Source of the DNA: Aeoliella mucimassa
Lineage (GTDB): Bacteria; Planctomycetota; Planctomycetia; Pirellulales; Lacipirellulaceae
Assembly: GCF_007748035.1 (NCBI RefSeq)
Contig: NZ_CP036278.1
Span: forward strand, 3,844,001 to 3,908,000
Direction of reading: 5' to 3'
DNA length: 64,000 nt
The position numbers were made by a program, and so were the translations under genes. Positions within the stretch are counted from its first letter, which is position 1. Each line of letters opens with the position of its first letter. The notes under the pieces were generated by a model that did no database searches, was not told where the DNA came from, and saw only the letters and a program-made list of their open reading frames with translations. This document shows, in pieces, positions 1-64,000 of this stretch.

Positions 1-948
1 ACCCTCAGGGATGTCGACAATCACCTGCGAATTCGGCTCGTCGATCACGTCGGGATAGGGAATGGTACCATTGATATCCTTGTACCAAGTCACCCCATCA
101 TCTGGCGAATAGGCGTAGAACAGGTTGTGGTTCGTCTGAAATCCCACGTGCCCGGTCGGCGACGAACTGTTGTACCTATACGTCCAACTGGCATGCAGTC
201 CGCCATTCGAGTCGTAGCTCAGATTGTGGGGATAAGCGTTGTAGGTCAAACCGGAACTATCGGTATTGGCCACCCACACTCGATCGGCCCACGACCAGGA
301 GTCGTTCGTGTCGTTGAACCGGGCAATCCGGTAGACCCCGTTGCCAGAACTACCCGTGCGATAGTTAAAGAGAAGATCTCCCGAGTTTGGCACCCGGATG
401 AAGTTAGGGTAGGTGGTCGACAGCTCGTCCTCACCAGTCATGGTATTGAGCGCACCGGAGTTGCCAACGGTGTCGCCAGTGAATTGCAGTGGCTCACCCC
501 CGTCGACAGGTGTCGTACTTCGCGTATAGAGCAACGGGTTATTATGAGTGCCCCACGCAACGTGCAAATAACCATCGCCATCGATGCCTAGCACCGGCAC
601 ATTATGGGCGTCGTTGATGTTATACGAGGTGAACTCGGTAACACGGATATCCCAATCGTTTGTCGCAGCAGTCAGATCACGCCGCGATACAATGAGCCTT
701 CCATCTTCGCGATAATAGACAACGAATTGGTAGTTACCCGAAGTAACCATCGACTCGTTTTTGAAGGCGGTCGAGTTGATCGACACGCGATCGCGCCCCA
801 ATTCGTTCGTGCCAGAATCGTTGTCTGTGATCAGATTCACTTGCAGATAGTCAAGTGGATCGGTCTGAGCCTGAGCACTGCAGCAAACGAACAGACTGAA
901 TAACGACAAACATACACACGCGGCGCGGCAACGGGAAATCGAGATCAT
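1..948 (-). CDS. Secreted BNR_4-family beta-propeller protein (3' end outside window)
   Basis: The frame is open from an ATG at 948 to the window edge, 316 codons without a stop. The N-terminus is a clear Sec signal peptide (MISISRCR, a hydrophobic core, then CSAQA-QT). The rest resembles BNR repeat-containing family members (PF15892): an 'HNVPVLGIDGDGYLHVAWGTHNN' type blade and a later 'TYPNFIRVPNSGDLLFNYRTG-SSGNG' stretch, both hallmarks of that seven-bladed propeller group. Some relatives are ulvan- or rhamnogalacturonan-type polysaccharide lyases, so a lyase role on an anionic polysaccharide is plausible, but the catalytic part cannot be assigned from the fragment. It is the last visible gene of the minus-strand module that starts with the sigma factor at 9032, 55 bp downstream of a lipoprotein gene. 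Confidence 0.75.
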   Translation of the reverse strand, partial: MISISRCRAACVCLSLFSLFVCCSAQAQTDPLDYLQVNLITDNDSGTNELGRDRVSINSTAFKNESMVTSGNYQFVVYYREDGRLIVSRRDLTAATNDWDIRVTEFTSYNINDAHNVPVLGIDGDGYLHVAWGTHNNPLLYTRSTTPVDGGEPLQFTGDTVGNSGALNTMTGEDELSTTYPNFIRVPNSGDLLFNYRTGSSGNGVYRIARFNDTNDSWSWADRVWVANTDSSGLTYNAYPHNLSYDSNGGLHASWTYRYNSSSPTGHVGFQTNHNLFYAYSPDDGVTWYKDINGTIPYPDVIDEPNSQVIVDIPEG

Positions 949-1003
949 GGTTCACAGTCTTCGGTTAAAACGATTTCGCTAGGCATCGATCTATGGTCCT
1001 ATC

Positions 1004-1432
1004 TTAGAACTTGTCCACAAACGGCCCGGAGTTCTTATCGCCGTCCCAGGTCAGTTTAATTTCCAAATCATCGGTAGGCCCATCAATCGTGACCCATAGT
1101 TCAGAGCTAATCTTATTGGCGTATCGCTTGGGAGCATGCCATCGGTTGGAGCGTTCGTCAATCGACTCGACAGCCGACACTATTGCCAAATGCGTACCGA
1201 CCGGCGCACCATCATTGAGCTCATAGCACGACATCTTGAACGTTCCATCCGACTGAATCGTTGCCTGGGCAGTACGACGGTCGTTGGCCAGGATCTTCAC
1301 CTGCCCCACGGTCAGTGGTTGTCCATCAATCGTGACCTTTCCAGAGACAGGAACGATTTCTGGATGTTTGTCCTGACAACCAACGCACACAAACAGTACA
1401 GCTACACACACCGCCACCTTAAGGTGATTCAT
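1004..1432 (-). CDS. Small lipoprotein with transthyretin/carboxypeptidase-regulatory-like domain
   Basis: 142 residues. The start MNHLKVAVCVAVLFVCVGC gives a signal sequence with lipobox VCVGC, so the protein should be lipid-anchored at about Cys19. The remainder (VSGKVTIDGQPLTVGQVKI... GTHLAIVSAVES...) is the beta-sandwich pattern of the carboxypeptidase regulatory/TTR-like lipoproteins common in Planctomycetes. The frame is open further upstream, but that extension overlaps the DUF1559 gene and lacks signal character. I chose ATG 1432 because GGAAG lies 9 nt upstream; ATG 1441 is an alternative. It follows the DUF1559 gene by 37 bp on the same strand. The function is unknown; the position after DUF1559 is repeated at 32964-33533. 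Confidence 0.75.
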   Translation of the reverse strand: MNHLKVAVCVAVLFVCVGCQDKHPEIVPVSGKVTIDGQPLTVGQVKILANDRRTAQATIQSDGTFKMSCYELNDGAPVGTHLAIVSAVESIDERSNRWHAPKRYANKISSELWVTIDGPTDDLEIKLTWDGDKNSGPFVDKF

Positions 1433-1469
1433 AGAGATCATCTTCCGCTTTATCCAGTTCGAGAAACAA

Positions 1470-2531
1470 CTAGCGTGGTCCAGGCGAGGTGGGAACCGAC
1501 TCGACGTACTCGTCGGCATTGGAAAGTCGTGTCGACATCTGGCGATAGACATCCTCCGAGACATCTTCGGTCAGATAGGTAACGCTACCATCGCCCATGC
1601 CGAAGTTCGCCCCACCAGGATGGCGACTGTTGAACCCGCAATGGGTGCGGGTTCCGGAGTTTTGAATCGATTCGCCCAACTCAGGGATCGTATTCAAAGG
1701 ATTCACCGTGGTTCGCATCGACGAGTTGCAACGATTGCCGTTCGACCAGATGTTGCTTGCGAGCAGGTCGCCGCTACCATCTTCGGCAAGGCGTCCATGA
1801 CCATCGACGGTTTCGCCAAAGAACATGGTATTCGATGTACCATCGGTAATTTCACGCAGCTTGATGCGTCGCACGTAGAAAAACACACCGGTGTTGTTCC
1901 ACTTGAGATCAAAGGCCTTGCCGCGTGGATCGGCTCGGTCATTGAACAATGGATCGGGACCGTTTGGAGGACCCACGTCGCCTGCGACGCCTGCGTAGCT
2001 GCCGGTGGCGGCGCGTGCCGAGGTATTTGTAGCTTGATGCGCGTAGTCCGCGTACTCATTCAGTTCACCATCGCTAGGGCAGCGAAACTCGGGCACGGTG
2101 GTCCCAATCGCAGTCACCGTGCTGGGGTCGGTCAGCCACCCATTCCATTGGCCGGCATCCCAGACCGTTTTGTTCTTGATATCGAACAGATCGAACAACG
2201 CCTGCTGTTCCACGTAGGGTAGCAATTGCACAAATACGCTCGCTCCCTGGGTTCGCAGATTCACGCCTGCGACGTTACCCGTTTGACGCATGTCGTTACA
2301 CTGGGCGAGCAAGCCGTCGCAGCCAATTCTTGCAGCGGGCAATTCGCCGTAGGCACTCTCGTAGTTCAAAGCTGCCAAGGAAAGCTGTTTTAAATTGTTG
2401 GTACACTGCATCCGACGAGCCGCTTCGCGAGCCGACTGCACCGCAGGCAGTAATAGTGCAACAAGAATGCCGATGATTGCGATTACCACCAGCAGTTCGA
2501 CCAATGTAAATCCGTTCTGCCTACTTTTCAT
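1470..2531 (-). CDS. DUF1559 domain protein (type IV pseudopilin-like)
   Basis: 353 residues starting [21 protein letters not shown]: a short basic leader, the prepilin peptidase/N-methylation motif (G-FTLVE) and a single hydrophobic helix, as in type IV pilins and type II secretion pseudopilins. It continues with the DUF1559 signature ([19 protein letters not shown]) and ends with the family's H-X9-DG element (RHPGGANFGMGDGSV). Family size is normal. The in-frame upstream extension to 2561 has no pilin leader, so ATG 2531 is used. It lies between a PEP-CTERM gene (155 bp upstream) and a TTR-like lipoprotein. DUF1559 proteins are heavily expanded in planctomycetes and their role is not established; assembly into a surface or periplasmic fibre is an inference. 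Confidence 0.9.
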   Translation of the reverse strand: MKSRQNGFTLVELLVVIAIIGILVALLLPAVQSAREAARRMQCTNNLKQLSLAALNYESAYGELPAARIGCDGLLAQCNDMRQTGNVAGVNLRTQGASVFVQLLPYVEQQALFDLFDIKNKTVWDAGQWNGWLTDPSTVTAIGTTVPEFRCPSDGELNEYADYAHQATNTSARAATGSYAGVAGDVGPPNGPDPLFNDRADPRGKAFDLKWNNTGVFFYVRRIKLREITDGTSNTMFFGETVDGHGRLAEDGSGDLLASNIWSNGNRCNSSMRTTVNPLNTIPELGESIQNSGTRTHCGFNSRHPGGANFGMGDGSVTYLTEDVSEDVYRQMSTRLSNADEYVESVPTSPGPR

Positions 2532-2686
2532 CGTATAGCTCCACGACAAGAAAAAGATCACTGCCCCACAGGAGTGCGAGCCAGGCCCGCCATTGTTCTG
2601 AAGGAGCGGCCGACCGAGTTTGGTTATGTCGGAGCGACCGCCGCTTCAGGCTGCCTATCCATTGCCTACGACCAAGTCTTCGAGCA

Positions 2687-5600
2687 CTAAGAGCGTTGCT
2701 GCCGCCGGCGAGCGACACCAACCAGGGCGAGCCCCAATACTCCCAGCGCTATCGAACTTGGTTCGGGCACCACATTTTGATCCGAAGTCACTCCGGCCGA
2801 CGCCATGGAATTGCCGAAGTTGGCTTTCCACAGTTCGTAGTCGGCAAAATCAACTCCGTTTAAGCCATCGCCATTGCCGAGCAATGCCGACTCGTCGGCC
2901 GCGCCGAGGTTATCTCTCCACACCGTGTAGTCCGCAAGATTCACGAGACCATCGCCATTGAAGTCGCCGAAGATCCCGTACGACATAATCAAGTCGGTAG
3001 TATCCACAATCGCAATCCGGAATCCCTCGGGTAGCAAGTAATCGACTCCCAGGTCGGCGATGCCTTCGGCTGCAGTCAACAACGTGTACTGCGAACCAGC
3101 AGCGGGAGTGAAATCGCCGAGCTTCGTCACTTCCACGGTGCCGTCGAGGGTTGCCGCACCAGACACCACAACCGAGTCTTGACCAAGCGAAGCGAAATCG
3201 AAGGCCAAGGTCGCATCGGTGCCCATCGTCAAATCGCCATCGATCGTGAGGGTTTGCCCCAACAATCTCGAGTTAGCGGGCTCGGTACCGGTCAAGGAGA
3301 AGGACTCCAAGGTACCGGAAATGGCATTTGTACTCGCATTGGCAATACCGACCGAGGTAATCGACTCGTCCAGCATCACTTCCGCCGAGCGGATCACCTG
3401 GTAGCCGCTACCAGTGTCGGCTTCCATCGTGGCGATCCAATTGCCAGTTCCGCCAGTCGTATCCAGCGAAATGCGAATGGAGACGTCGCCGCCACCCACG
3501 TTTTCGCTGGTCGCCCAGGCCGCTTGGGAAGCCAGACCACTGTTAGGCTCGACCGAGACATCGCCGAGGAACGTTTGATTGCCGTCGGTATTACCACGGT
3601 ACAACGCCCAGGCCAGGCCTTCTACGTCGCCCGAGATAAACCGGGCAGCGTCGGAGCTAGCTGCTGACTGGCCATTGGCAAACCCAACACCAAACCAGTT
3701 GCCATCCCCCACAATGTTCGAGATGGATGCTTCTAGCACATACGTCGAACCATCGACCGGTTGGAACCCGAATGTCGCGGTGGCTCCAAGGTCTGGGCCG
3801 ATAACGCTATCGCCATCGTCCTCGAACACCGGGGCGGCGACCCACGTCTTGCCATCAAACGAAGTGTCGGGCGTCGTGCCATTCAGAGGATTGCCGCTGC
3901 CGCCGAACGTGTCGGCATAGAACGTACGTGCTCCGCCGAGTGTTACGCCTGCACCGCCGATAGAAAGCGTACCATCGACGACGACATCGCCGGTGGTGGC
4001 CGAATCGACTTCCAGGGTTGCACCGCTCGCCACGGTGGTAGTTCCCGCGTAAGCATTACCGCTGTTCTTCAACTGCACGGTTCCGCTTTGCACGTTCACT
4101 GGACCGAAACCGGTCATTCCTCCCGAACCACTCACGGTGTAAGTGGTGCCGGCGCCGCCATTGAAGGTTACGCTACCAGGGGCAACGTCCGAGTTCACCG
4201 TCACCGACTTGTTGGTTGCATTGCCAAAGGTCACGTTATCAAGTTGATTGAACTGTGGACCGCCGGTGCCCGACCAGTTGTTGCTCGTCTTTACGTCCCA
4301 AAGGCCATTCGCAGGGCCATTCCAATTAAGGTTGGCGGACGTGCCAGTGACGTTCAGGACCACACTATTGCTCGTGTTGGCTACCGAAACGGTCTGACGC
4401 ATGCCCGCGGTGATATCGTTGCCTTGGGCATCGAATACTCGCTCGACATAGGTGCCATTCCCTGCAGAGCCCGATTGCGAAAGACTCGATGCTTGAACCA
4501 AGGTGTAAGCACCTGATGCTAGCGTTCCCTCCACAGGGGTCAGGTTCACGTTGATCACATTGCTCGACGCACTCGCGTTGATCGTTGTGGCCCCGGAGAC
4601 CACGATGCGATCGCTGTCGCCTGCGGCCACGGTATTGCCCAAGTCGAAGTTCCACGAACCTGCTGCCGTGTCGGCAAACGTAGAGTAGGAAAGGTTGCCA
4701 TTAATCGTCAGCGTGCCCACTCCATCGCCAGGCGAGAAGGTGGAATCGTCGTAAGCCTGCAGAGTTCCACCTACATTAATCGTACCGCTACCAGCGAGAG
4801 TTTGACCTATCTCGTCACCGGTCGACAACGTGCCGTCGGGATCGTCGATCGCTTGCAAGCTATAAGTGCTAAAGCTGCTCGCGTCGAATACTGCATCCTG
4901 ACGCACCTCGATGGTACGACTCCAGAGTTCACCATTTACACCACCGGTGGCTTGCACTGCCAGGGTGCCTTCGGCAACGATCGTTTGCCCCTGATGGTAG
5001 CCATCGCGAGCAGTCGACAGGTCGTCGGGATCGCTATTCTCTGCTGGCGGAACCGTCGCGATGGTCCAAGTTCCGGTGCCAGTTTTCATGACGCTAGTGT
5101 TAACGTTTTCGGCACCATCGCCGATGGTGAGGGTGCGATCAAGAATCTCTCCTTCGATGCGTCCGTTACCGGCGCCCGAGAGATTGAGAAAACGCTCGGT
5201 GGAATCTGGCAGGGCAATGTTGCCCGAGAGTGTCAACGTACCCGATTGCGACTCGATGCTGTACTGGTTTCCGCCGGCTGCGCCGACGATGTCGCCTGTC
5301 CACTCACTCGTACCAGTACTGGTGAGGTGAGGAGCGGTGACGTCGGGCTGTCGACCCGCGAGTTCCAATCGTTCATCCGTTACGGTAACGCTAGAGAGCT
5401 GCAGCTTACTCTCGGCAAAACCACCACCGACAAGGGTGCCAGTAGCGGCCGTATTGTCGGCCGTACCGAGCGCAGCACTGTTAGAGATGGCGAGAGTACC
5501 ACCGGAAACGTTGACTTGACCGCTAAAGCTGTTGTTGGCCCTGCTGATCGAGACGACTTCGGTCGTCAGTCCATCGGTTTCGGGATCGTTGATATCGATG

Positions 5601-6832
5601 CCTTCTAGTCGCAAGATGCCAGCACCAGTGATTTCTTCACTCAAGGTACCACTCGCTCCGTTACCTTATCCGTCGCCATTCAGCCGAAACGTTGCCCCGG
5701 CACTAATGTCGATGGATCCCGACGACTGATTGATAGCCGCAAGATTCGGGACGTCGAGGATGCCGCCGGTGATGGTGGTGTTGCCGGTGTACCCGTTGGA
5801 ACCGTTAGCCAAGACGATGGTTCCACTACCACTTTTCGTTAATCCGCTGCTACCCATCACCTGAGCGTTGATGGTGTGAGTACCTTGCGTGGCTTCCAAG
5901 CTAGCCATGCCATTGAGGGTGAGCGTGCCAGGTCCTTCGAGGATGTAGCTGTTCGCGTTTTGAAATCCGAGAGAATTCACCGACACCGAGGTGTCGATCG
6001 TGACAGTTGCTGGTGCATTGTCGGCGGTTAGCACACTACCGAACACGGCCGAACCTGTGGGAACCACGTCGTCGAGCCAATTATCGGCGACATTGAAGCT
6101 GCCGCTTCCATTCACGTTCCACTGATTGGGAGGAGCAGGACCCTCCAACAGAAAGCTGGTAATGCTAGTAGTACCTGCAGCATCGGTGGAAGAGAATCCC
6201 ACGTAGCCGATGGTTGGAACATCGGCAGCCAAAACGGTTGCTGCCCGATCGACTCCGTCACCATTAAAATCCCAAGTCACTTCCCAATCGGGATTCGTTG
6301 TATCAATCGTGATCACCAAGGAGGTCGCACTGCTGGTGGGAGCGTTCTCGCCGCCGAAAGTGTGGTTACCACCCGCGTATCCGAGGAAGGATTGGTCGGC
6401 CCCGTCGGTACCAGCGGTTCGCATGAGCGCCCAGAGTGATGGGCGTGAATTGTTGCTTCCGTCGAGCCAGCGTTCTTCGAGCCCTGCCCCGGATGGAGCG
6501 AGCGACTCGGCAAAACCCATCGCCAGCCAGCTATTGTTCGTACCAGTGACGCTGAAGTCGGCCGACAAGGTATAGAGCCCAGCCCCCTGCTGCGGAGTGA
6601 AGGGCAACAGCGAGGTGAATCGTCCTGCGCCGTCTTGCACACCATTGTTCAGCAAATGCGAACCGGATGCCCACGTCTCTGCACCGGGAGCGACGTCGGG
6701 GATGGCGCCATTGAGACTACTTGTGCCGTCGCCGCTGAAATCATCTTGATAGATTGTGACTGCATGGATGGTTGGCGAGAGCCATACTGCGAGAAGAAGC
6801 GTTCCAAGCGTGGCCGCTGGCATACGAATCAT
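2687..6832 (-). pseudogene. Beta-strand-repeat/dockerin/PEP-CTERM surface protein, interrupted by an in-frame TAA
   Basis: One reading frame of 1,382 codons runs from ATG 6832 (GGAGG 8 nt upstream; signal peptide MIRMPAATLGTLLLAVWLSPTIHA) to 2687, broken only by TAA at 5666-5668. Before the stop: a LamG/ConA-like domain (YQDDFSGDGTSSLNG...) and a first autotransporter-associated beta-strand repeat region ending RLNGDG. After it, still in frame: GNGASGTLSEEITG, more beta-strand repeats (FSGQVNVSGGTLAISNSAALG), a second ConA-like domain (FYADTFGGSGNPLNG...), a dockerin-like EF-hand pair (GDFNGDGLVNLADYTVW; GNGDGLNGVDFADYELW), and the sorting tail VPEPSSIALGVLGLALVGVARRR. One base change (TCA to TAA) explains the break. 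As written, only a 388-residue N-terminal piece without sorting tail would be made. A TTG at 5644 could restart translation, but with no signal peptide. It is downstream of the sigma/FecR pair and is probably its target. Confidence 0.85.
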
Positions 6833-7008
6833 AGGTTGTCCTCCAGAGCAAATATAAGCATGTCGTTTCGCAACGGCATACCACCTGATTGAGCCGAAAA
6901 GAAAATCTGAAGTCGCTGACGAAGAAGCACGTTCTGAAGTTATTGGGACGAGATGCACCTCCTAAAAGAGCGCTGCACAACGGAACGATATTGAATGAGA
7001 CGAAACGA

Positions 7009-8508
7009 TTACATGTTAGTTGCTCGAGGTTTCACCGCTGGGTGCTCCTCGGTTCGCTTTCCAAACGCATACCACTCCACGCGGAGTGCCATAGGATTTG
7101 GAGTGATGTCTTTAGCCGACCTGACCGGCATGAAGGTTCCATTCCACACGTCGATCTCTACGATGTTTTCGCCCTGCTTGAGACCGTCGGTGATGTCGAC
7201 GAAACGAAACTGATCGTGCCCAAACTCCTGCCCCTGGACATTATCAATCCAGCTTTGCACTTCGACTTCGTGACCATTCACCCGGACCTGTTGAATGCCG
7301 TTGTCAGCCAAGAACCGGCCAAATAATTGAATGGTCGAGAGGTTGTAACCCGTTAAATCAAACCGCGTTTGAAACGTGTATTTCGAATTTGGTTCGGCAG
7401 TCCGCCAGGTTGGTACGGAGACCCATTGCGATAAGTCAGGCTCGTTCGCAACGTAACGTTCATCGGGATGACATACGGTTGCGTACTCCGGGGACACACT
7501 TTCGCCGCCGGGGGCGTCGACAATAAGCCAGTTCGGATCCTCGTCTCCGACCGCCAGACCATGCCCCGTGTTATGAAGAGTGATCGGATGATAAGGGACG
7601 ACCGAAGAGAAATCAAATGTTTCGGCAAGCACTTCAGGCAATAGCGGCTGATTCTGATGCTCACCATCCGGGGCGATCACGAATGACTCCCCCTTACTGA
7701 CCAACAATCCCCGCTGCTCCTTGGGAAGATTGTTACGTGGGTGTACGCGGACCAGGCCTTCGATCACCCGAGTTTCGTCTTGATTGTCGTCGCCAGCCGA
7801 AACGGTGAACGTGGTCCCCAGGTCGACGACTTCCATCGATTCGGTAATCACGGTGAATCCGCGGGCCCATTCCGCGACATGGACCGCGAGTTCGCCACGG
7901 ACCAGATGCACCCGGTCGTGGGCGTCGAACTCCAGCACGCAAGGCGATTTCAAGGCGATTTCGGCTCCGCACCCAATGCTAATTTGGGCTTCGCCGGCGA
8001 GGAGTTCGATGCGATCTCCCTCGCGAAATATTTTTCCCTCTTCCCAACGCTCTTCTTTCCAAACCGCACCGGTTTGCATAGAGAGAGCGGCCACAGGGGC
8101 TGGTGGGCGGGAGGTGGCAACCACCTGAGTAATTCGTGGCGGTGTGAACTCGAATTGATGCTTTGGCGGCGAAGGCTGTGGAATCATCCCGAGCACGATC
8201 GCTACCGAAACCGCAATGATCATCGCGTGGGGCAAGTACCGCCACCTTCTCGGCTTGGCAGGTAGCGGGCACAGGGGAGCGAGTACTGGGGGCGGATCCA
8301 AATCGTCTTGTACCACTCCTTGCTGAACCATGGCCTCCGCCTGCAGCTGAACCTCTAGCTGCAGATAATCGACCATGTAGCGTAAGCGATCGGGATAGCC
8401 CAGCACCAGTTGCTCAAGGCGTTCCCGCTCTTCGGGCGCCAGTTCCGAGTCGACGGCTTTTGCAAGCAGCTGATTCAGTTCTCGCTGGATGACTGGGGAA
8501 AAGCTCAT
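7009..8508 (-). CDS. FecR-domain anti-sigma factor with C-terminal sugar-binding-like domain
   Basis: 499 residues. Residues 1-90 form a cytoplasmic region (MSFSPVIQRELNQLL... EERERLEQLVLGYPDRL) like planctomycete anti-sigma factors; residues 94-110 are one membrane helix (HAMIIAVSVAIVLGMIP); residues about 140-260 are a FecR domain (GDRIELLAGEAQISIGCGAEIAL... VVDLGTTFTVSAG). The last 200 residues end in a beta-rich segment (FQTRFDLTGYNLSTIQLFGRF... DITDGLKQGENIVEIDVWNG) that looks like a galactose-binding-type sandwich. The start is ATG 8508 with AGGAGG upstream, overlapping the sigma gene stop as ATGA, so the pair is translationally coupled. The layout suggests the periplasmic part senses a glycan and releases the ECF sigma factor; that role is inferred. 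Confidence 0.85.
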   Translation of the reverse strand: MSFSPVIQRELNQLLAKAVDSELAPEERERLEQLVLGYPDRLRYMVDYLQLEVQLQAEAMVQQGVVQDDLDPPPVLAPLCPLPAKPRRWRYLPHAMIIAVSVAIVLGMIPQPSPPKHQFEFTPPRITQVVATSRPPAPVAALSMQTGAVWKEERWEEGKIFREGDRIELLAGEAQISIGCGAEIALKSPCVLEFDAHDRVHLVRGELAVHVAEWARGFTVITESMEVVDLGTTFTVSAGDDNQDETRVIEGLVRVHPRNNLPKEQRGLLVSKGESFVIAPDGEHQNQPLLPEVLAETFDFSSVVPYHPITLHNTGHGLAVGDEDPNWLIVDAPGGESVSPEYATVCHPDERYVANEPDLSQWVSVPTWRTAEPNSKYTFQTRFDLTGYNLSTIQLFGRFLADNGIQQVRVNGHEVEVQSWIDNVQGQEFGHDQFRFVDITDGLKQGENIVEIDVWNGTFMPVRSAKDITPNPMALRVEWYAFGKRTEEHPAVKPRATNM

Positions 8509-9032
8509 GACGATACCTCCTCTCCCAGCCGGTGTTTTACACAACGCAGCAAAGCGACTCGCAGTCGGCCGATCATTTTTTCGACCGACGTGGCTGTTTT
8601 TCCGACACGAGTCGCGATGTCGCGCATCTTCAAGCCGCTACGATATCGCAGGAGAAACAAGTCGCGGTGCTCGGCGGAGATTCCAGCCAAGCACTTGGAT
8701 AGCGCGTCTTGCCGGACTTCAAACCAATCTTCGGTCGCTTCGGAGCTGATCACTTTCGCTAGCTCCGATACCAGTTCGTCGCTAAATACCAGCTTGCATC
8801 GCATTTGACGCTTCCGATAGGCCAGCACCTGCAGCCGAGCTATCTGAAATGCCCATGCAATGAAGTTCGAACCTGGATCGAATTGATCGGCCTTGTCCCA
8901 AATCACCAAGTTGGTCGATTGCAGAATGTCTTGGGTGGCTTCACGATCTGCTGTTAACGTGAAGATGTAGCCTTGCAATCGGTTTTGGCTGGCAGTGAGC
9001 TTTGAGACAAGTTCTGCCGTTGCTTTATCCAT
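8505..9032 (-). CDS. ECF RNA polymerase sigma factor
   Basis: 175 residues from ATG 9032. Region 2 is seen in LTADREATQDILQSTNLVIW and AWAFQIARLQVLAYRKRQMR. Region 4 is seen in GISAEHRDLFLLRYRSGLKMRDIATRVGKTATSVEKMIGRLR, a helix-turn-helix. This matches the planctomycete/verrucomicrobial ECF group whose anti-sigma partner is a FecR-domain membrane protein, and here that partner overlaps by four bases. The frame extends upstream to 9080, but that start adds residues not typical of the family. A 14-bp palindrome lies about 160 bp upstream. Likely targets are its own operon and the PEP-CTERM/DUF1559 genes downstream; this is inferred from gene order. Confidence 0.9.
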   Translation of the reverse strand: MDKATAELVSKLTASQNRLQGYIFTLTADREATQDILQSTNLVIWDKADQFDPGSNFIAWAFQIARLQVLAYRKRQMRCKLVFSDELVSELAKVISSEATEDWFEVRQDALSKCLAGISAEHRDLFLLRYRSGLKMRDIATRVGKTATSVEKMIGRLRVALLRCVKHRLGEEVSS

Positions 9033-9188
9033 AGCGCCTGTTTTGTATCCAGAAAAGAGCAGAAACGACCGCACTGTCACGAATCCGCTAAGGGCAAATA
9101 GCCGCTGGCGACATTATCCGACATGAAACCGGCAAACAAAATTGTTTTTTTGGAAAGTTTCGCATTCAGATCGGACTCACAGAAATGT

Positions 9189-9202
9189 GCGGCACGTGCC
9201 GC
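9189..9202. promoter_or_regulatory. 14-bp perfect palindrome upstream of the sigma factor gene
   Basis: GCGGCACGTGCCGC is its own reverse complement and lies 157 bp upstream of the sigma factor start, in non-coding sequence (9033-9410 holds no gene I can support). It could be an operator for a dimeric regulator. The only support is perfect symmetry and position. Confidence 0.35.
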
Positions 9203-9410
9203 CCCATGCCAATTCTTGCAGGGCAACGCTCCATTCGATCGCCACGCTGCAAGAACGCCCGACGCAGTTTACCTATTTTGACAGGCGGGCATCATCCGAC
9301 TCCGCTTCACTCAGTAGTGCATCGCATTTTAGGCCCAGAAATCAGCAAGCCACGGCGATCTGCCCTCCCCGGTAAATGGTGCTACTTTCGGCCTTAAGCA
9401 CACTTGGGTT

Positions 9411-9970
9411 CTTGCCAGTTTTCGCTAGAAATTGGCCACTGATGGTGTTCTAATGGACAGGCAATGGAAAGTGTCGACTTTTAGCTATCGGCTGTTGGCT
9501 TTTTGACGAAAGGAGTTGATGGAGATGTGATGTCTATCTAAATGTCAGATTACCAGCGACGAGCAGGCGAATGTTCGTTTGCGTGGGCGTTTGCTGCTGC
9601 GCGGTTTCTAAGCTGTAGGCTTTAGGCTGTAAGCGGTAGGCTGAGATCTTTCAGTCGTTGGAAGCTCCTTCAAGATGACATTCCGCAATCCGCAATCACA
9701 AATCCCCAATCGGCCCCCTCCCAAAATACTTTCCCACCCATGGGAATCTATTTTGGGCAACTATCGCGGAGGTGTTGATGCAACTCGATAACTACCAACG
9801 ACTTGCGATTGATTCCCACCGCGAAAATAGATTCCCACTCGATGCGTTTTGGGAAATGGGAATCTATTCAGGCGCGAAAACCACTGGTTTTGCAGTGTGG
9901 GCGCGGATTCAATTTTCCCATCGGTGGGTAAATTGGGAATCTATTTGCCCAGCGGTGGGAATCTATTCCG
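9411..9970 (+). repeat. Intergenic repeat family, copy A (~560 bp)
   Basis: The same ~570-bp sequence occurs at 41195-42180 (interrupted) and, inverted, at 55821-56399. Shared blocks in order are: GGTGTTCTAATGGACAGG; AGCTATCGGCTGTTGGC; a GC-rich stretch with GCAGGCGAA...GCGTGGGCGTT; AGCTGTAGGCT/AGCTGTAAGCGGTAGGCT; then a hairpin-rich 3' part. The 3' part carries the 11-mer GGGAATCTATT five times in both orientations, the dyad AAAACCACTGGTTTT, and the stem CAATTTTCCCA-TCGG-TGGGTAAATTG (9910-9935, one mismatch). Copy A is the most diverged. It sits between the divergent sigma factor and GH97 genes. No long conserved frame exists, so it is treated as non-coding. Nothing further is seen at 9971-10206. 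Confidence 0.85.
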
Positions 9971-10206
9971 CCCTGCGCGGATTCGAAGCGAGTAGCTCCA
10001 TTACATCCGCGCCGATCGATTCGCCCAACCATGCGACACCGGAAAAGCCGAGCTACCACTGTTGGGGGATAGATCGGCTAGCCCCCTCTCCCAACTGCAG
10101 TCTCCAACTCGGTGGTGGTATATTAAACGACCAACCTAAACCGCAGCATGCACCGCTCGACTTTGCATGAGCCGTGCGTGCTTCCCTCCTTCCTGAAGCT
10201 CCTGCC

Positions 10207-12216
10207 ATGTCTTCCCAAACGCTTGCGTCGATCGCGCTTACCTATTTACTTGTCGTTGGCTCCTGCAGCCAAGTTTCGGTTGCCGAAGAAATCGAGGTCG
10301 CATCGCCATCGAATCGCTTGACGGTCGAACTCCAGATCGACAATCCGATCCAGTACAGCGTCCACTTAGGGGATAAGCAGGTTCTGCAACCTTCGGCCAT
10401 CGATCTGACGATTGCCGATCTGGGAGCGATTGGTAAGACCAAACAGAAGCCCAAGGTGGTGGTCGAATCGAAGAAAGAGAAGGTCCAGTTCCCGGTTCCG
10501 CGCAAGTATCGTTCGCTCGACACCGCCTACACGCAAGCGACGATTCATTTGAGCGAACAGGCAACGCTGGTATTTCGCGTGTACGACGAAGGAGTGGCTT
10601 ACCGCTGGCAAACCAACATCCCCGGTCAGATCACGGTCGAAAGCGAGCTAGCCGAGTTCCGTTTCCCCGATTCCAGCACGTGCTACTTCCCGGAGGAAGA
10701 AAGCATGTTCACGCATCAGGAACGCGTCTACAAGCAAACGCCTGTCGCGGAGATAAGCCCCGAGCAGTTCTGCTCGACCGGCTGTGTGGTGGAGTGCCAG
10801 AACGGAGTGAAGGTCTATATCTCCGAATCCGATCTGTTTAGCTACCCTGGCATGTTCCTCCGCGGCACCGACAGCGGTCAGCCGGGACTGGTTGGCAAAT
10901 ACGCTGGCTACCCCCTGGAAACCGAGCTCCAAGGGGATCGCAATCAGGTGGTTACGAAGTATGCCGATTATCTGGCGAAGACCGATGGCGCCCGTTCGTT
11001 TCCCTGGAGAGTGCTGCTCGTCGCCGACGACGATGCGGATCTTCTTCGCTCCGAGCTGGTTTATCAACTCGGTCGACCGATGGCGATCGACTCGGCCGAC
11101 TGGATCAAGCCTGGCAAGGTCTCATGGGACTGGTGGAACGGCATCGATCTGCGGGGCGTTGATTTCCGAGCTGGCGTGAACACCGAGACCTACAAGTACT
11201 TTGTCGACTTCGCTGCTGAGTACAAGATTGAATACATCCTGCTCGACGAAGGTTGGAGCAAGACGTCGACCGATGTGACCGCGCCGCGTTCCGATGTCGA
11301 TATCAAGGAAGTCCTGGCCTACGCGGAGCAAAAAGGGGTGAAGGTTCTGTTGTGGGTGCTGTGGAATGCCATCGACAAGGAGATGGATTCCAAGCTGGCC
11401 CGCTTCGAGCAGTGGGGCGTCGCTGGCATTAAGGTCGACTTCATGCAACGCGACGACCAGGTGATGATCGATTACTACTGGCAAGTCGCTCGCACTGCAG
11501 CCGAACACCGCTTGATGGTCGACTTCCACGGAGCGTGCAAACCGATGGGCCTCCGCCGGCCGTATCCTAACGTGATGACCTTCGAGGGGGTCAACGGGCT
11601 CGAGCAGTATAAATGGGGCAAAGAACGCACGACGCCTGAGCAAGAGTTGATACTCCCCTTCATTCGCATGGTGGCCGGTCCGATGGACTACACGCCAGGC
11701 GCGATGCGCAATGCGAACGACACTAACTGGCGGTGGATCGTCGACCACCCCATGGTGCTTGGCACCCGCTGCCATCAGCTGGCCATGTACGTGGTGTACG
11801 AAAGCCCGCTGCAAATGCTGGCCGATAGCCCCACGACGTACCAAGACGAGCCGGAGTGCATGCAGTTTCTCTCCGCGGTGCCGACCGTGTGGGACGATAC
11901 GGTTGTGCTCGACGCGAAGCTCTCCGACTATGTGGCCATCGCCCGCCGGTCGGGAGACGAATGGTACATCGGCGTGATGACCGACTGGGATCGTCGTGAG
12001 CTCGACTTGCCGCTCACGTTCCTTTCCGATGGGCCTTACAAACTCGAAAGCTGGGGCGACGGAGTGAATGCCGACCGCAACGGCGAGGATTTCGCTCAGC
12101 ACACCGCGAGTGTGACTCGCGACGATACGCTCCACGTTCGCCTGGCCCCCGCAGGTGGATGGGTGGGGCGACTCCGCATCGAGCCAAGCAGTACTAGCAC
12201 GGGAGCATCGCGATAG
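10207..12216 (+). CDS. Glycoside hydrolase family 97 protein (periplasmic alpha-glycosidase)
   Basis: 669 residues, usual GH97 length. A signal peptide (MSSQTLASIALTYLLVVGSCSQVSVA) precedes an N-terminal beta-sandwich (EIEVASPSNRLTVEL...), the (beta/alpha)8 barrel (SWDWWNG... YILLDEGW... GVKVLLWVLWNAID... GIKVDFMQRDDQ... MVDFHGACKPMGLRRPYPN) and a C-terminal sandwich. Asp411 in the KVDFM motif matches the nucleophile position of the retaining, alpha-galactosidase-type GH97 branch, while inverting SusB-type enzymes lack an Asp there, so a retaining alpha-galactosidase is the better guess. ATG 10207 was preferred to GTG 10174 because it begins the signal peptide. It is followed 154 bp later by the HAD-TreZ fusion on the same strand. 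Confidence 0.88.
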   Translation: MSSQTLASIALTYLLVVGSCSQVSVAEEIEVASPSNRLTVELQIDNPIQYSVHLGDKQVLQPSAIDLTIADLGAIGKTKQKPKVVVESKKEKVQFPVPRKYRSLDTAYTQATIHLSEQATLVFRVYDEGVAYRWQTNIPGQITVESELAEFRFPDSSTCYFPEEESMFTHQERVYKQTPVAEISPEQFCSTGCVVECQNGVKVYISESDLFSYPGMFLRGTDSGQPGLVGKYAGYPLETELQGDRNQVVTKYADYLAKTDGARSFPWRVLLVADDDADLLRSELVYQLGRPMAIDSADWIKPGKVSWDWWNGIDLRGVDFRAGVNTETYKYFVDFAAEYKIEYILLDEGWSKTSTDVTAPRSDVDIKEVLAYAEQKGVKVLLWVLWNAIDKEMDSKLARFEQWGVAGIKVDFMQRDDQVMIDYYWQVARTAAEHRLMVDFHGACKPMGLRRPYPNVMTFEGVNGLEQYKWGKERTTPEQELILPFIRMVAGPMDYTPGAMRNANDTNWRWIVDHPMVLGTRCHQLAMYVVYESPLQMLADSPTTYQDEPECMQFLSAVPTVWDDTVVLDAKLSDYVAIARRSGDEWYIGVMTDWDRRELDLPLTFLSDGPYKLESWGDGVNADRNGEDFAQHTASVTRDDTLHVRLAPAGGWVGRLRIEPSSTSTGASR

Positions 12217-12370
12217 GTTGTGCGGAAACTTGGTTTACCTGCCGAACGATGGCGATGCGCGCCTTTCCTAAGCTGGGAGAGCCTGTTACGTTGCTGTGCT
12301 GAAGCCTCGCTCCCCGCCCGCTTGTCGGTGCTCCGTTGCACTGGCCATTGCATTTCAACCACGAGAAAAG

Positions 12371-14986
12371 ATGACTGATATTACCAGCCGACTATTGGCT
12401 ACCGATCTGGATGGAACGCTGATCCCTCTCGAAAATGAAACGCAAAATGCGAGCGATCTGAGAACCCTGGAGCAAGAACTTCAACAGCACCAAGCCGAAC
12501 TGCTGTTCGTCACCGGGCGACACTTGGCGTCGGTGTTGGATGCCATGGACCGGTACGCGTTGCCGAAACCCGCGGCAATCATCTGCGACGTCGGGACCTC
12601 GATCTACACGTGGTCGGATACCGGGTCGTGGACACCGGTGGCCGCCTACCAGGAGCACCTCGGTCGGATCGTCGCAGAGATGCCAGTCGCTCGGTTGCGA
12701 GAACGGCTATCTACCATCACCGGCCTGACTCCTCAGGAAGACGAGAAGCAAGGTTCGTTCAAACTCAGTTACTATGTTGATAGCAATCAGCTCGACCAAC
12801 TCGTATCGCAGGTCACTCATGCCATTGAGACCAGCGGCGCTCCCTACTCGGTGATAGGCAGCGTCGATCCCTTCAACAACGATGGGTTGATCGACTTACT
12901 TCCGTCCAGAGTATCGAAAGCCCATGCGCTCGACTGGTGGACCAAGCAGCGCGGTCTCGCCCCGGAAGAAATCGTCTTCGCAGGGGATTCGGGCAACGAC
13001 CTCGCTGCCCTGACTGCTGGCTATCGAGCCATCGTGGTTTCGAACGCAAGTCGCTCGGTGGCGAACGACGTTTACGAGTCGCATCGCACGTCGGGCTGGA
13101 AGAACCGCTTATGCCTGGCGCAACGGCCAGCCACTAGCGGGGTGCTGGAAGGATGTCGCTGGTTCGGGCTGGCAAGCCCTACCCCACCGACCGGCGAGTG
13201 GAAGGGTGCCCTCCCTTTCACTCATAACCAGACCGCGTTCCGAGTTTGGGCTCCAAGCCACTCGAGCGTCGCGGTCAAGATCGTCGACAGCGACAAGTCG
13301 CAATCGCATCCCCTTGCGCCCGAGCGTGAGCAGGCGGGATGGTTCAGCGGCTCGGTCGAATCGGCCGGCCCTCATACAACCTACCGCTACCAACTGGGCG
13401 ACGCGGGGGCGTATCCCGATCCGGTATCGCGGAGCCAGCCGCAGGGAGTGCATGGCCCCTCCGAGGTGATTCATCCGCAAAGCTACGCCTGGCAAGATCA
13501 AGCCTGGCAAGGCATGCCAACCCGCGATCTGGTGATCTACGAATTGCATATCGGCACGTTCACCGAACCAGGCACGTTTCGCGCGGCGATCGAACAGATT
13601 CCTCACATCCAGGAGCTGGGAGCCACCGCAGTGGAAATCATGCCGGTCGCCCAGACGCCTGGCAAATGGAACTGGGGTTACGATGGCGTTAACCTGTTCG
13701 CTCCGCGCAATACCTATGGCTCGCCCAACGACATGAAGGCGTTCGTCAACGAGTGCCATCAACAAGGACTCGCGGTACTGCTGGATGTGGTCTACAACCA
13801 CTTAGGTCCTGAGGGGAACTATCTTCCTCAGTTCGGCCCTTACAGCTCGGCCGAGCATCATACTCCGTGGGGAGATGCGTTTAATTTCGATGGCCCCGAT
13901 TCGGAAGTGGTTCGCCAGTTCGTGGTCGACAACGCGTTGTACTGGCTCGACGAGTTCCATCTCGACGGGCTGCGGCTCGACGCAGCGTTCTTCATGATCG
14001 ACGACAGCACGCCGCATCTCCTCACCAGCCTGCGGGACGCAACCACCAACTTTGCCGAGCAGGCGAAGCGAGTAATTCACCTGATCGCCGAGACGAATGC
14101 CCACGATCCCAGCCTGGTGGGAGAAGCAGTTCAGGGCGAGCCTTACGATGCGATCTGGTGCGACTGTTTGATGCACTCCATTTATTCGGTCGCCGACATA
14201 GGAGTGCGGCTGGTTGCCCGCAGCTACCATGGCCAGAGCGATATGATTCAGTCGCTGCAGCATGGATTCATTTACGCGGGCAACAAGTTCGAACGTCAGC
14301 CTGCCCCTCCCGAATCGACCAACCACGCCCGCACTTATATCGAGTCGTTTGTCACCGCATTGCAAACGCACGACTCGGTAGGCAACCACCCGCAAGGCAA
14401 GCGGCTCCATCACCTAACCTCCAAATCGTACCATCGCGCAGCGATTACGCTTACCATGCTCTATCCCAGCATCCCCTTGATGTTCATGGGCGAAGAGGTG
14501 GCGGCCGACTCTCCGTTCCCGTTCTTTGTGGATTTCGAAGACCCGAAGCTGCGCGACATCGTCGATCAGGGACGGCAAAACGAGTACCCCCACCACGTGT
14601 GGGACGATGCGCTGCCCCCCTCGCACCCGCAAGTGTTTCACTCCGCTCTGTGCCATGACTCGGCAACGCACGATGGCGACATGCTCAAGTGGTACCAGCA
14701 GTTGATTGCGTTTCGCAAACAAGGGCTGCAAGAGCAATGGCTCGCCGCCGAGCAGTTCACTGCAGGGTACAGTGAGGAGCTGGATGCCTACTGGTTGAAG
14801 TACCCAAAGTCCGACGGGACGACGATCGCCATCTACGTGCGACTCGCCTCGGTGTCGCAGACCGACGAGTCGACACGTACGCTAAACCATCTGGAGGAAC
14901 TGCTACTCTCGTCGAAACCAGCTTCGCTCGACGGAAGTAGCTTGGCACTCGGCACCAACCATGGAGTGGTGGTGCTGCACCACTAA
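12371..14986 (+). CDS. treZ: Fusion of HAD sugar-phosphate phosphatase and malto-oligosyltrehalose trehalohydrolase
   Basis: 871 residues with two enzymes in one uninterrupted frame. Residues 1 to ~245 are a Cof/sucrose-6-phosphatase-type HAD domain: motif I ATDLDGTL, motif II FVTGRH, a conserved SKAHALDWW segment and motif IV FAGDSGNDLAAL. Residues ~280-871 resemble TreZ (GH13): an N-terminal sandwich (TAFRVWAPSHSSVAVKI), RDLVIYELHIGTF, nucleophile Asp537 in LRLDAA, acid Glu574 in IAETN, and Asp668 in THDSVGN. TreZ releases trehalose from maltooligosyl-trehalose. The HAD part could act on sucrose- or trehalose-phosphate, but the substrate is not shown by sequence. No treY or treS lies nearby. 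It probably acts in the cytoplasm, as no signal peptide is seen. ATG 12371 is chosen because it begins the HAD domain. Confidence 0.85.
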   Translation: MTDITSRLLATDLDGTLIPLENETQNASDLRTLEQELQQHQAELLFVTGRHLASVLDAMDRYALPKPAAIICDVGTSIYTWSDTGSWTPVAAYQEHLGRIVAEMPVARLRERLSTITGLTPQEDEKQGSFKLSYYVDSNQLDQLVSQVTHAIETSGAPYSVIGSVDPFNNDGLIDLLPSRVSKAHALDWWTKQRGLAPEEIVFAGDSGNDLAALTAGYRAIVVSNASRSVANDVYESHRTSGWKNRLCLAQRPATSGVLEGCRWFGLASPTPPTGEWKGALPFTHNQTAFRVWAPSHSSVAVKIVDSDKSQSHPLAPEREQAGWFSGSVESAGPHTTYRYQLGDAGAYPDPVSRSQPQGVHGPSEVIHPQSYAWQDQAWQGMPTRDLVIYELHIGTFTEPGTFRAAIEQIPHIQELGATAVEIMPVAQTPGKWNWGYDGVNLFAPRNTYGSPNDMKAFVNECHQQGLAVLLDVVYNHLGPEGNYLPQFGPYSSAEHHTPWGDAFNFDGPDSEVVRQFVVDNALYWLDEFHLDGLRLDAAFFMIDDSTPHLLTSLRDATTNFAEQAKRVIHLIAETNAHDPSLVGEAVQGEPYDAIWCDCLMHSIYSVADIGVRLVARSYHGQSDMIQSLQHGFIYAGNKFERQPAPPESTNHARTYIESFVTALQTHDSVGNHPQGKRLHHLTSKSYHRAAITLTMLYPSIPLMFMGEEVAADSPFPFFVDFEDPKLRDIVDQGRQNEYPHHVWDDALPPSHPQVFHSALCHDSATHDGDMLKWYQQLIAFRKQGLQEQWLAAEQFTAGYSEELDAYWLKYPKSDGTTIAIYVRLASVSQTDESTRTLNHLEELLLSSKPASLDGSSLALGTNHGVVVLHH

Positions 14987-15053
14987 AGGATTACACTTCC
15001 ACAACAGGAGCATAGGAGGTTAAGAGTTTATTGGACGATCGACACACTCGCGG

Positions 15054-16171
15054 CTACTCGGCGATGCCGACGTTCGTCAACCGATAGACCGCAAACGTGG
15101 CCAACCAGTGCTCGCCCTCGTAATGACCACTAAACACGTACTTGAGTCCGCCTTGAGTGTGCCTGTCAACCGACTCGGCCAGTACCGTTCGTCGCGGGTC
15201 GGCAGCAGGCAGTACCGAGAGCACTCCGTTTTGCGTCCAAGCGCGCGACAAGTTGAGCCCAGCCAGGTGGACGATCTTAGGATCAGTCACGTCGGATACC
15301 ACGACCGGTTGCAGCAGATTGGCCACGTTCGAATCGGTGGATTCAAGCCCCGGCAGGAAGCGATCGAGCCACTCGGCAAACTCCTGTGGCGGGAGCATGC
15401 GTCGCATCAGATCGGCTTCGTTCCACGACGGCGAGAAGAAGTCCTCGCCCGACGGCTCGAAGTGCCCGGGATAGTCGTGATCGCTCTGGTACTTTGTGAG
15501 CGCATACTCTCGCACCAACGCGGTCAGCTGCTTGTCTTCGACCACCAGCGAGTAGTCGTAGATCTGCGACAGCGCGAACGCGGTATCGGGATGCACCCCG
15601 GTACGAATCGGGTACGTGAGTTTAGGCAGATAGTCCTTGGTGAGTGCGACGATCCGTGTTTCCAGCGGCTGAAGAGCATCCGCCCACTTGCTCGCCTGAG
15701 GATGATCCCACGTGCGCAGCTCGGCCGCCAAGCGAAGGGTCCACGCCCAGCCGTACATGCGTTCGAAGCTTTTGTTCTCCTTGGGTCGTAGTACTCGGCT
15801 TCCTCCAGCAGCTTCGCTTCGGTGAGTTGCTCATCAAGCAGCGCGAGGATCTTCGGCACGACCGGGGCGTCGGGCTTGACCTTCGCCAGGCGAACCAACA
15901 TCCAGTGACCATGCACCGACGAATGCCAGTCGAAACAACCATAGAACACCGGGTGCATGGCTTTCGGGCCAAGTACCGACTCGGCCCCGACCATGACGTT
16001 CGATGGCTTGTTCGGATACTCCTGGGTGATCCCAGAGAAAGCTAGGTTGGCGAACTGTTCCACTTGCTCATTGCTAAGTGGTGTCGAAATGGTTTGGGTC
16101 ATAGCTCGGTTGGCAATCGTCATTGTTAGCAACAACATCACAATCTGGATGGACGCTCTCACGCAATGCAT
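15054..16171 (-). pseudogene. DUF2891 family protein, frameshifted
   Basis: Two adjoining frames together give one DUF2891 protein. The first (from ATG 16171: hydrophobic leader IVMLLLTMTIANRAMTQ, then EYPNKPSNVM, LGPKAMHPVFYGCFDWHSSVHGHW, EEAEYYDP) loses homology at 15783-15785. The second frame resumes exactly there with KENKSFERMYGWAWTLRLAAEL, then EPSGEDFFSPSWNEADLMRRML, and ends at 15054. Adding one base in the GGG run at 15783-15785 (CCC on the coding strand) restores the frame, so a single-base deletion, or a sequencing error in a homopolymer, is the cause. DUF2891 proteins are of unknown function with a predicted alpha-barrel look. It converges on the HAD-TreZ gene and lies 139 bp downstream of the TolC-like gene. 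Confidence 0.85.
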
Positions 16172-16310
16172 GTCGAATCCCTGGTTCACTTCCACTTTCA
16201 GACCTGAAGTACGGAACCACATTATGGTCGAACATGCAGCTGGAGTACACTTACCATCGACTGCAAGTGCAGTGAGCGAAAGCTGCGCCTGCGACAAGCA
16301 GCGTCGCTTA

Positions 16311-17927
16311 CTACTGCTCCAGCTGATCCAGCGGGTTTTGCAGGTCTGGCTCCGCTGCGGGTGGCAGCTCTGCCGCGGGAACCTGAATCTCTTCGGCATC
16401 TGTCGGCGTGTCGACTGGTGCGGCGGGGACCGCGGGTGGGGTGTTCAGGTAAGGCGATGGCCAGCCGCCCCCGAGCGCCCGGTAGATCTCGACCACCCCC
16501 TGGGCGACCTCGCCCTTGGCAGCAGCCGCGGCAACCTCTTGCTGCGTTTTGGTGTTCTGCACTCCAAACACCCGGTTGAAATCGATCTGGTCGCCGGCGA
16601 CGAACTTCTCGGTAATCAGCTTGTTGGTCAGGTCGGCGGCTTCGGCCGCTTCGAGTTGCAGGCGAAGCAGTTCTTGCGATTTCAAGAATCGTACGATCGC
16701 GTTTTCGGCTTCCAGGTTTGCATTCAACACCGACTGCTGATAGGCATACACCAGTTCCTGGAAGCGGGCGTCTTCGAAGCGAACTCTGTTGAGTATCCGC
16801 CCGTAGTTAAGCACGTTCCAGTCGACCGACGGTCCGACCGAGCCGAACCCCGAACCGCTGCGGAACAGATCCTTAAACTGATTCGCACTCCGCCCCACAG
16901 TGCCCGACAGCGTGATACGAGGATAGAAGTCCGCTTCCGCGACTCCGATGAAAGCACTCTGTGCGGCGACCAGTCGTTCGGCACGACGTACATCGGGGCG
17001 TTGCAGCAAGGTCGCTGCAGGAATGCCGAGCACGATCTCCGGTTCGACGGTCGGAATGTCTCCCTCGCCTAGCATGTCTAAGATATTCTCAGGCGGCATG
17101 CCCATCAGCACGCAGAGTCGATTCTGGGCCTGTCGCAGATTGATCTCCACCTGCGGAACCAGCGCGGCCGTTTGCACATAGCTCGACTTGGCCTGTTGCA
17201 CGTCGACATCGCTCGACTCGCCCCCTTCAAATCGTATCTCTGTAATCTCGTAGGTCTGCTTCTGGCTCTCGACGTTCAGCTTCACTAACTCCAGGCGTTT
17301 CTGCAGAGTACGAATCTCGATGTAGGTAGAGGCAACATCCGCGATCAGGGTGACGACCACGTCGCCGTAGTCGAACATCGTTGCATCAAGGTCGGCGTCT
17401 GCGGCTTCGACTGCTCGACGATAGCGACCCCAGAAGTCGATTTCCCAAGCTAGCTGAAACGCTCCTCGCCAGGAGCTGAAGTGACGGTCGAAGCCCGAGC
17501 CGGTTGTGAGATTGTGCGAGTAATCGGCCGACGCAGTTTGCTGCTGTGGGAAGAGTTCGCCGATCTGAATCGCCCGCAACGCGCGGGCTTGCATGATGCG
17601 ACTACCGGCTTGCCGAAGCGTGAGATTCTGCGAGTAGGCCTCGGCGACCAGTTCGTTCAGCACAGGGTCGCGAAACGAGTTCGACCACCAAGCGGCAGCA
17701 TCGACCGGATCGCCGATCACCCGTTCATCGTCGGCATCAATCCAGCCTTGTGCTACCGGGGTACTTGGTGGGCAATAATTGGGACCGACTTTGAATCCGT
17801 TGGAAATCCATTGCCTGGGACCGGTGCATCCAACTGCGGCTAGCAACAAGCAGCCAAGCGAAACAGCAAGCATCCCTTGGCCGCGGCGGAGAATTTTGGC
17901 CGCCATTGCATCCAGGGGGCTTCGCAT
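16311..17927 (-). CDS. TolC/NodT-family outer-membrane efflux lipoprotein
   Basis: 538 residues from ATG 17927. A signal sequence with lipobox (LLLAAVGC) is followed by the NodT-type entry KVGPNYCPPSTPVAQGW and two outer-membrane efflux protein repeats with long coiled-coil helices (LTLRQAGSRIMQARALRAIQIGELFPQQ; ELVYAYQQSVLNANLEAENAIVRFLKSQ). The C-terminal tail is rich in Pro and Ala. It should form the outer-membrane channel for the adaptor and RND pump encoded divergently at 18284-22732. The frame is open to 18149, but the residues upstream are not signal-like. A 13-bp palindrome lies in the shared promoter region. Confidence 0.9.
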   Translation of the reverse strand: MRSPLDAMAAKILRRGQGMLAVSLGCLLLAAVGCTGPRQWISNGFKVGPNYCPPSTPVAQGWIDADDERVIGDPVDAAAWWSNSFRDPVLNELVAEAYSQNLTLRQAGSRIMQARALRAIQIGELFPQQQTASADYSHNLTTGSGFDRHFSSWRGAFQLAWEIDFWGRYRRAVEAADADLDATMFDYGDVVVTLIADVASTYIEIRTLQKRLELVKLNVESQKQTYEITEIRFEGGESSDVDVQQAKSSYVQTAALVPQVEINLRQAQNRLCVLMGMPPENILDMLGEGDIPTVEPEIVLGIPAATLLQRPDVRRAERLVAAQSAFIGVAEADFYPRITLSGTVGRSANQFKDLFRSGSGFGSVGPSVDWNVLNYGRILNRVRFEDARFQELVYAYQQSVLNANLEAENAIVRFLKSQELLRLQLEAAEAADLTNKLITEKFVAGDQIDFNRVFGVQNTKTQQEVAAAAAKGEVAQGVVEIYRALGGGWPSPYLNTPPAVPAAPVDTPTDAEEIQVPAAELPPAAEPDLQNPLDQLEQ

Positions 17928-18283
17928 CACAAGTCTCGAAAAAGCGGAAATACAAGAACATTTTACTCCTGCCCAACTATCGGTGAATCCGGATTGATTG
18001 ATACAATCTTTTGAAACCAACCCGCAAGGTTTACAAATACCGACGGATTCCAACACTACAGTCTTCGTCTTTGGTATAATCGTTAATCTCGGATCGCCGT
18101 ACCTACCCTCGCCAATCAGGCAGCCGGCCCCCCGCTCGGACGGTTGCAACCTCCCAATGCCTGGAGGGTACGCTGCAGCGACCGCGGACCAACGACGTTT
18201 CCCCCCTCCTGTGCGAATTCCGTCGATCGACCTAAGCTTTCAGCACGATCACCCTCTACTGTCTTCTAGAGCAAGCCCTCTTT
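17928..18283. promoter_or_regulatory. Divergent control region of the RND efflux locus
   Basis: This 356-bp gap separates the TolC-like gene from the adaptor gene and holds no credible gene. It contains the dyad GATTG-ATA-CAATC at 17996-18008, a candidate operator close to the TolC start, and a perfect TATAAT at 18075-18080 on the plus strand without a good -35 box. Both are weak signals. Confidence 0.3.
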
Positions 18284-19528
18284 ATGTCAGCGACTTCCTC
18301 CACCCCGATCCGCCTCGCAGGGCTGTTGCTCAGAGTGGCGATTCCCTGCGTGATCTTAGCAGCAGGGTGGTTTGGGTTTCAGATTCTCGCGTCGCACGTG
18401 GAAGAGGAACCTGCTCCCGAACCAAAGAAGCTGTTGCTGCGGTCGCGTGTGGAAGAGATGGAAGTGGTCGACTTCCCGGTGACCATCGAAACCAATGCAG
18501 TGGTGCAAGCTCACAATCAAGTGACCTTGAACGCTCAGGTCTCTGGAGTCGTGACTTCGGTTAGTGCGAACTTTGAGGTCGGTGCTTATTTCAACAAGGG
18601 AGACTTGCTGGTCGAAATCGATCAACGCGATTATCACACCGCCTTATCCATCGCCAACTCGGAACTTGAAGCGGCCAAGTCGGAATTGAAGCTCGCCAAA
18701 GTGGTGGAAGATCGCAAGCTCAAGCTCGTGGGATCGAATGCCGTGTCGCAAGGCGAAGTCGATGCAGCCACGGCGACGCGGGAACAAGCCGAAGCCAACG
18801 TCGCCCTCGCTGAAACTGGCGTGGAACAAGCGGAACTCAATCTTACTCGCACCCGCATCTTGGCCCCTTTCGACGGACGAGTCTTGTCGAAGCTCATCGG
18901 TATTGGACAGCTGGCCGGAGCCAATACCCCGCTGGGTGAGATTTTCGCGATCGACTACGTGGAAGTGCGACTCCCGATCTCCGGTGATCAACGCCCATTC
19001 CTGGATCTTCCGGAGTTCCCCGAAGACGAACCGTTGCCGGTAACGCTTCGCGATGGGATCCAAGACACCAACACCGCGGTTTGGCGTGGCAACATCGTAC
19101 GCACCGAAGGGGTGCTCGACGAGAACTCACGCGATTTGTACGCGATTGCCAGAGTAGAGGATCCGTTCGGCCGCACCCAATCGAAACCTCCTCTGCGAAT
19201 TGGGCAGCCAGTGGTCGCCTCGATTCAAGGTACTATCTTGCACGACGTGGTTGCCTTGCCACGCGCGGCGGTGCGACAGCTCGATAGCGTCGTGCTAGTC
19301 ACCCGCGAAGAGCACACCCTGCTACCGCTGAAGGTGAAGCCGATCTGGTCGGATACCAAGCACGTCATCGTGGCCGCTTCGACGATCCCTACTAATATGC
19401 TGCTGGCAACGACTCCGATGCCGTACTCGCCGAAGGGCTCCAAGATCGAGATCATCCCGGCTGCTGATCCTACCTCGACGATTGCCGATACCTCGTCGCC
19501 CGATTCCGAACAGACCACCACCAACTAG
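18284..19528 (+). CDS. RND efflux periplasmic adaptor (HlyD/MFP family)
   Basis: 414 residues. An N-terminal membrane anchor (LAGLLLRVAIPCVILAAGWFGFQIL) is followed by the barrel-sandwich halves (VVQAHNQVTLNAQVSGVVTSVSANFEVGAYFNKGDLLVEID and TRILAPFDGRVLSKLIGIGQLAGANTPLGEIF) flanking an alpha-hairpin (SELEAAKSELKLAKVVEDRK... EQAEANVALAETGVEQAEL), then a beta-barrel and membrane-proximal domain. It links an inner-membrane RND pump to a TolC channel. The pump gene starts 9 bp after its stop, so the two are co-transcribed. The low-complexity Ser/Thr tail is unremarkable. No nearby gene indicates the exported compound. Confidence 0.92.
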   Translation: MSATSSTPIRLAGLLLRVAIPCVILAAGWFGFQILASHVEEEPAPEPKKLLLRSRVEEMEVVDFPVTIETNAVVQAHNQVTLNAQVSGVVTSVSANFEVGAYFNKGDLLVEIDQRDYHTALSIANSELEAAKSELKLAKVVEDRKLKLVGSNAVSQGEVDAATATREQAEANVALAETGVEQAELNLTRTRILAPFDGRVLSKLIGIGQLAGANTPLGEIFAIDYVEVRLPISGDQRPFLDLPEFPEDEPLPVTLRDGIQDTNTAVWRGNIVRTEGVLDENSRDLYAIARVEDPFGRTQSKPPLRIGQPVVASIQGTILHDVVALPRAAVRQLDSVVLVTREEHTLLPLKVKPIWSDTKHVIVAASTIPTNMLLATTPMPYSPKGSKIEIIPAADPTSTIADTSSPDSEQTTTN

Positions 19529-19537
19529 CCTTGCTTC

Positions 19538-22500
19538 ATGATCCGCTGGTTTGCCACAAACGGAATAGCTGCCAACTTCATGATGCTGGCGATTCTGGTC
19601 GCTGGTGTCTATACGGCGCTCTACAATATTCCGCTTGAGGTCTCGCCGGAACGCAGCTTTGAAACCGTGGTAGTCACGATGACCTATCGCGGCGGCACCG
19701 CGAAAGACGTCGAGCGTGCGATTCTCATCCCGATGGAGGAAGCTTTAGAGGGTGTCGAAGGCATTCGCGACATTCACGCGAATGGTTGGCAAGGCGAAGG
19801 TCGATTATTCATCGATGCAGAACCTGGCACCGATCTACGCGTGCTGCTGGACGATGTCACCGCACGCATCGACACAATTACCACCTTCCCCGACGAAACC
19901 GAGCGACCACGCATCTCGATTCCCGACTCTTCCAACTGGTGGGAAGTGCTTAGCATTGCGGTCACAGGGCACTTAAGTCCGCATGAACTGAGAGAGGTCG
20001 CTCGCAAGGTCCAGGAAGACGTTATCGCGCTGCCAGGCATTAGTCGCGCCCAGGTTCAGGGAGATCGCGACTACGAAATTAGTGTGGAAGTCGATACGAA
20101 CAAGCTACTTGCTTACGGGCTGAGCTTGCAGGACCTGACCGACGCCATCCAACAGTTCTCGATCGATCTGCCGGCCGGTTCGATCGACAGTGCTAGCGGT
20201 ACATTCATCGTCCGCACGCGTGGACAGGCTTACTCGGAACAAGAGTTTGCCAACATACCGATCCACGCGGCTGCTGGCACCGACATCCTGCTCGGGGAAG
20301 TCGCAACCGTGACCGATGGCTTTGTCGAAGGTGAAAAAACGGTTGAATTCAACGGCCGCCCAGCCCTGTTTGTCGAAGTACTGCGAACCGGCAAAGAAAA
20401 TGCCATCGACATCTCCGACAAAGTGCATGAGTATGTCCGAACCTCTCGCAGCAAGTTCCCTGAAGGAATCGAGCTGTTCATCTGGGACGACGAATCGGTT
20501 GAGATTCGCGGGCGGTTAACCACGCTCGTCGAGTCGCTGGCGCAAGGCAGTCTGCTGGTAATGTTGCTGCTAGGACTCTTCTTGCGTCCAGGACTGGCGT
20601 TTTGGATTGTTGCGGGCATACCCGTTGGTTTTGCCGGCGGGGTGATGCTGATGCCTTGGTTTGGGGTCACTGCGAATGTGATGAGCCTCTTCGGTTTCAT
20701 CATCGTTGTCGGCATCGTGGTGGACGACGCAATCGTGACCGGCGAGAACGTCTACCTGAAGATGAAAGAGGGGCTATCGCCGCTCGAAGCCGCCGTGCAA
20801 GGCACCCACGAGGTGGCCACGCCGGTGACCTTTGGTGCACTCACGACGATGGTCGCCTTTATTCCATTGCTATTCTTTGATGGCAGCTGGGGCGATTTCG
20901 CATCGCAGGTTCCCCCGATTGTCGCCCCCGTACTATTCTTCTCGCTGATTGAATCGAAACTGATTCTCCCAGCGCACCTTAAGCACCTGCGTCCGGTTCC
21001 ACGGGACAATTTTATCACCCGTATTCAAACATCGATCGCAAGCAGCCTTGAATACTTCATCGAGCATGTGTACCAGCCCACGCTCGAAGTCGCCGTGCGT
21101 CATCGCATCTCGGTGATGGCGATCTTCGCCGCTGGCATGTTACTGATGGCTGGATACTGCATGAGCGGGCGCATGGAGTTCATTGCCTATCCTGCGGTCG
21201 AGAAACAGCGAATCTCAGCCGAGCTCGACATGCCCGATGATACTTCGCTCGAGACCACCGCTCGCTACATGCAACGCATTGAAGACGCGTTGCTGCAAGT
21301 TCAGAAAGAGTTCATCGACCCCGGCACCGGAGAGTCGCTTGTGCTTAACATTTCGAAGTTGGTAGGCGCGGCGCGCATTCATCGGGATTTCGACAAGTCG
21401 CGGGGATCCATTTCGTTTGAAGTATTGGCCCCTTCGCTCCGCAGTTCGACCGGTCCGGCGAACAGCGAGCTAGCCGCCCGCTGGAATGAATTGATCGGTC
21501 CTATCCCCGAAGCTACGGAATTTCGGATACGCTCCGACTCGAGCATCAACCGCGATCGCAACGTCGACAACGAGAATCTGAATATCGAACTGCGTGGGCC
21601 AATGTCGCCAGAGAAAGCGGAAGTCGCCCGCAAAATAAAACGCATCTTGGAAGAGTATCCCGAGTTCAGTTCCGCTTGGGCGAATATCAATTACGGTCAG
21701 GATGAACTGGAACTGCGACTGAAGCCGCTGGCTGCCGAACTCGGTCTCACCCAGCAACGCCTCGCCCAGCAGGTTCGCCAGTCTTTCTTTGGCGAAGAAG
21801 CGCAGCGACTCCAACGAGGTGTCGACGACATTCGTGTGATGGTGCGACTACCTCGCGAAGAGCGAGAGACCTTGCACACGCTCGAAACCATGCGCATTCG
21901 TACTCCACGTGGGGCCGATGTACCGCTATCGACGGTGGCCGATATAGTATTCACCAAGGCTCCTTCGTCGGTGGATCGGAAAAACGGTGCCGAAATCCTC
22001 AGGTGTGGGGCTCAGGCGGTAGACGAGACGGTCGATATTCTCGGGATCGCCAAAGAGATTTCGCCGCAGATCGACGCCCTTTGCCAGGAAAACAATCTTA
22101 GTTTTCAGTTTGTGGGATACGTAGCCGAAGCAGCCGACGCCCAGCGGCAAACGATCTTGGGCTCTTGCTTGCTGGCCTTTGTGCTCTACGGTCTGCTGGC
22201 AATCGCGCTGAAGTCGCTGGGGCAGCCCTTCTTTGTGTTGCTGGCGATTCCCTTTGCCATCATCGGTGCCTTGCTAGGACATATCGCACTTGGCATCACT
22301 CCGTCGTATCTTTCGGTATTCGGTATGCTTGCCCTGGCTGGTGTGGCCGTCAACGACACACTCGTGATGGTCGACTACGTGAACCAGCGAATGGCCGCTG
22401 GAGCCACGCTTCGCGAAGCCGCGCTGCAGGCAGGCGCGCGACGATTCCGACCGATCATGCTAACTTCCGTTACGACCTTCGTAGGACTAGTACCGCTGCT

Positions 22501-22732
22501 GATGGACAAGTCGCTGCAGGGCCAGTTCCTGATTCCAATGGCCGCCTCGCTGGCGTTTGGAGTGATGTTCGCCACGCTGGTAACGCTGTTCCTAATCCCC
22601 TGCGCCCAACTGGCTGCCGACGATGTTGGCAAGCTTCTATCCGCGGCCAAGAATTGGTATTTCCGCCCGTTCCGTGCGAGCCAAGCGAATTCACAACCTG
22701 CGACCAGTAGTCATTCCCCTTCGGCTGAATAG
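19538..22732 (+). CDS. RND-family efflux pump permease (AcrB/HAE-like)
   Basis: 1,064 residues, typical RND size. The first membrane helix (FATNGIAANFMMLAILVAGVYTALY) leads into a large periplasmic porter domain, then helices 2-6, a second periplasmic domain and helices 8-12. The helix 4 proton relay pair is present as Asp396-Asp397 in GIVVDDAIV, equivalent to AcrB Asp407-Asp408. The second half repeats the fold (SVFGMLALAGVAVNDTLVMVDYVNQRM, then ARRFRPIMLTSVTTFVGLVPLL). It acts as a trimer in the inner membrane with the adaptor upstream and the TolC-like protein encoded divergently. Its stop is 15 bp from the convergent XylR-type regulator. Confidence 0.93.
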   Translation: MIRWFATNGIAANFMMLAILVAGVYTALYNIPLEVSPERSFETVVVTMTYRGGTAKDVERAILIPMEEALEGVEGIRDIHANGWQGEGRLFIDAEPGTDLRVLLDDVTARIDTITTFPDETERPRISIPDSSNWWEVLSIAVTGHLSPHELREVARKVQEDVIALPGISRAQVQGDRDYEISVEVDTNKLLAYGLSLQDLTDAIQQFSIDLPAGSIDSASGTFIVRTRGQAYSEQEFANIPIHAAAGTDILLGEVATVTDGFVEGEKTVEFNGRPALFVEVLRTGKENAIDISDKVHEYVRTSRSKFPEGIELFIWDDESVEIRGRLTTLVESLAQGSLLVMLLLGLFLRPGLAFWIVAGIPVGFAGGVMLMPWFGVTANVMSLFGFIIVVGIVVDDAIVTGENVYLKMKEGLSPLEAAVQGTHEVATPVTFGALTTMVAFIPLLFFDGSWGDFASQVPPIVAPVLFFSLIESKLILPAHLKHLRPVPRDNFITRIQTSIASSLEYFIEHVYQPTLEVAVRHRISVMAIFAAGMLLMAGYCMSGRMEFIAYPAVEKQRISAELDMPDDTSLETTARYMQRIEDALLQVQKEFIDPGTGESLVLNISKLVGAARIHRDFDKSRGSISFEVLAPSLRSSTGPANSELAARWNELIGPIPEATEFRIRSDSSINRDRNVDNENLNIELRGPMSPEKAEVARKIKRILEEYPEFSSAWANINYGQDELELRLKPLAAELGLTQQRLAQQVRQSFFGEEAQRLQRGVDDIRVMVRLPREERETLHTLETMRIRTPRGADVPLSTVADIVFTKAPSSVDRKNGAEILRCGAQAVDETVDILGIAKEISPQIDALCQENNLSFQFVGYVAEAADAQRQTILGSCLLAFVLYGLLAIALKSLGQPFFVLLAIPFAIIGALLGHIALGITPSYLSVFGMLALAGVAVNDTLVMVDYVNQRMAAGATLREAALQAGARRFRPIMLTSVTTFVGLVPLLMDKSLQGQFLIPMAASLAFGVMFATLVTLFLIPCAQLAADDVGKLLSAAKNWYFRPFRASQANSQPATSSHSPSAE

Positions 22733-22747
22733 CCACCCGACTCCGTA

Positions 22748-23929
22748 CTAGTCGTGAACGGTGCGAATGGTTTGATACATCTTGCGATACTGGGCGGGGG
22801 TTTCGCCAGAGTGCTTCTTGAACATGGTCGACATGTACTCCACGTGAGCGAATCCAACGAGTCCAGCGATCTCGGTGAGAGAATAGTCGGTGTCGGCCAG
22901 CAACTGCTTGATACGATTCACACGCACTCGCTTGATCTCCCCTTTCACCGTGGTGCGGGTGTGTTTTGAGAACCGCCGCACCAACGTGCTGCGAGACTGA
23001 TGGCACGCTTTGGCGACGTCGTCAACAGTGATGCCATCGCAGGCGTGCTCGCGGATGAACTGTAGCGCCACCGCTACATCAGGATCGTCTACTTGCAGCA
23101 AATCGGTAGATTGCCGCCGACTGATGCCTTTGGCACTCACCAGCATCCGCGACTCGTGCGGAGCGAGTCCTCGCATCATCCGCGACAAGGTCTCGGCTGC
23201 CAGATAACCAATGCGGAATGTGTCTAACGCAACACTGCTCAATGGAGGAGTAGTAAGCTCACAGATCAAACGATCGTCATCGACACCAAGCACCGCGATC
23301 TCTCGAGGAATATGAATACCTAGCTCCCGACACACATTCAACACCTGGGCCGCCCGCACATCGTTGCAGGCGAACAGTCCCACTGGTTTCGGTAGCTCTT
23401 TGAGCCATTTGCACAATTGTGGGTCGTGGGCAAAGCCCGACGATTCGATGTTCGCGGTGTCGGTAAAACTCGTGGCTTCGCTGTTGTGAACGCTCGCCTT
23501 GTATCCCCGCTGCGAGAGATACTCGACCGCGAGTTCTTGTCGCACCCGCGAATAGTCCGCGCCATTAAACCCGCAGAAAGCAAAGTTCCTTACACCGCAA
23601 TGAATCAGATGATCGCACGCCTGCTGAGCGACAGACAACTCATTGGTTTCAATCCTCGGCACACCGGACAGCGAGAACCGATAGCGGAGGTCAACGATTG
23701 GCAATTCGTGATTTGCTAAGAACTCCGCAAGCTCTTCGGTTTCGATACGAGCAATAATGCCATCGCCCTTCCAGTCGCGCAGCCAGGCCGGGATGGCATC
23801 GCCTAGACCACAGTCTTGACGATAGATGGAGAACGCTCCGTGCGATCTGGTATAGGCAGCGATTCCGCGAAGCAGGTTTCTTCCATAACCTCGCGTAGAC
23901 TCAACGAGAATCGCAACCTTTGGAACCAT
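22748..23929 (-). CDS. XylR-type regulator: LacI-like sensor domain plus AraC DNA-binding domain
   Basis: 393 residues. Residues 1 to ~275 form a periplasmic-binding-protein-like sugar sensor (VPKVAILVESTRGYGRNLLRGIAAYTRSHG start; NDVRAAQVLNVCRELGIHIP; IAVLGVDDDRLICELTTPPLSSV), as in XylR. Residues ~285-390 are an AraC helix-turn-helix pair (ITVDDVAKACHQSRSTLVRRF; YSLTEIAGLVGFAHVEYMSTMFKKHSGETPAQYR). Such proteins bind a sugar and activate adjacent genes. It is transcribed away from the triple PEP-CTERM gene at 24475, with 545 bp between, and is the obvious candidate regulator of that module. The 9-8-9 inverted repeat at 24362-24387 lies in this gap. Confidence 0.92.
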   Translation of the reverse strand: MVPKVAILVESTRGYGRNLLRGIAAYTRSHGAFSIYRQDCGLGDAIPAWLRDWKGDGIIARIETEELAEFLANHELPIVDLRYRFSLSGVPRIETNELSVAQQACDHLIHCGVRNFAFCGFNGADYSRVRQELAVEYLSQRGYKASVHNSEATSFTDTANIESSGFAHDPQLCKWLKELPKPVGLFACNDVRAAQVLNVCRELGIHIPREIAVLGVDDDRLICELTTPPLSSVALDTFRIGYLAAETLSRMMRGLAPHESRMLVSAKGISRRQSTDLLQVDDPDVAVALQFIREHACDGITVDDVAKACHQSRSTLVRRFSKHTRTTVKGEIKRVRVNRIKQLLADTDYSLTEIAGLVGFAHVEYMSTMFKKHSGETPAQYRKMYQTIRTVHD

Positions 23930-24361
23930 AAGGGCCAGTCCAATGCAAAAGAATAGGTACAGGTCCGACTTCCCGTAAACAAACGAGAAGAAAACAGGCG
24001 CTAAAAGCCAATCGCAGGCAGCGCAAACGCATAGGGAAGTTCGCTCACTGAAGGTAAAGCCATTCTGCAGAACAACTTATGTCGATTCAAGAGCAAACTA
24101 CACGTGCGCCAAAAACGAATAACTTTGAATTAAAACCTAAGTGACTCTGTCCCCCTAGCATGGTACACTGCGACCCGCGAAGTGTCACAGTCAATCGTGA
24201 GACTTCGAATACTTTTCCCATAAGTCACAAAACCTACTTCCAACACACACGGCTTTCCTGCTGTTCCACAGCAACCCGCTGGAAGAGCAAAACAGCACTT
24301 AACAGCTGGCAATTGCTCTGCTGCTTGATTCACCACAGGTGTGCTTGCTTGATTGATGTTG

Positions 24362-24387
24362 GTTCTTCGCGAATGAGTGCGAAGAAC
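24362..24387. promoter_or_regulatory. 9-bp inverted repeat with 8-nt spacer upstream of PEP-CTERM gene
   Basis: GTTCTTCGC and GCGAAGAAC are perfect inverted arms separated by GAATGAGT, 87 bp before the ATG at 24475. The site could be an operator for the divergent XylR-type regulator, or an RNA hairpin in the leader. The rest of the 545-bp gap (23930-24474) holds no gene I can support. Confidence 0.4.
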
Positions 24388-24474
24388 AGCTGACGAGATT
24401 TGTGCTTTTCTTTTCGTCGTGCGCTTATCGCGTATTACCTTACTTGAGCTGAATTCAAGGGAGATATCGGCGCT

Positions 24475-24585
24475 ATGTTGACATTGCTCCATCCACTCTG
24501 TTTGCGCCCCACGTTGCGTCACGCAACACTGGCTGCATTCTCGTCACTCATGTTATTGGCATGCAACACCTATGCATTAACACTA
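24475..24585 (+). pseudogene. 5' fragment (signal peptide) of the PEP-CTERM gene split by the IS630-family element
   Basis: ATG 24475 opens MLTLLHPLCLRPTLRHATL, then a hydrophobic core and CNTYA, a Sec signal peptide (with a lipobox-like LLAC inside), followed by LTL at the insertion site. Removing the element and one copy of its TA target gives CACTAGTGCC and an unbroken frame that continues ...ALTLVPLTPDAVNSS into the reading frame at 25748. This fragment is therefore the missing start of the gene to the right. A GGGAG lies 11 nt before the ATG. Confidence 0.85.
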
Positions 24586-24605
24586 GTACGTCTTTCCTGA
24601 AATCC
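24586..24605 (+). repeat. Left terminal inverted repeat of the IS630-family element
   Basis: GTACGTC is identical to the other end; the next 13 bases match at most positions. It is preceded by the TA target copy at 24584-24585. Confidence 0.85.
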
Positions 24606-24628
24606 ATTCCGCTGCTATATGCTGCGGA

Positions 24629-25728
24629 ATGAAAAAGCACATTGTTTGCCTGGACCACCAGGCCCGTGGAGGTTTGGAGCAGCTAGCACGCTCAGGCGCC
24701 CGCGCGGCGCAAGTGGTGCGTCGCTGCCAGATATTATTGAAATCGGACTCGGGATGCACCGACGAAGAGATCGCCGAGCATGTGGGCTGCACGACGCGCA
24801 ACGTCCGAGCCGTCCGAAAGCGGTTCTGCGAAGAGGGCGTCCAGCGGGCGGTGTACGATGCGCCTCGCTCGGGCCGCCCCCCAGAGTTCACCAAGCGGCA
24901 GCAGCAACAGGTAATCGCCCTGGCGTGCAGCGAGCCGCCCGAGGGACGGGCTCGCTGGACGCTGGAATTGTTGTGCGAGCACGCGGTGAAGGAAGGCTTC
25001 GTCGATTCGCTCAGCGTGACGGAGGTCTCGCTGTGGCTCAAGGAACACGACCTGAAGCCGTGGCGAAAAAAACTTGGTGCGTGCCCAAGCTGAACGACGA
25101 GTTCTGTGAGCGGATGGAGGACGTCCTCGAGCAGTACGAGAAGCCGCTCGACCCGAACGAGCCGGTCGTCTGCCTCGACGAGCAGCCCTATCAGAGGGTC
25201 GACGACGCGCGGCCGCCCGAGCCCGCGGCACCCGGCAAGATCGCGAAGCAGGACTACGAGTACCGCCGCTGCGGAACCTGCAGCGTGTTCGTGGCGGTCG
25301 AGCCGAAGGCGGGCAAGCGATTCGTTCAGGCCAAGCGTCACCGCAAGCGAGCCGACTTCGCCCGGTTCGTCCGCGACCTCTTGAAGCGCTATCCCGACGC
25401 AGAGCGGGTTCATCTGGTGATGGACAACCTCAACACGCACAACGAGAAGTCGTTGATCGAAACCTTTGGCGAGGAGGCGGCTCGGCCAATGCTGGAGCGG
25501 ATTGTGTGGCATTTTACCCCCAAGCATGCCAGTTGGCTCAACATGGCCGAGATCGAAATCTCGGCCATACAGCGACAATGCCTGGGACGTCGGTTGGCTT
25601 CGCTCGACAAGGTTCAAAGCGAACTCTCCCACTGTTCACGCGACCGCAATCGGAAGAAAATCAAAATCAATTGGACCTTCCATCGAAAAGACGCCAAACG
25701 CGTCTTCCCTGAACTCTATAGGAAATGA
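24629..25728 (+). CDS. IS630-family transposase, orfA/orfB joined by -1 frameshift
   Basis: OrfA (24629-25093) encodes the helix-turn-helix part: KSDSGCTDEEIAEHVGCTTRNVRAVRKRF, RSGRPPEFTKRQQQQV and LKEHDLKPWRKK. OrfB continues one base back, giving KTWCVPKLNDEFCERMEDVLEQYEKP, the order expected in full-length relatives, and ends at 25728. The switch point is the A7 run at 25066-25072, a standard slippery site for -1 frameshifting. The DDE catalytic residues are in VVCLDEQPYQ, HLVMDNLNTHN and ASWLNMAEIEI. The joined protein would be about 366 residues. Whether the shift is programmed or a disabling mutation is not decided by sequence alone, but A7 at the correct join favours programmed. Confidence 0.88.
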
Positions 25729-25745
25729 CTTCCGGGACGACGTAC
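25726..25745 (-). repeat. Right terminal inverted repeat of the IS630-family element
   Basis: Read inwards it begins GTACGTCG, mirroring the left end. It overlaps the transposase stop codon and is followed by the TA target copy at 25746-25747. Confidence 0.85.
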
Positions 25746-25747
25746 TA

Positions 25748-28700
25748 GTGCCATTAACTCCCGACGCAGTTAACTCTTCCCAACCTGCTTACGGAACCGA
25801 TATTGCCAACCTGGTGAGCGATCCGTTCGCCTACGATCCGGCGAACCCAACTTCGACCAATCCGCTAGGAGCCCACTCCGATGGATTCCACGCCGATGAG
25901 CCGGCAGGAACCGATGTGACCCTCATTTTCGATTTCACCAATGGCCCCATCACACTCGCTGCGGGCGAGACGTTTAAGGTCGATCTGTGGGGCAGAAACA
26001 ACTGCTGTTTCAATCGTGACGACGACTATGAAATCGAGCTTTACAATGGCGGTTCATTAGTGACCTCGATCGCCAACCAGATGATTCCTGACTCCGCTCC
26101 GCAATTCAATCGTTCGGTACTCGGCACCGCGGGCGAAACGTTTGACAGCCTCCGAATCATCGCCCACGACTCGAATGGCACCGGTGACAATAACCTGTTT
26201 ACGCCGGTCGAAATCCGTGCGTTTGCCAGCCTACCGCTCAATCCAGTGCTGCGAATCGATCGTGCGACTGGTGGCATGATGCTTGAGAACTTCACCGCTG
26301 GCGATATCAATATCGTTGGTTATTCGCTGCAATCCCTCGCAGGTTCGTTGAATTCCAGTCCTTCTGAGTGGATCTCGATCAGCGGCAACTACGACGCAAC
26401 CTCCGCCAACGGAGGCACAGGCGACGGTTCGGTGGACGTCGACGACGAGTGGACCGTGCTTACGACCACTCCCAACGGAACCGACTTGAGCGAAGGTGAA
26501 CTCGACGGCGGCGACGGTGGTGTGCTCACCTCCGGATCTCAGATCAACCTCGGTACTCCCTGGAGGCAAACTCCCTATGAAGACGTGACCGCCAAGCTTC
26601 TAGCGAGCGATGGTTCCATCTTCACGGTTCCCGTGCAGTACGACGGCAATTCCATCCAACGCGGCGACCTGGATGGTAGCGGAGCACTCGATGCGAATGA
26701 CTGGGAGGAATACGTCTCGAATGCGATGAACGATCTCACTGGTCTTTCGCCAGCCATGGCTTATCTAGCGGGCGATTTGAATAGCGATGGTGTGACCAAC
26801 CTATTCGATACCGACTTGTTCATCCATGCATACGAAGTCGCTAATGGTCCAGGTAGCTTCCAAGCAATGGTGGCCTCCCATAATGTTCCTGAGCCTACCA
26901 GTTGGATGCTGCTGGCCGTGGGAGCGATTGGTGCTTTAGTGGTTCGTCGCAAAGTGCAAGTGAACTGGCTACCAGCTTGCGTGTTGGTGATCGCAGCGGC
27001 GTTCGCCTCGCAGAACGCTCATGCCATCGATTACACGTGGACCGGCACCGCAGGCGATGGCAATTGGGACAATGCCAGCAACTGGGATGGCAACGGCATT
27101 CCAGTTGACGACAACGCCGGCGATGCAGGCCTAAGCCTCGCTGGACTCGACGATCGCATCATCTTCTCAGGCAGCACCATGCCGTCTACAAATGTGCCTC
27201 AAATCGGTGGTCGCAACGCCACCGGCACAAACTCGCCGATCCTTCAGCTAAATAGTGGCGGTAGCTTATCGCTCACAAGTGGCGTAGGGGGTATTGGTGG
27301 ATTCATTACCAACCAGACCGCGGCAACTCGCACCTTGATCATCGTCGGCGACGGTGTAGGCGGGGGAACCGAAGACGTAACACTCAACCTATCTCACACG
27401 GGCGCCCTGATTCGTCATGAGCAGGAAGTCACTCACAACCTGCTGGTCAACTCGGACGGCACCCTTACCTTCGACGCTGGCGTTGAGTTCAGTAGCGAAC
27501 TCTCACAAAGCGGACGTCCACGCTATGGTACCTTCACCGTGGATGGTGGTGCGGTCGACATTGCCGGACCGCTCACTCGCTTTACTGTTGCTGCCACCGG
27601 CGACGCCTTGGCGGTAAGCAACTTTGTCGACTTCACCGCTCCCGGCGGCACTTTCACCGCTCAATACGGTGGCGACCTCCTCGACCTTTCGGCCGTGCAA
27701 GCAGCTGCTTCACTGGCAGGAGATGGTTCGTTCCGTTCGACTTCCGGCTACTCGCTCGGCGTCTCCGACAATGGGGACAACTCGTTTACTATTACTTCGC
27801 TCTCGCAACTTGCACTTCTCGTGCTGCAGGTCGATCCGAATACTGGCAGCGCGATTATTCGCAATCCAACCGGTGGAAGTGTCGATATCAATAGCTACCA
27901 GGTGACGAGTGTTGCGGGTGCGATCGACCCAGACGCCTGGAATAGCTTCTCGGATCAAAACCTCGACCCGGTCAACTCTGGCACCAATCCTGGTGAAACC
28001 TGGGATCAGGTGGGACCAGGTTCGAGCTCGATTATTCACGAAGGCTTCTTGCTGGGAAGCACCAGCATCCCTGCTGGGGGACTCTCGATCGGTTCGATCT
28101 TCGACGAAACGGTCTTTGGGGCTGGTAGTGATGGCGATCTTGAGTTCACCTATCGGATGTCCGACGGATCGTTGATCCCCGGTTTGGTTATGTACGAAGA
28201 GCTGGCTGCAGTGGCCGGCGACTACAACGGCGACGGCACCGTAAATCTGGCAGACTACACGGTCTGGCGTGACAATCTTGGTGCCAGCGACGAGTCGGCC
28301 TTCGCAGCCGGCACCGGCAACGGCGGTGGTGTCGATGCCAGCGATTACTCGGCCTGGAAATCGAACTTCGGTGCAACCATTGGTTCCGGAAGCTTGGCTG
28401 CTGATACCCAAGCGGTACCTGAACCCTCGCCGCAACTGCTAATGCTTTTCTCTTGCCTTGCTTTGGCTCTAGCAACCCTTTCGAAATCAAACGGATTCGG
28501 TTCCATGAAGCTTAAGAAATCGACGATTACTTCCTTCTCCTTCTTCGGACTCACCGCATGGTGCGTCGTCGCGTGGGCGGCAGCGGGCAGCACCGCCCAC
28601 GCGGCGGTCACCAACGACCGCGAGTACTTGTTTGGTGATCCAGGAAGTGCCGACGCCACGCTGGCCCCACCTTCGGTGCAAACCGCAGCGACCGTCAGCG

Positions 28701-29902
28701 AAGGTAGTCCCATGGGCTTTGTGTTCGATGGCCGCATCAGCACTGGCGACGAAACCGGACCAAGTGGTGCCTACCTCGACTTACAAGTGTTTGGCCCCAC
28801 CTACACCAGCACTTCCGCTCGCCCGGGAGCATCGGTTGGTGAGTTCGGTGCACGCTTCGATGGCGTGGATGATTACATGACGGGCCAACCGCTCGACCGC
28901 CCCGACAGTCTTTCCAATCGATTGGGGCAAAGTTACCCCATTGATTACACCGGCATCACTTCGCGTGGCGTACAAATGTGGGCGTTCATCGATTCCGCCA
29001 AACTGGCGACCGATGCACCGCAAACGCTCCTCCTAGATTCACAAATCTTTGGCGGCCCGCAGATTTCTGCGGATGGCAAGTGGACTCAAGCCAACAGTCA
29101 GCACACCACCGACAACTTCAACAACTTTGGTGTTGTGCCTGCTGAAGTCGATGTCGTAGGCGACACCTGGCAACATGTGATGCACCATGTGTACAACGCA
29201 AACGATCCCCAAGCACCGGCACGCCTGTCGGGTGGAGCGGGATCGAATCACGTATCAGTTATCTATGTAAATGGCATTGCCGTCTCGTCCAACGTCGACA
29301 ACCTGCCAGCCGATTTCGACCTACTCTCTCAAGGCTTTAGTGGGAGTCTCGTTGTTGGTGCGGAAGACGACGGAAGCGGCGGATTCAAGAACCACTTCCA
29401 GGGTGTGCTCGACGACATCGAAATGTACGTGTTCGGCAACAACGAAACCGGTACTCCCGGCAATCTTGCTGATGGCGAGGACTGGGGCACCTTCGACCTG
29501 TTCTCCGACAATGAGTGGATCGCCAACGAGATTGCGACCACTATCCCGAGTGGTGTCCTACAGCCCGGCGACGTCACCAAAGATGGCGACATTGATGGCG
29601 ACGATATCGACGCCTTTATCGCTGGATGGCTTAGCGAGCAAATCCAAACCGGGGCTCACAGCTCCCAACTTGTTGGCGACTGGGGCACCTGGGACAAAGG
29701 CGACATGAACCACGATGGGGCCACCGACTTGGCTGACCTTTACATCATGAACCAAGCCCTCGCTGGCGCGGGCTTCAGTGGCATCACGGGCGACATGCTC
29801 GCTGGGCAGGCGGTTCCTGAACCAGCCTCGCTGCTATTCGCTCTGGCAGGTGCCGTTGGACTGCTCGGCCTTCGCAAGGTCGCGAAGTCGAGCGTCCGCT
29901 GA
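25748..29902 (+). CDS. Triple PEP-CTERM/dockerin precursor in one frame (5' end removed by IS insertion)
   Basis: An unbroken frame of 1,385 codons holds three complete precursor proteins in tandem. Unit 1 (to ~26958): a PEP-CTERM ectodomain ([27 protein letters not shown]), a dockerin-like pair ([32 protein letters not shown]) and sorting tail [23 protein letters not shown]. Unit 2 (26960-28504) starts with a new signal peptide; unit 3 (28505-29902) likewise. There are no stop codons between units. With the insertion repaired, the gene runs from ATG 24475 and would encode about 1,422 residues. As the sequence stands, the frame has no native start; it runs upstream into the element out of frame with the transposase. 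The gene is the presumed target of the XylR-type regulator. Confidence 0.8.
   Translation: [1384 protein letters not shown]
26960..28504 (+). other. Unit 2 of the triple precursor: signal peptide, beta-strand repeats, dockerin, PEP-CTERM
   Basis: Directly after the RRK of the first sorting tail comes GTG 26960 (GTG 26954 is also possible) with [22 protein letters not shown], a good Sec signal peptide. Then come an autotransporter-type repeat start ([21 protein letters not shown]), a beta-rich domain resembling that of unit 1 ([20 protein letters not shown]...), a dockerin pair ([34 protein letters not shown]) and the tail [22 protein letters not shown]. No ribosome binding site precedes the GTG, so reinitiation is not supported. 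Confidence 0.75.
28505..29902 (+). other. Unit 3 of the triple precursor: signal peptide, LamG-like domain, dockerin, PEP-CTERM
   Basis: ATG 28505 opens [19 protein letters not shown], a basic then hydrophobic leader ending STAHA-AVTN, nine residues after the end of the second sorting tail. A ConA/LamG-like domain follows ([18 protein letters not shown]... [13 protein letters not shown]... [15 protein letters not shown]), then a dockerin pair ([42 protein letters not shown]) and the tail [22 protein letters not shown]. This dockerin pair is very like that of the next gene. 465 residues if made separately. Confidence 0.75.
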
Positions 29903-29975
29903 GTTGCCAGTTACTGTCCCATCAACCACCCGAAGTGTTGACTTGCTTTCGGCAAGAACCCCAGAAAGGCCTATA

Positions 29976-31754
29976 TTGCGAGTGCACCGGCCGGCACACC
30001 TAACGAAGTTCGTCGCATTCATGCTTGCAGTAGGGGGCACGCTTACCGCTCCCGGTGCACAGGATGTTGACCTGGGGATCGTGCCGTTTGGCACCAACGG
30101 ATCGGTGCGGTTGGTGGAAGTGGCCACCCTAGCGGGCGATAGTCAGCAGATCATTGCTCGCAACGACAAGCTGTACTTCGCCTTGCAAAATGGGACGGTT
30201 GCTGAGTTCACCAAGAGCGGCGATGGATCGCTCATCCCCAGCCCGCAACCGTTTCTCAATGTAGCAACCGAGCGGTCAGGTGTTTTTGGTAACAATCCGG
30301 TGGGCTCGGCCAATGGTCTGCGTGGTATCGCTTTTCACCCCGACTTCGACAGCAATGGCAAGTTCTACTCCATGCAATGCGAAACTCGGGGGGCAAATCC
30401 GACACACACGCTCAATCCAGCATGGAGCCTGGGAACTGGAAGCAATGTCGATAGCGTGCTGACCGAGTGGACCTTCCACCCCGGGACAACCCAGCTGATC
30501 TCTCAGCGGGAAGTTTACCGAGTTCAATATCCAGCTGGACACCATATTGGCCAGAACATCGCGTTCAATCCTATTGCCGAGCCAGGTGATCCTGATTACG
30601 GGAACTTGTACATCGGCTTTGGGGACAGCGGTGGCCAGTTGCCGGGATCGCAAGACTTTTCCGCTGACAATGTGATTACCACCGTGTCCCAGGATGGCAC
30701 CACGGTGCTTGGCAAGATGATTCGAATTAATCCTCTGGAGCAAGCCAACCAGCCTTTTACGATTCCAACCGACAATCCTTTTGTCGGCAACGACGGCCAG
30801 GCACCTAACGGGGGCAACATACTGGACGAAGTCTATGCACTGGGATTTCGCAATCCGCAAACCATGGCGTTCGACCCGGTATCTGGCATGCTGTTGTCGG
30901 GCGATGTGAGCCACAACAACGTGGAGGAAATCAACCTCATCGAGAGCGGAGCCAACTACGGTTGGGCCGAACGCGAGGGCACCTACGACTTCACGACCCC
31001 CTACAGTAGCACCACACTTGCTGAAGTGCCGCTGGCAACTCGACTTACCGATCCCTATACCTATCCGGTCGCTCAATTCGACCACAAAAACAACCTCAAT
31101 GGTACAGCGGCCATCATCGCCGGCGCGGTTTACCACGGCACACTTGCTCCCGAACTCGATGGCCTGTACCTGTTCGGGAATCTATCGACCGACCAGATCT
31201 TCTTTGCTGAAGCCGATCAACTGACGAACAACGAAGTTCCTGCTATGGTTTTTCGTCAATCGTTGGTCGACCATTCCAATAATCCAATATCGCTTGGCGA
31301 AATCGTAGGGGTGGGTGCAGGGGGTCGCGCAAACATGCGATTCGGGCAAGACTCCGATGGAGAGCTTTACCTGTTCAGCAAACACAACGACACCGTCTAT
31401 CTGTTTACCTCGGGTGAGCCGATTGCCCCTCCTTCGATACTTGGCGACTTGGATCTCGATGGCTCGCTCACCACCCAAGATATCGATCAGTTCGTTGCAG
31501 GATGGCTCTCGACGTTTGCGTTTGCTGGAGTGCATTCCTGGATGAATGGCGATCTAAACCTCGACGCCAGAGTCGACTTGGAAGACGTCTACCTGATGCA
31601 CACCGCGCTCGCCGATGTCGGTATCGAGTGGGCGTTCGGAAAGTCCCTGCAAGTTCCTGAAACAACCAGTCAAGTGTTGCTGGCGCCGCTCGCCATGACG
31701 TTTATCGCATGGTCGAGCTATCGCAGCGTTACGAAAGTCAGCTCCACCTGCTAA
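29976..31754 (+). CDS. Sorbosone/glucose dehydrogenase-like beta-propeller with dockerin and PEP-CTERM-like tail
   Basis: 592 residues from TTG 29976, chosen because AGAAAGG lies 6 nt upstream and it gives a full signal peptide ([22 protein letters not shown]); GTG 29982 is equally possible, and ATG 30021 would truncate the signal. The main domain matches the PQQ-type sugar dehydrogenase propeller ([77 protein letters not shown]). It ends in a dockerin pair ([42 protein letters not shown]) and an atypical tail, [17 protein letters not shown], with Pro-Glu-Thr rather than Pro-Glu-Pro. 73 bp after the triple precursor and probably in its operon. Substrate unknown. Confidence 0.82.
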
Positions 31755-31842
31755 CCCTTACTTTTCAGTATCGTTCACTACGTACCCTCGGCATCCACTC
31801 GCCAATTTTACACTGCCCATTTATGGAGAATTGGAGTCACTC

Positions 31843-32892
31843 ATGCACATTCGCAAACGTTCGCTCTCTCCGTTAGGTTTCACATTAGTTGAGCTGCTGG
31901 TAGTCATCGCGATTATCGGAATCCTGGTCGCCTTGCTATTGCCAGCGGTGCAGTCGGCTCGTGAAGCCGCCCGACGCACCCAGTGCCGAAATCAACTCAA
32001 GCAGATCGGCCTGGCCTTTTTGAACCATGAGAGCGCCCACGGTGCATTGCCGTCTGGCGGATGGGGATGGACCTGGACTGGCGATCCCGATTCGGGATCG
32101 GGCGAGCGTCAACCTGGCGGGTGGGCCTACAGCATTTTGCCTTACATGGAAGGCGACGTGGTGCATGCGGTGGGTAACGGCATGACCCCGGCACAGAAAC
32201 GGGTCGCCTTGGCCCAGCAACAAACCCAGATTGTTCCGGCGTTCTACTGCCCAAGCCGTCGAGCGCCGAGACTGTCGTACGCTCCCTATTCGGTCGTCAA
32301 TGCTAACGATCCACCCGACTTCATGGTCGCCAAAACCGACTACGCCGCGAATGGTGGTTGCCACTCGCCTGCCGAAGGTTCGCCAGTGGGTTGGTGGGCA
32401 GGACCTTCGAACATGAACTGCGTCGACAACTATCCCAACTGTGGTACTTGGGGTTACACGAAAAAGAACATCAAGTGGTTCGACGGCCCGGTGCGTCCTC
32501 GCTTTCCGCTCGAACTTCGTCAGCTCGATCGTGGCACCTCGAACACCATGTTAGCCGCTGAGAAGTACCTGAGCCCAACGTTCTACGCGGAAGAAAGCCG
32601 AGAGAACAGTTGCTCCGACAACAACTCGCTTTACCAAGGTTACGACTGGGACGTGATTCGTTGGACTCGTAGCGAAGCCCGCTACCTGCCGCAGCCCGAT
32701 ACCGGTGTCGAAGAAGCCTGCTCTGTTCGCTTCGGCAGTGCTCACTCCGGCGCTCTGAATGTGGTGATGTGCGATGGCTCGGTGCAGTCGGTCGATTACG
32801 ACATCGAACCAGCCCTTTGGGAAGTGATGGGCGTAATTGGCGAAACTTGCAAGGTGAAGGAACCCAAGGGACCAACCGGCCCGGTTCGCTAG
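31843..32892 (+). CDS. DUF1559 domain protein (type IV pseudopilin-like)
   Basis: 349 residues from ATG 31843, with GGAG 6 nt upstream. The leader [26 protein letters not shown] carries the prepilin cleavage motif; [28 protein letters not shown] is the DUF1559 signature, and [21 protein letters not shown] is the C-terminal H-X9-DG block. Cysteine-rich middle ([20 protein letters not shown]). 88 bp after the sorbosone dehydrogenase-like gene and 71 bp before a TTR-like lipoprotein, the same order as in the module at 1-6832. Exact role unknown. Confidence 0.9.
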
Positions 32893-32963
32893 TGTCCCCA
32901 GGGACTTCCCCCTGCGGTATATTTTTTTCGACGCTTCCTGCCAACTTAAGTTTCGCTTGTATC

Positions 32964-33533
32964 ATGCCACCACACCTTCGCTGCGTGACGTATTGTGGAG
33001 TTCTCCTGACGCTCCTGACCACATCGGGATGCCTGGGCTCTTCGAGCTCAGGTCGTCTTGATGGGGATGAGGCGGCTAGCCTTGCGATGGAGTCTTATGA
33101 CTCCGATGGGGATGGTTCGTTGAGTTCGGCAGAGCTCGTGAAGTCCCCTGCCCTGACGTCGGCCAAGGAACGAGTGGACGCCAACGACGACGACGCGATC
33201 TCGGCCGACGAGATCGCACAACGAATTAAGGTGTACGACTCGCAGTCGAGCTTTGTGCCAGTGACGGTTCAACTTCGCTTGGGGGGACGTCCGCTCGAGA
33301 TGGCGACCGTTACTTTCGCGCCGGAGTCGTTCATGGGCGAGATGCAATCATTCACCGGGGTGTCCGACGCCACGGGCTACGTGATGCTCTCCGGCGAGGA
33401 ACAGAAGCTGCCAGGTTTACCACAGGGCTTCTACACCATCACGATCACTCGCGAAGGTGGAGAACAGACAATCCAAGGCTGCGAAATTGCCGACGATGTT
33501 CCCGAAGTAAGTCGCATGACCTTTAATCTGTAA
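32964..33533 (+). CDS. Lipoprotein with EF-hand pair and TTR-like domain
   Basis: 189 residues. MPPHLRCVTYCGVLLTLLTTSGC is a lipoprotein signal with Cys23 as the anchor. Two EF-hand loops follow (YDSDGDGSLSSAEL; VDANDDDAISADEI), which should bind calcium. A carboxypeptidase-regulatory/TTR-like sandwich comes next (VPVTVQLRLGGRPLEMATVTFAPE... LPGLPQGFYTITITREGG). Last gene of the second surface module, after DUF1559, paralleling 1004-1432. Calcium-binding loops also occur in the dockerins of this module; shared calcium dependence is possible but not shown. No clear ribosome binding site. Confidence 0.78.
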   Translation: MPPHLRCVTYCGVLLTLLTTSGCLGSSSSGRLDGDEAASLAMESYDSDGDGSLSSAELVKSPALTSAKERVDANDDDAISADEIAQRIKVYDSQSSFVPVTVQLRLGGRPLEMATVTFAPESFMGEMQSFTGVSDATGYVMLSGEEQKLPGLPQGFYTITITREGGEQTIQGCEIADDVPEVSRMTFNL

Positions 33534-33562
33534 TGCCATGACGTGAGCTGGTAGCCCACGAT

Positions 33563-33588
33563 TTAGGCAACTGATAAGGCTTGCCTAA
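33563..33588. terminator. Hairpin between convergent genes, possible bidirectional terminator
   Basis: TTAGGCAA and TTGCCTAA form perfect 8-bp arms around a 10-nt loop in the 51-bp gap between two convergent stops. It reaches into the last codon of the DUF1501 gene. There is no T-tract, so it is only a candidate. Confidence 0.4.
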
Positions 33589-35048
33589 CCGACGAGTTCC
33601 TTGACAACTCGGCCATGCACGTCGGTCAGACGGAAATGCCGCCCTTGGTACTTGAAGGTCAGCCGCTCGTGGTCGATCCCTAGCAGGTGCAGCATCGTCG
33701 CGTGCAGGTCGTGCACGTGCACTCCATTCTCGACCACGTTGTAGCTGAAATCGTCGGTGGTCCCATACACCGTGCCCGGCTTCGCCCCGCCGCCGGCCAT
33801 CCACATGGTGAAGCAACGGGGATGATGGTCCCGGCCAAACTCGTTTTTGCTCAACTTGCCCTGGCAGTAGTTCGTCCGCCCGAACTCCCCACCCCAGACC
33901 ACGAGGGTATCTTCGAGCATGCCCCGCGCTTTCAGATCCTGCAAGAGCGCCGCGGTCGGCTGGTCGGTTTGTTGGCATTTGTTGCGGAACCCACTCAGGA
34001 GACTACCATGGTGATCCCATCCCGGGTGATAGAGCTGAATGAAACGCACGCCCCGCTCGGCCAGGCGTCGGGCGAGCAGGCAATTCGCTGCATAAGTTCC
34101 GGGCGTTCGCACATCGGAACCGTATAGCTCGAGCGTGCTTTCCGACTCGTCCGCCAGGTTCGTCACGTCGGGTATCGAAGCTTGCATGCGATAGGCCAGC
34201 TCGTACTGAGCGATGCGTGTTTCGAGTTCCGGGTCTTCGGTTTCCGCAAGTTGCATGCGATGCAATTCCTGCAACCGATCGAGCGCCTGGCGGCGACTCT
34301 CGCGGCCGATGCCGTTGGGACTGTTGAGATACAACACCGCGTTGGCGTCGCTCCGCAGCTGCACCCCGTCGTGCTTGCCCGGAAGGAAACCACTGCCCCA
34401 CAGCCGCGACACGAGCGGCTGGCCCCCCTGCCCGTTGGTGACGAGCACAATAAATGCTGGCAGGTCTCGATTCTCCGATCCCAGTCCGTACGACAGCCAC
34501 GAACCGAAACTCGGCCGCCCGGGAAATTGCGAACCGGTTTGCATGAATGTGACGCCCGGCCCGTGATTGATCGCTTCGGTATAGACCGATTTAACGATGC
34601 AAAGCTCGTCGACCATTTTCGCCACGTGAGGCATTTGATCGCTTACCCACGCGCCCGACTTGCCATGCTGAGCGAACGCGAACGGAGAACCGACAAGCGG
34701 CAAGCTCGCCTGGTTGCTGCTCATGCCGGTGAGTCGCTGCCCTTTGCGAACACTGTCCGGCAGTTCCTCGCCATGCATTTTGTTGAGCAACGGCTTGTAG
34801 TCGAACGACTCAATCTGCGACGGGGCGCCTGACTGAAAGAGGAAGATCACCCGCTTCGCCCGCACGGGAAGATGAGGGGCGGGGGCTACCGCTTCGCTTC
34901 CTTCGGCCGCAGTGGGATTCAATAGCGTGCCCAGCGCGATCGCACCGAGACCATGCCCCAGACGCTCGAGTGCCTGGCGGCGGCTCAGTCCGCTTGGAGC
35001 GAACGGATTTTCCATGGCCATGTTGCGATTCTCGTTAAAGCTTGTCAT
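33585..35048 (-). CDS. DUF1501 domain protein (sulfatase-like fold), Tat-type leader
   Basis: 487 residues. The N-terminus has a twin-arginine-like leader (LSRRQALERLGHGLGAIALGTLL). DUF1501 features follow: RVIFLFQSGAPSQIESFDYKP, HVAKMVDELCIVKSVYTEAINHGPG, RFIQLYHPGWDHH, LEDTLVVWGGEFGRT, GRDHHPRCFTMWMAGGGAKPG, and the final HLLGIDHERLTFKYQGR. The family shares the alkaline phosphatase/sulfatase fold, but the reaction is unknown. ATG 35048 (GAGG 5 nt upstream) overlaps the stop of the upstream cytochrome gene as ATGA, so the two are translationally coupled; this pairing is characteristic of planctomycetes. Confidence 0.9.
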   Translation of the reverse strand: MTSFNENRNMAMENPFAPSGLSRRQALERLGHGLGAIALGTLLNPTAAEGSEAVAPAPHLPVRAKRVIFLFQSGAPSQIESFDYKPLLNKMHGEELPDSVRKGQRLTGMSSNQASLPLVGSPFAFAQHGKSGAWVSDQMPHVAKMVDELCIVKSVYTEAINHGPGVTFMQTGSQFPGRPSFGSWLSYGLGSENRDLPAFIVLVTNGQGGQPLVSRLWGSGFLPGKHDGVQLRSDANAVLYLNSPNGIGRESRRQALDRLQELHRMQLAETEDPELETRIAQYELAYRMQASIPDVTNLADESESTLELYGSDVRTPGTYAANCLLARRLAERGVRFIQLYHPGWDHHGSLLSGFRNKCQQTDQPTAALLQDLKARGMLEDTLVVWGGEFGRTNYCQGKLSKNEFGRDHHPRCFTMWMAGGGAKPGTVYGTTDDFSYNVVENGVHVHDLHATMLHLLGIDHERLTFKYQGRHFRLTDVHGRVVKELVG

Positions 35049-38000
35049 TGCAACCTCACGCATTGATCGAGGTTCATGATGGCATTCACCAGCACGGTTG
35101 CCGCCGCATGGCGGGCGGGGGATAGATCGGGTTCGTTGCCAGCGTCTCCGATCGCTAGCAGCGAGTCGGCTTCGGCCGGTTGAGCTGTATAGAACACCCG
35201 CTGCTCGTCGTACAACGCCTGCAGTACTTCTAGTTGCCCTTCGGTCGGTCGACGACTGGTCAGGCAGCGAAATGCTTCTTCGATCAAGGCCTGATCGTCC
35301 TCCTGGTGCTTCTTCAGCAAATGCCCGGCAAACACCCGCGAGGCTTCTACGAATTGCGTGCCATTGAGCATCACCAACGCCTGCAGCGGCGACGGTACCT
35401 CCTCACGACGCACCCGACACACCTCACGCTTACCGGCGTTCAGCGTGGTCATCACCGGTGCGGGCGAGGTCCGTTGCCAGAACGTATACACGCTGCGACG
35501 ATACAACCCGGCACCCGTCGCGGGAGTGGTCGGCTTGTACGAGAGACTTAAATCGTAGGGCTTGGCCGGCGGGCCGCCCACATCGTTCGCCAGCAGCCCG
35601 CTCACCGCCAGCACGTTGTCGCGAAGCATCTCCGCAGAGAGTTGGCGATGGAAGCTGCGAGCCAGCAGTCGATTTTCAGGATCGGCCATGCGAACTTCCT
35701 TCGACACCACCGCGCTCTGCCGATAGGTCGCCGAGAGGGCCATTTGCTTGAGCAACCGATGCACGTCCCAATCGTGCTCGATGAAGTCGCGGGCGAGCCA
35801 GTCGAGCAACTTTTCGTGCGTGGGACGTTCTCCCTGGGCTCCGAAGTCTTCCGGCGTCCTCACCAAGCCCATCCCGAACATCAGCTGCCAGTAACGATTC
35901 ACCGTGACACGAGCCATGAGTGGATGGTCGTCGGAGGTTAACCACTTTGCCAGACCAAGACGATTGCGCGAAAGATCGGCCGGAAAAGCAGGCAGAAAGC
36001 TCGGCGTGTCGGCCTGCACCTCTTCTCCACGATTATCGTATCCACCCCGCACCAGCACGTAGGCTGGCAAGGGCTGTTCGAGTTCGCGCATCACCATGAT
36101 CGCAGGTGTCGCGTCCATTAGCTTATTCCAACGCTGCCGTGCCTGCTGCAATTCGCTGCGGGCTTGCCGGCTCGGTTCGTGAACTGCCAGCAGATAATAG
36201 TCGCGGAGTTCGTCCATACTATTTCGTGAGGCCACCTGAAGCGCGGCCACCACGGCTTGCTCAAGATCGGCACCATCGTACACGTGACGGACTTCCAGCG
36301 AGCTAAGCTGGCGATCGAACACTTGGAACTCGTCGACCAGGCCACCTTTGAAACCACGGTCGCGGTACCGCGACCCGATCGCCAGATTATTCTCGCCACC
36401 GCCCCAGCGGGTGATCTGGCGGGTCAAATGATCCTTTACCACCTCGGTTTTCGCTGGCTCGCCGTTGAGATAAATCCGCAGCCCTGCGGCCTTGCTCGAG
36501 CCATCGTATGTCACCAGCACATGACACCACTGCCCAGGCTGTAACACGTCGACGGTCTCGACACAGATCGCGTTGCCCGGCCAGAAATGGACCAGCTTAG
36601 CACTGAGCTTCGAACCCAGTTTGGTAAGTTCGTAGCCGATGCTCCCCGCGTCGTCCCACCCGCGCGAATGACGATAAATCACCGCCCGTTCGGTCACTTC
36701 ACTCGGCTGAATCCAGAGCGCGATGCTAAATGGCTGGTCACGGCTAAATTGCCCCACGGTTGGGATTTCCACCGCATCGTCACCGGTGAGCTTGATCGCG
36801 GTGCCGACTTTGCCTGGCATGAGCAGATTAGCTGCCGACGTACTGGCAGGCGCATCGGGCCGCACCTGGTCGGCAATCGTGAGTGTGGTAGGCTTTTCTG
36901 CCGAATCTACTTGTTCAGGGGCGTCGAAGGAGAGATGCGAGACCTTACCACGGATCTCACTTATCTTCGGCTCGCTAGCAAGCCAGCTGGCAAAATCGGA
37001 TTCCGCATCGGACTCTATTTGCTTAAGTCGATGTTCGGCGGCTGCGATTTCGCCTTGCGCCTTGTCGAGTTCCTGCTGCTCTTCGTCGGTAACCAGCGGC
37101 ATCGAGGGGGTCGGCACGGCGTCGGTAAAATACGAAATCAGCCCCCGCTCGTCGATGTTCGCAAAGAACGAACTGAACCGATAGTAGTCCTTCGTCGTAA
37201 TCGGATCGTACTTATGATCATGGCACCGCGCGCATTCGAACGTTAGCCCCATCAGCGCAGTGGCGACCGTGTGAGCACGATCGGCCACGTTCTCGACTCG
37301 AAACTCCTCGACCGCCACGCCCCCTTCTTTTTTGTGAGAATGCAGCCGATTGAAGGTGGTCGCTAGGCGCTGCTCCTGCGTTGCCTCGGGCAGCAAATCG
37401 CCAGCTAGCTGCCAGGTAATAAACTCGTCGTACGGCTGATTTCGCTGGAAGGCCTCGATCACCCAATCGCGCCATGGCCAGACAAATCTCTCGGAGTCGA
37501 CCTGATAGCCATACGAGTCGGCATACCGCGCCACGTCGAGCCATTCAGCTGCCAACCGCTCGGCACAAGCAGGTCGGGTCAGCAGTTGGTCCACCACCTC
37601 TTCGTAGGCGTCTGCCGAATCATCGGCGAGAAACGCATCGATCTCGGTTGTCGTGGGAGGGAGCCCGGTAAGGTCGAAAGTCACGCGGCGCAGCCAAGTT
37701 TCTTTGCTGGCCTCGACATTCGGCCGGAGGCCAGCGGCCTCGATTTTCGCGGCCACGAACCGGTCGATATCGTTCTTCGCCCACCCTTTTCCCTTCGCTG
37801 GTACCGGTACGCTCTCCGGCAAGGTGGCAAACGCCCAATGTGTTTCGTAAGCTGCGCCCGACTCAATCCACTGGTCGAGCAGTTGCTTCTCTTTTTCGGT
37901 AAGCTGGCGGACCGCTTCGCGGGGCGGCATCCGATCGTCCCCCTCGCTATGAATGCGGGCGTGCAGCTCACTCGCAGCAAGGTCGCCCGGCTTCACGCCG

Positions 38001-38224
38001 ACATATCCACCGAGATCGGCAATGGCGTTCTCACGGGTATCGAGTCGAAACTCCGACGACTGATTCGCCGCATCGCGACCATGGCAGTGAAAACACTTGT
38101 CCGAGAGAATCGGCAACACATCGCGGTTGAACGAAACCTGGCTCTCCTGCTGCGCGAATCCAACCACCGGCCACCCGATGCCCACCAGCAACCAGACAAG
38201 GCACCAAGCGATGCGGCCCCCCAT
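35045..38224 (-). CDS. Planctomycete cytochrome C/DUF1549/LamG/DUF1553 protein
   Basis: 1,059 residues from ATG 38224 (AAGGGAG 6 nt upstream), signal peptide [24 protein letters not shown]. Domains in order: PSCyt1 with heme motif CFHCH (44-48); DUF1549 (about 140-350) ending in a second heme motif in [12 protein letters not shown]; a LamG/ConA domain (about 430-655; [24 protein letters not shown]); DUF1553 (about 730-1000; [30 protein letters not shown]). Secreted and probably di-heme. Partner of the DUF1501 gene that overlaps its end. The LamG insertion between DUF1549 and DUF1553 could bind a glycan. The reaction is unknown for this family. Confidence 0.9.
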   Translation of the reverse strand: [1059 protein letters not shown]

Positions 38225-38476
38225 AGGAATCTCCCTTCGACCAAACCAGAAGTATGTGCAGCGGAGAAAACCAAATTGTATCCCAGTTGTTTCGGGATGC
38301 AAACTTTCTACGAGTTTGTTCTCCCACGTTCCATCTGGCCTGAGTCGGCGATGTTGCACCCCACCAATCGCCGCTCTACTATTTTAGTTCCCCTTCCCCG
38401 TTCCCTATATTTCGTGGGCCGCTGCCGGACACTGCATCGGTCGCCGCACAACACCCTCCGCTGGGAAAGCAGACCC

Positions 38477-40348
38477 GTGATTCGTTACGCCTTGACTGTT
38501 GTGATTGCCACACTGGCAGTTTTATCGAGCTCGCTCCACGCTGCGTCGCCAGTTTATTACTTCGACTTGAGCGAGCTCCATCAAGCTGACCTCAAAGACC
38601 CTGCCCAAGCGCAACGAGCATGGGATGTGATGCACCTTACCTCGTCGGTGCAAGGCATTGTGAATCGCAATCGCTCCACGTTGTTCGTACGGTTCTCACC
38701 CAACCCCGACGACTTCTGGTGGAACCACTTGCGATCAGAGGGGGAATGGCTCCACAACCGACCAGTCAAGCAAATTGGTTCGATCACCGAACTACTCAAA
38801 GTATTCCAATCGCAACTCAAGGGCACCGTGGTCTACGATCCACGGGTGCCAGCTACCTCGAATGTGGCGAGCACTATTGCGGGGGTGGAGAGTCGCGTGT
38901 GCCTGCGTTACGATCCCTCGCCCGACTCGCTGTATTCCCAAGTATCTCATAGCAAGCTGTCGTTTACGGCGAACGAGTATCGGCTGATGAACGACGATGG
39001 AAGCGTGATGTTCGACGCTACCGCTTCGCCAACCAGCGACGCTGAGTCCCCCGACGTCGCCAAGCGAGTGGCAAGTGCCAAGTGCAACGCCTATCTATGG
39101 GCGAAGGAGCGGTACCTCGACACCGGGATGGTTTCGAAGAGCGAGCTGGCCTACTATATCGATCTCTACTGGCTTCGCTGTGCGGGTAATAGCAGTGTTT
39201 TGAATAGCACCGTGATGAATCACGACTACTTCATTGCAAACCAGTCGTTTTTCACCGACTTGCATGTTTGGGAAGACGAAGCCCCGGTCGACGATCCCGA
39301 TCAACCCGTCGGTACCGACACCGAAACGCTCACGCAATTACTCGCAGCGATGAAGCAACAGGCCGATGGCAATATGTACTACATGGGTGGCTTTATCCCT
39401 TGGGCTTACAAGTACACGAACTATGGCCCGGCCGGATCGCACCACGAACCAGTGGCCACCGAGTGGAAGCTGGTAAAAATGCTCAGCGCGAACAACGCCA
39501 TTCTCGACGCCGATGCGCTCGGGTTCTCGGGCATGGCGAATGCCTCGTTCTATCAACACCATCCACAACCCGAGCAATACCCACTACAGAACAAGCCAAC
39601 GCTCGAACGACTACAAGCCGAAGGTCTGGTAGATGCGGATGGCAAGGTAAAGCCGGCCACGTATGTTGCGTTTTACATGGGCGACTACGATTCGGCCGCC
39701 TGGTTCCATCATCATGTGCCGCTGCTGTGGTCGGATGAAGCGCATGGCAAGATTCCCTGCGGCTGGGCGATTAATCCCAGCCTCGACCGCCGGGCGCCGC
39801 ACGCGATGTACTACGCTCGCACGCACGCGGCGGCTTCCGACTATTTTATGTCGGGCGACTGTGGTGCCGGCTACATCAACCCCGGCGAGTTTGCCAATAC
39901 CAACCATGCCGACGAGAGTTGGCAAGCGTGGATCGATCTCAACAAGCGTGCGTTCCATAAGTACGACCTGTCACTCACCGGATTCGTGATCGATGGTCTC
40001 GCGCCGCGGATGGATGCGGCTGGGCTTGGTAAGTACGCGGAGTTTTCTCCTGATGGCATTGGTACTCAAGGGGTTTACGACTCCGCACTCACCGAGCAAG
40101 CACTTCGAGAACATCAATTGCCGGTAGTTCCCATGGCGACCGATCTGTATGGCGAACCGGCAGAAGCTGGTAAACGGCTAGCCGAACTCCCCAGTGGCCA
40201 GGCACCTCACTTTTTGTTCGTCCGCACGATCCTGAAGACACCCAGCTGGCATCAGCAAACCGCCGAGCAGGCGCAGCAACATCGCGACATCAAGTTTGTC
40301 GATCCATACACGCTGTTTCTGTTATACCGCTTGCACCATTGCCCCTAA
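38477..40348 (+). CDS. GxGYxYP-type putative glycoside hydrolase
   Basis: 623 residues from GTG 38477, which begins a signal peptide (VIRYALTVVIATLAVLSSSLHA). The N-terminal part fits the GxGYxYP N-domain (PVYYFDLSELH... RAWDVMHLTSSVQGIVNRNRSTLFVRF). The C-terminal part carries DYFMSGDCGAGYINPGEF, a variant of the name-giving motif with Asn in place of the second Tyr, and FVRTILKTPSWHQQT near the end. The family is predicted to be a glycosidase, without an established substrate. The frame extends upstream to 37586 only by running antisense through the cytochrome gene. It is divergent from that gene across 252 bp. Confidence 0.82.
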   Translation: MIRYALTVVIATLAVLSSSLHAASPVYYFDLSELHQADLKDPAQAQRAWDVMHLTSSVQGIVNRNRSTLFVRFSPNPDDFWWNHLRSEGEWLHNRPVKQIGSITELLKVFQSQLKGTVVYDPRVPATSNVASTIAGVESRVCLRYDPSPDSLYSQVSHSKLSFTANEYRLMNDDGSVMFDATASPTSDAESPDVAKRVASAKCNAYLWAKERYLDTGMVSKSELAYYIDLYWLRCAGNSSVLNSTVMNHDYFIANQSFFTDLHVWEDEAPVDDPDQPVGTDTETLTQLLAAMKQQADGNMYYMGGFIPWAYKYTNYGPAGSHHEPVATEWKLVKMLSANNAILDADALGFSGMANASFYQHHPQPEQYPLQNKPTLERLQAEGLVDADGKVKPATYVAFYMGDYDSAAWFHHHVPLLWSDEAHGKIPCGWAINPSLDRRAPHAMYYARTHAAASDYFMSGDCGAGYINPGEFANTNHADESWQAWIDLNKRAFHKYDLSLTGFVIDGLAPRMDAAGLGKYAEFSPDGIGTQGVYDSALTEQALREHQLPVVPMATDLYGEPAEAGKRLAELPSGQAPHFLFVRTILKTPSWHQQTAEQAQQHRDIKFVDPYTLFLLYRLHHCP

Positions 40349-40473
40349 CGAGGCACGCCACTTATATTTCGCTAAGCTATCGCGGCCAGTCACGCGATAC
40401 TGAGGGTAACGAGCGTCGCTTGCGACAGCGGAACGTCCCTCGATGTGCACCTCGATCTGAAGTTTGTAGCTGG

Positions 40474-41151
40474 ATGACGAATAACCAATTCACGCTTGGC
40501 CCCCGCCCCAATACCGTTTGCACGCCTGACGGAGAGGTGCTCGAGCCCCCCAAAGATTGGTCGCTGTTGCCGCCGGGGGATGCCGCGTTGACTCGCCGGG
40601 TGAAAGCGGCCGGCGATCACTGGGTGGTGCAGGAGCGGCGCGGCCGCAAAGTTTTCTCAAAAGGCATATGGGCCCCCAGCAATACCATTGAACGCATCAA
40701 GGACGAGTTGGTAGCGATGCGCTCGACCGAGAGCTACGCCAAGAAGCAAGCCGCCAGCGTCCGACGCCGCGAAGCGACGCAGACTCAATACGTGGGTGAG
40801 TTTGCCGACGCGGTGCTGCAGTTTCTCAACTTCCACCCCAGCCATGCCGAACTCGCCAAACAACTGGCCGACGCGGTAACGACGCATGCCACGCCGGTAG
40901 GCAGCGGCACCGTCGCCCGCACGAAACGGATTCCCGTGGAGCGACGTGCCGAAGCGGCCGTGATCGCCTGGATGCGTCATCAGACCACCGCCTACGACTC
41001 GATGAAGATCCCCCGCGTCAAAGGCAAACGCCGCGAAGTGCGACGGATGCTAGCGCAGCACTCCAAAGCACTGCTCGCCAAATACCGCGAAGGAAAACAG
41101 GTCGACAACTGCCCGCTGCAAACGGCCGTGTCGCAAGCAAGCCAAGCTTAA
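40474..41151 (+). CDS. DUF2293 domain protein
   Basis: 225 residues, no signal peptide or membrane segment. The C-terminal half matches DUF2293: VGSGTVARTKRIPVERRAEAAVIAWMRHQTTAYDSMKIPRVKGKRREVRRML. The N-terminal half is basic (WVVQERRGRKVFSKGIWAP, then a helical ESYAKKQAASVRRREATQ). Basic charge suggests a nucleic-acid-binding or ribosome-associated role, but function is unknown. ATG 40474 begins the conserved part; the frame extends upstream to 40339 without support. It lies 125 bp after the GxGYxYP gene and ends 43 bp before repeat copy B. Confidence 0.8.
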   Translation: MTNNQFTLGPRPNTVCTPDGEVLEPPKDWSLLPPGDAALTRRVKAAGDHWVVQERRGRKVFSKGIWAPSNTIERIKDELVAMRSTESYAKKQAASVRRREATQTQYVGEFADAVLQFLNFHPSHAELAKQLADAVTTHATPVGSGTVARTKRIPVERRAEAAVIAWMRHQTTAYDSMKIPRVKGKRREVRRMLAQHSKALLAKYREGKQVDNCPLQTAVSQASQA

Positions 41152-41617
41152 CAACTGGCAGGCTTACTCTCCAACCAACGCTATCCCAGCTGTCTGGCAT
41201 TCTTTGCCATTTTGTGCTGGGAAATGGCCACCCAACATGTTCTAATGAACAGGTACGCATGGCTTTCAGCTATCGGCTATCGGCTTCTTAGTGATTGGAG
41301 GTGATTTAGATGTAATGCTTTCTGTGAAGTCGAACGTTTAGTAACGCGCAGGCGAACGGTTGCCCGCGTGGGCGTTCGCTGCTGCGCGGTTATCAAAGCT
41401 GTAGGCTCTAAGCTGTAAGCGGTAGGCTAGATGCTTCGGGTCGCTGGAAGCTCCCGTCAGCATGACATCCGCTTACCTGTATCCCCAAAACTTCCCTGCC
41501 CCCCGAATCCTGTTTCCTGACTCCTCCCAAGAATAGTTTCCCATGGGTGGGAATCTATTTTGGGCACTTTCCGCGGAGGTGTTGATGTAAATACATACAG
41601 GCAAATGACTTGCGACC

Positions 41618-42040
41618 GCTAGGCACCGCAAAACTGAACTACTACCGGCTGGAAGCCGGTAGGTTTGGAAAGAGTTCGTGAGCTACGGACTGAAGTCCTT
41701 CACTCACGAAGGCGTTACGCGGAAGTTATCTTCCCCGTCTTTGGGCTCCGTTCCCCGCTGACCCTGGATATACGCGGTAATCGCTTCCTCAGTCACACTT
41801 CCGCTAGACGCCACAAAGTACCCGCGGGCCCACAAATGACGCCCCCAGTACTGCTTTTGCAGATGCTGGAACTCCATCAGAAGCTTTCGCGAGTTCCTCA
41901 CCTACTGTAACTTCTCGCCCCAAACGAAATGGCATTTCAAAATAAAGCGGCAATGTGCCCCAGTCCGGTAACTATCCATCCTAGTAGTATATGAACCTGA
42001 AGGTTTCGCCTGAAGGCGAGGGTTCTAACCCCATCGGTTG
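41618..42040 (-). mobile_element. Decayed IS200/IS605-type element inside repeat copy B
   Basis: About 420 bp with no match in repeat copies A and C. It contains subterminal hairpins as in IS200/IS605 ends: CTACCGGCT-GGA-AGCCGGTAG near 41640-41662 and GGACTGAAGTCC near 41685 on one side, CGCCTGAAGGCG near 42008-42019 on the other. Between them lies a transposase remnant on the minus strand. Compared with copy A, about 15 bp of the repeat are missing at the junction. Ends are approximate. Confidence 0.75.
41704..41979 (-). pseudogene. IS200/IS605 TnpA remnant (internal deletion and stop codon)
   Basis: The frame starts at ATG 41979 with MDSYRTGAHCRFILKCHFVW, the TnpA N-terminus, then hits TAG at 41902-41904 and resumes in frame with VRNSRKLLMEFQHLQKQYWGRHLWARGYFV and EEAITAYIQGQ (catalytic Tyr region). 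The central part, including the HUH metal-binding motif, is missing, so it cannot be active. Y1-family transposase identity is clear from both ends. Confidence 0.85.
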
Positions 42041-42218
42041 GATAATAGATTCCCATCGGATGGGTTTTGGGAAATGGGAATCTATTCCAGTGCGAAAACC
42101 ACTGGTTTTGCAGAGTGCGTGCAGATTCAATTTTCCCATCGGTGGGAAAATTGGGAATCTATTTCGCCTGCGCGAATTCTCGCCCCGCGCAACCCGAGCG
42201 GTGGCTAGCGGGCGGTGG

Positions 42219-43550
42219 CTAGCGGGCGGTCGGTGCTGGTTCGGCTGGTTCGACGATCGGTGGATCCGCGGTCAGCGTGGGTTGCTGGCAACTTGCTTCG
42301 ACAGCTGGATCGCCGCCGGTCATTTGCAGAGCGATGATCAGCTGGCGACCTTCTTCGCGAAGTCGTGGTAACCGCATGGCAAATACGAGCGACGCGAGGA
42401 TGCAGACTCCTCCGCCCCAAGCTAGGGTGGCCGGGGCACCGATCCAACCTGCGACCATACCCGACAATAACGCCCCGACTGGTGCCATGCCCATGAACAT
42501 CATCGAGTAGACGCTCATCACCCGGCCGCGAAGCGAGTCGGGCACCGACGCCTGGACCAGTGTGTTCGAAGCGGCCATCTGGATCATCATCGAGAACCCG
42601 ACAGGAATCAGCAGGAACATCGAAAGCCAGAAGTTTTCCGACATGGAGAACAAGATCAAGCTCACCCCGAAAGCAGCCGCCGCGGCGGCGATCCACCTGC
42701 CGAGGCCAAACACCTGGTCGCGGGCGGCGAGCACCAGCGCGGCGATCATGGCCCCTACGCCGGTCGCGCCCATCAGGTAACCAAGCGTGGCCGAGTCGCC
42801 GCCGAGAATCTGCTCGGCAAAGATCGGCATCAACACCACGTACGGCATGCCCATCAAACTGATGACACCAAGCAATAACAATAACGCACGAATCGGAGCT
42901 GTGCGGGCAGTGAAGTAAAAACCTTCCACCAGATTTTCGAGCGTGCTGCCTGTGTGCCGGCGCACGAGAGGAGTGATATTCATCAGCAGCAAACCAACGA
43001 TCACCGCGATGAAGCTTACTGCGTTCACAAAGAAGCACCAGCCTTCGCCAATCAGCGAAACAAGCACTCCAGCGATCGCCGGCCCGACGATTCGGGCGCC
43101 GTTGAACATCGACGAGTTCAGTGCAATCGCATTGATCAGGTTTTCGCGGCCAACCATGTCGGGCACAAACGCTTGGCGGGCGGGGATGTCGAATCCGTTA
43201 ATCACGCCGAACGCTACCGCAATGACAAACAGATGCCAGACCTGTACCAGATCGGTAATCGTGAGACCCGCCAAGACGAAAGCGACGAGCATCGAGAGCG
43301 TCTGGGTAATCACCAGCACCCGACGACGATCGTTACGGTCGGCGACCACTCCCCCCAACGGAGCCATCAAGAACACCGGAATCTGCGAAGCAAAACCAAT
43401 CAGCCCTAGCAGCACCACCGACCCGGTAAGCCGGTACACCAGCCAACTCTGGGCGACCGATTGCATCCAGGTTCCAGTGAGCGAAATAAACTGGCCGGCA
43501 AAGAATAACTGGAAATTACGATGCTTCAGGGCACGAAACGCATTGGCCAT
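42219..43550 (-). CDS. MFS transporter, MFS_3/EntS-like exporter
   Basis: 443 residues from ATG 43550 with about twelve membrane helices. It opens AFRALKHRNFQLFFAGQFISLTGTWMQSVAQSWLVYRLTGS, the usual start of the MFS_3 (EntS/'transmembrane secretion effector') group, with the helix 2-3 loop motif GGVVADRNDRRRVLVITQ. Later: IPARQAFVPDMVGRENLINAIALNSSMFN and SVPDSLRGRVMSVYSMMFMG. Relatives export siderophores or hydrophobic drugs; substrate not indicated here. The frame also opens at a TTG (43586), but residues before ATG 43550 are not conserved. The Pro/Glu/Ala-rich C-terminal tail ends beside repeat copy B. Confidence 0.9.
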   Translation of the reverse strand: MANAFRALKHRNFQLFFAGQFISLTGTWMQSVAQSWLVYRLTGSVVLLGLIGFASQIPVFLMAPLGGVVADRNDRRRVLVITQTLSMLVAFVLAGLTITDLVQVWHLFVIAVAFGVINGFDIPARQAFVPDMVGRENLINAIALNSSMFNGARIVGPAIAGVLVSLIGEGWCFFVNAVSFIAVIVGLLLMNITPLVRRHTGSTLENLVEGFYFTARTAPIRALLLLLGVISLMGMPYVVLMPIFAEQILGGDSATLGYLMGATGVGAMIAALVLAARDQVFGLGRWIAAAAAAFGVSLILFSMSENFWLSMFLLIPVGFSMMIQMAASNTLVQASVPDSLRGRVMSVYSMMFMGMAPVGALLSGMVAGWIGAPATLAWGGGVCILASLVFAMRLPRLREEGRQLIIALQMTGGDPAVEASCQQPTLTADPPIVEPAEPAPTAR

Positions 43551-43817
43551 CGCGGCGCCGACCGTTGTGAAAATAACTTGAAACAACGCCGGTTGCCGTT
43601 GCTAGCAAGGTCCGTCGCTTTGAGAAATACCATGAGAACCAGTCGCGATCTTCGCACAACCAAGGAACGACAGCAAGTGAGTCGCCCGCGGACTGTTGCG
43701 CAGCACCGAAACTACTGCGGCAGCGTGCAACCGATTGCAGCACACGATTTGCCTGCATGTCGACGAAATCCGGCTCAACACCACCAGTATTGTGCGAACA
43801 GGCGGATTGGCAACTGC

Positions 43818-45287
43818 CTAGGCAAACAGCCTAGTCACGGCCTTGGCCTTCACCAGTTCCCGCGGTTGCTTCAGGTGATTGAGCACCGTGGTCTCGGGAT
43901 TGATGCCGAAAGCATGGTAGATGGTCGCGAGCAGCTCGGTGGGGTGCACCGGGTCGACCAACGGGGCGGAGCCAGTTGCGTCGGACTCGCCATGCACGTA
44001 CCCCCGCTTGGTACCCGCACCGGCAACTACCGCGGTATAGCAGTAGGGCCAGTGGTCGCGACCGTCATCGGAGTTATTGTTGCCCGAAGTACTAACGCCT
44101 CGCTGCGGGCTACGGCCAAACTCACCGACGACCACCAGCAAGGTATCCTCCAGCATGCCGCGTTCGTCGAGATCCTCGATCAGCGCCGAAATGCCGTTAT
44201 CGAACATCGGGGCCGACTGGTCGCGCATCCGCTTGCTGAGATCCGAGTGTTGGTCCCACGAGTGATTGTCGGAGTTGGCCACTTTCGGCCATACCACTTC
44301 GACCACGCGGGTGCCGGCCTCGACGAGTCGCCGAGCGAGCAGGCAGCTTTGCCCAAACGTGTTTCGGCCGAACCGATCGCGAACCGAGTCCTGCTCCTGC
44401 GACAAATCAAACGCATCGCGGGCCCGCCCGGAGGCCACGAGGTCGACCGCCCGTTCGTAGTACTGGTTGAGGTTCTCTCCCGCCACGGCTTGCTCGATGG
44501 CTGGCATCTGGCGACTGACCAGTTCGCGAAGCCTGGCGCGGCGCTGCAAGCGGAGCGAGAACACATCGGGCTGAAGCTGCAAGTCGTCGACTCGCACCCC
44601 ATCCATTTTGTCCATCTTCATGTCGTCCCCGGGGGGATACAACGTGTACGGATCGTACGCTTTGCCGAGGAATCCAGCGGTACCACCCTTACCGACAACG
44701 TTGCTCTCCTGCAGCGGGCGAGGGAGCATCACGAACGGCAGCATCGGATCTTGCGTCGGCTTCAGCCGCACGATGTTCGAACCGAAGTTCGGAAAGTCCT
44801 TAGGACTCGGCGGTTCGAGTTGTCCGGAGGGACTCACCTTGTCGGTGGTGTAGCCGGTCATCATTTGATAGATCGCCGCGGTGTGATTGAACAACCCGTT
44901 CGGCGTGTAACTCATCGAGCGAATCATCGTGAAACGATCGTTAAGTTGCGACAACTTCGGCAGGACTTCAGTGAATTGAATGCCTGGAATCTTCGTGGAA
45001 ATCGGCTTGAACACGCTCCGCACGTTGTCCGGCACGTTTTCTTTTGGGTCCCACAAATCGAGGTGACTCGGACCACCTTGCAGGTAGCACAGAATCACGC
45101 TCTTCGCTTTGCCCCAGCCGGGAGCGGCCGAAGTGCTGGCGCTGGCTTGGGCTTGAAGCTGCAGCAACGAACCAAGCGACAGTCCCAGCAAGCCCGAAGT
45201 GCCGACGCGCAGCACGTCGCGACGCGTGGGACGCAAATGCGAATCGCACAAGTCTCTAACAGCCGAGTTTCCAGTGATACGCCACAT
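43818..45287 (-). CDS. DUF1501 domain protein
   Basis: 489 residues from ATG 45287 (GAGG 6 nt upstream). A Tat-like leader ([24 protein letters not shown]) precedes the DUF1501 core: [113 protein letters not shown], and [20 protein letters not shown]. Alkaline phosphatase-like fold by family; reaction unknown. It starts 24 bp after the giant cytochrome/WD40 gene and is its operon partner. It differs clearly from the DUF1501 protein at 33585-35048, so it is not a recent duplicate. Confidence 0.92.
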
Positions 45288-45311
45288 AGGGGACCTCGCT
45301 TGGGCAGAGCG

Positions 45312-48300
45312 TTAGTGGTTGTACAGAAAGGCCGGGCTGTTCAACAACGCCCAGGCCAGATCCTGCGCTGCAGTCAGTCGCAGGTTGTTCAATTGTTGTT
45401 TGCTGAGCAGCAGTTCCTGTTCCATGCGACGAAGCTGCTCATCGATCGGCAACGGCTGGCTTGCTTTCTGGAGCTGCGATTGCAACTCCTGCTCCCTGGC
45501 ATCCATCGCCAGCGGTTGCTGAGCAGTTGCAAGTTGTTGTTGCAGTTCCTTCAGACGCGAGTCGTTCGCCTGGCGATAGTCGGCCAACGATTTCTTTTGC
45601 TCGTCCGATCGCTCGGCTGCGGCCACTTGCAGAATGGCATCGACCTCGGGGGGCAATCCAAAGTCGGCCTCTCCTTCGGCGTCGGTGGTCGACAGTCGGA
45701 ACCGGCCGAGTTGATGCTTGCTGTCGGTATACAAGTGCTGCAGCTGCAACTGCAGTTGCTGGTTCTCCTCCAACAACACCGGCGTGGCGAATCGGAACAC
45801 GGCCACATGGCGTTGGCCCGCCTGGCCGCTAATTGCCCACCCGTTATTGCGGTCGCTCAGGTTACCATCAATGGCCGAGGCGACCGAGTAGTTTTCCTGG
45901 CTGTAATCGGCCTTGGCCGAATCGAAGGTAAGCGGCTCACCAGCGGTGGCTGCTGCTTCGCTCGACGCATCGAACACTTGAGCGGAGAACTCCGTCAACA
46001 CAAAGTTGCCATTGTGGGCCAAGCCAGGACCCGATTCGGGATGATTCGCATCCGGCAACGCTTCGAGAAGAATCGCGGTAACTCGCTCCGGAACAGAGGT
46101 GCCCGAGATCGTGAAGGCTCCCTTCGCGGGCTCGACCTTCGCCAGAATCGAGCCATCGTCCTGGGGAATCAACTCGCCTGGGATGGTGGTGTTCAATTGC
46201 AGCGGGGTAAACGCGTGCCAAGGGGTAAACTGCCCGCGCAGCTCTGCTTCCCACTCGGCCGAAGTCGTGGCGAGAGCCTCCGTGTACTGCTTGAGATTCT
46301 GCTCAGCCGCCGCGATGGCCTGGTTTCGCTGCTGTTCCATTCGCTTGCGTTCTGCGGCGATGCTCACTCGATGCGAGGCCAGCTCTGCACTCAGGTGGAT
46401 GACCTGTTGCTGCCGCGCCAGTTCGCGTTGCGCCAACTGCTGCGTGAGTTCCACCACGTAGCGATCGCGGTTCTCTACCAAATGATCATGGTCCTGGCGA
46501 ATCTCGTCGAAGATCGCTTGGGCCGCTGTCGTCTCGTCGCTGATTGGCGGGCGGTTGAGAATGCGCAGGTAGATTTCTTCGATCAACACCGCGTCGCTCG
46601 TATCGGCAGCAGCCAAGTGGGCGATAGTGTTCTCGCCGTTGCTAATCGCGTTGCCGATAGTCGGTCCCGTCACAAAGGCCATGACTGGGCCGAGTTGCAT
46701 CTCGTTCACCCGTTCACACTCGCAAGCACTTTCGCGAGCCGGGCGGCCGAGATTGTCGAGGAACCCATCGGCCAGCTTAATGCCGGAGTCGGGCAGCGCT
46801 GCTGCACGAGTGCCGGCCGGAACTCCTGGCAAATGCATCGCAGTACCGGTGACTTGGTGCACCGCGTCGTACAGAACCTCGGCGGGAAGTCGGCGCGGGC
46901 GGGCGTGAGAGAAGTTCAACGTGTCGTCGACATTCCAGTCGTTCGATGCGACGCTTCGCTGGTAGGTGTCCGACTTGCAAATCAGTTTCACCAGATGCTG
47001 GGTATCGAAGTCGCTGCTGACAAACTCGTTCGTCAAGTAATCGAGCAACTCAGGGTTCGAAGGAGGATTGCCGGCGCGAATGTCGTCGATCGGTTCGATG
47101 ATGCCGGTGCCGAGCAGGTAGCCCCACAAGCGATTCGCATAACTGCGAGCAAAGTAAGGGTTGTCGGGCGAGGTAATCCAGGCAGCCAATTCTTGTCGCC
47201 GGGTCGCGTTGTTGGGCGACTCGTACGACACTTCGTAGGGGAACGACGGAGGAGTAACCTGCCCGGTTCGCTCGTGCACCATCTCTCCCTGGCTGGCGTC
47301 GGCGACCACTTCGAACAGCGGTTTGTTGCCTTCGACCGCGGTGCCGCCGATCGTGCGATCGCCGCTCTCCGGATCGCGTTCTCGAGTAACTTGCGAAAAA
47401 TACGCGGCCATCTCGTAGTACTCATCCTGCGTCCACCGCTCAAACGGATGATCGTGGCACTTGTTGCAGTTGAACCGCGTCGACAGGAACAGATGGGTCG
47501 TGTTCTCCATCGTGTCCTCCGGCGTGCGGAGAATCTTGTAGTACGACGCGGCCGGATTCTCACGATTCGATCCGCTGGCGGTGATAATCTTGGCGACGAA
47601 TTCATCGTACGGAGTGTTGCCACTGATTTCGTCGCGAATCCACTGTCGAAAAGCGGTCGCCCCTTCGCGTCCGAGGAACTTGCCATTCACCTGCAGCAGA
47701 TCGGCCCACTTGTTGCTCCAATGCTCCACGTACGACGGACTGCCAACGAGTTGATCGACCAACGCATCGCGTTTGGTTTGAGAGTCGCGTGTGTTGTCCA
47801 CGAACTGGGCAATCTGATCGGTCGTGGGTGGCAACCCGGTAAGATCGAGGTAAACCCGACGCACGAACGCGTAGTCGTCGGCGACCGGCGAAGGCAGTGT
47901 CTTGGTGCGTTTGAGTTTCTCGTCCACCAAGCGGTCTATGTCATTCGTCGCAGGCTGCTCGGCCCACTCGAAACCGGTGCGGTCGCCCATGATGGTGAGC
48001 GTGGTCGCTGCGTAGGCACCTTCGTAACGCACCAGCACGGGAGCTTCGCCCCGGCGGAGGGTGACGATCAGCCCAGCGTGATCGCCGGCCGGTTCGGCCA
48101 CGTCGGCATTGCCGCTTTCGATGAACGCATCGGCGGTCACATCGCGCGTCGCTCCGTCGGCGTACTCGGCAATCACGCGGAACTGCTGGCGTTCGCCGAT
48201 TTGCTCGACTACGGGATTGGTCGGACTGATCCGAACCCCAATCACGCGAGGAGTGTTGGTGTTCAGCCCCGCGCCCGACTCGATCCACTCGCGAAGCGTG

Positions 48301-50444
48301 TGATAGTAGCGACTGCCAGGCTCGATCACTTGCCCACCTTCGTGCGGCACGACGCCGATGGCTTTGAGCAGCATCAAGCTCTCGCCCGGCGAGGCAAGAT
48401 TCACCCGCCGCGAGGCGTGGTCGTCGGTGAGCGAACGAATGTCGTACAGCGAATCGTACCCTCGCAACGAGAGCTTGAAGCCATTCTTTCCGTCCTTCGC
48501 TCCATGACACGTACCTGCATTGCATCCCGCCCGGGTGAGAATGGGATTCACGTCGCGAATGTAGTCGATGGAAGCATTTTCCGACGCGCGAATCTCGACT
48601 GGTACCTCGGTCGACATATTGTGAAACGATACCTGCAAACGCGTGCTCCCCGCAGCAATCGGGAGCAGCTCTCCATAGCCATCGACTTGAGCAACCGTAG
48701 TATCAAGTTGGAACGCCACCTGACGGGTCACATCGTAGCGGCGTCCATCTTCCAGTTCTGCGGTGACGGTCAATTGAACGGGATGGGTAAGGCTGGCCGC
48801 GTCGACCTGTGTCGGCTCGACGACCACCCGCGCGATCGGCGAATCGTCCGGCACCACCGGCTCGTTGGCCGCGGTCGAGGTGGATGGGGTATCCGTGTTA
48901 CTGGTGCTAGCGAGTTCGGCTTCTGCCTGCTCGTCCGCCGGCGACGACTGCAGCTCGACCACATCGAACTGGTGGAGCAGCTCGCCAGTGGCTCCATCAA
49001 CCATGCGGACCACGCCATCGCGTCCCGCGGCTACCACGCGTGTGCCATCGGGGCTGATGGCAACGCTATACAGCGGGCTGTTTTCGATCGTCAGCTCAGC
49101 CACCACGGTTACCGATTCGGTAAAGTAAGTCTTGAGCTTTTGGTTCTCGTCCGCGGAGCGGGAGTGGGTTGGCTTGAAGAGCAGTTGCTTGATTTCTTCG
49201 CTCGGTGCTTGCGCGGGATCGATGCGATACAGATGCAACGCCCCCTGGCCATTCAGGCTGCTGGCCGCGGCGACGAGCGACCCCTCGGGGCTGATATCGA
49301 TGCTGAAAATCCGCCCTGGCAGCGGGGAAAACTCGAGCAGCAGGTTGGCGTCGTCGCCGATCACCCGCTTGGTTTGGCGGTGCATGCGGTAGATGCGCGG
49401 CACACCGTCGGCACCGCCGAACAGGATTTCATCGCGTTCTGGATGACGAGCGACGCTATGAATACCACCCTTCAGCGCGCCGGGGGTGATCGACGTAATA
49501 TTATCGACAAACCGCTCATTGGGGACTTCGACCAGCTTCGCGGTCATGTCACGCCCCACGGCGACCAAATGGCTTCCATCGACCGAGTAAACCGTATCGA
49601 GCGGCCAGTCGTTCGGCGCACCTTGGAACAACAGCTGCTCGCCGGATTCGGAGTCGATCGCGCGAATCGTGTTGTCAGTAGCCCCGAAGGCGACCTGCTT
49701 GCCATCCGGCGACCAACTGACTCCGCGGAGCGTGTCGTAACTCACCATGTGCGAGAGCAGCAGCTCTTGATCCATGACATCCCAGATCTGTATTTCCCCA
49801 CGCTGGGCGGGGTTGCCCCCCGCAACGGCCAGACGCTTGCCATCGGGCGAGAACCTCACGGTTTCGATCCGTTCGGAGAGTCCAACCAGTCGCCCGACGA
49901 GTTCGAATCCCTCGGCGCGATGCAACCGAACTTCATGGTATCCGGCAATCGCGAGCAGTTGACCATCGGGCGAGTAGTCGATCGAGGTAACAACGGGGGG
50001 CTGGGTATAGACCGGCGGGTGCGCCTGGTCGATGGGCGGCTCGCTGGCAGCCGGTGTATCGTCCATAGCACCAGCGGCGATCCAGCGCGTGATCAATTCG
50101 ATTTCTGCGGCGCTCAGCGGCTCGCCATCGGCTGGCATCTCCGCCTGACCATCGGTCGGCGTGATGAGCGACACCAGCAAGCTGTCATGGGGTTTACCAG
50201 CAACGACGGGTTGCTCTCCGCGATCGCCGATAGCGATCAGGCGGTCGAAGCTCGTCATCGAGTAGTTGCCACTCGGCTTGGCCGGCTGATGACATCCATA
50301 ACAATGCGCTGCAAAGATCGGTTGTATGTCGTTGGCGAAACTCACGCTCGGCGACGACTCTTCCGCAGCGGCAACCGCGTCGGGACTCATCATGAGTCCA
50401 ACCACGATCAAAGCAAACACAACTCTACTGAATCTTGCAATCAT
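45312..50444 (-). CDS. 1,710-residue cytochrome/WD40/Big2-like/DUF1549/DUF1553 protein
   Basis: Signal peptide MIARFSRVVFALIVVGLMMSPDAVA, then PSCyt1 with heme motif CYGCH (48-52); a WD40-type propeller (about 160-545; VTSIDYSPDGQLLAIAGYHEV, VRFSPDGKRLAVAGG, VSWSPDGKQVAFGA); a Big2-like domain (about 550-630); an unusual CX4CH motif, GCNAGTCHGAKDGKNGFKLSL, near 640; a second Big2-like domain (about 730-820); DUF1549 (about 830-1030) with CNKCHDHPFERW near 995; and DUF1553. A long charged coiled coil (about 1330-1420; LTQQLAQRELARQQQVIHLSAEL) and a Gln-rich C-terminus follow. Secreted and likely multi-heme. Co-transcribed with the DUF1501 gene. Function unknown. Confidence 0.92.
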   Translation of the reverse strand: MIARFSRVVFALIVVGLMMSPDAVAAAEESSPSVSFANDIQPIFAAHCYGCHQPAKPSGNYSMTSFDRLIAIGDRGEQPVVAGKPHDSLLVSLITPTDGQAEMPADGEPLSAAEIELITRWIAAGAMDDTPAASEPPIDQAHPPVYTQPPVVTSIDYSPDGQLLAIAGYHEVRLHRAEGFELVGRLVGLSERIETVRFSPDGKRLAVAGGNPAQRGEIQIWDVMDQELLLSHMVSYDTLRGVSWSPDGKQVAFGATDNTIRAIDSESGEQLLFQGAPNDWPLDTVYSVDGSHLVAVGRDMTAKLVEVPNERFVDNITSITPGALKGGIHSVARHPERDEILFGGADGVPRIYRMHRQTKRVIGDDANLLLEFSPLPGRIFSIDISPEGSLVAAASSLNGQGALHLYRIDPAQAPSEEIKQLLFKPTHSRSADENQKLKTYFTESVTVVAELTIENSPLYSVAISPDGTRVVAAGRDGVVRMVDGATGELLHQFDVVELQSSPADEQAEAELASTSNTDTPSTSTAANEPVVPDDSPIARVVVEPTQVDAASLTHPVQLTVTAELEDGRRYDVTRQVAFQLDTTVAQVDGYGELLPIAAGSTRLQVSFHNMSTEVPVEIRASENASIDYIRDVNPILTRAGCNAGTCHGAKDGKNGFKLSLRGYDSLYDIRSLTDDHASRRVNLASPGESLMLLKAIGVVPHEGGQVIEPGSRYYHTLREWIESGAGLNTNTPRVIGVRISPTNPVVEQIGERQQFRVIAEYADGATRDVTADAFIESGNADVAEPAGDHAGLIVTLRRGEAPVLVRYEGAYAATTLTIMGDRTGFEWAEQPATNDIDRLVDEKLKRTKTLPSPVADDYAFVRRVYLDLTGLPPTTDQIAQFVDNTRDSQTKRDALVDQLVGSPSYVEHWSNKWADLLQVNGKFLGREGATAFRQWIRDEISGNTPYDEFVAKIITASGSNRENPAASYYKILRTPEDTMENTTHLFLSTRFNCNKCHDHPFERWTQDEYYEMAAYFSQVTRERDPESGDRTIGGTAVEGNKPLFEVVADASQGEMVHERTGQVTPPSFPYEVSYESPNNATRRQELAAWITSPDNPYFARSYANRLWGYLLGTGIIEPIDDIRAGNPPSNPELLDYLTNEFVSSDFDTQHLVKLICKSDTYQRSVASNDWNVDDTLNFSHARPRRLPAEVLYDAVHQVTGTAMHLPGVPAGTRAAALPDSGIKLADGFLDNLGRPARESACECERVNEMQLGPVMAFVTGPTIGNAISNGENTIAHLAAADTSDAVLIEEIYLRILNRPPISDETTAAQAIFDEIRQDHDHLVENRDRYVVELTQQLAQRELARQQQVIHLSAELASHRVSIAAERKRMEQQRNQAIAAAEQNLKQYTEALATTSAEWEAELRGQFTPWHAFTPLQLNTTIPGELIPQDDGSILAKVEPAKGAFTISGTSVPERVTAILLEALPDANHPESGPGLAHNGNFVLTEFSAQVFDASSEAAATAGEPLTFDSAKADYSQENYSVASAIDGNLSDRNNGWAISGQAGQRHVAVFRFATPVLLEENQQLQLQLQHLYTDSKHQLGRFRLSTTDAEGEADFGLPPEVDAILQVAAAERSDEQKKSLADYRQANDSRLKELQQQLATAQQPLAMDAREQELQSQLQKASQPLPIDEQLRRMEQELLLSKQQLNNLRLTAAQDLAWALLNSPAFLYNH

Positions 50445-51128
50445 CGACTACCACGTTCGTCGGAGAGGGGAGAACCAGGAACGTGCCTTTTGAGGAGTGA
50501 GGGTGGGAACACAGCACCATTCAAATCCAGAGTAGCGGTGACATGATAACGTATTGAGCAACCGGACCCAAACAATTCTTGATGAACCCTTGGTTTCTTT
50601 TTCACAAAACAACCGCATGTTTCCTACATCAACACAACTCCAGGTAACTGAGGAAGTTTATGGCGAGTAACAACTCTGATGCACGAACCTACTCAAGCAA
50701 TCGTCCTGAACAGAATCACAAGACACTCGACGACTCGCTTGCACAACCTTGCCTAAGCGTTGTCTCCGAAACACCAAAGCGTTGGAACAAGCGCACCACT
50801 AAGAAGATCGTCGAAAGCTGCGTGAGCTGTTTTCTAAGTCCGTGATTCAAAAACATAGTCCGTTGCTGGCAGCGTCCCGTATCGACTTTGTTTCCTCCTA
50901 TATTTGTGGATGTTTTTATCGATTCAGGCATGTCTTTTCTGTACAATGATCGTTCGCGATGGTCTTGCTCCTCTCAACCCAACACCTCCTCCTCAATCCC
51001 TTCGGCGCGTCGCGTCGCCCGCATCACTCCCCGCCACACGGCATCAGGGTCGCTCTCCCTTCGACCGATCCATGGCGTCTAGCAATGCGCGCGAAGCAAC
51101 TCGCCTTGGTGGCGGAAAGGCCCACTGC
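50445..51128. other. 684-bp divergent intergenic region
   Basis: It separates the giant cytochrome gene from the CotH-like gene. Apart from the doubtful short frame at 50660-50845, I see no gene, repeat copy or strong dyad here. Longer frames for the CotH gene begin at 50904, but those residues have no domain or signal character. Confidence 0.4.
50660..50845 (+). CDS. Possible small protein, 61 residues, unrecognised
   Basis: ATG 50660 is preceded by TGAGGAAG at good spacing. The product is hydrophilic and Ser/Lys-rich (MASNNSDARTYSSNRPEQ...) with two cysteines near the C-terminus (ESCVSCF). No family recognised. It lies in a long gap and could be chance. Confidence 0.25.
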   Translation: MASNNSDARTYSSNRPEQNHKTLDDSLAQPCLSVVSETPKRWNKRTTKKIVESCVSCFLSP

Positions 51129-54100
51129 ATGCGTAACCGACCACTTCGAATCGAGAGTCTCGAGCCTCGCCAACTGCTGGCAGCCGATCCGCTCATCACG
51201 GAGTTCATGGCCAGTAACAACGCGACCCTCGCCGATGGTGATGGCAATTACCCCGACTGGATCGAGGTGCACAATCCCACCGACTCGTCGATCGATCTCT
51301 CCGGTTGGCACCTGACCGATGATGCTGCAAACCCGACGAAGTGGAGCTTCCCGAGCCTCACGCAGTCGGTGCTTGCTCCTGGTGAGTACCTGTTGGTGTT
51401 TGCTTCGTCGCAAGAGGGTAACGACTACGTCGACGCCGATGGATACTTGCACACCAACTTTGCCCTCAGTGTGTCTGGAGAGTACCTGGCCCTTACCGAT
51501 CCCGTGGGGGGGGTGGTCCACGAGTTTGCTCCGGAGTATCCCGAGCAGCTTATCGACGTTTCGTACGGTATTAGCCAGGCGAACACGGTGCTGCTGCAAG
51601 GCGATTCGCCAGGGCGATACTTGGTTCCACCAGACGACTCGCTGGCAAACACCTGGACCACGCCCGCTTTCGACGACTCGCTGTGGACTCCGTCCACGCT
51701 TGGCATTGGATACGAGACCAATCCCACGTCTGGCGGCACCGGCGACCTCATCAACTTGGCTCTCAACGGCATCACTTCGCAGTCGTCGCAGTTGTCGTCG
51801 TTTGAATCCGACCGGGCGATCGATGGCGATCTGACTAACTTCACGCACACCGCTGCCGGGCAGGACCTGCCCGCCACCTGGCAGGTCGACCTCGGCGACG
51901 CGTACGCCCTGGAGCAAATCGTGCTGCACAATCGCGATGGCTGCTGCTTCTCGCGTTTGCGCGATATTACCGTCGAAGTGCTCGACGAAACCGACGCGGT
52001 CATTTTTACTTCGGACTTGCTGAATCCCGAGAACATCCTCGGCGGTGGAGTGGTGTTTGCTGGGCCGGAAACGCTGGAAGTCGATCTCGTTGCCCTTACC
52101 GGCGGATCGCTGTTGGGACAAACCGTCCGCGTGATTCGCACGCCGGATCCCGACCTTTCGGGAACCGCTGGCAATGGCAATCACGACGAGGCCGATGTAC
52201 TTTCGCTCGGTGAAGTGCAAGTGTTTGGCCGCGAAACGGTAAGCTACGACCAGCTGTTCCCCACGAATCTGCAAACCGACATGTTCGGGGTAAATAGCAG
52301 CGTTTATCTTCGCAGCACGTTCGAATACGACAGCCAGACAACTCCCCTGGAAGCACTGCTTCTGAACGTGCAGTACGACGATGGATTCGTTGCCTACCTC
52401 AATGGAGTGAAGATCGCCGAACGCAACGCGCCTGCAGAACTTGGGTACGATGCAACCGCGACCGCTGAACGCAACGACGTGCAGGCGATTCGTTTTGAGT
52501 CGATCAATCTCACTTCGTATCTCAACCTGCTGGTCGACGGGGAGAACGTGCTGGCACTTCAGGGGCTTAACCTGAGTGCCGGCGATGATGATTTCCTGCT
52601 GGTTCCGGAACTCAAAGGTATCGCCACGACTTCGGCCGAGCGGTATTTCGACGTCCCGACACCCGGCTCGGCGAACAACGAGGGGGTGCTCGGCAGGGTT
52701 GCCGATACTGCGTTTAGTGTCGATCGCGGGTTCTACGATGCCCCATTCCAAGTCGAGATTACCTCGCCTACGCCTGCTGCCAGTATCTACTACACCACCA
52801 ACGGCGAAGTCCCGACACCGACGACTGGGCTGCTCTACACGTCGCCGCTGACGATCTCGCAAACCACGGTGCTTCGCGCAGCAGCGTTCAAGACCGACTA
52901 CATCGCAACCAATGTCGACACGCAAACCTACCTGTTTGTCGACGATATCGTAAGCCAGGATTACCAGGCGACCCTCGACGCGGGGTTACCCACGAACTGG
53001 GGCGGGGTATCGCCCGACTACGGCCTTGATCCCGACGTCATCGGCGACTTCGACGAGCAAGGCAACTCCCTGGGGGGAGACAACTACGGCGGAATCTACG
53101 CCGACTCGATCAAATCCGATCTCGTCTCGATTCCCACGCTGTCGATCGTCATGAGTACCGACGATCTGTTTGGCGACGATGGCATCTACACGAATAGCAC
53201 TGCAGGCGGTGTCGCCTGGGAGCGTGCGACTTCGGTAGAACTCATCAATCCCGATGGGAGCGAAGGTTTTCAGGTCGACGCTGGCATCCGCATCCAAGGG
53301 GGCTACTTCCGCTCGCACAGCGCGACCAAGAAGCACTCCTTCCGCTTGCTGTTCAAAGATGAATACGGGCCGACGACGCTCAACTTTCCTCTCTTCACAA
53401 ACGACGGAGCCGTCGACGAGTACAATACCATTGTGTTGCGGGCGGGGGCCAACGATGGATACTCTTGGAACGCGGCCCGCTATACCGAACAGTTCACCCG
53501 CGACGAATTCGGGCGGTTGCTGCAGAACGACCTGGGGCATCCCAGCGCCCACGGCAATTTCGTCCACTTGTACATCAACGGCATTTACTGGGGTCTCTAC
53601 AACCCGGTCGAACGCCCTGACAACGAGTTTGCTGCCAGCTACCTGACCGGCGATGCGGACAACTGGGACGCGATTCACGTTGGCGATGCCCAGACCGGCG
53701 ACTTCCAAGCGTGGGATGCCATGCTCGCGTTGTCGGACGATGCGGGCTCGTCGCTGAGTGCTTTCTATGAGCTCCAGGGCAAAGGCGTGGATGGATCCAT
53801 CGACGAATCCATCGCCCCGCTGCTGAATGTTGAATCGTACATCGACTACATCATGCTCAACGTCTGGGGAGGCAACTGGGACTGGCCATTCAAAAACTTC
53901 TGGGCGGGGCGGGATCGCGATCCGGCAACTACCACCGGGTTCGAGTTCTTCAGCTGGGACTTCGAAAACACGATGGGCAACAATCGCAGTCGATCTCCCC
54001 TTTACGCCACGACGCTCGACCAGGACTTCACCGGCAGCCGCAACGCGGGGCAACCGCATACGAATCTCAAGTCGAGTCTCGAGTATCGCATGTTCTTCGC

Positions 54101-55808
54101 CGACCAGATTCACGAAGCCTTCTTCAACGACGGAGTACTCACGCCCGACTACCTTATCGATCGCTATCAGCAACTTGCCGATCAGGTCGAGCAGTCGATC
54201 GTTGCCGAGTCGGCCCGCTGGGGCGATGCGATTTTCGGCACTCCGCTCACCCAGGACGATTGGCTCGCCGAGCGCGATTGGATTCTCGAAACTTATCTGC
54301 CGCAACGTTCGGCGATCGTGTTGCAAGAGTTTCGCAACTATGGTCTGTATCCTAGCATCGATGCCCCCGTGTTTAGTCAGCATGGTGGTCAGGTAGTAAG
54401 CGGGTACGATCTGTCGATCACCGCCTCGGCGGGAAGCATCTACTACACGCTCGACGGTTCGGACCCTCGCCAACCCGGCGGGGCGATCAGTCCTTCCGCC
54501 ATCTTGTACACCGGACAGCCAATCGAGGTGACCTCCACGTCCCAAGTGCAAGCCCGCGTGGTGCAGGGTGGCAACTGGTCGGCACTCAACTCCGCTCTGT
54601 TTACAGTCGACACGCTGGCAAATGCTACGAATCTTCGCATCACCGAGCTCCAGTACAATCCCGCGCCACCCACCACCGCGGAAGCGAATGCCGGCTGGGT
54701 GGACAACGAGGAGTTCGAGTTCATCGAGTTGTTGAATACCTCCGATCAAACGATTGACTTACATGGCGTGACCCTCTCGGGCGGCGTCGATTTCCATTTC
54801 GATTCGTCCACTCCGCTGGCTCCCGGCGAGCGGGTGGTGCTGGTCGAGAACGAAGCTGCATTCCAAACGCGATACGGCATCACAGCTCGCATCGTCGGTC
54901 AATGGACCGGCCGGCTTTCCAACGGCGGCGAAACCCTCACGCTGCTCGACTATCAGTCGGAACTCATCCAATCATTTACCTACCAGGATGGCGACGACCC
55001 CGGCGAGGAAGCCTGGCCCACCGCACCCGATGGCAATGGCCCTTCGCTCGTGATCATCGACCTGCAAGGTGACTACAACGATGGTGCCAACTGGACCACG
55101 TCGACCGCGGCGAACGGAACGCCTGGCGCCGACGACACGCCAGTCCTCCCGGGCGACTACAACCTCGACCTCATGGTCGATATGGCCGACTACCAGGTCT
55201 GGAAGTCGAGCATCGGCCAGACGCTCGCTGCCGGCACGGGTGCCGATGGCAATGGCGACGGCCTCGTGAGCCTCGCCGACTACACCGTGTGGCGCGACCA
55301 TCTTGGCACTTCACAGCCGACGATCAGCAGCCTTGCGGCAACCAACTTCAGCGACTCTGCCGCGTCGAGCACGACGGTTCCAACCACTCCCACGACTCCA
55401 ACCACCCAACCAGCGGACGCTAGCGTCGACCAGGTCGCCGAGACTCCGATCGACGATTCTGAAGAACCGGCTACTGCTCCCGCTGCGGATCGCGCGTTTC
55501 AGGATATCGGTAGCCCGAACACCGCCAGACCGCTTTCGTTCATGGTAGTGCAAACCGCCAGCAGACAGCTTTCCGCGAGTCACTCCCGATCGTTGCCGAC
55601 TGCTTCCACTGCGAGCGAATCCGCGCTGCGACCGCAAGTCGCTACTGGTTTGCTCGCTACGAACACCGAACAGTCCACGGAAGTTCATCATCCACTGCTC
55701 AAGCAACCACGCAAACAGGATGACCAACACTTGGTCCGCGAGCAGGCGTTTAGCGACTTCGATACGCTCGCAGATCGCACCGAACGCTCGCTGCCGAACC
55801 TTCGGTAA
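51129..55808 (+). CDS. LEPR-XLL/lamin-tail/CotH/dockerin multidomain surface protein
   Basis: 1,559 residues from ATG 51129, with GGAAAGG 8 nt upstream; ATG 51072 is an alternative. The N-terminus LRIESLEPRQLLAAD is the planctomycete LEPR-XLL signature. Then: lamin-tail domain (about 18-150), F5/8-type discoidin-like domain (about 210-365; RAIDGDLTNFTHTAAGQ), a chitobiase/CHB_HEX-type domain (about 535-590; ASIYYTTNGEVPTP), a CotH kinase-like domain (about 660-1070; HLYINGIYWGLYNPVERPDNEF, FSWDFENTMGNN), a second CHB_HEX-like domain (about 1085-1150; SIYYTLDGSDP), a second lamin-tail domain (about 1165-1310) and a dockerin pair (about 1340-1395). The tail is Thr/Pro-rich with no PEP-CTERM. 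CotH relatives are protein kinases or coat proteins; the role here is unknown. Confidence 0.9.
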   Translation: MRNRPLRIESLEPRQLLAADPLITEFMASNNATLADGDGNYPDWIEVHNPTDSSIDLSGWHLTDDAANPTKWSFPSLTQSVLAPGEYLLVFASSQEGNDYVDADGYLHTNFALSVSGEYLALTDPVGGVVHEFAPEYPEQLIDVSYGISQANTVLLQGDSPGRYLVPPDDSLANTWTTPAFDDSLWTPSTLGIGYETNPTSGGTGDLINLALNGITSQSSQLSSFESDRAIDGDLTNFTHTAAGQDLPATWQVDLGDAYALEQIVLHNRDGCCFSRLRDITVEVLDETDAVIFTSDLLNPENILGGGVVFAGPETLEVDLVALTGGSLLGQTVRVIRTPDPDLSGTAGNGNHDEADVLSLGEVQVFGRETVSYDQLFPTNLQTDMFGVNSSVYLRSTFEYDSQTTPLEALLLNVQYDDGFVAYLNGVKIAERNAPAELGYDATATAERNDVQAIRFESINLTSYLNLLVDGENVLALQGLNLSAGDDDFLLVPELKGIATTSAERYFDVPTPGSANNEGVLGRVADTAFSVDRGFYDAPFQVEITSPTPAASIYYTTNGEVPTPTTGLLYTSPLTISQTTVLRAAAFKTDYIATNVDTQTYLFVDDIVSQDYQATLDAGLPTNWGGVSPDYGLDPDVIGDFDEQGNSLGGDNYGGIYADSIKSDLVSIPTLSIVMSTDDLFGDDGIYTNSTAGGVAWERATSVELINPDGSEGFQVDAGIRIQGGYFRSHSATKKHSFRLLFKDEYGPTTLNFPLFTNDGAVDEYNTIVLRAGANDGYSWNAARYTEQFTRDEFGRLLQNDLGHPSAHGNFVHLYINGIYWGLYNPVERPDNEFAASYLTGDADNWDAIHVGDAQTGDFQAWDAMLALSDDAGSSLSAFYELQGKGVDGSIDESIAPLLNVESYIDYIMLNVWGGNWDWPFKNFWAGRDRDPATTTGFEFFSWDFENTMGNNRSRSPLYATTLDQDFTGSRNAGQPHTNLKSSLEYRMFFADQIHEAFFNDGVLTPDYLIDRYQQLADQVEQSIVAESARWGDAIFGTPLTQDDWLAERDWILETYLPQRSAIVLQEFRNYGLYPSIDAPVFSQHGGQVVSGYDLSITASAGSIYYTLDGSDPRQPGGAISPSAILYTGQPIEVTSTSQVQARVVQGGNWSALNSALFTVDTLANATNLRITELQYNPAPPTTAEANAGWVDNEEFEFIELLNTSDQTIDLHGVTLSGGVDFHFDSSTPLAPGERVVLVENEAAFQTRYGITARIVGQWTGRLSNGGETLTLLDYQSELIQSFTYQDGDDPGEEAWPTAPDGNGPSLVIIDLQGDYNDGANWTTSTAANGTPGADDTPVLPGDYNLDLMVDMADYQVWKSSIGQTLAAGTGADGNGDGLVSLADYTVWRDHLGTSQPTISSLAATNFSDSAASSTTVPTTPTTPTTQPADASVDQVAETPIDDSEEPATAPAADRAFQDIGSPNTARPLSFMVVQTASRQLSASHSRSLPTASTASESALRPQVATGLLATNTEQSTEVHHPLLKQPRKQDDQHLVREQAFSDFDTLADRTERSLPNLR

Positions 55809-55820
55809 GCCGAGCAAACC

Positions 55821-56399
55821 GCCCAGCGGGCAATAGATTCCCAATTTTCCCACCGATGGGAAAATTGAATCTGCACGCACTCTACAAAACCAGTGGTTTT
55901 CGCTCTCGAATAGATTCCCATTACCCAAAACGCATCGAGTGGGAATCTATTTTCGCAGTGGGAATCAATCGTAAGTCGTGTGCCTGTATGTATTTACATC
56001 AACACCTCGGCGATAGTTGCCCAAAATAGATTCCCACCCATGGGAAACTATTCTTGGGAGGAGTCAGGAAACAGGATTCGGGGGGCAGGGAAGTTTTGGG
56101 GATACAGGTAAACGGATGTCATGCTGACGGGAGCTTCCAGCGACCCGAAGCATCTAGCCAACCGCTTACTGCCTGAAGCCTGCAGCTTTCACAAACGCGC
56201 AGCAGCGAACGCCCACGCAAGCAACCATTCGCCTGCGCGTTGCTAAACGTTCGACTTCACAGAAAGCATTACATCACACTCACCTCCCATCACTAACAAG
56301 GCCAACAGCCGATAGCTGAAAGCCGCGAGCCTCACTCGCCTGTTCATTAGAACACCGCAGGTGGCCATTTCCCAGCGAAAAGTGGCAAAGAATGCCAAG
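55821..56399 (-). repeat. Intergenic repeat family, copy C (579 bp, inverted)
   Basis: The reverse complement matches copies A and B over the full length, ending at the TGGCA-type stem near 56383-56397. It is the intact version of copy B: it keeps ATGTAAATACATACAGGCACACGACTT followed directly by GATTCCCACTGCGAAAATAGATTCCC, without the IS200 remnant. It holds GGGAATCTATT four times in both orientations and the perfect stem CAATTTTCCCA-CCGA-TGGGAAAATTG at 55842-55867. It lies between the convergent CotH and SDR genes. Confidence 0.88.
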
Positions 56400-56445
56400 T
56401 AGCAAAGCTAGCTTCGGCGAGTGGTTTTCGTCGTAAGTCGGTACG

Positions 56446-57189
56446 TTAGATGCACCAACCGCCGTCGATCACGTGGATTGCTCCGGTGGTGTAGCCCGAC
56501 TCGTCGGCGGCCAGGTAAACCGCCAGAGCGGCGATTTCCTCCGGCGTTCCGATCCGGCCCATCGGCTGGCGGGCGACGAAGGCCTTGCGGATCTCTTCGT
56601 AGTCGCCTTGGGCGCGAATGCGGTCTTCGAGCGAGGGCGACTCGACCGTACCGGGGCAGATGGCGTTCACCCGGATGCCCTGGCCCACGAAGTCGGCCGC
56701 GACCGCTTTGGTAAGCCCAATCACCGCGGCCTTGGTGGTTCCGTAGGCAAAGCGATTCGGCACGCCGGTCACGCTCGAGGCTACCGAGGCGACATTCACG
56801 ATCGATCCCCCGCCATGGGCGACCATGCCAGGGAGGAACGCGCGAGTCATGCGGTACATCGAAGTCACGTTGAGATCGATCGAGCGTTGCCAGTCGGCTT
56901 CTTCGCAGTCGAGAATCGTGCCATGGTGCACGTAGCCGACGCAGTTGAACAGCACATCGATATCGGTATGGCTGGCCGCCATGCTGGCGATCGCTTCGGC
57001 GTCGCACACGTTGAGCGGGGCGATTTCGATCGAAGGGGCTTCGGACTTGAGTGCTGCGAGTGCTTCTTCGTTAATATCGGTCGCAAGCACCTGAGCCCCT
57101 TCGCGGCTGAATGCCAGCGCGGCGGCTTTGCCGATGCCCTGCCCCGATGCGGTCGCCAGGATCTTTTTGCCTTCTAGACGTTGCCCCAT
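56446..57189 (-). CDS. SDR oxidoreductase, probable 2-keto-3-deoxy-L-fuconate dehydrogenase
   Basis: 247 residues from ATG 57189 (GAGGA upstream). Rossmann motif ATASGQGIGKAAALAF (the TAxGQGIG form of the DHRS6/BDH2-like branch), NCVGYVHHG, catalytic Ser in VNVASVASS and YGTTK as the YxxxK pair, and C-terminal VIDGGWCI. That branch contains 2-keto-3-deoxy-L-fuconate dehydrogenases and hydroxybutyrate dehydrogenases. The L-fuconate dehydratase gene directly upstream (44 bp) makes the fuconate role the better reading. Cytoplasmic and NAD(P)-dependent. Confidence 0.88.
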   Translation of the reverse strand: MGQRLEGKKILATASGQGIGKAAALAFSREGAQVLATDINEEALAALKSEAPSIEIAPLNVCDAEAIASMAASHTDIDVLFNCVGYVHHGTILDCEEADWQRSIDLNVTSMYRMTRAFLPGMVAHGGGSIVNVASVASSVTGVPNRFAYGTTKAAVIGLTKAVAADFVGQGIRVNAICPGTVESPSLEDRIRAQGDYEEIRKAFVARQPMGRIGTPEEIAALAVYLAADESGYTTGAIHVIDGGWCI

Positions 57190-57233
57190 TGCTTTCCTCA
57201 AGTTAGTGAACGCTTCAATGACGGAATTTTGGA

Positions 57234-58550
57234 TTACTTGCTGAGCCGCTTCTGCCATTCGACTCCATCTGGGTAGCGATAGTCATCGAGACTCGCGGTG
57301 TGAATCTCGGCACTATACCCGGGAGCCTGTGGCGGCATGTAATGCCCTCGCTTCACCTCCACGGGATAAACAAAGTGCTCATGCAAGTGGTCGACGAACT
57401 CGGCGACGCGATTCTCTAAGCTTGCTCCCACCGCGATGTAGTCGATCATCACCAAATGGTTCACATACTCGCACAGCCCCACACCACCCGCGTGCGGGCA
57501 GACCGGCACACCGAACCTCTTGGCCATCAGCAGCACGCCAAGTATCTCGTTCACGCTGCCGATTCGGCAACTATCAATCTGACAGAACGAAATCGCATTG
57601 AGCTGAAGCAACTGCTTGAACATCACCCGATTCTGGCATTGCTCGCCGGTGGCGACGCCAATCGGCGCGATCGCCCGCGCAATCTCAGCATGGCCGACCG
57701 CATCGTCGGGCGATGTCGGTTCTTCGACCCACCACAGGTTGAACTCGGCCAGCGACTTGACCCATTCAATCGCTTCGGCGACTTCCCATCGCTGGTTCGC
57801 GTCGACCATCAACTTGCGATCGGGGCCAATCACTTCACGAATGATCGCCGCGCGACGACGATCATCCTCCAGGTTGGCTCCCACTTTCAGCTTGAAGTGC
57901 TCCCATCCGTCGGCCAACGCTTCGCGACACAACCGGCGGATCAGGTCGTCGGAGTAGCCGAGCCAACCGGCCGAGGTCGTGTAAGCCGGGAAGCCCGTCT
58001 CTAACAGCTCCGCTTCGCGAACTGCTTTTGTCGCTTCGTTGGCTTGCAGGATCTCGAGCGCCTGCTCTTTGGTGAGGGCGTTGGAGAGATAGCTGAAGTT
58101 AATGCACCGCAGTAACTCCTCGGGAGTGAGATCGCATACCAATTTCCATAGCGGCTTTCCTTCGGCCCGCGCCCAGAGGTCCCACACGGCATTCAGCAGC
58201 GCCGCGGTGGCCAGATGCACCACCCCTTTCTCAGGCCCGAGCCATCGCAGTTGCGAGTCGTTCGCCAGCTGGTGAACCGTCTCGCTAAACGACTCCACCA
58301 GCGTCGAAAGCTGCTTGCCGACGATCTTCTCGGCGAGTTGCTCAATGGCTCCCACACACAAATCGGTGCCCCGGCCAAGGGTAAAAGTAAGCCCAAAGCC
58401 AGTGAGGTCGGATTGGTTGGTCGTAAGCACGACGTACGCGGCCGAATAGTCCGGGTCGCTATGCATGGCATCCGAGCCATGCGCTTCCTCCGAAGTAGGA
58501 AAACGAAGGTCGACGACTTTGCAATCGGTGATCGTAAGTGTTGGGTCCAT
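57234..58550 (-). CDS. L-fuconate dehydratase (enolase superfamily)
   Basis: 438 residues, normal for the family. It dehydrates L-fuconate to 2-keto-3-deoxy-L-fuconate. Family landmarks: DLRFPTSEEAHGSDAMHSDPDYSAAYV, GFGLTFTLGRGTD, catalytic lysines in HFKLKVGANLEDD, metal ligands in VDANQRWE, WWVEEPTSPDD and VATGEQCQNR, and CPHAGGVGLCEYVNHLVM. These match the L-fuconate dehydratase/ENOSF1 group closely. There is no strong ribosome binding site before ATG 58550. It lies between the permease (40 bp upstream) and the SDR, in one minus-strand operon. Confidence 0.92.
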   Translation of the reverse strand: MDPTLTITDCKVVDLRFPTSEEAHGSDAMHSDPDYSAAYVVLTTNQSDLTGFGLTFTLGRGTDLCVGAIEQLAEKIVGKQLSTLVESFSETVHQLANDSQLRWLGPEKGVVHLATAALLNAVWDLWARAEGKPLWKLVCDLTPEELLRCINFSYLSNALTKEQALEILQANEATKAVREAELLETGFPAYTTSAGWLGYSDDLIRRLCREALADGWEHFKLKVGANLEDDRRRAAIIREVIGPDRKLMVDANQRWEVAEAIEWVKSLAEFNLWWVEEPTSPDDAVGHAEIARAIAPIGVATGEQCQNRVMFKQLLQLNAISFCQIDSCRIGSVNEILGVLLMAKRFGVPVCPHAGGVGLCEYVNHLVMIDYIAVGASLENRVAEFVDHLHEHFVYPVEVKRGHYMPPQAPGYSAEIHTASLDDYRYPDGVEWQKRLSK

Positions 58551-58590
58551 AATCAGCTAACAAGAGAATCGCGACAGTTCACAAAAACGA

Positions 58591-60117
58591 CTACACGGCC
58601 ACCGGTTCTTTGGATTGATTTACCAGGAATCCATAGATGGCAACAAATACAAAACAAGCGGCTGGCAACAGGAACGATGCCCGCACCGCCAGGGTTGGGT
58701 CGCCCCACTCCTTGCTCGCCCAGTCGATCACCAATCCCTGCAACGGAGGCATGAGAGCCCCACCGACAATGGCGAAAATAAGCCCAGCCGACCCCAACTT
58801 GGCGTCATCGACCGTCAAACCATCGAGGGCGATCCCATAAATCGTGGGAAACATCGCGGCCATGCACGACGAAATGCAGACCAGGCTGATGATTCCAACA
58901 TGCGCGGGAAGCAATACGGTTCCCAAGCTGAATACGATGCCCCCCATGGCAAGCACCGCTAACAAGAGCCCCGGACGGACAAACCCTAATACATAGGTCC
59001 ATACAAAACGACTCGCCAGGAACAGCACCATGCCGCCAATGTTGTACCACTGGGCACTGGCCGCGTCGATACCGACGACACTCATGCCATATTCGATGAT
59101 GTTGGTCCAGCACATGATCTGAGCACCGACGTATACGCCTTGGGCAATGACCCCGCCGATGTATTTGAACGTTGCCAGATTGGCGAGCGTGTGCGATAGT
59201 TCGATCGGCTCCTCGGTATGTCCGGTGTGGGGCATTTTCGACACGAGAAAAGTCGCCAGAACGGCTAGCACGACGATGGCAATCGCCACATACGGTACGC
59301 GGATTACACCGAGATCATGCGATCTGAGTTCGGCGTAGGCCTCCGGTTGATTCGTGGCCATCGACTTCATGGCTAATGAGACGTTTTCACCAATCTCCCC
59401 GGCCGACAATCCCTGCTCTTTGTACTCCGGATGGGCGTCGATATGCTCCTTACGAAATTCGTTGACTTCCAAGTTGGGCAATACCAAGACTGCAGCAACG
59501 AACATCCCCGCGAGCGACCCCATCGGATTGAACGCCTGGGCGAGGTTGAGTCGACGCGTGGCGGTACGTATATCGCCCATCGAAAGAATATAGGGATTGG
59601 CCGACGTTTCCAGAAACGCCAAACCAAACGTGATAATGTAGAAGCAACCGAGAAACAGCCAATACATCTGGCTGATACTGGCGGGAATAAACAAAAGTGC
59701 GCCGATGGCATAGAGCGTAAGCCCAATAATGATGCCTGCTTTGAACGAAATCTTGCGGATCACCAGCGCCGCGGGAATCGCCATGGTTGCATACCCACCG
59801 TAAAAGGCGAACTGCACCAGATTGCCTTGCCAGGCTTTCAATTGAAAGATCTGCTGGAACGATTTGACCATCGGATTAGTAACATCGTTCGCGAACCCCC
59901 ACAACGCAAAGAGCGTGGTCACCAAGATGAAGGGGTAGACCATTTCGGCAGTGACAATCGCTGGCGGACCATCGTTCAATTTAGGCGCAGCATGGCCGTC
60001 GGCATTCTCCCCAGTACCACCTGTTGGAGAAACAGAATCTGCAGTCGCTGAATAACTTTCCAAAGCTGGTCCCCACGTGAAAAGAGAGAAGAGGAGGAGG
60101 CGAGTGTCGGAAATCAT
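58591..60117 (-). CDS. fucP: FucP-like sugar:H+ symporter (MFS)
   Basis: 508 residues from ATG 60117; TTG 60063 is an alternative start. Twelve-helix MFS of the L-fucose permease group: YPFILVTTLFALWGFANDVTNPMVKSFQQ, LVQFAFYGGYATMAIPAALVIRKISFKAGI, LAFLETSANPYILSMG, RLNLAQAFNPMGSLAGMF, and SSCMAAMFPTIYGIAL. A loop of about 80 residues between the halves is longer than in E. coli FucP (438 residues). The neighbouring dehydratase and SDR make L-fucose the likely substrate; L-galactose or D-arabinose are possible. It is divergent from the lactonase/dehydrogenase pair across 233 bp. Confidence 0.88.
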   Translation of the reverse strand: MISDTRLLLFSLFTWGPALESYSATADSVSPTGGTGENADGHAAPKLNDGPPAIVTAEMVYPFILVTTLFALWGFANDVTNPMVKSFQQIFQLKAWQGNLVQFAFYGGYATMAIPAALVIRKISFKAGIIIGLTLYAIGALLFIPASISQMYWLFLGCFYIITFGLAFLETSANPYILSMGDIRTATRRLNLAQAFNPMGSLAGMFVAAVLVLPNLEVNEFRKEHIDAHPEYKEQGLSAGEIGENVSLAMKSMATNQPEAYAELRSHDLGVIRVPYVAIAIVVLAVLATFLVSKMPHTGHTEEPIELSHTLANLATFKYIGGVIAQGVYVGAQIMCWTNIIEYGMSVVGIDAASAQWYNIGGMVLFLASRFVWTYVLGFVRPGLLLAVLAMGGIVFSLGTVLLPAHVGIISLVCISSCMAAMFPTIYGIALDGLTVDDAKLGSAGLIFAIVGGALMPPLQGLVIDWASKEWGDPTLAVRASFLLPAACFVFVAIYGFLVNQSKEPVAV

Positions 60118-60350
60118 AACAGCCGGATCACTGGATGTCACTTTTTTTATGGCACGAAGTTTCACTACAAAAACTTTCGTTCCAAGCACTCAGCTGGCGA
60201 AGAGTTTCTGCCTATTTTTCTTGACGTCCGGTAGCTGGTTCCATTACCGTCTTGTCTGAACTTGGTGGGGTTGTGGGATCGGCATTGCCCCCCCCCTCGC
60301 TCGCTAGACTTCCCCTCTACTTCCCAGCTTATCTCCTGCCGGCGGAACCT

Positions 60351-61199
60351 ATGGCGATGATCATCGACGCTCACCATCATTTCTGGAACTACACCGCTTT
60401 GGAATTCGGGTGGATCAGCGACTCGATGAGCGTTCTGGCCAACGACTACCTACCACCCGATCTGTCGAATGCGATTAGCACCACTGACGTCGACCGGGTG
60501 CTCTCGGTGCAAGCTCGGCAGTCGACGGAAGAGACCACCTGGCTGCTCGACTTGGCTGCCGAACACGAGTTTGTATGCGGCGTGGTCGGTTGGCTGCCGC
60601 TGGTCGATGGGGAAGTTGCAGCGTTGCTCGAGCGGTTCTCGCAAAACCCCTGGCTACGTGGCATCCGTCATATCGTGCATGACGAACCCGACGACGACTT
60701 CATTCTGAACTCCGACTTTAATCGCGGGGTCTCGCTGCTTGCTGGTTTCGATCTAACGTACGACATCTTGATTTTCGAGCGACATTTACCGCTGACCATT
60801 CAGTTTGTCGATGATCACTCCGACCTGCGACTGGTGCTCGATCACATCGCTAAGCCGCGCATCGCCGACGGAGCACTAGAGCCGTGGCGGACGCAGATCG
60901 TCGAACTGGCTCGCCGGCCGAACGTCTACTGCAAGGTCTCTGGCATGGTGACCGAGGCCGATTGCGCGACGTGGTCCGCCGATGCATTGCGGCCCTACTT
61001 CGACGTAGTGCTCGAGGCGTTCGGCCCTCAGCGGCTGATGTTTGGCTCCGACTGGCCAGTCTGCCTGCTGGCGTCCGACTACGCGAAATGGTTCGAAGTC
61101 GTACGATCGTGGACCGCCGAGCTTACCCCCAGCGAACAACAACAGCTCTTCAGCGGTACCGCGATCGAAGCGTACCAACTGCAGGTACCGGTATCATGA
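60351..61199 (+). CDS. Amidohydrolase_2 family protein, probable L-fuconolactonase
   Basis: 282 residues from ATG 60351 (ATG 60357 also possible). Metal-binding start MIIDAHHHFWNY, then LLDLAAEHEFVCGVVGWLPL, RGIRHIVHDEPDD, LVLDHIAKPRI, YCKVSGMVTEAD and FGSDWPVC, all typical of the COG3618 lactonase branch. These enzymes open sugar lactones such as L-fuconolactone or L-rhamnonolactone. It supplies the step before the dehydratase encoded next door. Its stop overlaps the start of the Zn-dehydrogenase as ATGA, so the pair is coupled. The frame extends to 60252 but without conserved residues. Confidence 0.88.
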   Translation: MAMIIDAHHHFWNYTALEFGWISDSMSVLANDYLPPDLSNAISTTDVDRVLSVQARQSTEETTWLLDLAAEHEFVCGVVGWLPLVDGEVAALLERFSQNPWLRGIRHIVHDEPDDDFILNSDFNRGVSLLAGFDLTYDILIFERHLPLTIQFVDDHSDLRLVLDHIAKPRIADGALEPWRTQIVELARRPNVYCKVSGMVTEADCATWSADALRPYFDVVLEAFGPQRLMFGSDWPVCLLASDYAKWFEVVRSWTAELTPSEQQQLFSGTAIEAYQLQVPVS

Positions 61200-62215
61200 G
61201 AGCTTTGCAAATCACTGCGCCCGGCGAGTGCCGTCTTGTTGAACTTGAGGTGCCTTCGATCCACGAAGACCAAGTGCTGCTCCGTGTCGCAACGGTCGGC
61301 TACTGCGGCAGCGATCTCAATACCTTCCGTGGCCTGAATCCACTGGTGTCGTACCCACGTGTGCCGGGCCATGAACTCTCGGGCGTAGTTGCCGAGGTAG
61401 GGGCCAGCGTCACGGAGTGGCAAATCGGTGAGCAAGCGTTGGTGTTCCCTTACACCGAATGCGGCGAGTGCGCTGCGTGCCTAGCCGACCGCCCGAATTG
61501 TTGCCAGCACAACCAAACGCTCGGGGTGCAGCGCGAGGGGGCCCTGGCCGAGTACATTGCGCTACCACCAGATAAGTTAATGCGGGCCGATGGGCTCTCG
61601 TTCGCCGAGCTTGCACTCGTCGAACCGCTGACGGTGGGATTCCACGCGGCCGCTAGGGGTAAGGTGGGTCCCGACGATCGGGTGCTGGTGTTCGGTGCGG
61701 GAGCGATTGGGCTCGGCGCGATCGCCGGCGCGTGCTTTCGCGGGGCGCGGGTGATGGCCGTGGACATCGACGACGCGAAGATCGAAATCGCCAGAGCCTG
61801 CGGTGCGTGCGAAACGGTGAACTCCAGTCGCGAGCCGCTCGACAAGCGAGTTGCCGACTGGACCAGCGGGCATGGAGCGAACGTGGTGATCGAAGCGGTC
61901 GGCGTGTCGCAGACCTTTGTTGCCGCGATCGATCTGGTCTCCTTCGCCGGACGGGTGGTGTATATCGGCTACGCGAAGTCGCCGGTTGAGTACGACACCA
62001 AGTGGTTCGTCATGAAGGAACTCGACATCCGCGGATCGCGGAACGCGTTGCCGAGCGACTTTGCCGACGTGATCGAGTTGCTGCAAAGCGGGCGGTTTCC
62101 GACCGACAGGGTGATTTCGCACCGAGGCTCGCTCGACCAAGCTCCCGGTTTGCTGCAAGCGTGGGCCGAGTCGCCGCGTGAGTTTACCAAGATTCAAATC
62201 GACCTGAACGCCTAG
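61196..62215 (+). CDS. Zinc-dependent medium-chain dehydrogenase, possible L-fucose dehydrogenase
   Basis: 339 residues. Catalytic zinc site in GYCGSDLNTF and PGHE; structural zinc cysteines in ECGECAACLADRPNCC; Rossmann motif VFGAGAIGLGAIAG; EAVGVSQTF. This is the sorbitol/threonine/galactonate dehydrogenase branch. By position, coupled to the lactonase, it could oxidise L-fucose to the lactone, or act on L-galactonate or a keto acid. Sequence does not settle which. No L-fucose mutarotase and no diketo-deoxyfuconate hydrolase are seen in the window. Confidence 0.85.
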   Translation: MRALQITAPGECRLVELEVPSIHEDQVLLRVATVGYCGSDLNTFRGLNPLVSYPRVPGHELSGVVAEVGASVTEWQIGEQALVFPYTECGECAACLADRPNCCQHNQTLGVQREGALAEYIALPPDKLMRADGLSFAELALVEPLTVGFHAAARGKVGPDDRVLVFGAGAIGLGAIAGACFRGARVMAVDIDDAKIEIARACGACETVNSSREPLDKRVADWTSGHGANVVIEAVGVSQTFVAAIDLVSFAGRVVYIGYAKSPVEYDTKWFVMKELDIRGSRNALPSDFADVIELLQSGRFPTDRVISHRGSLDQAPGLLQAWAESPREFTKIQIDLNA

Positions 62216-62242
62216 TTTGGTGTTTGAAAGGGCCGACGCTCG

Positions 62243-64000
62243 CTACTTGGGATTCGGCGGGCGATACCCCTTGGGCAGCGGGACCGGCGCGCCCGACTCG
62301 GGAATCTCCCCCTCACGCCCCAGCGCCCAGTAGATCGCGTTCACCAGCAATCGGCGCGAGGGCTCGTCGAGAAAATCACGCGGATGCCCCAGCGACGTGT
62401 AAAACACTCGCTGCGTTTGGCCCGTGGCAGTCTGGAGTTCGCGAGTCCACGCCAGCGGTTGCTCCTCGCCGAACTTCGACGCCACCTCTCCAGGCTCTTT
62501 AAGCGCGATGCCAGTGAGCAACGGGTGACAATCCGCGGGAAGCGGGTGCGTGGGGGGATCGGTCACGTACAACCACGACGCTAAGGGAAACTCCGGTTTC
62601 ATGCCGCGGAGGATGGGGGAGTTCATCGCCGACGCATCGACCTTGGCCATGGAACTAGTCCCATGCCCGTAGTGCGAGATCCAGCGTTGGCCGAGTACCT
62701 CGTCGCCAAAACCATTATCGAGATGTTGGTGAGGGCCCGACTCGTACAAGAACGCGTGGCTCGAGGTCCGCAGCCCAATCACCGGTCGGCCCGACGCGAC
62801 GTAATCCTCGATCTCCTTCACCTGGGCGTCGGGCAAGGCACGGAACCTCATAAAGAACACAGCCAGATCGGCCTCGCGGAGCGCGCGAAGTCCGGGGATC
62901 GAATGGGCGTGGCGATCGCGGTTGCCCTGCTCGTCAACTGAGTACAACACTTTGACTTCGAACCCTGGCAGTTGCTCCAGGATCGAACCAATCATCGGCA
63001 TCGACAGTTCCGATCCGTACTCGTTGTCGCCGGTCACAATGACCACTCGGCTCGGCTTAGGCGTTTTGTCTTGCGGGATACGCCGAACCGTGTACCATGC
63101 CTCGGACGACCAGAGCTTTTCGCCTTGCTCATTGATGGGATCCGCGGTGAGATGCACCACGCGATTTGCTTTTACCCCATCCATCTGCAGTACAACGCTG
63201 CGACGGTCCGCCGAGGCAGTGATTTGCTTGATGGCGAGCGGTTCCAGCTCAAACTTGGGACCACCGTAGTTAGGCGTCGCCCGGTAGGTCCACTGCTCCG
63301 CCAGGTAGTTGCTGGGATCAGCTACCGCACTCTCATCGACGGGTTGCGTGAATCGCACCTCGAAACCTTCGGGTAGCGCGTGGACCGATTCGATGTCGAA
63401 TGGCATCTCGCCGTTGGGCTGCAATCGTTGTAAGCCTTGATAAGTTTTCCGCCCGTCGGGGTCGACCCAATTCCAGGTGGCTGCGTGATCGCCGCCGATG
63501 GCTCCTACGAACAGCGAACCGCCGGGGCCAAACGCCAAGCGGTTGACGCCGCCTTCCATGCCTTGCGTGAACCGAAACGCACAGCCTTGCCAGACGCCAT
63601 CGATCTGCTCGAGGCCAATGCGATTGATGCCGCCGTACTTCACGTCGCCAACGAGCATTTGCCCCGCGAAAGGCCAGCCCTCGGGAACGAGCACCGGCTC
63701 CGAGGGGCTGTTGGCGATTTCGTCTTGCGGCATCCACACGGTCGCTTCGGTTACCGCCGAGGGATTCTTGTCGCGCGTGGCGTCTGGCTGGAACGGTGAT
63801 AGCTCAGCGTGCGCACCGGTGCGATGGAAGAACCCGTAGAACGAGCCATCCTTCACCAGGTTCAACTCGTTGGCCGGCGTGTACTCGCCTTGGTTATCGG
63901 TGACGTAGATCTCGCCATTGGGGCCCCAGCCGAGCCCGTTTGGGGTGCGATGGCCGCCGGTGATGGCTTCGACGTTCTCACCGACAGGAAGCGACAGGTC
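62243..64000 (-). CDS. Beta-propeller/ThuA-like domain protein (5' end outside window)
   Basis: 586 codons are open to the window edge, including the last 45 (DLSLPVGENVEAITGGHRTPNG... EIYVTDNQGEY). The N-terminal part is a propeller of the planctomycete 'heme-binding/PQQ-like' type (VPEGWPFAGQMLVGDVKYGGINRI, GGVNRLAFGPGGSLFVGAIGG), followed by a small sandwich (EVRFTQPVDESAVADPSNY). The C-terminal ~250 residues are a ThuA/glutamine-amidotransferase-like fold (RVVIVTGDNEYGSELSMP, ADLAVFFMRFRALPDAQVKEIEDYVASGRPVIGLRTSSHAF, VFYTSLGHPRDF). ThuA proteins are linked to carbohydrate use. Convergent with the dehydrogenase gene, 27 bp apart. Location and reaction unknown. Confidence 0.82.
   Translation of the reverse strand, partial: DLSLPVGENVEAITGGHRTPNGLGWGPNGEIYVTDNQGEYTPANELNLVKDGSFYGFFHRTGAHAELSPFQPDATRDKNPSAVTEATVWMPQDEIANSPSEPVLVPEGWPFAGQMLVGDVKYGGINRIGLEQIDGVWQGCAFRFTQGMEGGVNRLAFGPGGSLFVGAIGGDHAATWNWVDPDGRKTYQGLQRLQPNGEMPFDIESVHALPEGFEVRFTQPVDESAVADPSNYLAEQWTYRATPNYGGPKFELEPLAIKQITASADRRSVVLQMDGVKANRVVHLTADPINEQGEKLWSSEAWYTVRRIPQDKTPKPSRVVIVTGDNEYGSELSMPMIGSILEQLPGFEVKVLYSVDEQGNRDRHAHSIPGLRALREADLAVFFMRFRALPDAQVKEIEDYVASGRPVIGLRTSSHAFLYESGPHQHLDNGFGDEVLGQRWISHYGHGTSSMAKVDASAMNSPILRGMKPEFPLASWLYVTDPPTHPLPADCHPLLTGIALKEPGEVASKFGEEQPLAWTRELQTATGQTQRVFYTSLGHPRDFLDEPSRRLLVNAIYWALGREGEIPESGAPVPLPKGYRPPNPK

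Follow-up and report, generated by a model that had tools for sequence, protein, structure and literature searches.

Several kinds of bacterial intergenic repeat offer points of comparison for the element described here. REP sequences and BIMEs, with their REP-associated tyrosine transposases (RAYTs), are clusters of palindromes that lie between genes, reach a high copy number and play host to insertions of IS elements, and the short tandemly repeated heptamers of cyanobacteria are degenerate arrays with a period of 7. MITEs, as far as the available parts of two published accounts go, are non-coding, high in copy number and highly base-paired (PMC3049150, PMC10969869). According to the part of the first of these that is available, the BOX element of Streptococcus pneumoniae is present in 125 copies of 422 modules with predicted stem-loops; boxA and boxC lie at its ends, boxB is absent or repeated between them, and the element is thought to have spread in the past of the species (PMC3049150). 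The element of Aeoliella mucimassa that we report belongs to a familiar type, the high-copy modular intergenic repeat, but has an unusual form.

The flagged hairpin and its element

The window is a stretch of 64,000 nucleotides (positions 3844001-3908000 of a single 6,608,792-base contig) with a G+C content of 57.6%. The original prediction drew attention to a hairpin, here called H7, in three copies (A, B, and C) of a repeat. That repeat is real, but far larger than described at the time, since it measures about 550 bp and has definable ends on both sides; H7 is positioned at the 3' end of this non-coding, intergenic mosaic element. The features in the window are as follows.

9413-9967, plus strand: copy A, from the 5' head to the last box, placed by a head 441 bases before the core (as in L012) and by alignment to other copies; ends approximate, within about 10 bases
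9645-9680, plus strand: H3 of copy A in the most frequent state, GATCTTTC...CAAGATGACA
9910-9935, plus strand: H7 of copy A, from a pattern search, with the T mismatch seen in 54 of 83 copies
41205-42163, plus strand: copy B, split by an IS200 remnant; placed by sequence, its head lying 867 bases upstream of the core
41205-41258, plus strand: 5' head of copy B, with the promoter-like TGnTCTAATG...ACAGG
41430-41467, plus strand: H3 (module M5) of copy B, GATGCTTC...CAGCATGACA, a covarying hairpin in the GC state
41526-41565, plus strand: H4 of copy B, CCCAAGAATAGTTTCCCA TGGG TGGGAATCTATTTTGGG
about 41630-42043 (about 410 bp), no strand assigned: IS200-type remnant inside copy B, its ends judged by eye against uninterrupted copies
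42044-42086, plus strand: H5 of copy B, box AATAGATTCCCA, 19-base loop, box TGGGAATCTATT
42095-42109, plus strand: H6 of copy B, AAAACC ACT GGTTTT, plus one A and T outside
42128-42153, plus strand: H7 of copy B, CAATTTTCCCA TCGG TGGGAAAATTG, perfect, from a pattern search
42151-42163, plus strand: terminal box TTGGGAATCTATT of copy B, overlapping H7
55832-56387, minus strand: copy C, between the 3' ends of two convergent genes
55842-55867, minus strand: H7 of copy C, letters and loop identical to copy B
56117-56154, minus strand: H3 of copy C, GATGCTTC...CAGCATGACA
56334-56387, minus strand: 5' head of copy C

H7 is a genuine hairpin, well above chance. The pattern CAATTTTCCCA-N4-TGGGAAAATTG is matched in the window with no mismatch at 42128-42153 and 55842-55867 and with one at 9910-9935, and 100 dinucleotide shuffles of the window contain no match to it with up to three mismatches. 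The 11-bp arms of copies B and C, both without mismatch, and the single mismatch of copy A had been described correctly, as had the adjoining dyad AAAACCACTGGTTTT (42095-42109) and the arms of a larger stem, AATAGATTCCCA (42044-42055) and TGGGAATCTATT (42075-42086). The loop difference that was reported between copies B and C disappears when copy C is read on the minus strand, which gives CAATTTTCCCATCGGTGGGAAAATTG, 26 letters identical to the hairpin of copy B. The hairpin had also been called perfect, which applies to copies B and C but not to the genome as a whole, where the perfect right arm TGGGAAAATTG is a minority form present in 24 of 83 copies; 54 copies have TGGGTAAATTG instead, the copy A form that produces a T-T mismatch, and five have neither exact form.

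The convergent ORFs that border copy C are 50904-55808 (plus strand) and 56446-57258 (minus strand). The remnant inside copy B contains a Y1_Tnp match at 41758-41898 on the minus strand, which covers only profile positions 75-121 of 121. Adjoining copy A, at 8505-9080, lies an ORF for a 191-residue protein with sigma-70 regions 2 and 4 (supported by Pfam), and this ORF overlaps one with a FecR domain (7009-8544).

Copy number and modular architecture

With up to three mismatches, the core GCGAAAACCACTGGTTTTGCA occurs at 113 places in the genome (39 forward and 74 reverse), and the exact 12-bp box AATAGATTCCCA occurs 586 times. Heads, again with up to three mismatches, number 133 in the 6.6-Mb genome (51 forward and 82 reverse); the backward-read controls gave 0 for all three. 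By our own reckoning, 113 units of about 550 bp correspond to near 1% of the genome. The copies compared below come from 80 stretches fetched around cores with 0-2 mismatches among 100 listed of the 113, a choice in which the most diverged copies are under-represented; these stretches hold 84 cores, and as copy A of the window duplicates L012, 83 copies remain. A further 20 stretches around heads or boxes without a listed core were used only in the work on diverged copies and on GC skew.

The 5' head, CCASTTTTCGCTGGRAATTGGCCACYnnnRGTGnTCTAATGRACAGG, is placed upstream of 79 of the 83 cores (a stricter pattern gives 79 rows, and a looser one 80, where L040 is not a head by eye). When all 83 copies are compared against each other, the mean number of partners is 82, 65, 22, and 7 at 40, 60, 80, and 100 bases past the core, and on the 5' side it is about 10 at 540 bases ahead of the core and has climbed to 43 at 440; homology between copies falls off over a few tens of bases at the 3' end and over about 100 bases at the 5' end. 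An uninterrupted element of suitable length is present in 62 of the 83 copies, and these measure 492-643 bases from 30 before TGGCCAC to 78 after the core start.

The 5' and 3' modules are constant, and the inner ones vary in kind and number. Read 5' to 3', the first half consists of the head, the array M2 (period 7), a GGAGG...ATG-stop motif, a GC-rich hairpin, and the M4 array or an alternative block, and the second half of the palindrome M5/H3, the pyrimidine-rich period-7 array M6, H4, a GGAGGTGTTGATG block, H5, H6, and H7, and a final box. In M2 and M6 the identity at lags 7 and 14 is 0.51-0.59, compared with 0.20-0.36 at the remaining lags from 3 to 15, and M4 has a fainter period-7 signal, with 0.39 at lag 7 and 0.42 at lag 14. 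The H4 loop is CCCA in 30 and TGGG in 29 of the 83 copies, the rest being other or unassigned, and the boxes counted after the core number one, two, three, and four in 37, 30, 11, and 2 copies, with none in three.

Among alleles at eight positions, 26 of 28 pairs show no clear association, with allele classes that leave 5 to 31 of the 83 copies unassigned per position. Both exceptions involve the H4 loop, which stands out in its pairing with the block that directly follows it (a value reached by 1 of 500 shuffles) and with M2 (7 of 500). Because the module alleles assort almost independently, the copies are mosaics, which probably arose by recombination or conversion.

One class of 12 of the 83 copies (e.g., L011, L022, and L032) has a built-in module, TGTAGGAGCGGTCTCTGACCGCGA, that we take to resemble the GTAG-headed REP of other bacteria. 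Immediately 5' of the heads (e.g., G000:C1:215072), a repeat CCTGATAGCCCGACCC and/or a GGGCTAAACGA block is found in 35 of 79 copies, and CCTGATAGCCCGACCC has 30 genomic places at up to one mismatch. A diverged, older subfamily (L129-L135) retains most boxes and carries an inner inverted repeat near GACTTACGTCGA...TCGACGTAAGTC, as in L131; most boxes are kept in L129, L131, L133, and L134, and L130, L132, and L135 have at least one altered arm.

Constraint on the stems

For the 119-base 3' part of the element, 82 copies were extracted and 78 aligned, with L030, L037:4903, L054, and L071 omitted for their other lengths. Averaged over the arms, the minor-allele fraction is 0.0053 for H5, 0.0043 for H6, and 0.0018 for H7, the last figure leaving out the variable column 104 (0.31), compared with 0.053, 0.030, and 0.074 in the respective loops and 0.273 and 0.153 in the spacers. 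The arms are thus about 7 to 150 times less variable than the loops and spacers. For the H6 core, through which the copies were found, and for the anchors in the left arm of H5 and in the final box, at which they were trimmed, part of this conservation is a product of the choice; the H7 arms played no part in it. As the arm fractions lie far below those of loops and spacers, the stems are constrained, and they do not decay like the rest of the repeat.

The original prediction read this preservation as selection on structure. The constraint stands, but it is the letters that are kept in H5-H7, where 0 of 29 pairs have changed on both sides (77 distinct rows). In H7 just one pair truly varies, and 53 of the 77 distinct rows have it unpaired; slid controls pair far fewer cells, which shows only that the H5-H7 palindromes exist. 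A palindrome can persist letter for letter without compensatory evidence for structure, and H7, being nearly invariant, is uninformative on pairing; the inference of structure holds for the neighbouring hairpin H3. Here (GATNNTTC...NNATGACA), two variable pairs are both paired in 51 of 51 matches among the 83 copies, the first as C-G in 42, T-A in 3, G-C in 3, and T-G in 3, and the next as T-A in 37, C-G in 12, and T-G in 2; the counts are pattern-based, as the MAFFT alignment gapped the stem, and they miss copies with altered flanks. The mutual information is reached by 0 of 2000 shuffles, in a type of shuffle that is inflated by kinship of the copies, but the complementary states of H3 in themselves require compensation. 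H3 covaries, and for this module shape therefore matters.

For H4, aligned as 77 extracted rows with copy B of the window added by hand, the signal is weak, although the covariation score is reached by just 1 of 500 shuffles. Four pairs have changed on both sides, in seven cells, values reached by 39 and 18 of 500 shuffles, and slid versions of the stem give one to three such pairs. The outer pairs of H4 fall in array sequence, and in 60 of 63 rows columns 12 and 29, which should form one of its pairs, do not match.

Recognition of sequence or of shape

The exact 12-bp box is found in the right arm of H4 in 76 of 83 copies, in the left arm of H5 in 76, and in the right arm of H5 in 78, and TTGGGAATCTAT follows H7 in 77. 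The left arm of H4 differs from the box, with AATA[GC]TTTCCCA in 69 of 83 copies and the exact box in only two. Pairing alone would leave each hairpin free to have its own arms, so the shared box argues for sequence; since the box recurs in separate hairpins and 0 of 29 pairs are compensated, sequence recognition fits better than pairing alone. For the flagged hairpin, we therefore favor a protein that would recognize DNA sequence over recognition of an RNA shape, with an RNA role as the less probable reading. Among the three functions that had been offered for the stems (RNA, transposition end, or protein site), a protein site or transposition end appears to fit best.

Promoter-like head and Shine-Dalgarno motif

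The TG-n-TCTAAT segment of the head resembles an extended -10 promoter. TG is present in 79 of 79 heads and is followed by a freer base (T in 65) and then by TCTAAT, which is invariant at five of six positions and starts 17 bases after TGGRAA; as the rows were selected by a TGGCCA plus TCTAATGRA pattern, those letters are conserved partly by choice, but TG and TGGRAA are not. Downstream, 43 of 68 GGAGG sites examined are followed by ATG and an immediate stop codon, and this arrangement is found in two unlike sequence classes, GGAGGTGATTGCGATGTGATG and GGAGGATGGAAAGATGTAACC. Judged from the letters, the promoter-like head and the Shine-Dalgarno plus start-stop motifs would be compatible with a transcribed function. 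A protein-coding role for the 3' half, considered below, is disfavored by the variability of codon positions and by the count of synonymous and non-synonymous changes.

Mobility and genomic setting

No target site duplication was found in 79 copies, where the longest run shared by the two flanks averages 4.41 bases, compared with 4.48 for mispaired copies. Nor is there a shared terminal inverted repeat; the longest inverted match between the two 45-base ends averages 6.1, compared with 5.1 in shuffles, which is a slight excess, and the match reaches at most 10 bases (in two of 62 copies). The search for a parent IS covered Y1 transposases, which occupy 13 places in the genome. Boxes are present in the fetched flanks of five of these (L090, L092, L093, L094, and L099), and in none of the five do they form the ends of the IS itself, which, judged from the box positions, lies inside or beside a copy. 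The only RAYT identified, at L096 (NF047646, 80.6 bits with a cut-off of 80), has no box within about 1.5 kb and no tested module beside it, and the diverged Y1 places L100 and L101 are likewise without boxes.

IS200-type insertions inside copies are seen in the window (41630-42043, the truncated remnant) and at L070, L072, and L092-L094. Transposases of the IS5 and IS110 families lie inside copies at L017:2053-3033 and L047:2098-3051, one of each having been classified; genes of equal length and score to these are found inside six and five examined copies, and in the five-copy group the start of the gene is 460-494 bases away from the head's 5' margin.

Copies are found between genes in every arrangement, with 17 convergent, 14 divergent, and 12 and 10 tandem pairs in the 53 of 80 cases where both neighbors were called by a home-made and imperfect gene caller, which failed to call the sigma-factor ORF (8505-9080). 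As copies B and C are convergent in the window, a role like that of a terminator was considered, but it was rejected because all arrangements occur among the copies examined. An orientation linked to replication was likewise rejected, as the 39:74 bias of the cores and the 51:82 bias of the heads extend along the whole chromosome with no switch where the GC skew, judged coarsely from the fetched stretches, changes. An empty site was sought for one gene pair, that at copy C, in two congeners and one other genus with about 1.5 kb of flank; in these (L138-L140) the orthologue of one neighbor has no CotH gene, the other member of the pair, next to it.

Distribution among relatives

The element is lineage-specific among the relatives searched. 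A 223-base query matched its own genome alone among 39 genomes, and the box-hairpin pattern was found in that genome alone among 59, the 58 others without it including three congeners of the genus Aeoliella. The exact head pattern had no match in the GTDB r220 collection, where its own record may be absent. Module M5/H3 belongs to the same kind as the GATNCTTC...GNATGACA palindromes of other genomes. The GATCCTTC...CAGGATGACA form occurs in three of 38 other genomes searched, with 12 examples in G001, 45 in G013, several times as close opposed pairs, and 3 in G017; all three genomes are without the box hairpin of the Aeoliella mucimassa element.

Possible origins and functions

On balance, we consider it fairly probable that the element is a lineage-specific, BOX/BIME-like non-autonomous mosaic with H7 in its 3' palindrome cluster and with a hypothetical mobilizer. 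It would be a non-coding interspersed element that multiplied in the Aeoliella mucimassa lineage, with boxes that a trans-acting protein may recognize as DNA, either in the duplex or as a single strand extruded from it. The simplest recognizer would be a putative recombinase or transposase that spreads the element, now or formerly, without target duplication, and the copies would later have swapped modules by recombination or gene conversion as their spacers drifted. Against this reading, the 13 Y1 places include no mobilizer, and the element has no target site duplication and no clear terminal inverted repeat; the left arm of H4 is not a box, and H3 covaries. Conserved promoter-like and Shine-Dalgarno-like motifs are moreover not needed by a passive passenger. 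The passenger-like, palindrome-bearing nature of the element is more certain than what moves it. Such motifs would suit an explanation that we regard as unlikely, in which each copy is transcribed as a small unit and yields a structured non-coding RNA; the head would act as promoter, the hairpins would fold in the RNA, and the Shine-Dalgarno start-stop would touch ribosomes. It agrees with TG and TCTAAT at 17 bases after TGGRAA, with GGAGG-ATG-stop in 43 of 68 sites of two unlike classes, and with the covariation of H3, where one pair takes three Watson-Crick types and its neighbor two, and where the wobble cells (T-G 5, C-A 0), in small numbers, are as a sense strand predicts. Fold stability is not stranded, however; whole-element folding gives a mean z of -3.0 for the sense and -3.6 for the antisense strand (12 of 62 copies, 25 shuffles each per strand), copy C gives -2.85 and -4.86 on its two strands, and a strength that is similar on both strands is what DNA palindromes would give. 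Compensatory changes in H5-H7 number 0, the window has no Rfam match at the gathering score and L016 nothing better than E 0.2, and no T-run was seen after the last hairpin on reading the sequence. A bolder version has the more than 100 copies as active promoter-bearing units that make a structured RNA with a ribosome-binding site and then a start-stop, their modules reshuffled by recombination; this seems improbable, and if true, the copies would form a freely recombining multicopy family of RNAs or DNA sites rather than a set of dead insertions.

The 586 exact 12-bp boxes, constant in otherwise unlike contexts, would also suit binding sites of a host DNA-binding protein with a role in regulation or in the structure of the chromosome; the repeat would have spread these sites, and the cell would now make use of them. 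We find this quite unlikely, as the box hairpin is absent from the three congeners and from all other relatives searched, and so is no old essential site, and as the copies occur in every gene orientation with a 39:74 bias that does not track the coarse GC-skew arms. It is also doubtful, to a degree that we would call improbable, that the copies are inert remnants of a dead mobile element without current function, their arms held constant by repair within palindromes and conversion between copies. The mosaic copies fit such a history, as do the several other IS elements inserted in them, as in a harmless refuge, but conversion should homogenize the spacers too, and their variability is about 30-150 times that of the adjacent arms; the T-T mismatch kept in two thirds of the copies is at odds with simple arm-to-arm repair. 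Hardly credible, finally, is a small protein encoded by the 3' half and starting at GGAGGTGTTGATG. A frame of at least 40 codons is open in 45 of the 55 copies that bear GGAGGTGTTGATG, and stop-making changes account for 5 of 357 single-base codon changes, compared with 19 of 351 by random change, yet variability at codon positions 1, 2, and 3 is 0.049, 0.073, and 0.046, so that the third is not the highest, changes are 41 synonymous to 311 not, compared with 70 to 262 for random change, ATG-stop is found in 9 of the 55 copies, and GGAGGTGTTGATG is missing from 28 of 83.

Comparison with known repeats

Like REP and BIME sequences, the Aeoliella element has palindromic units that are clustered, intergenic, high in copy number, and hit by IS elements, and its module GTAGGAGCGG...CCGCGA (12 of 83 copies) resembles a classical GTAG-headed REP. 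The whole unit is much longer than a BIME, and a REP system with RAYT was rejected as an identification because the RAYT of L096 has neither boxes nor tested modules beside it. With MITEs, as the available parts of the accounts cited above portray them, the element shares its non-coding nature, high copy number, and extensive base pairing. It has no clear terminal inverted repeat and no target site duplication, and is thus not a MITE in the strict sense, and it further differs in that no parent IS was found among the Y1 transposases searched. Unlike the cyanobacterial heptamers, its period-7 arrays are inner modules of a larger dispersed element.

The nearest likeness in build is to BOX, as described in the available part of its account and by description rather than by sequence, in that both have a high copy number, modules, and stem-loops. 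The Aeoliella element differs in its greater length (about 550 bp), its inner period-7 arrays, its promoter-like head, and its 12-bp box that recurs in several hairpins. No planctomycete description of such an element was found among the open-access papers listed, and the available text of a paper on Aeoliella does not use the word "repeat". With this element it becomes testable how a repeat can multiply that has no terminal inverted repeat, target site duplication, or visible transposase, and why the variants of its modules assort almost freely among dispersed copies; it would also give planctomycetes a BOX-like family.
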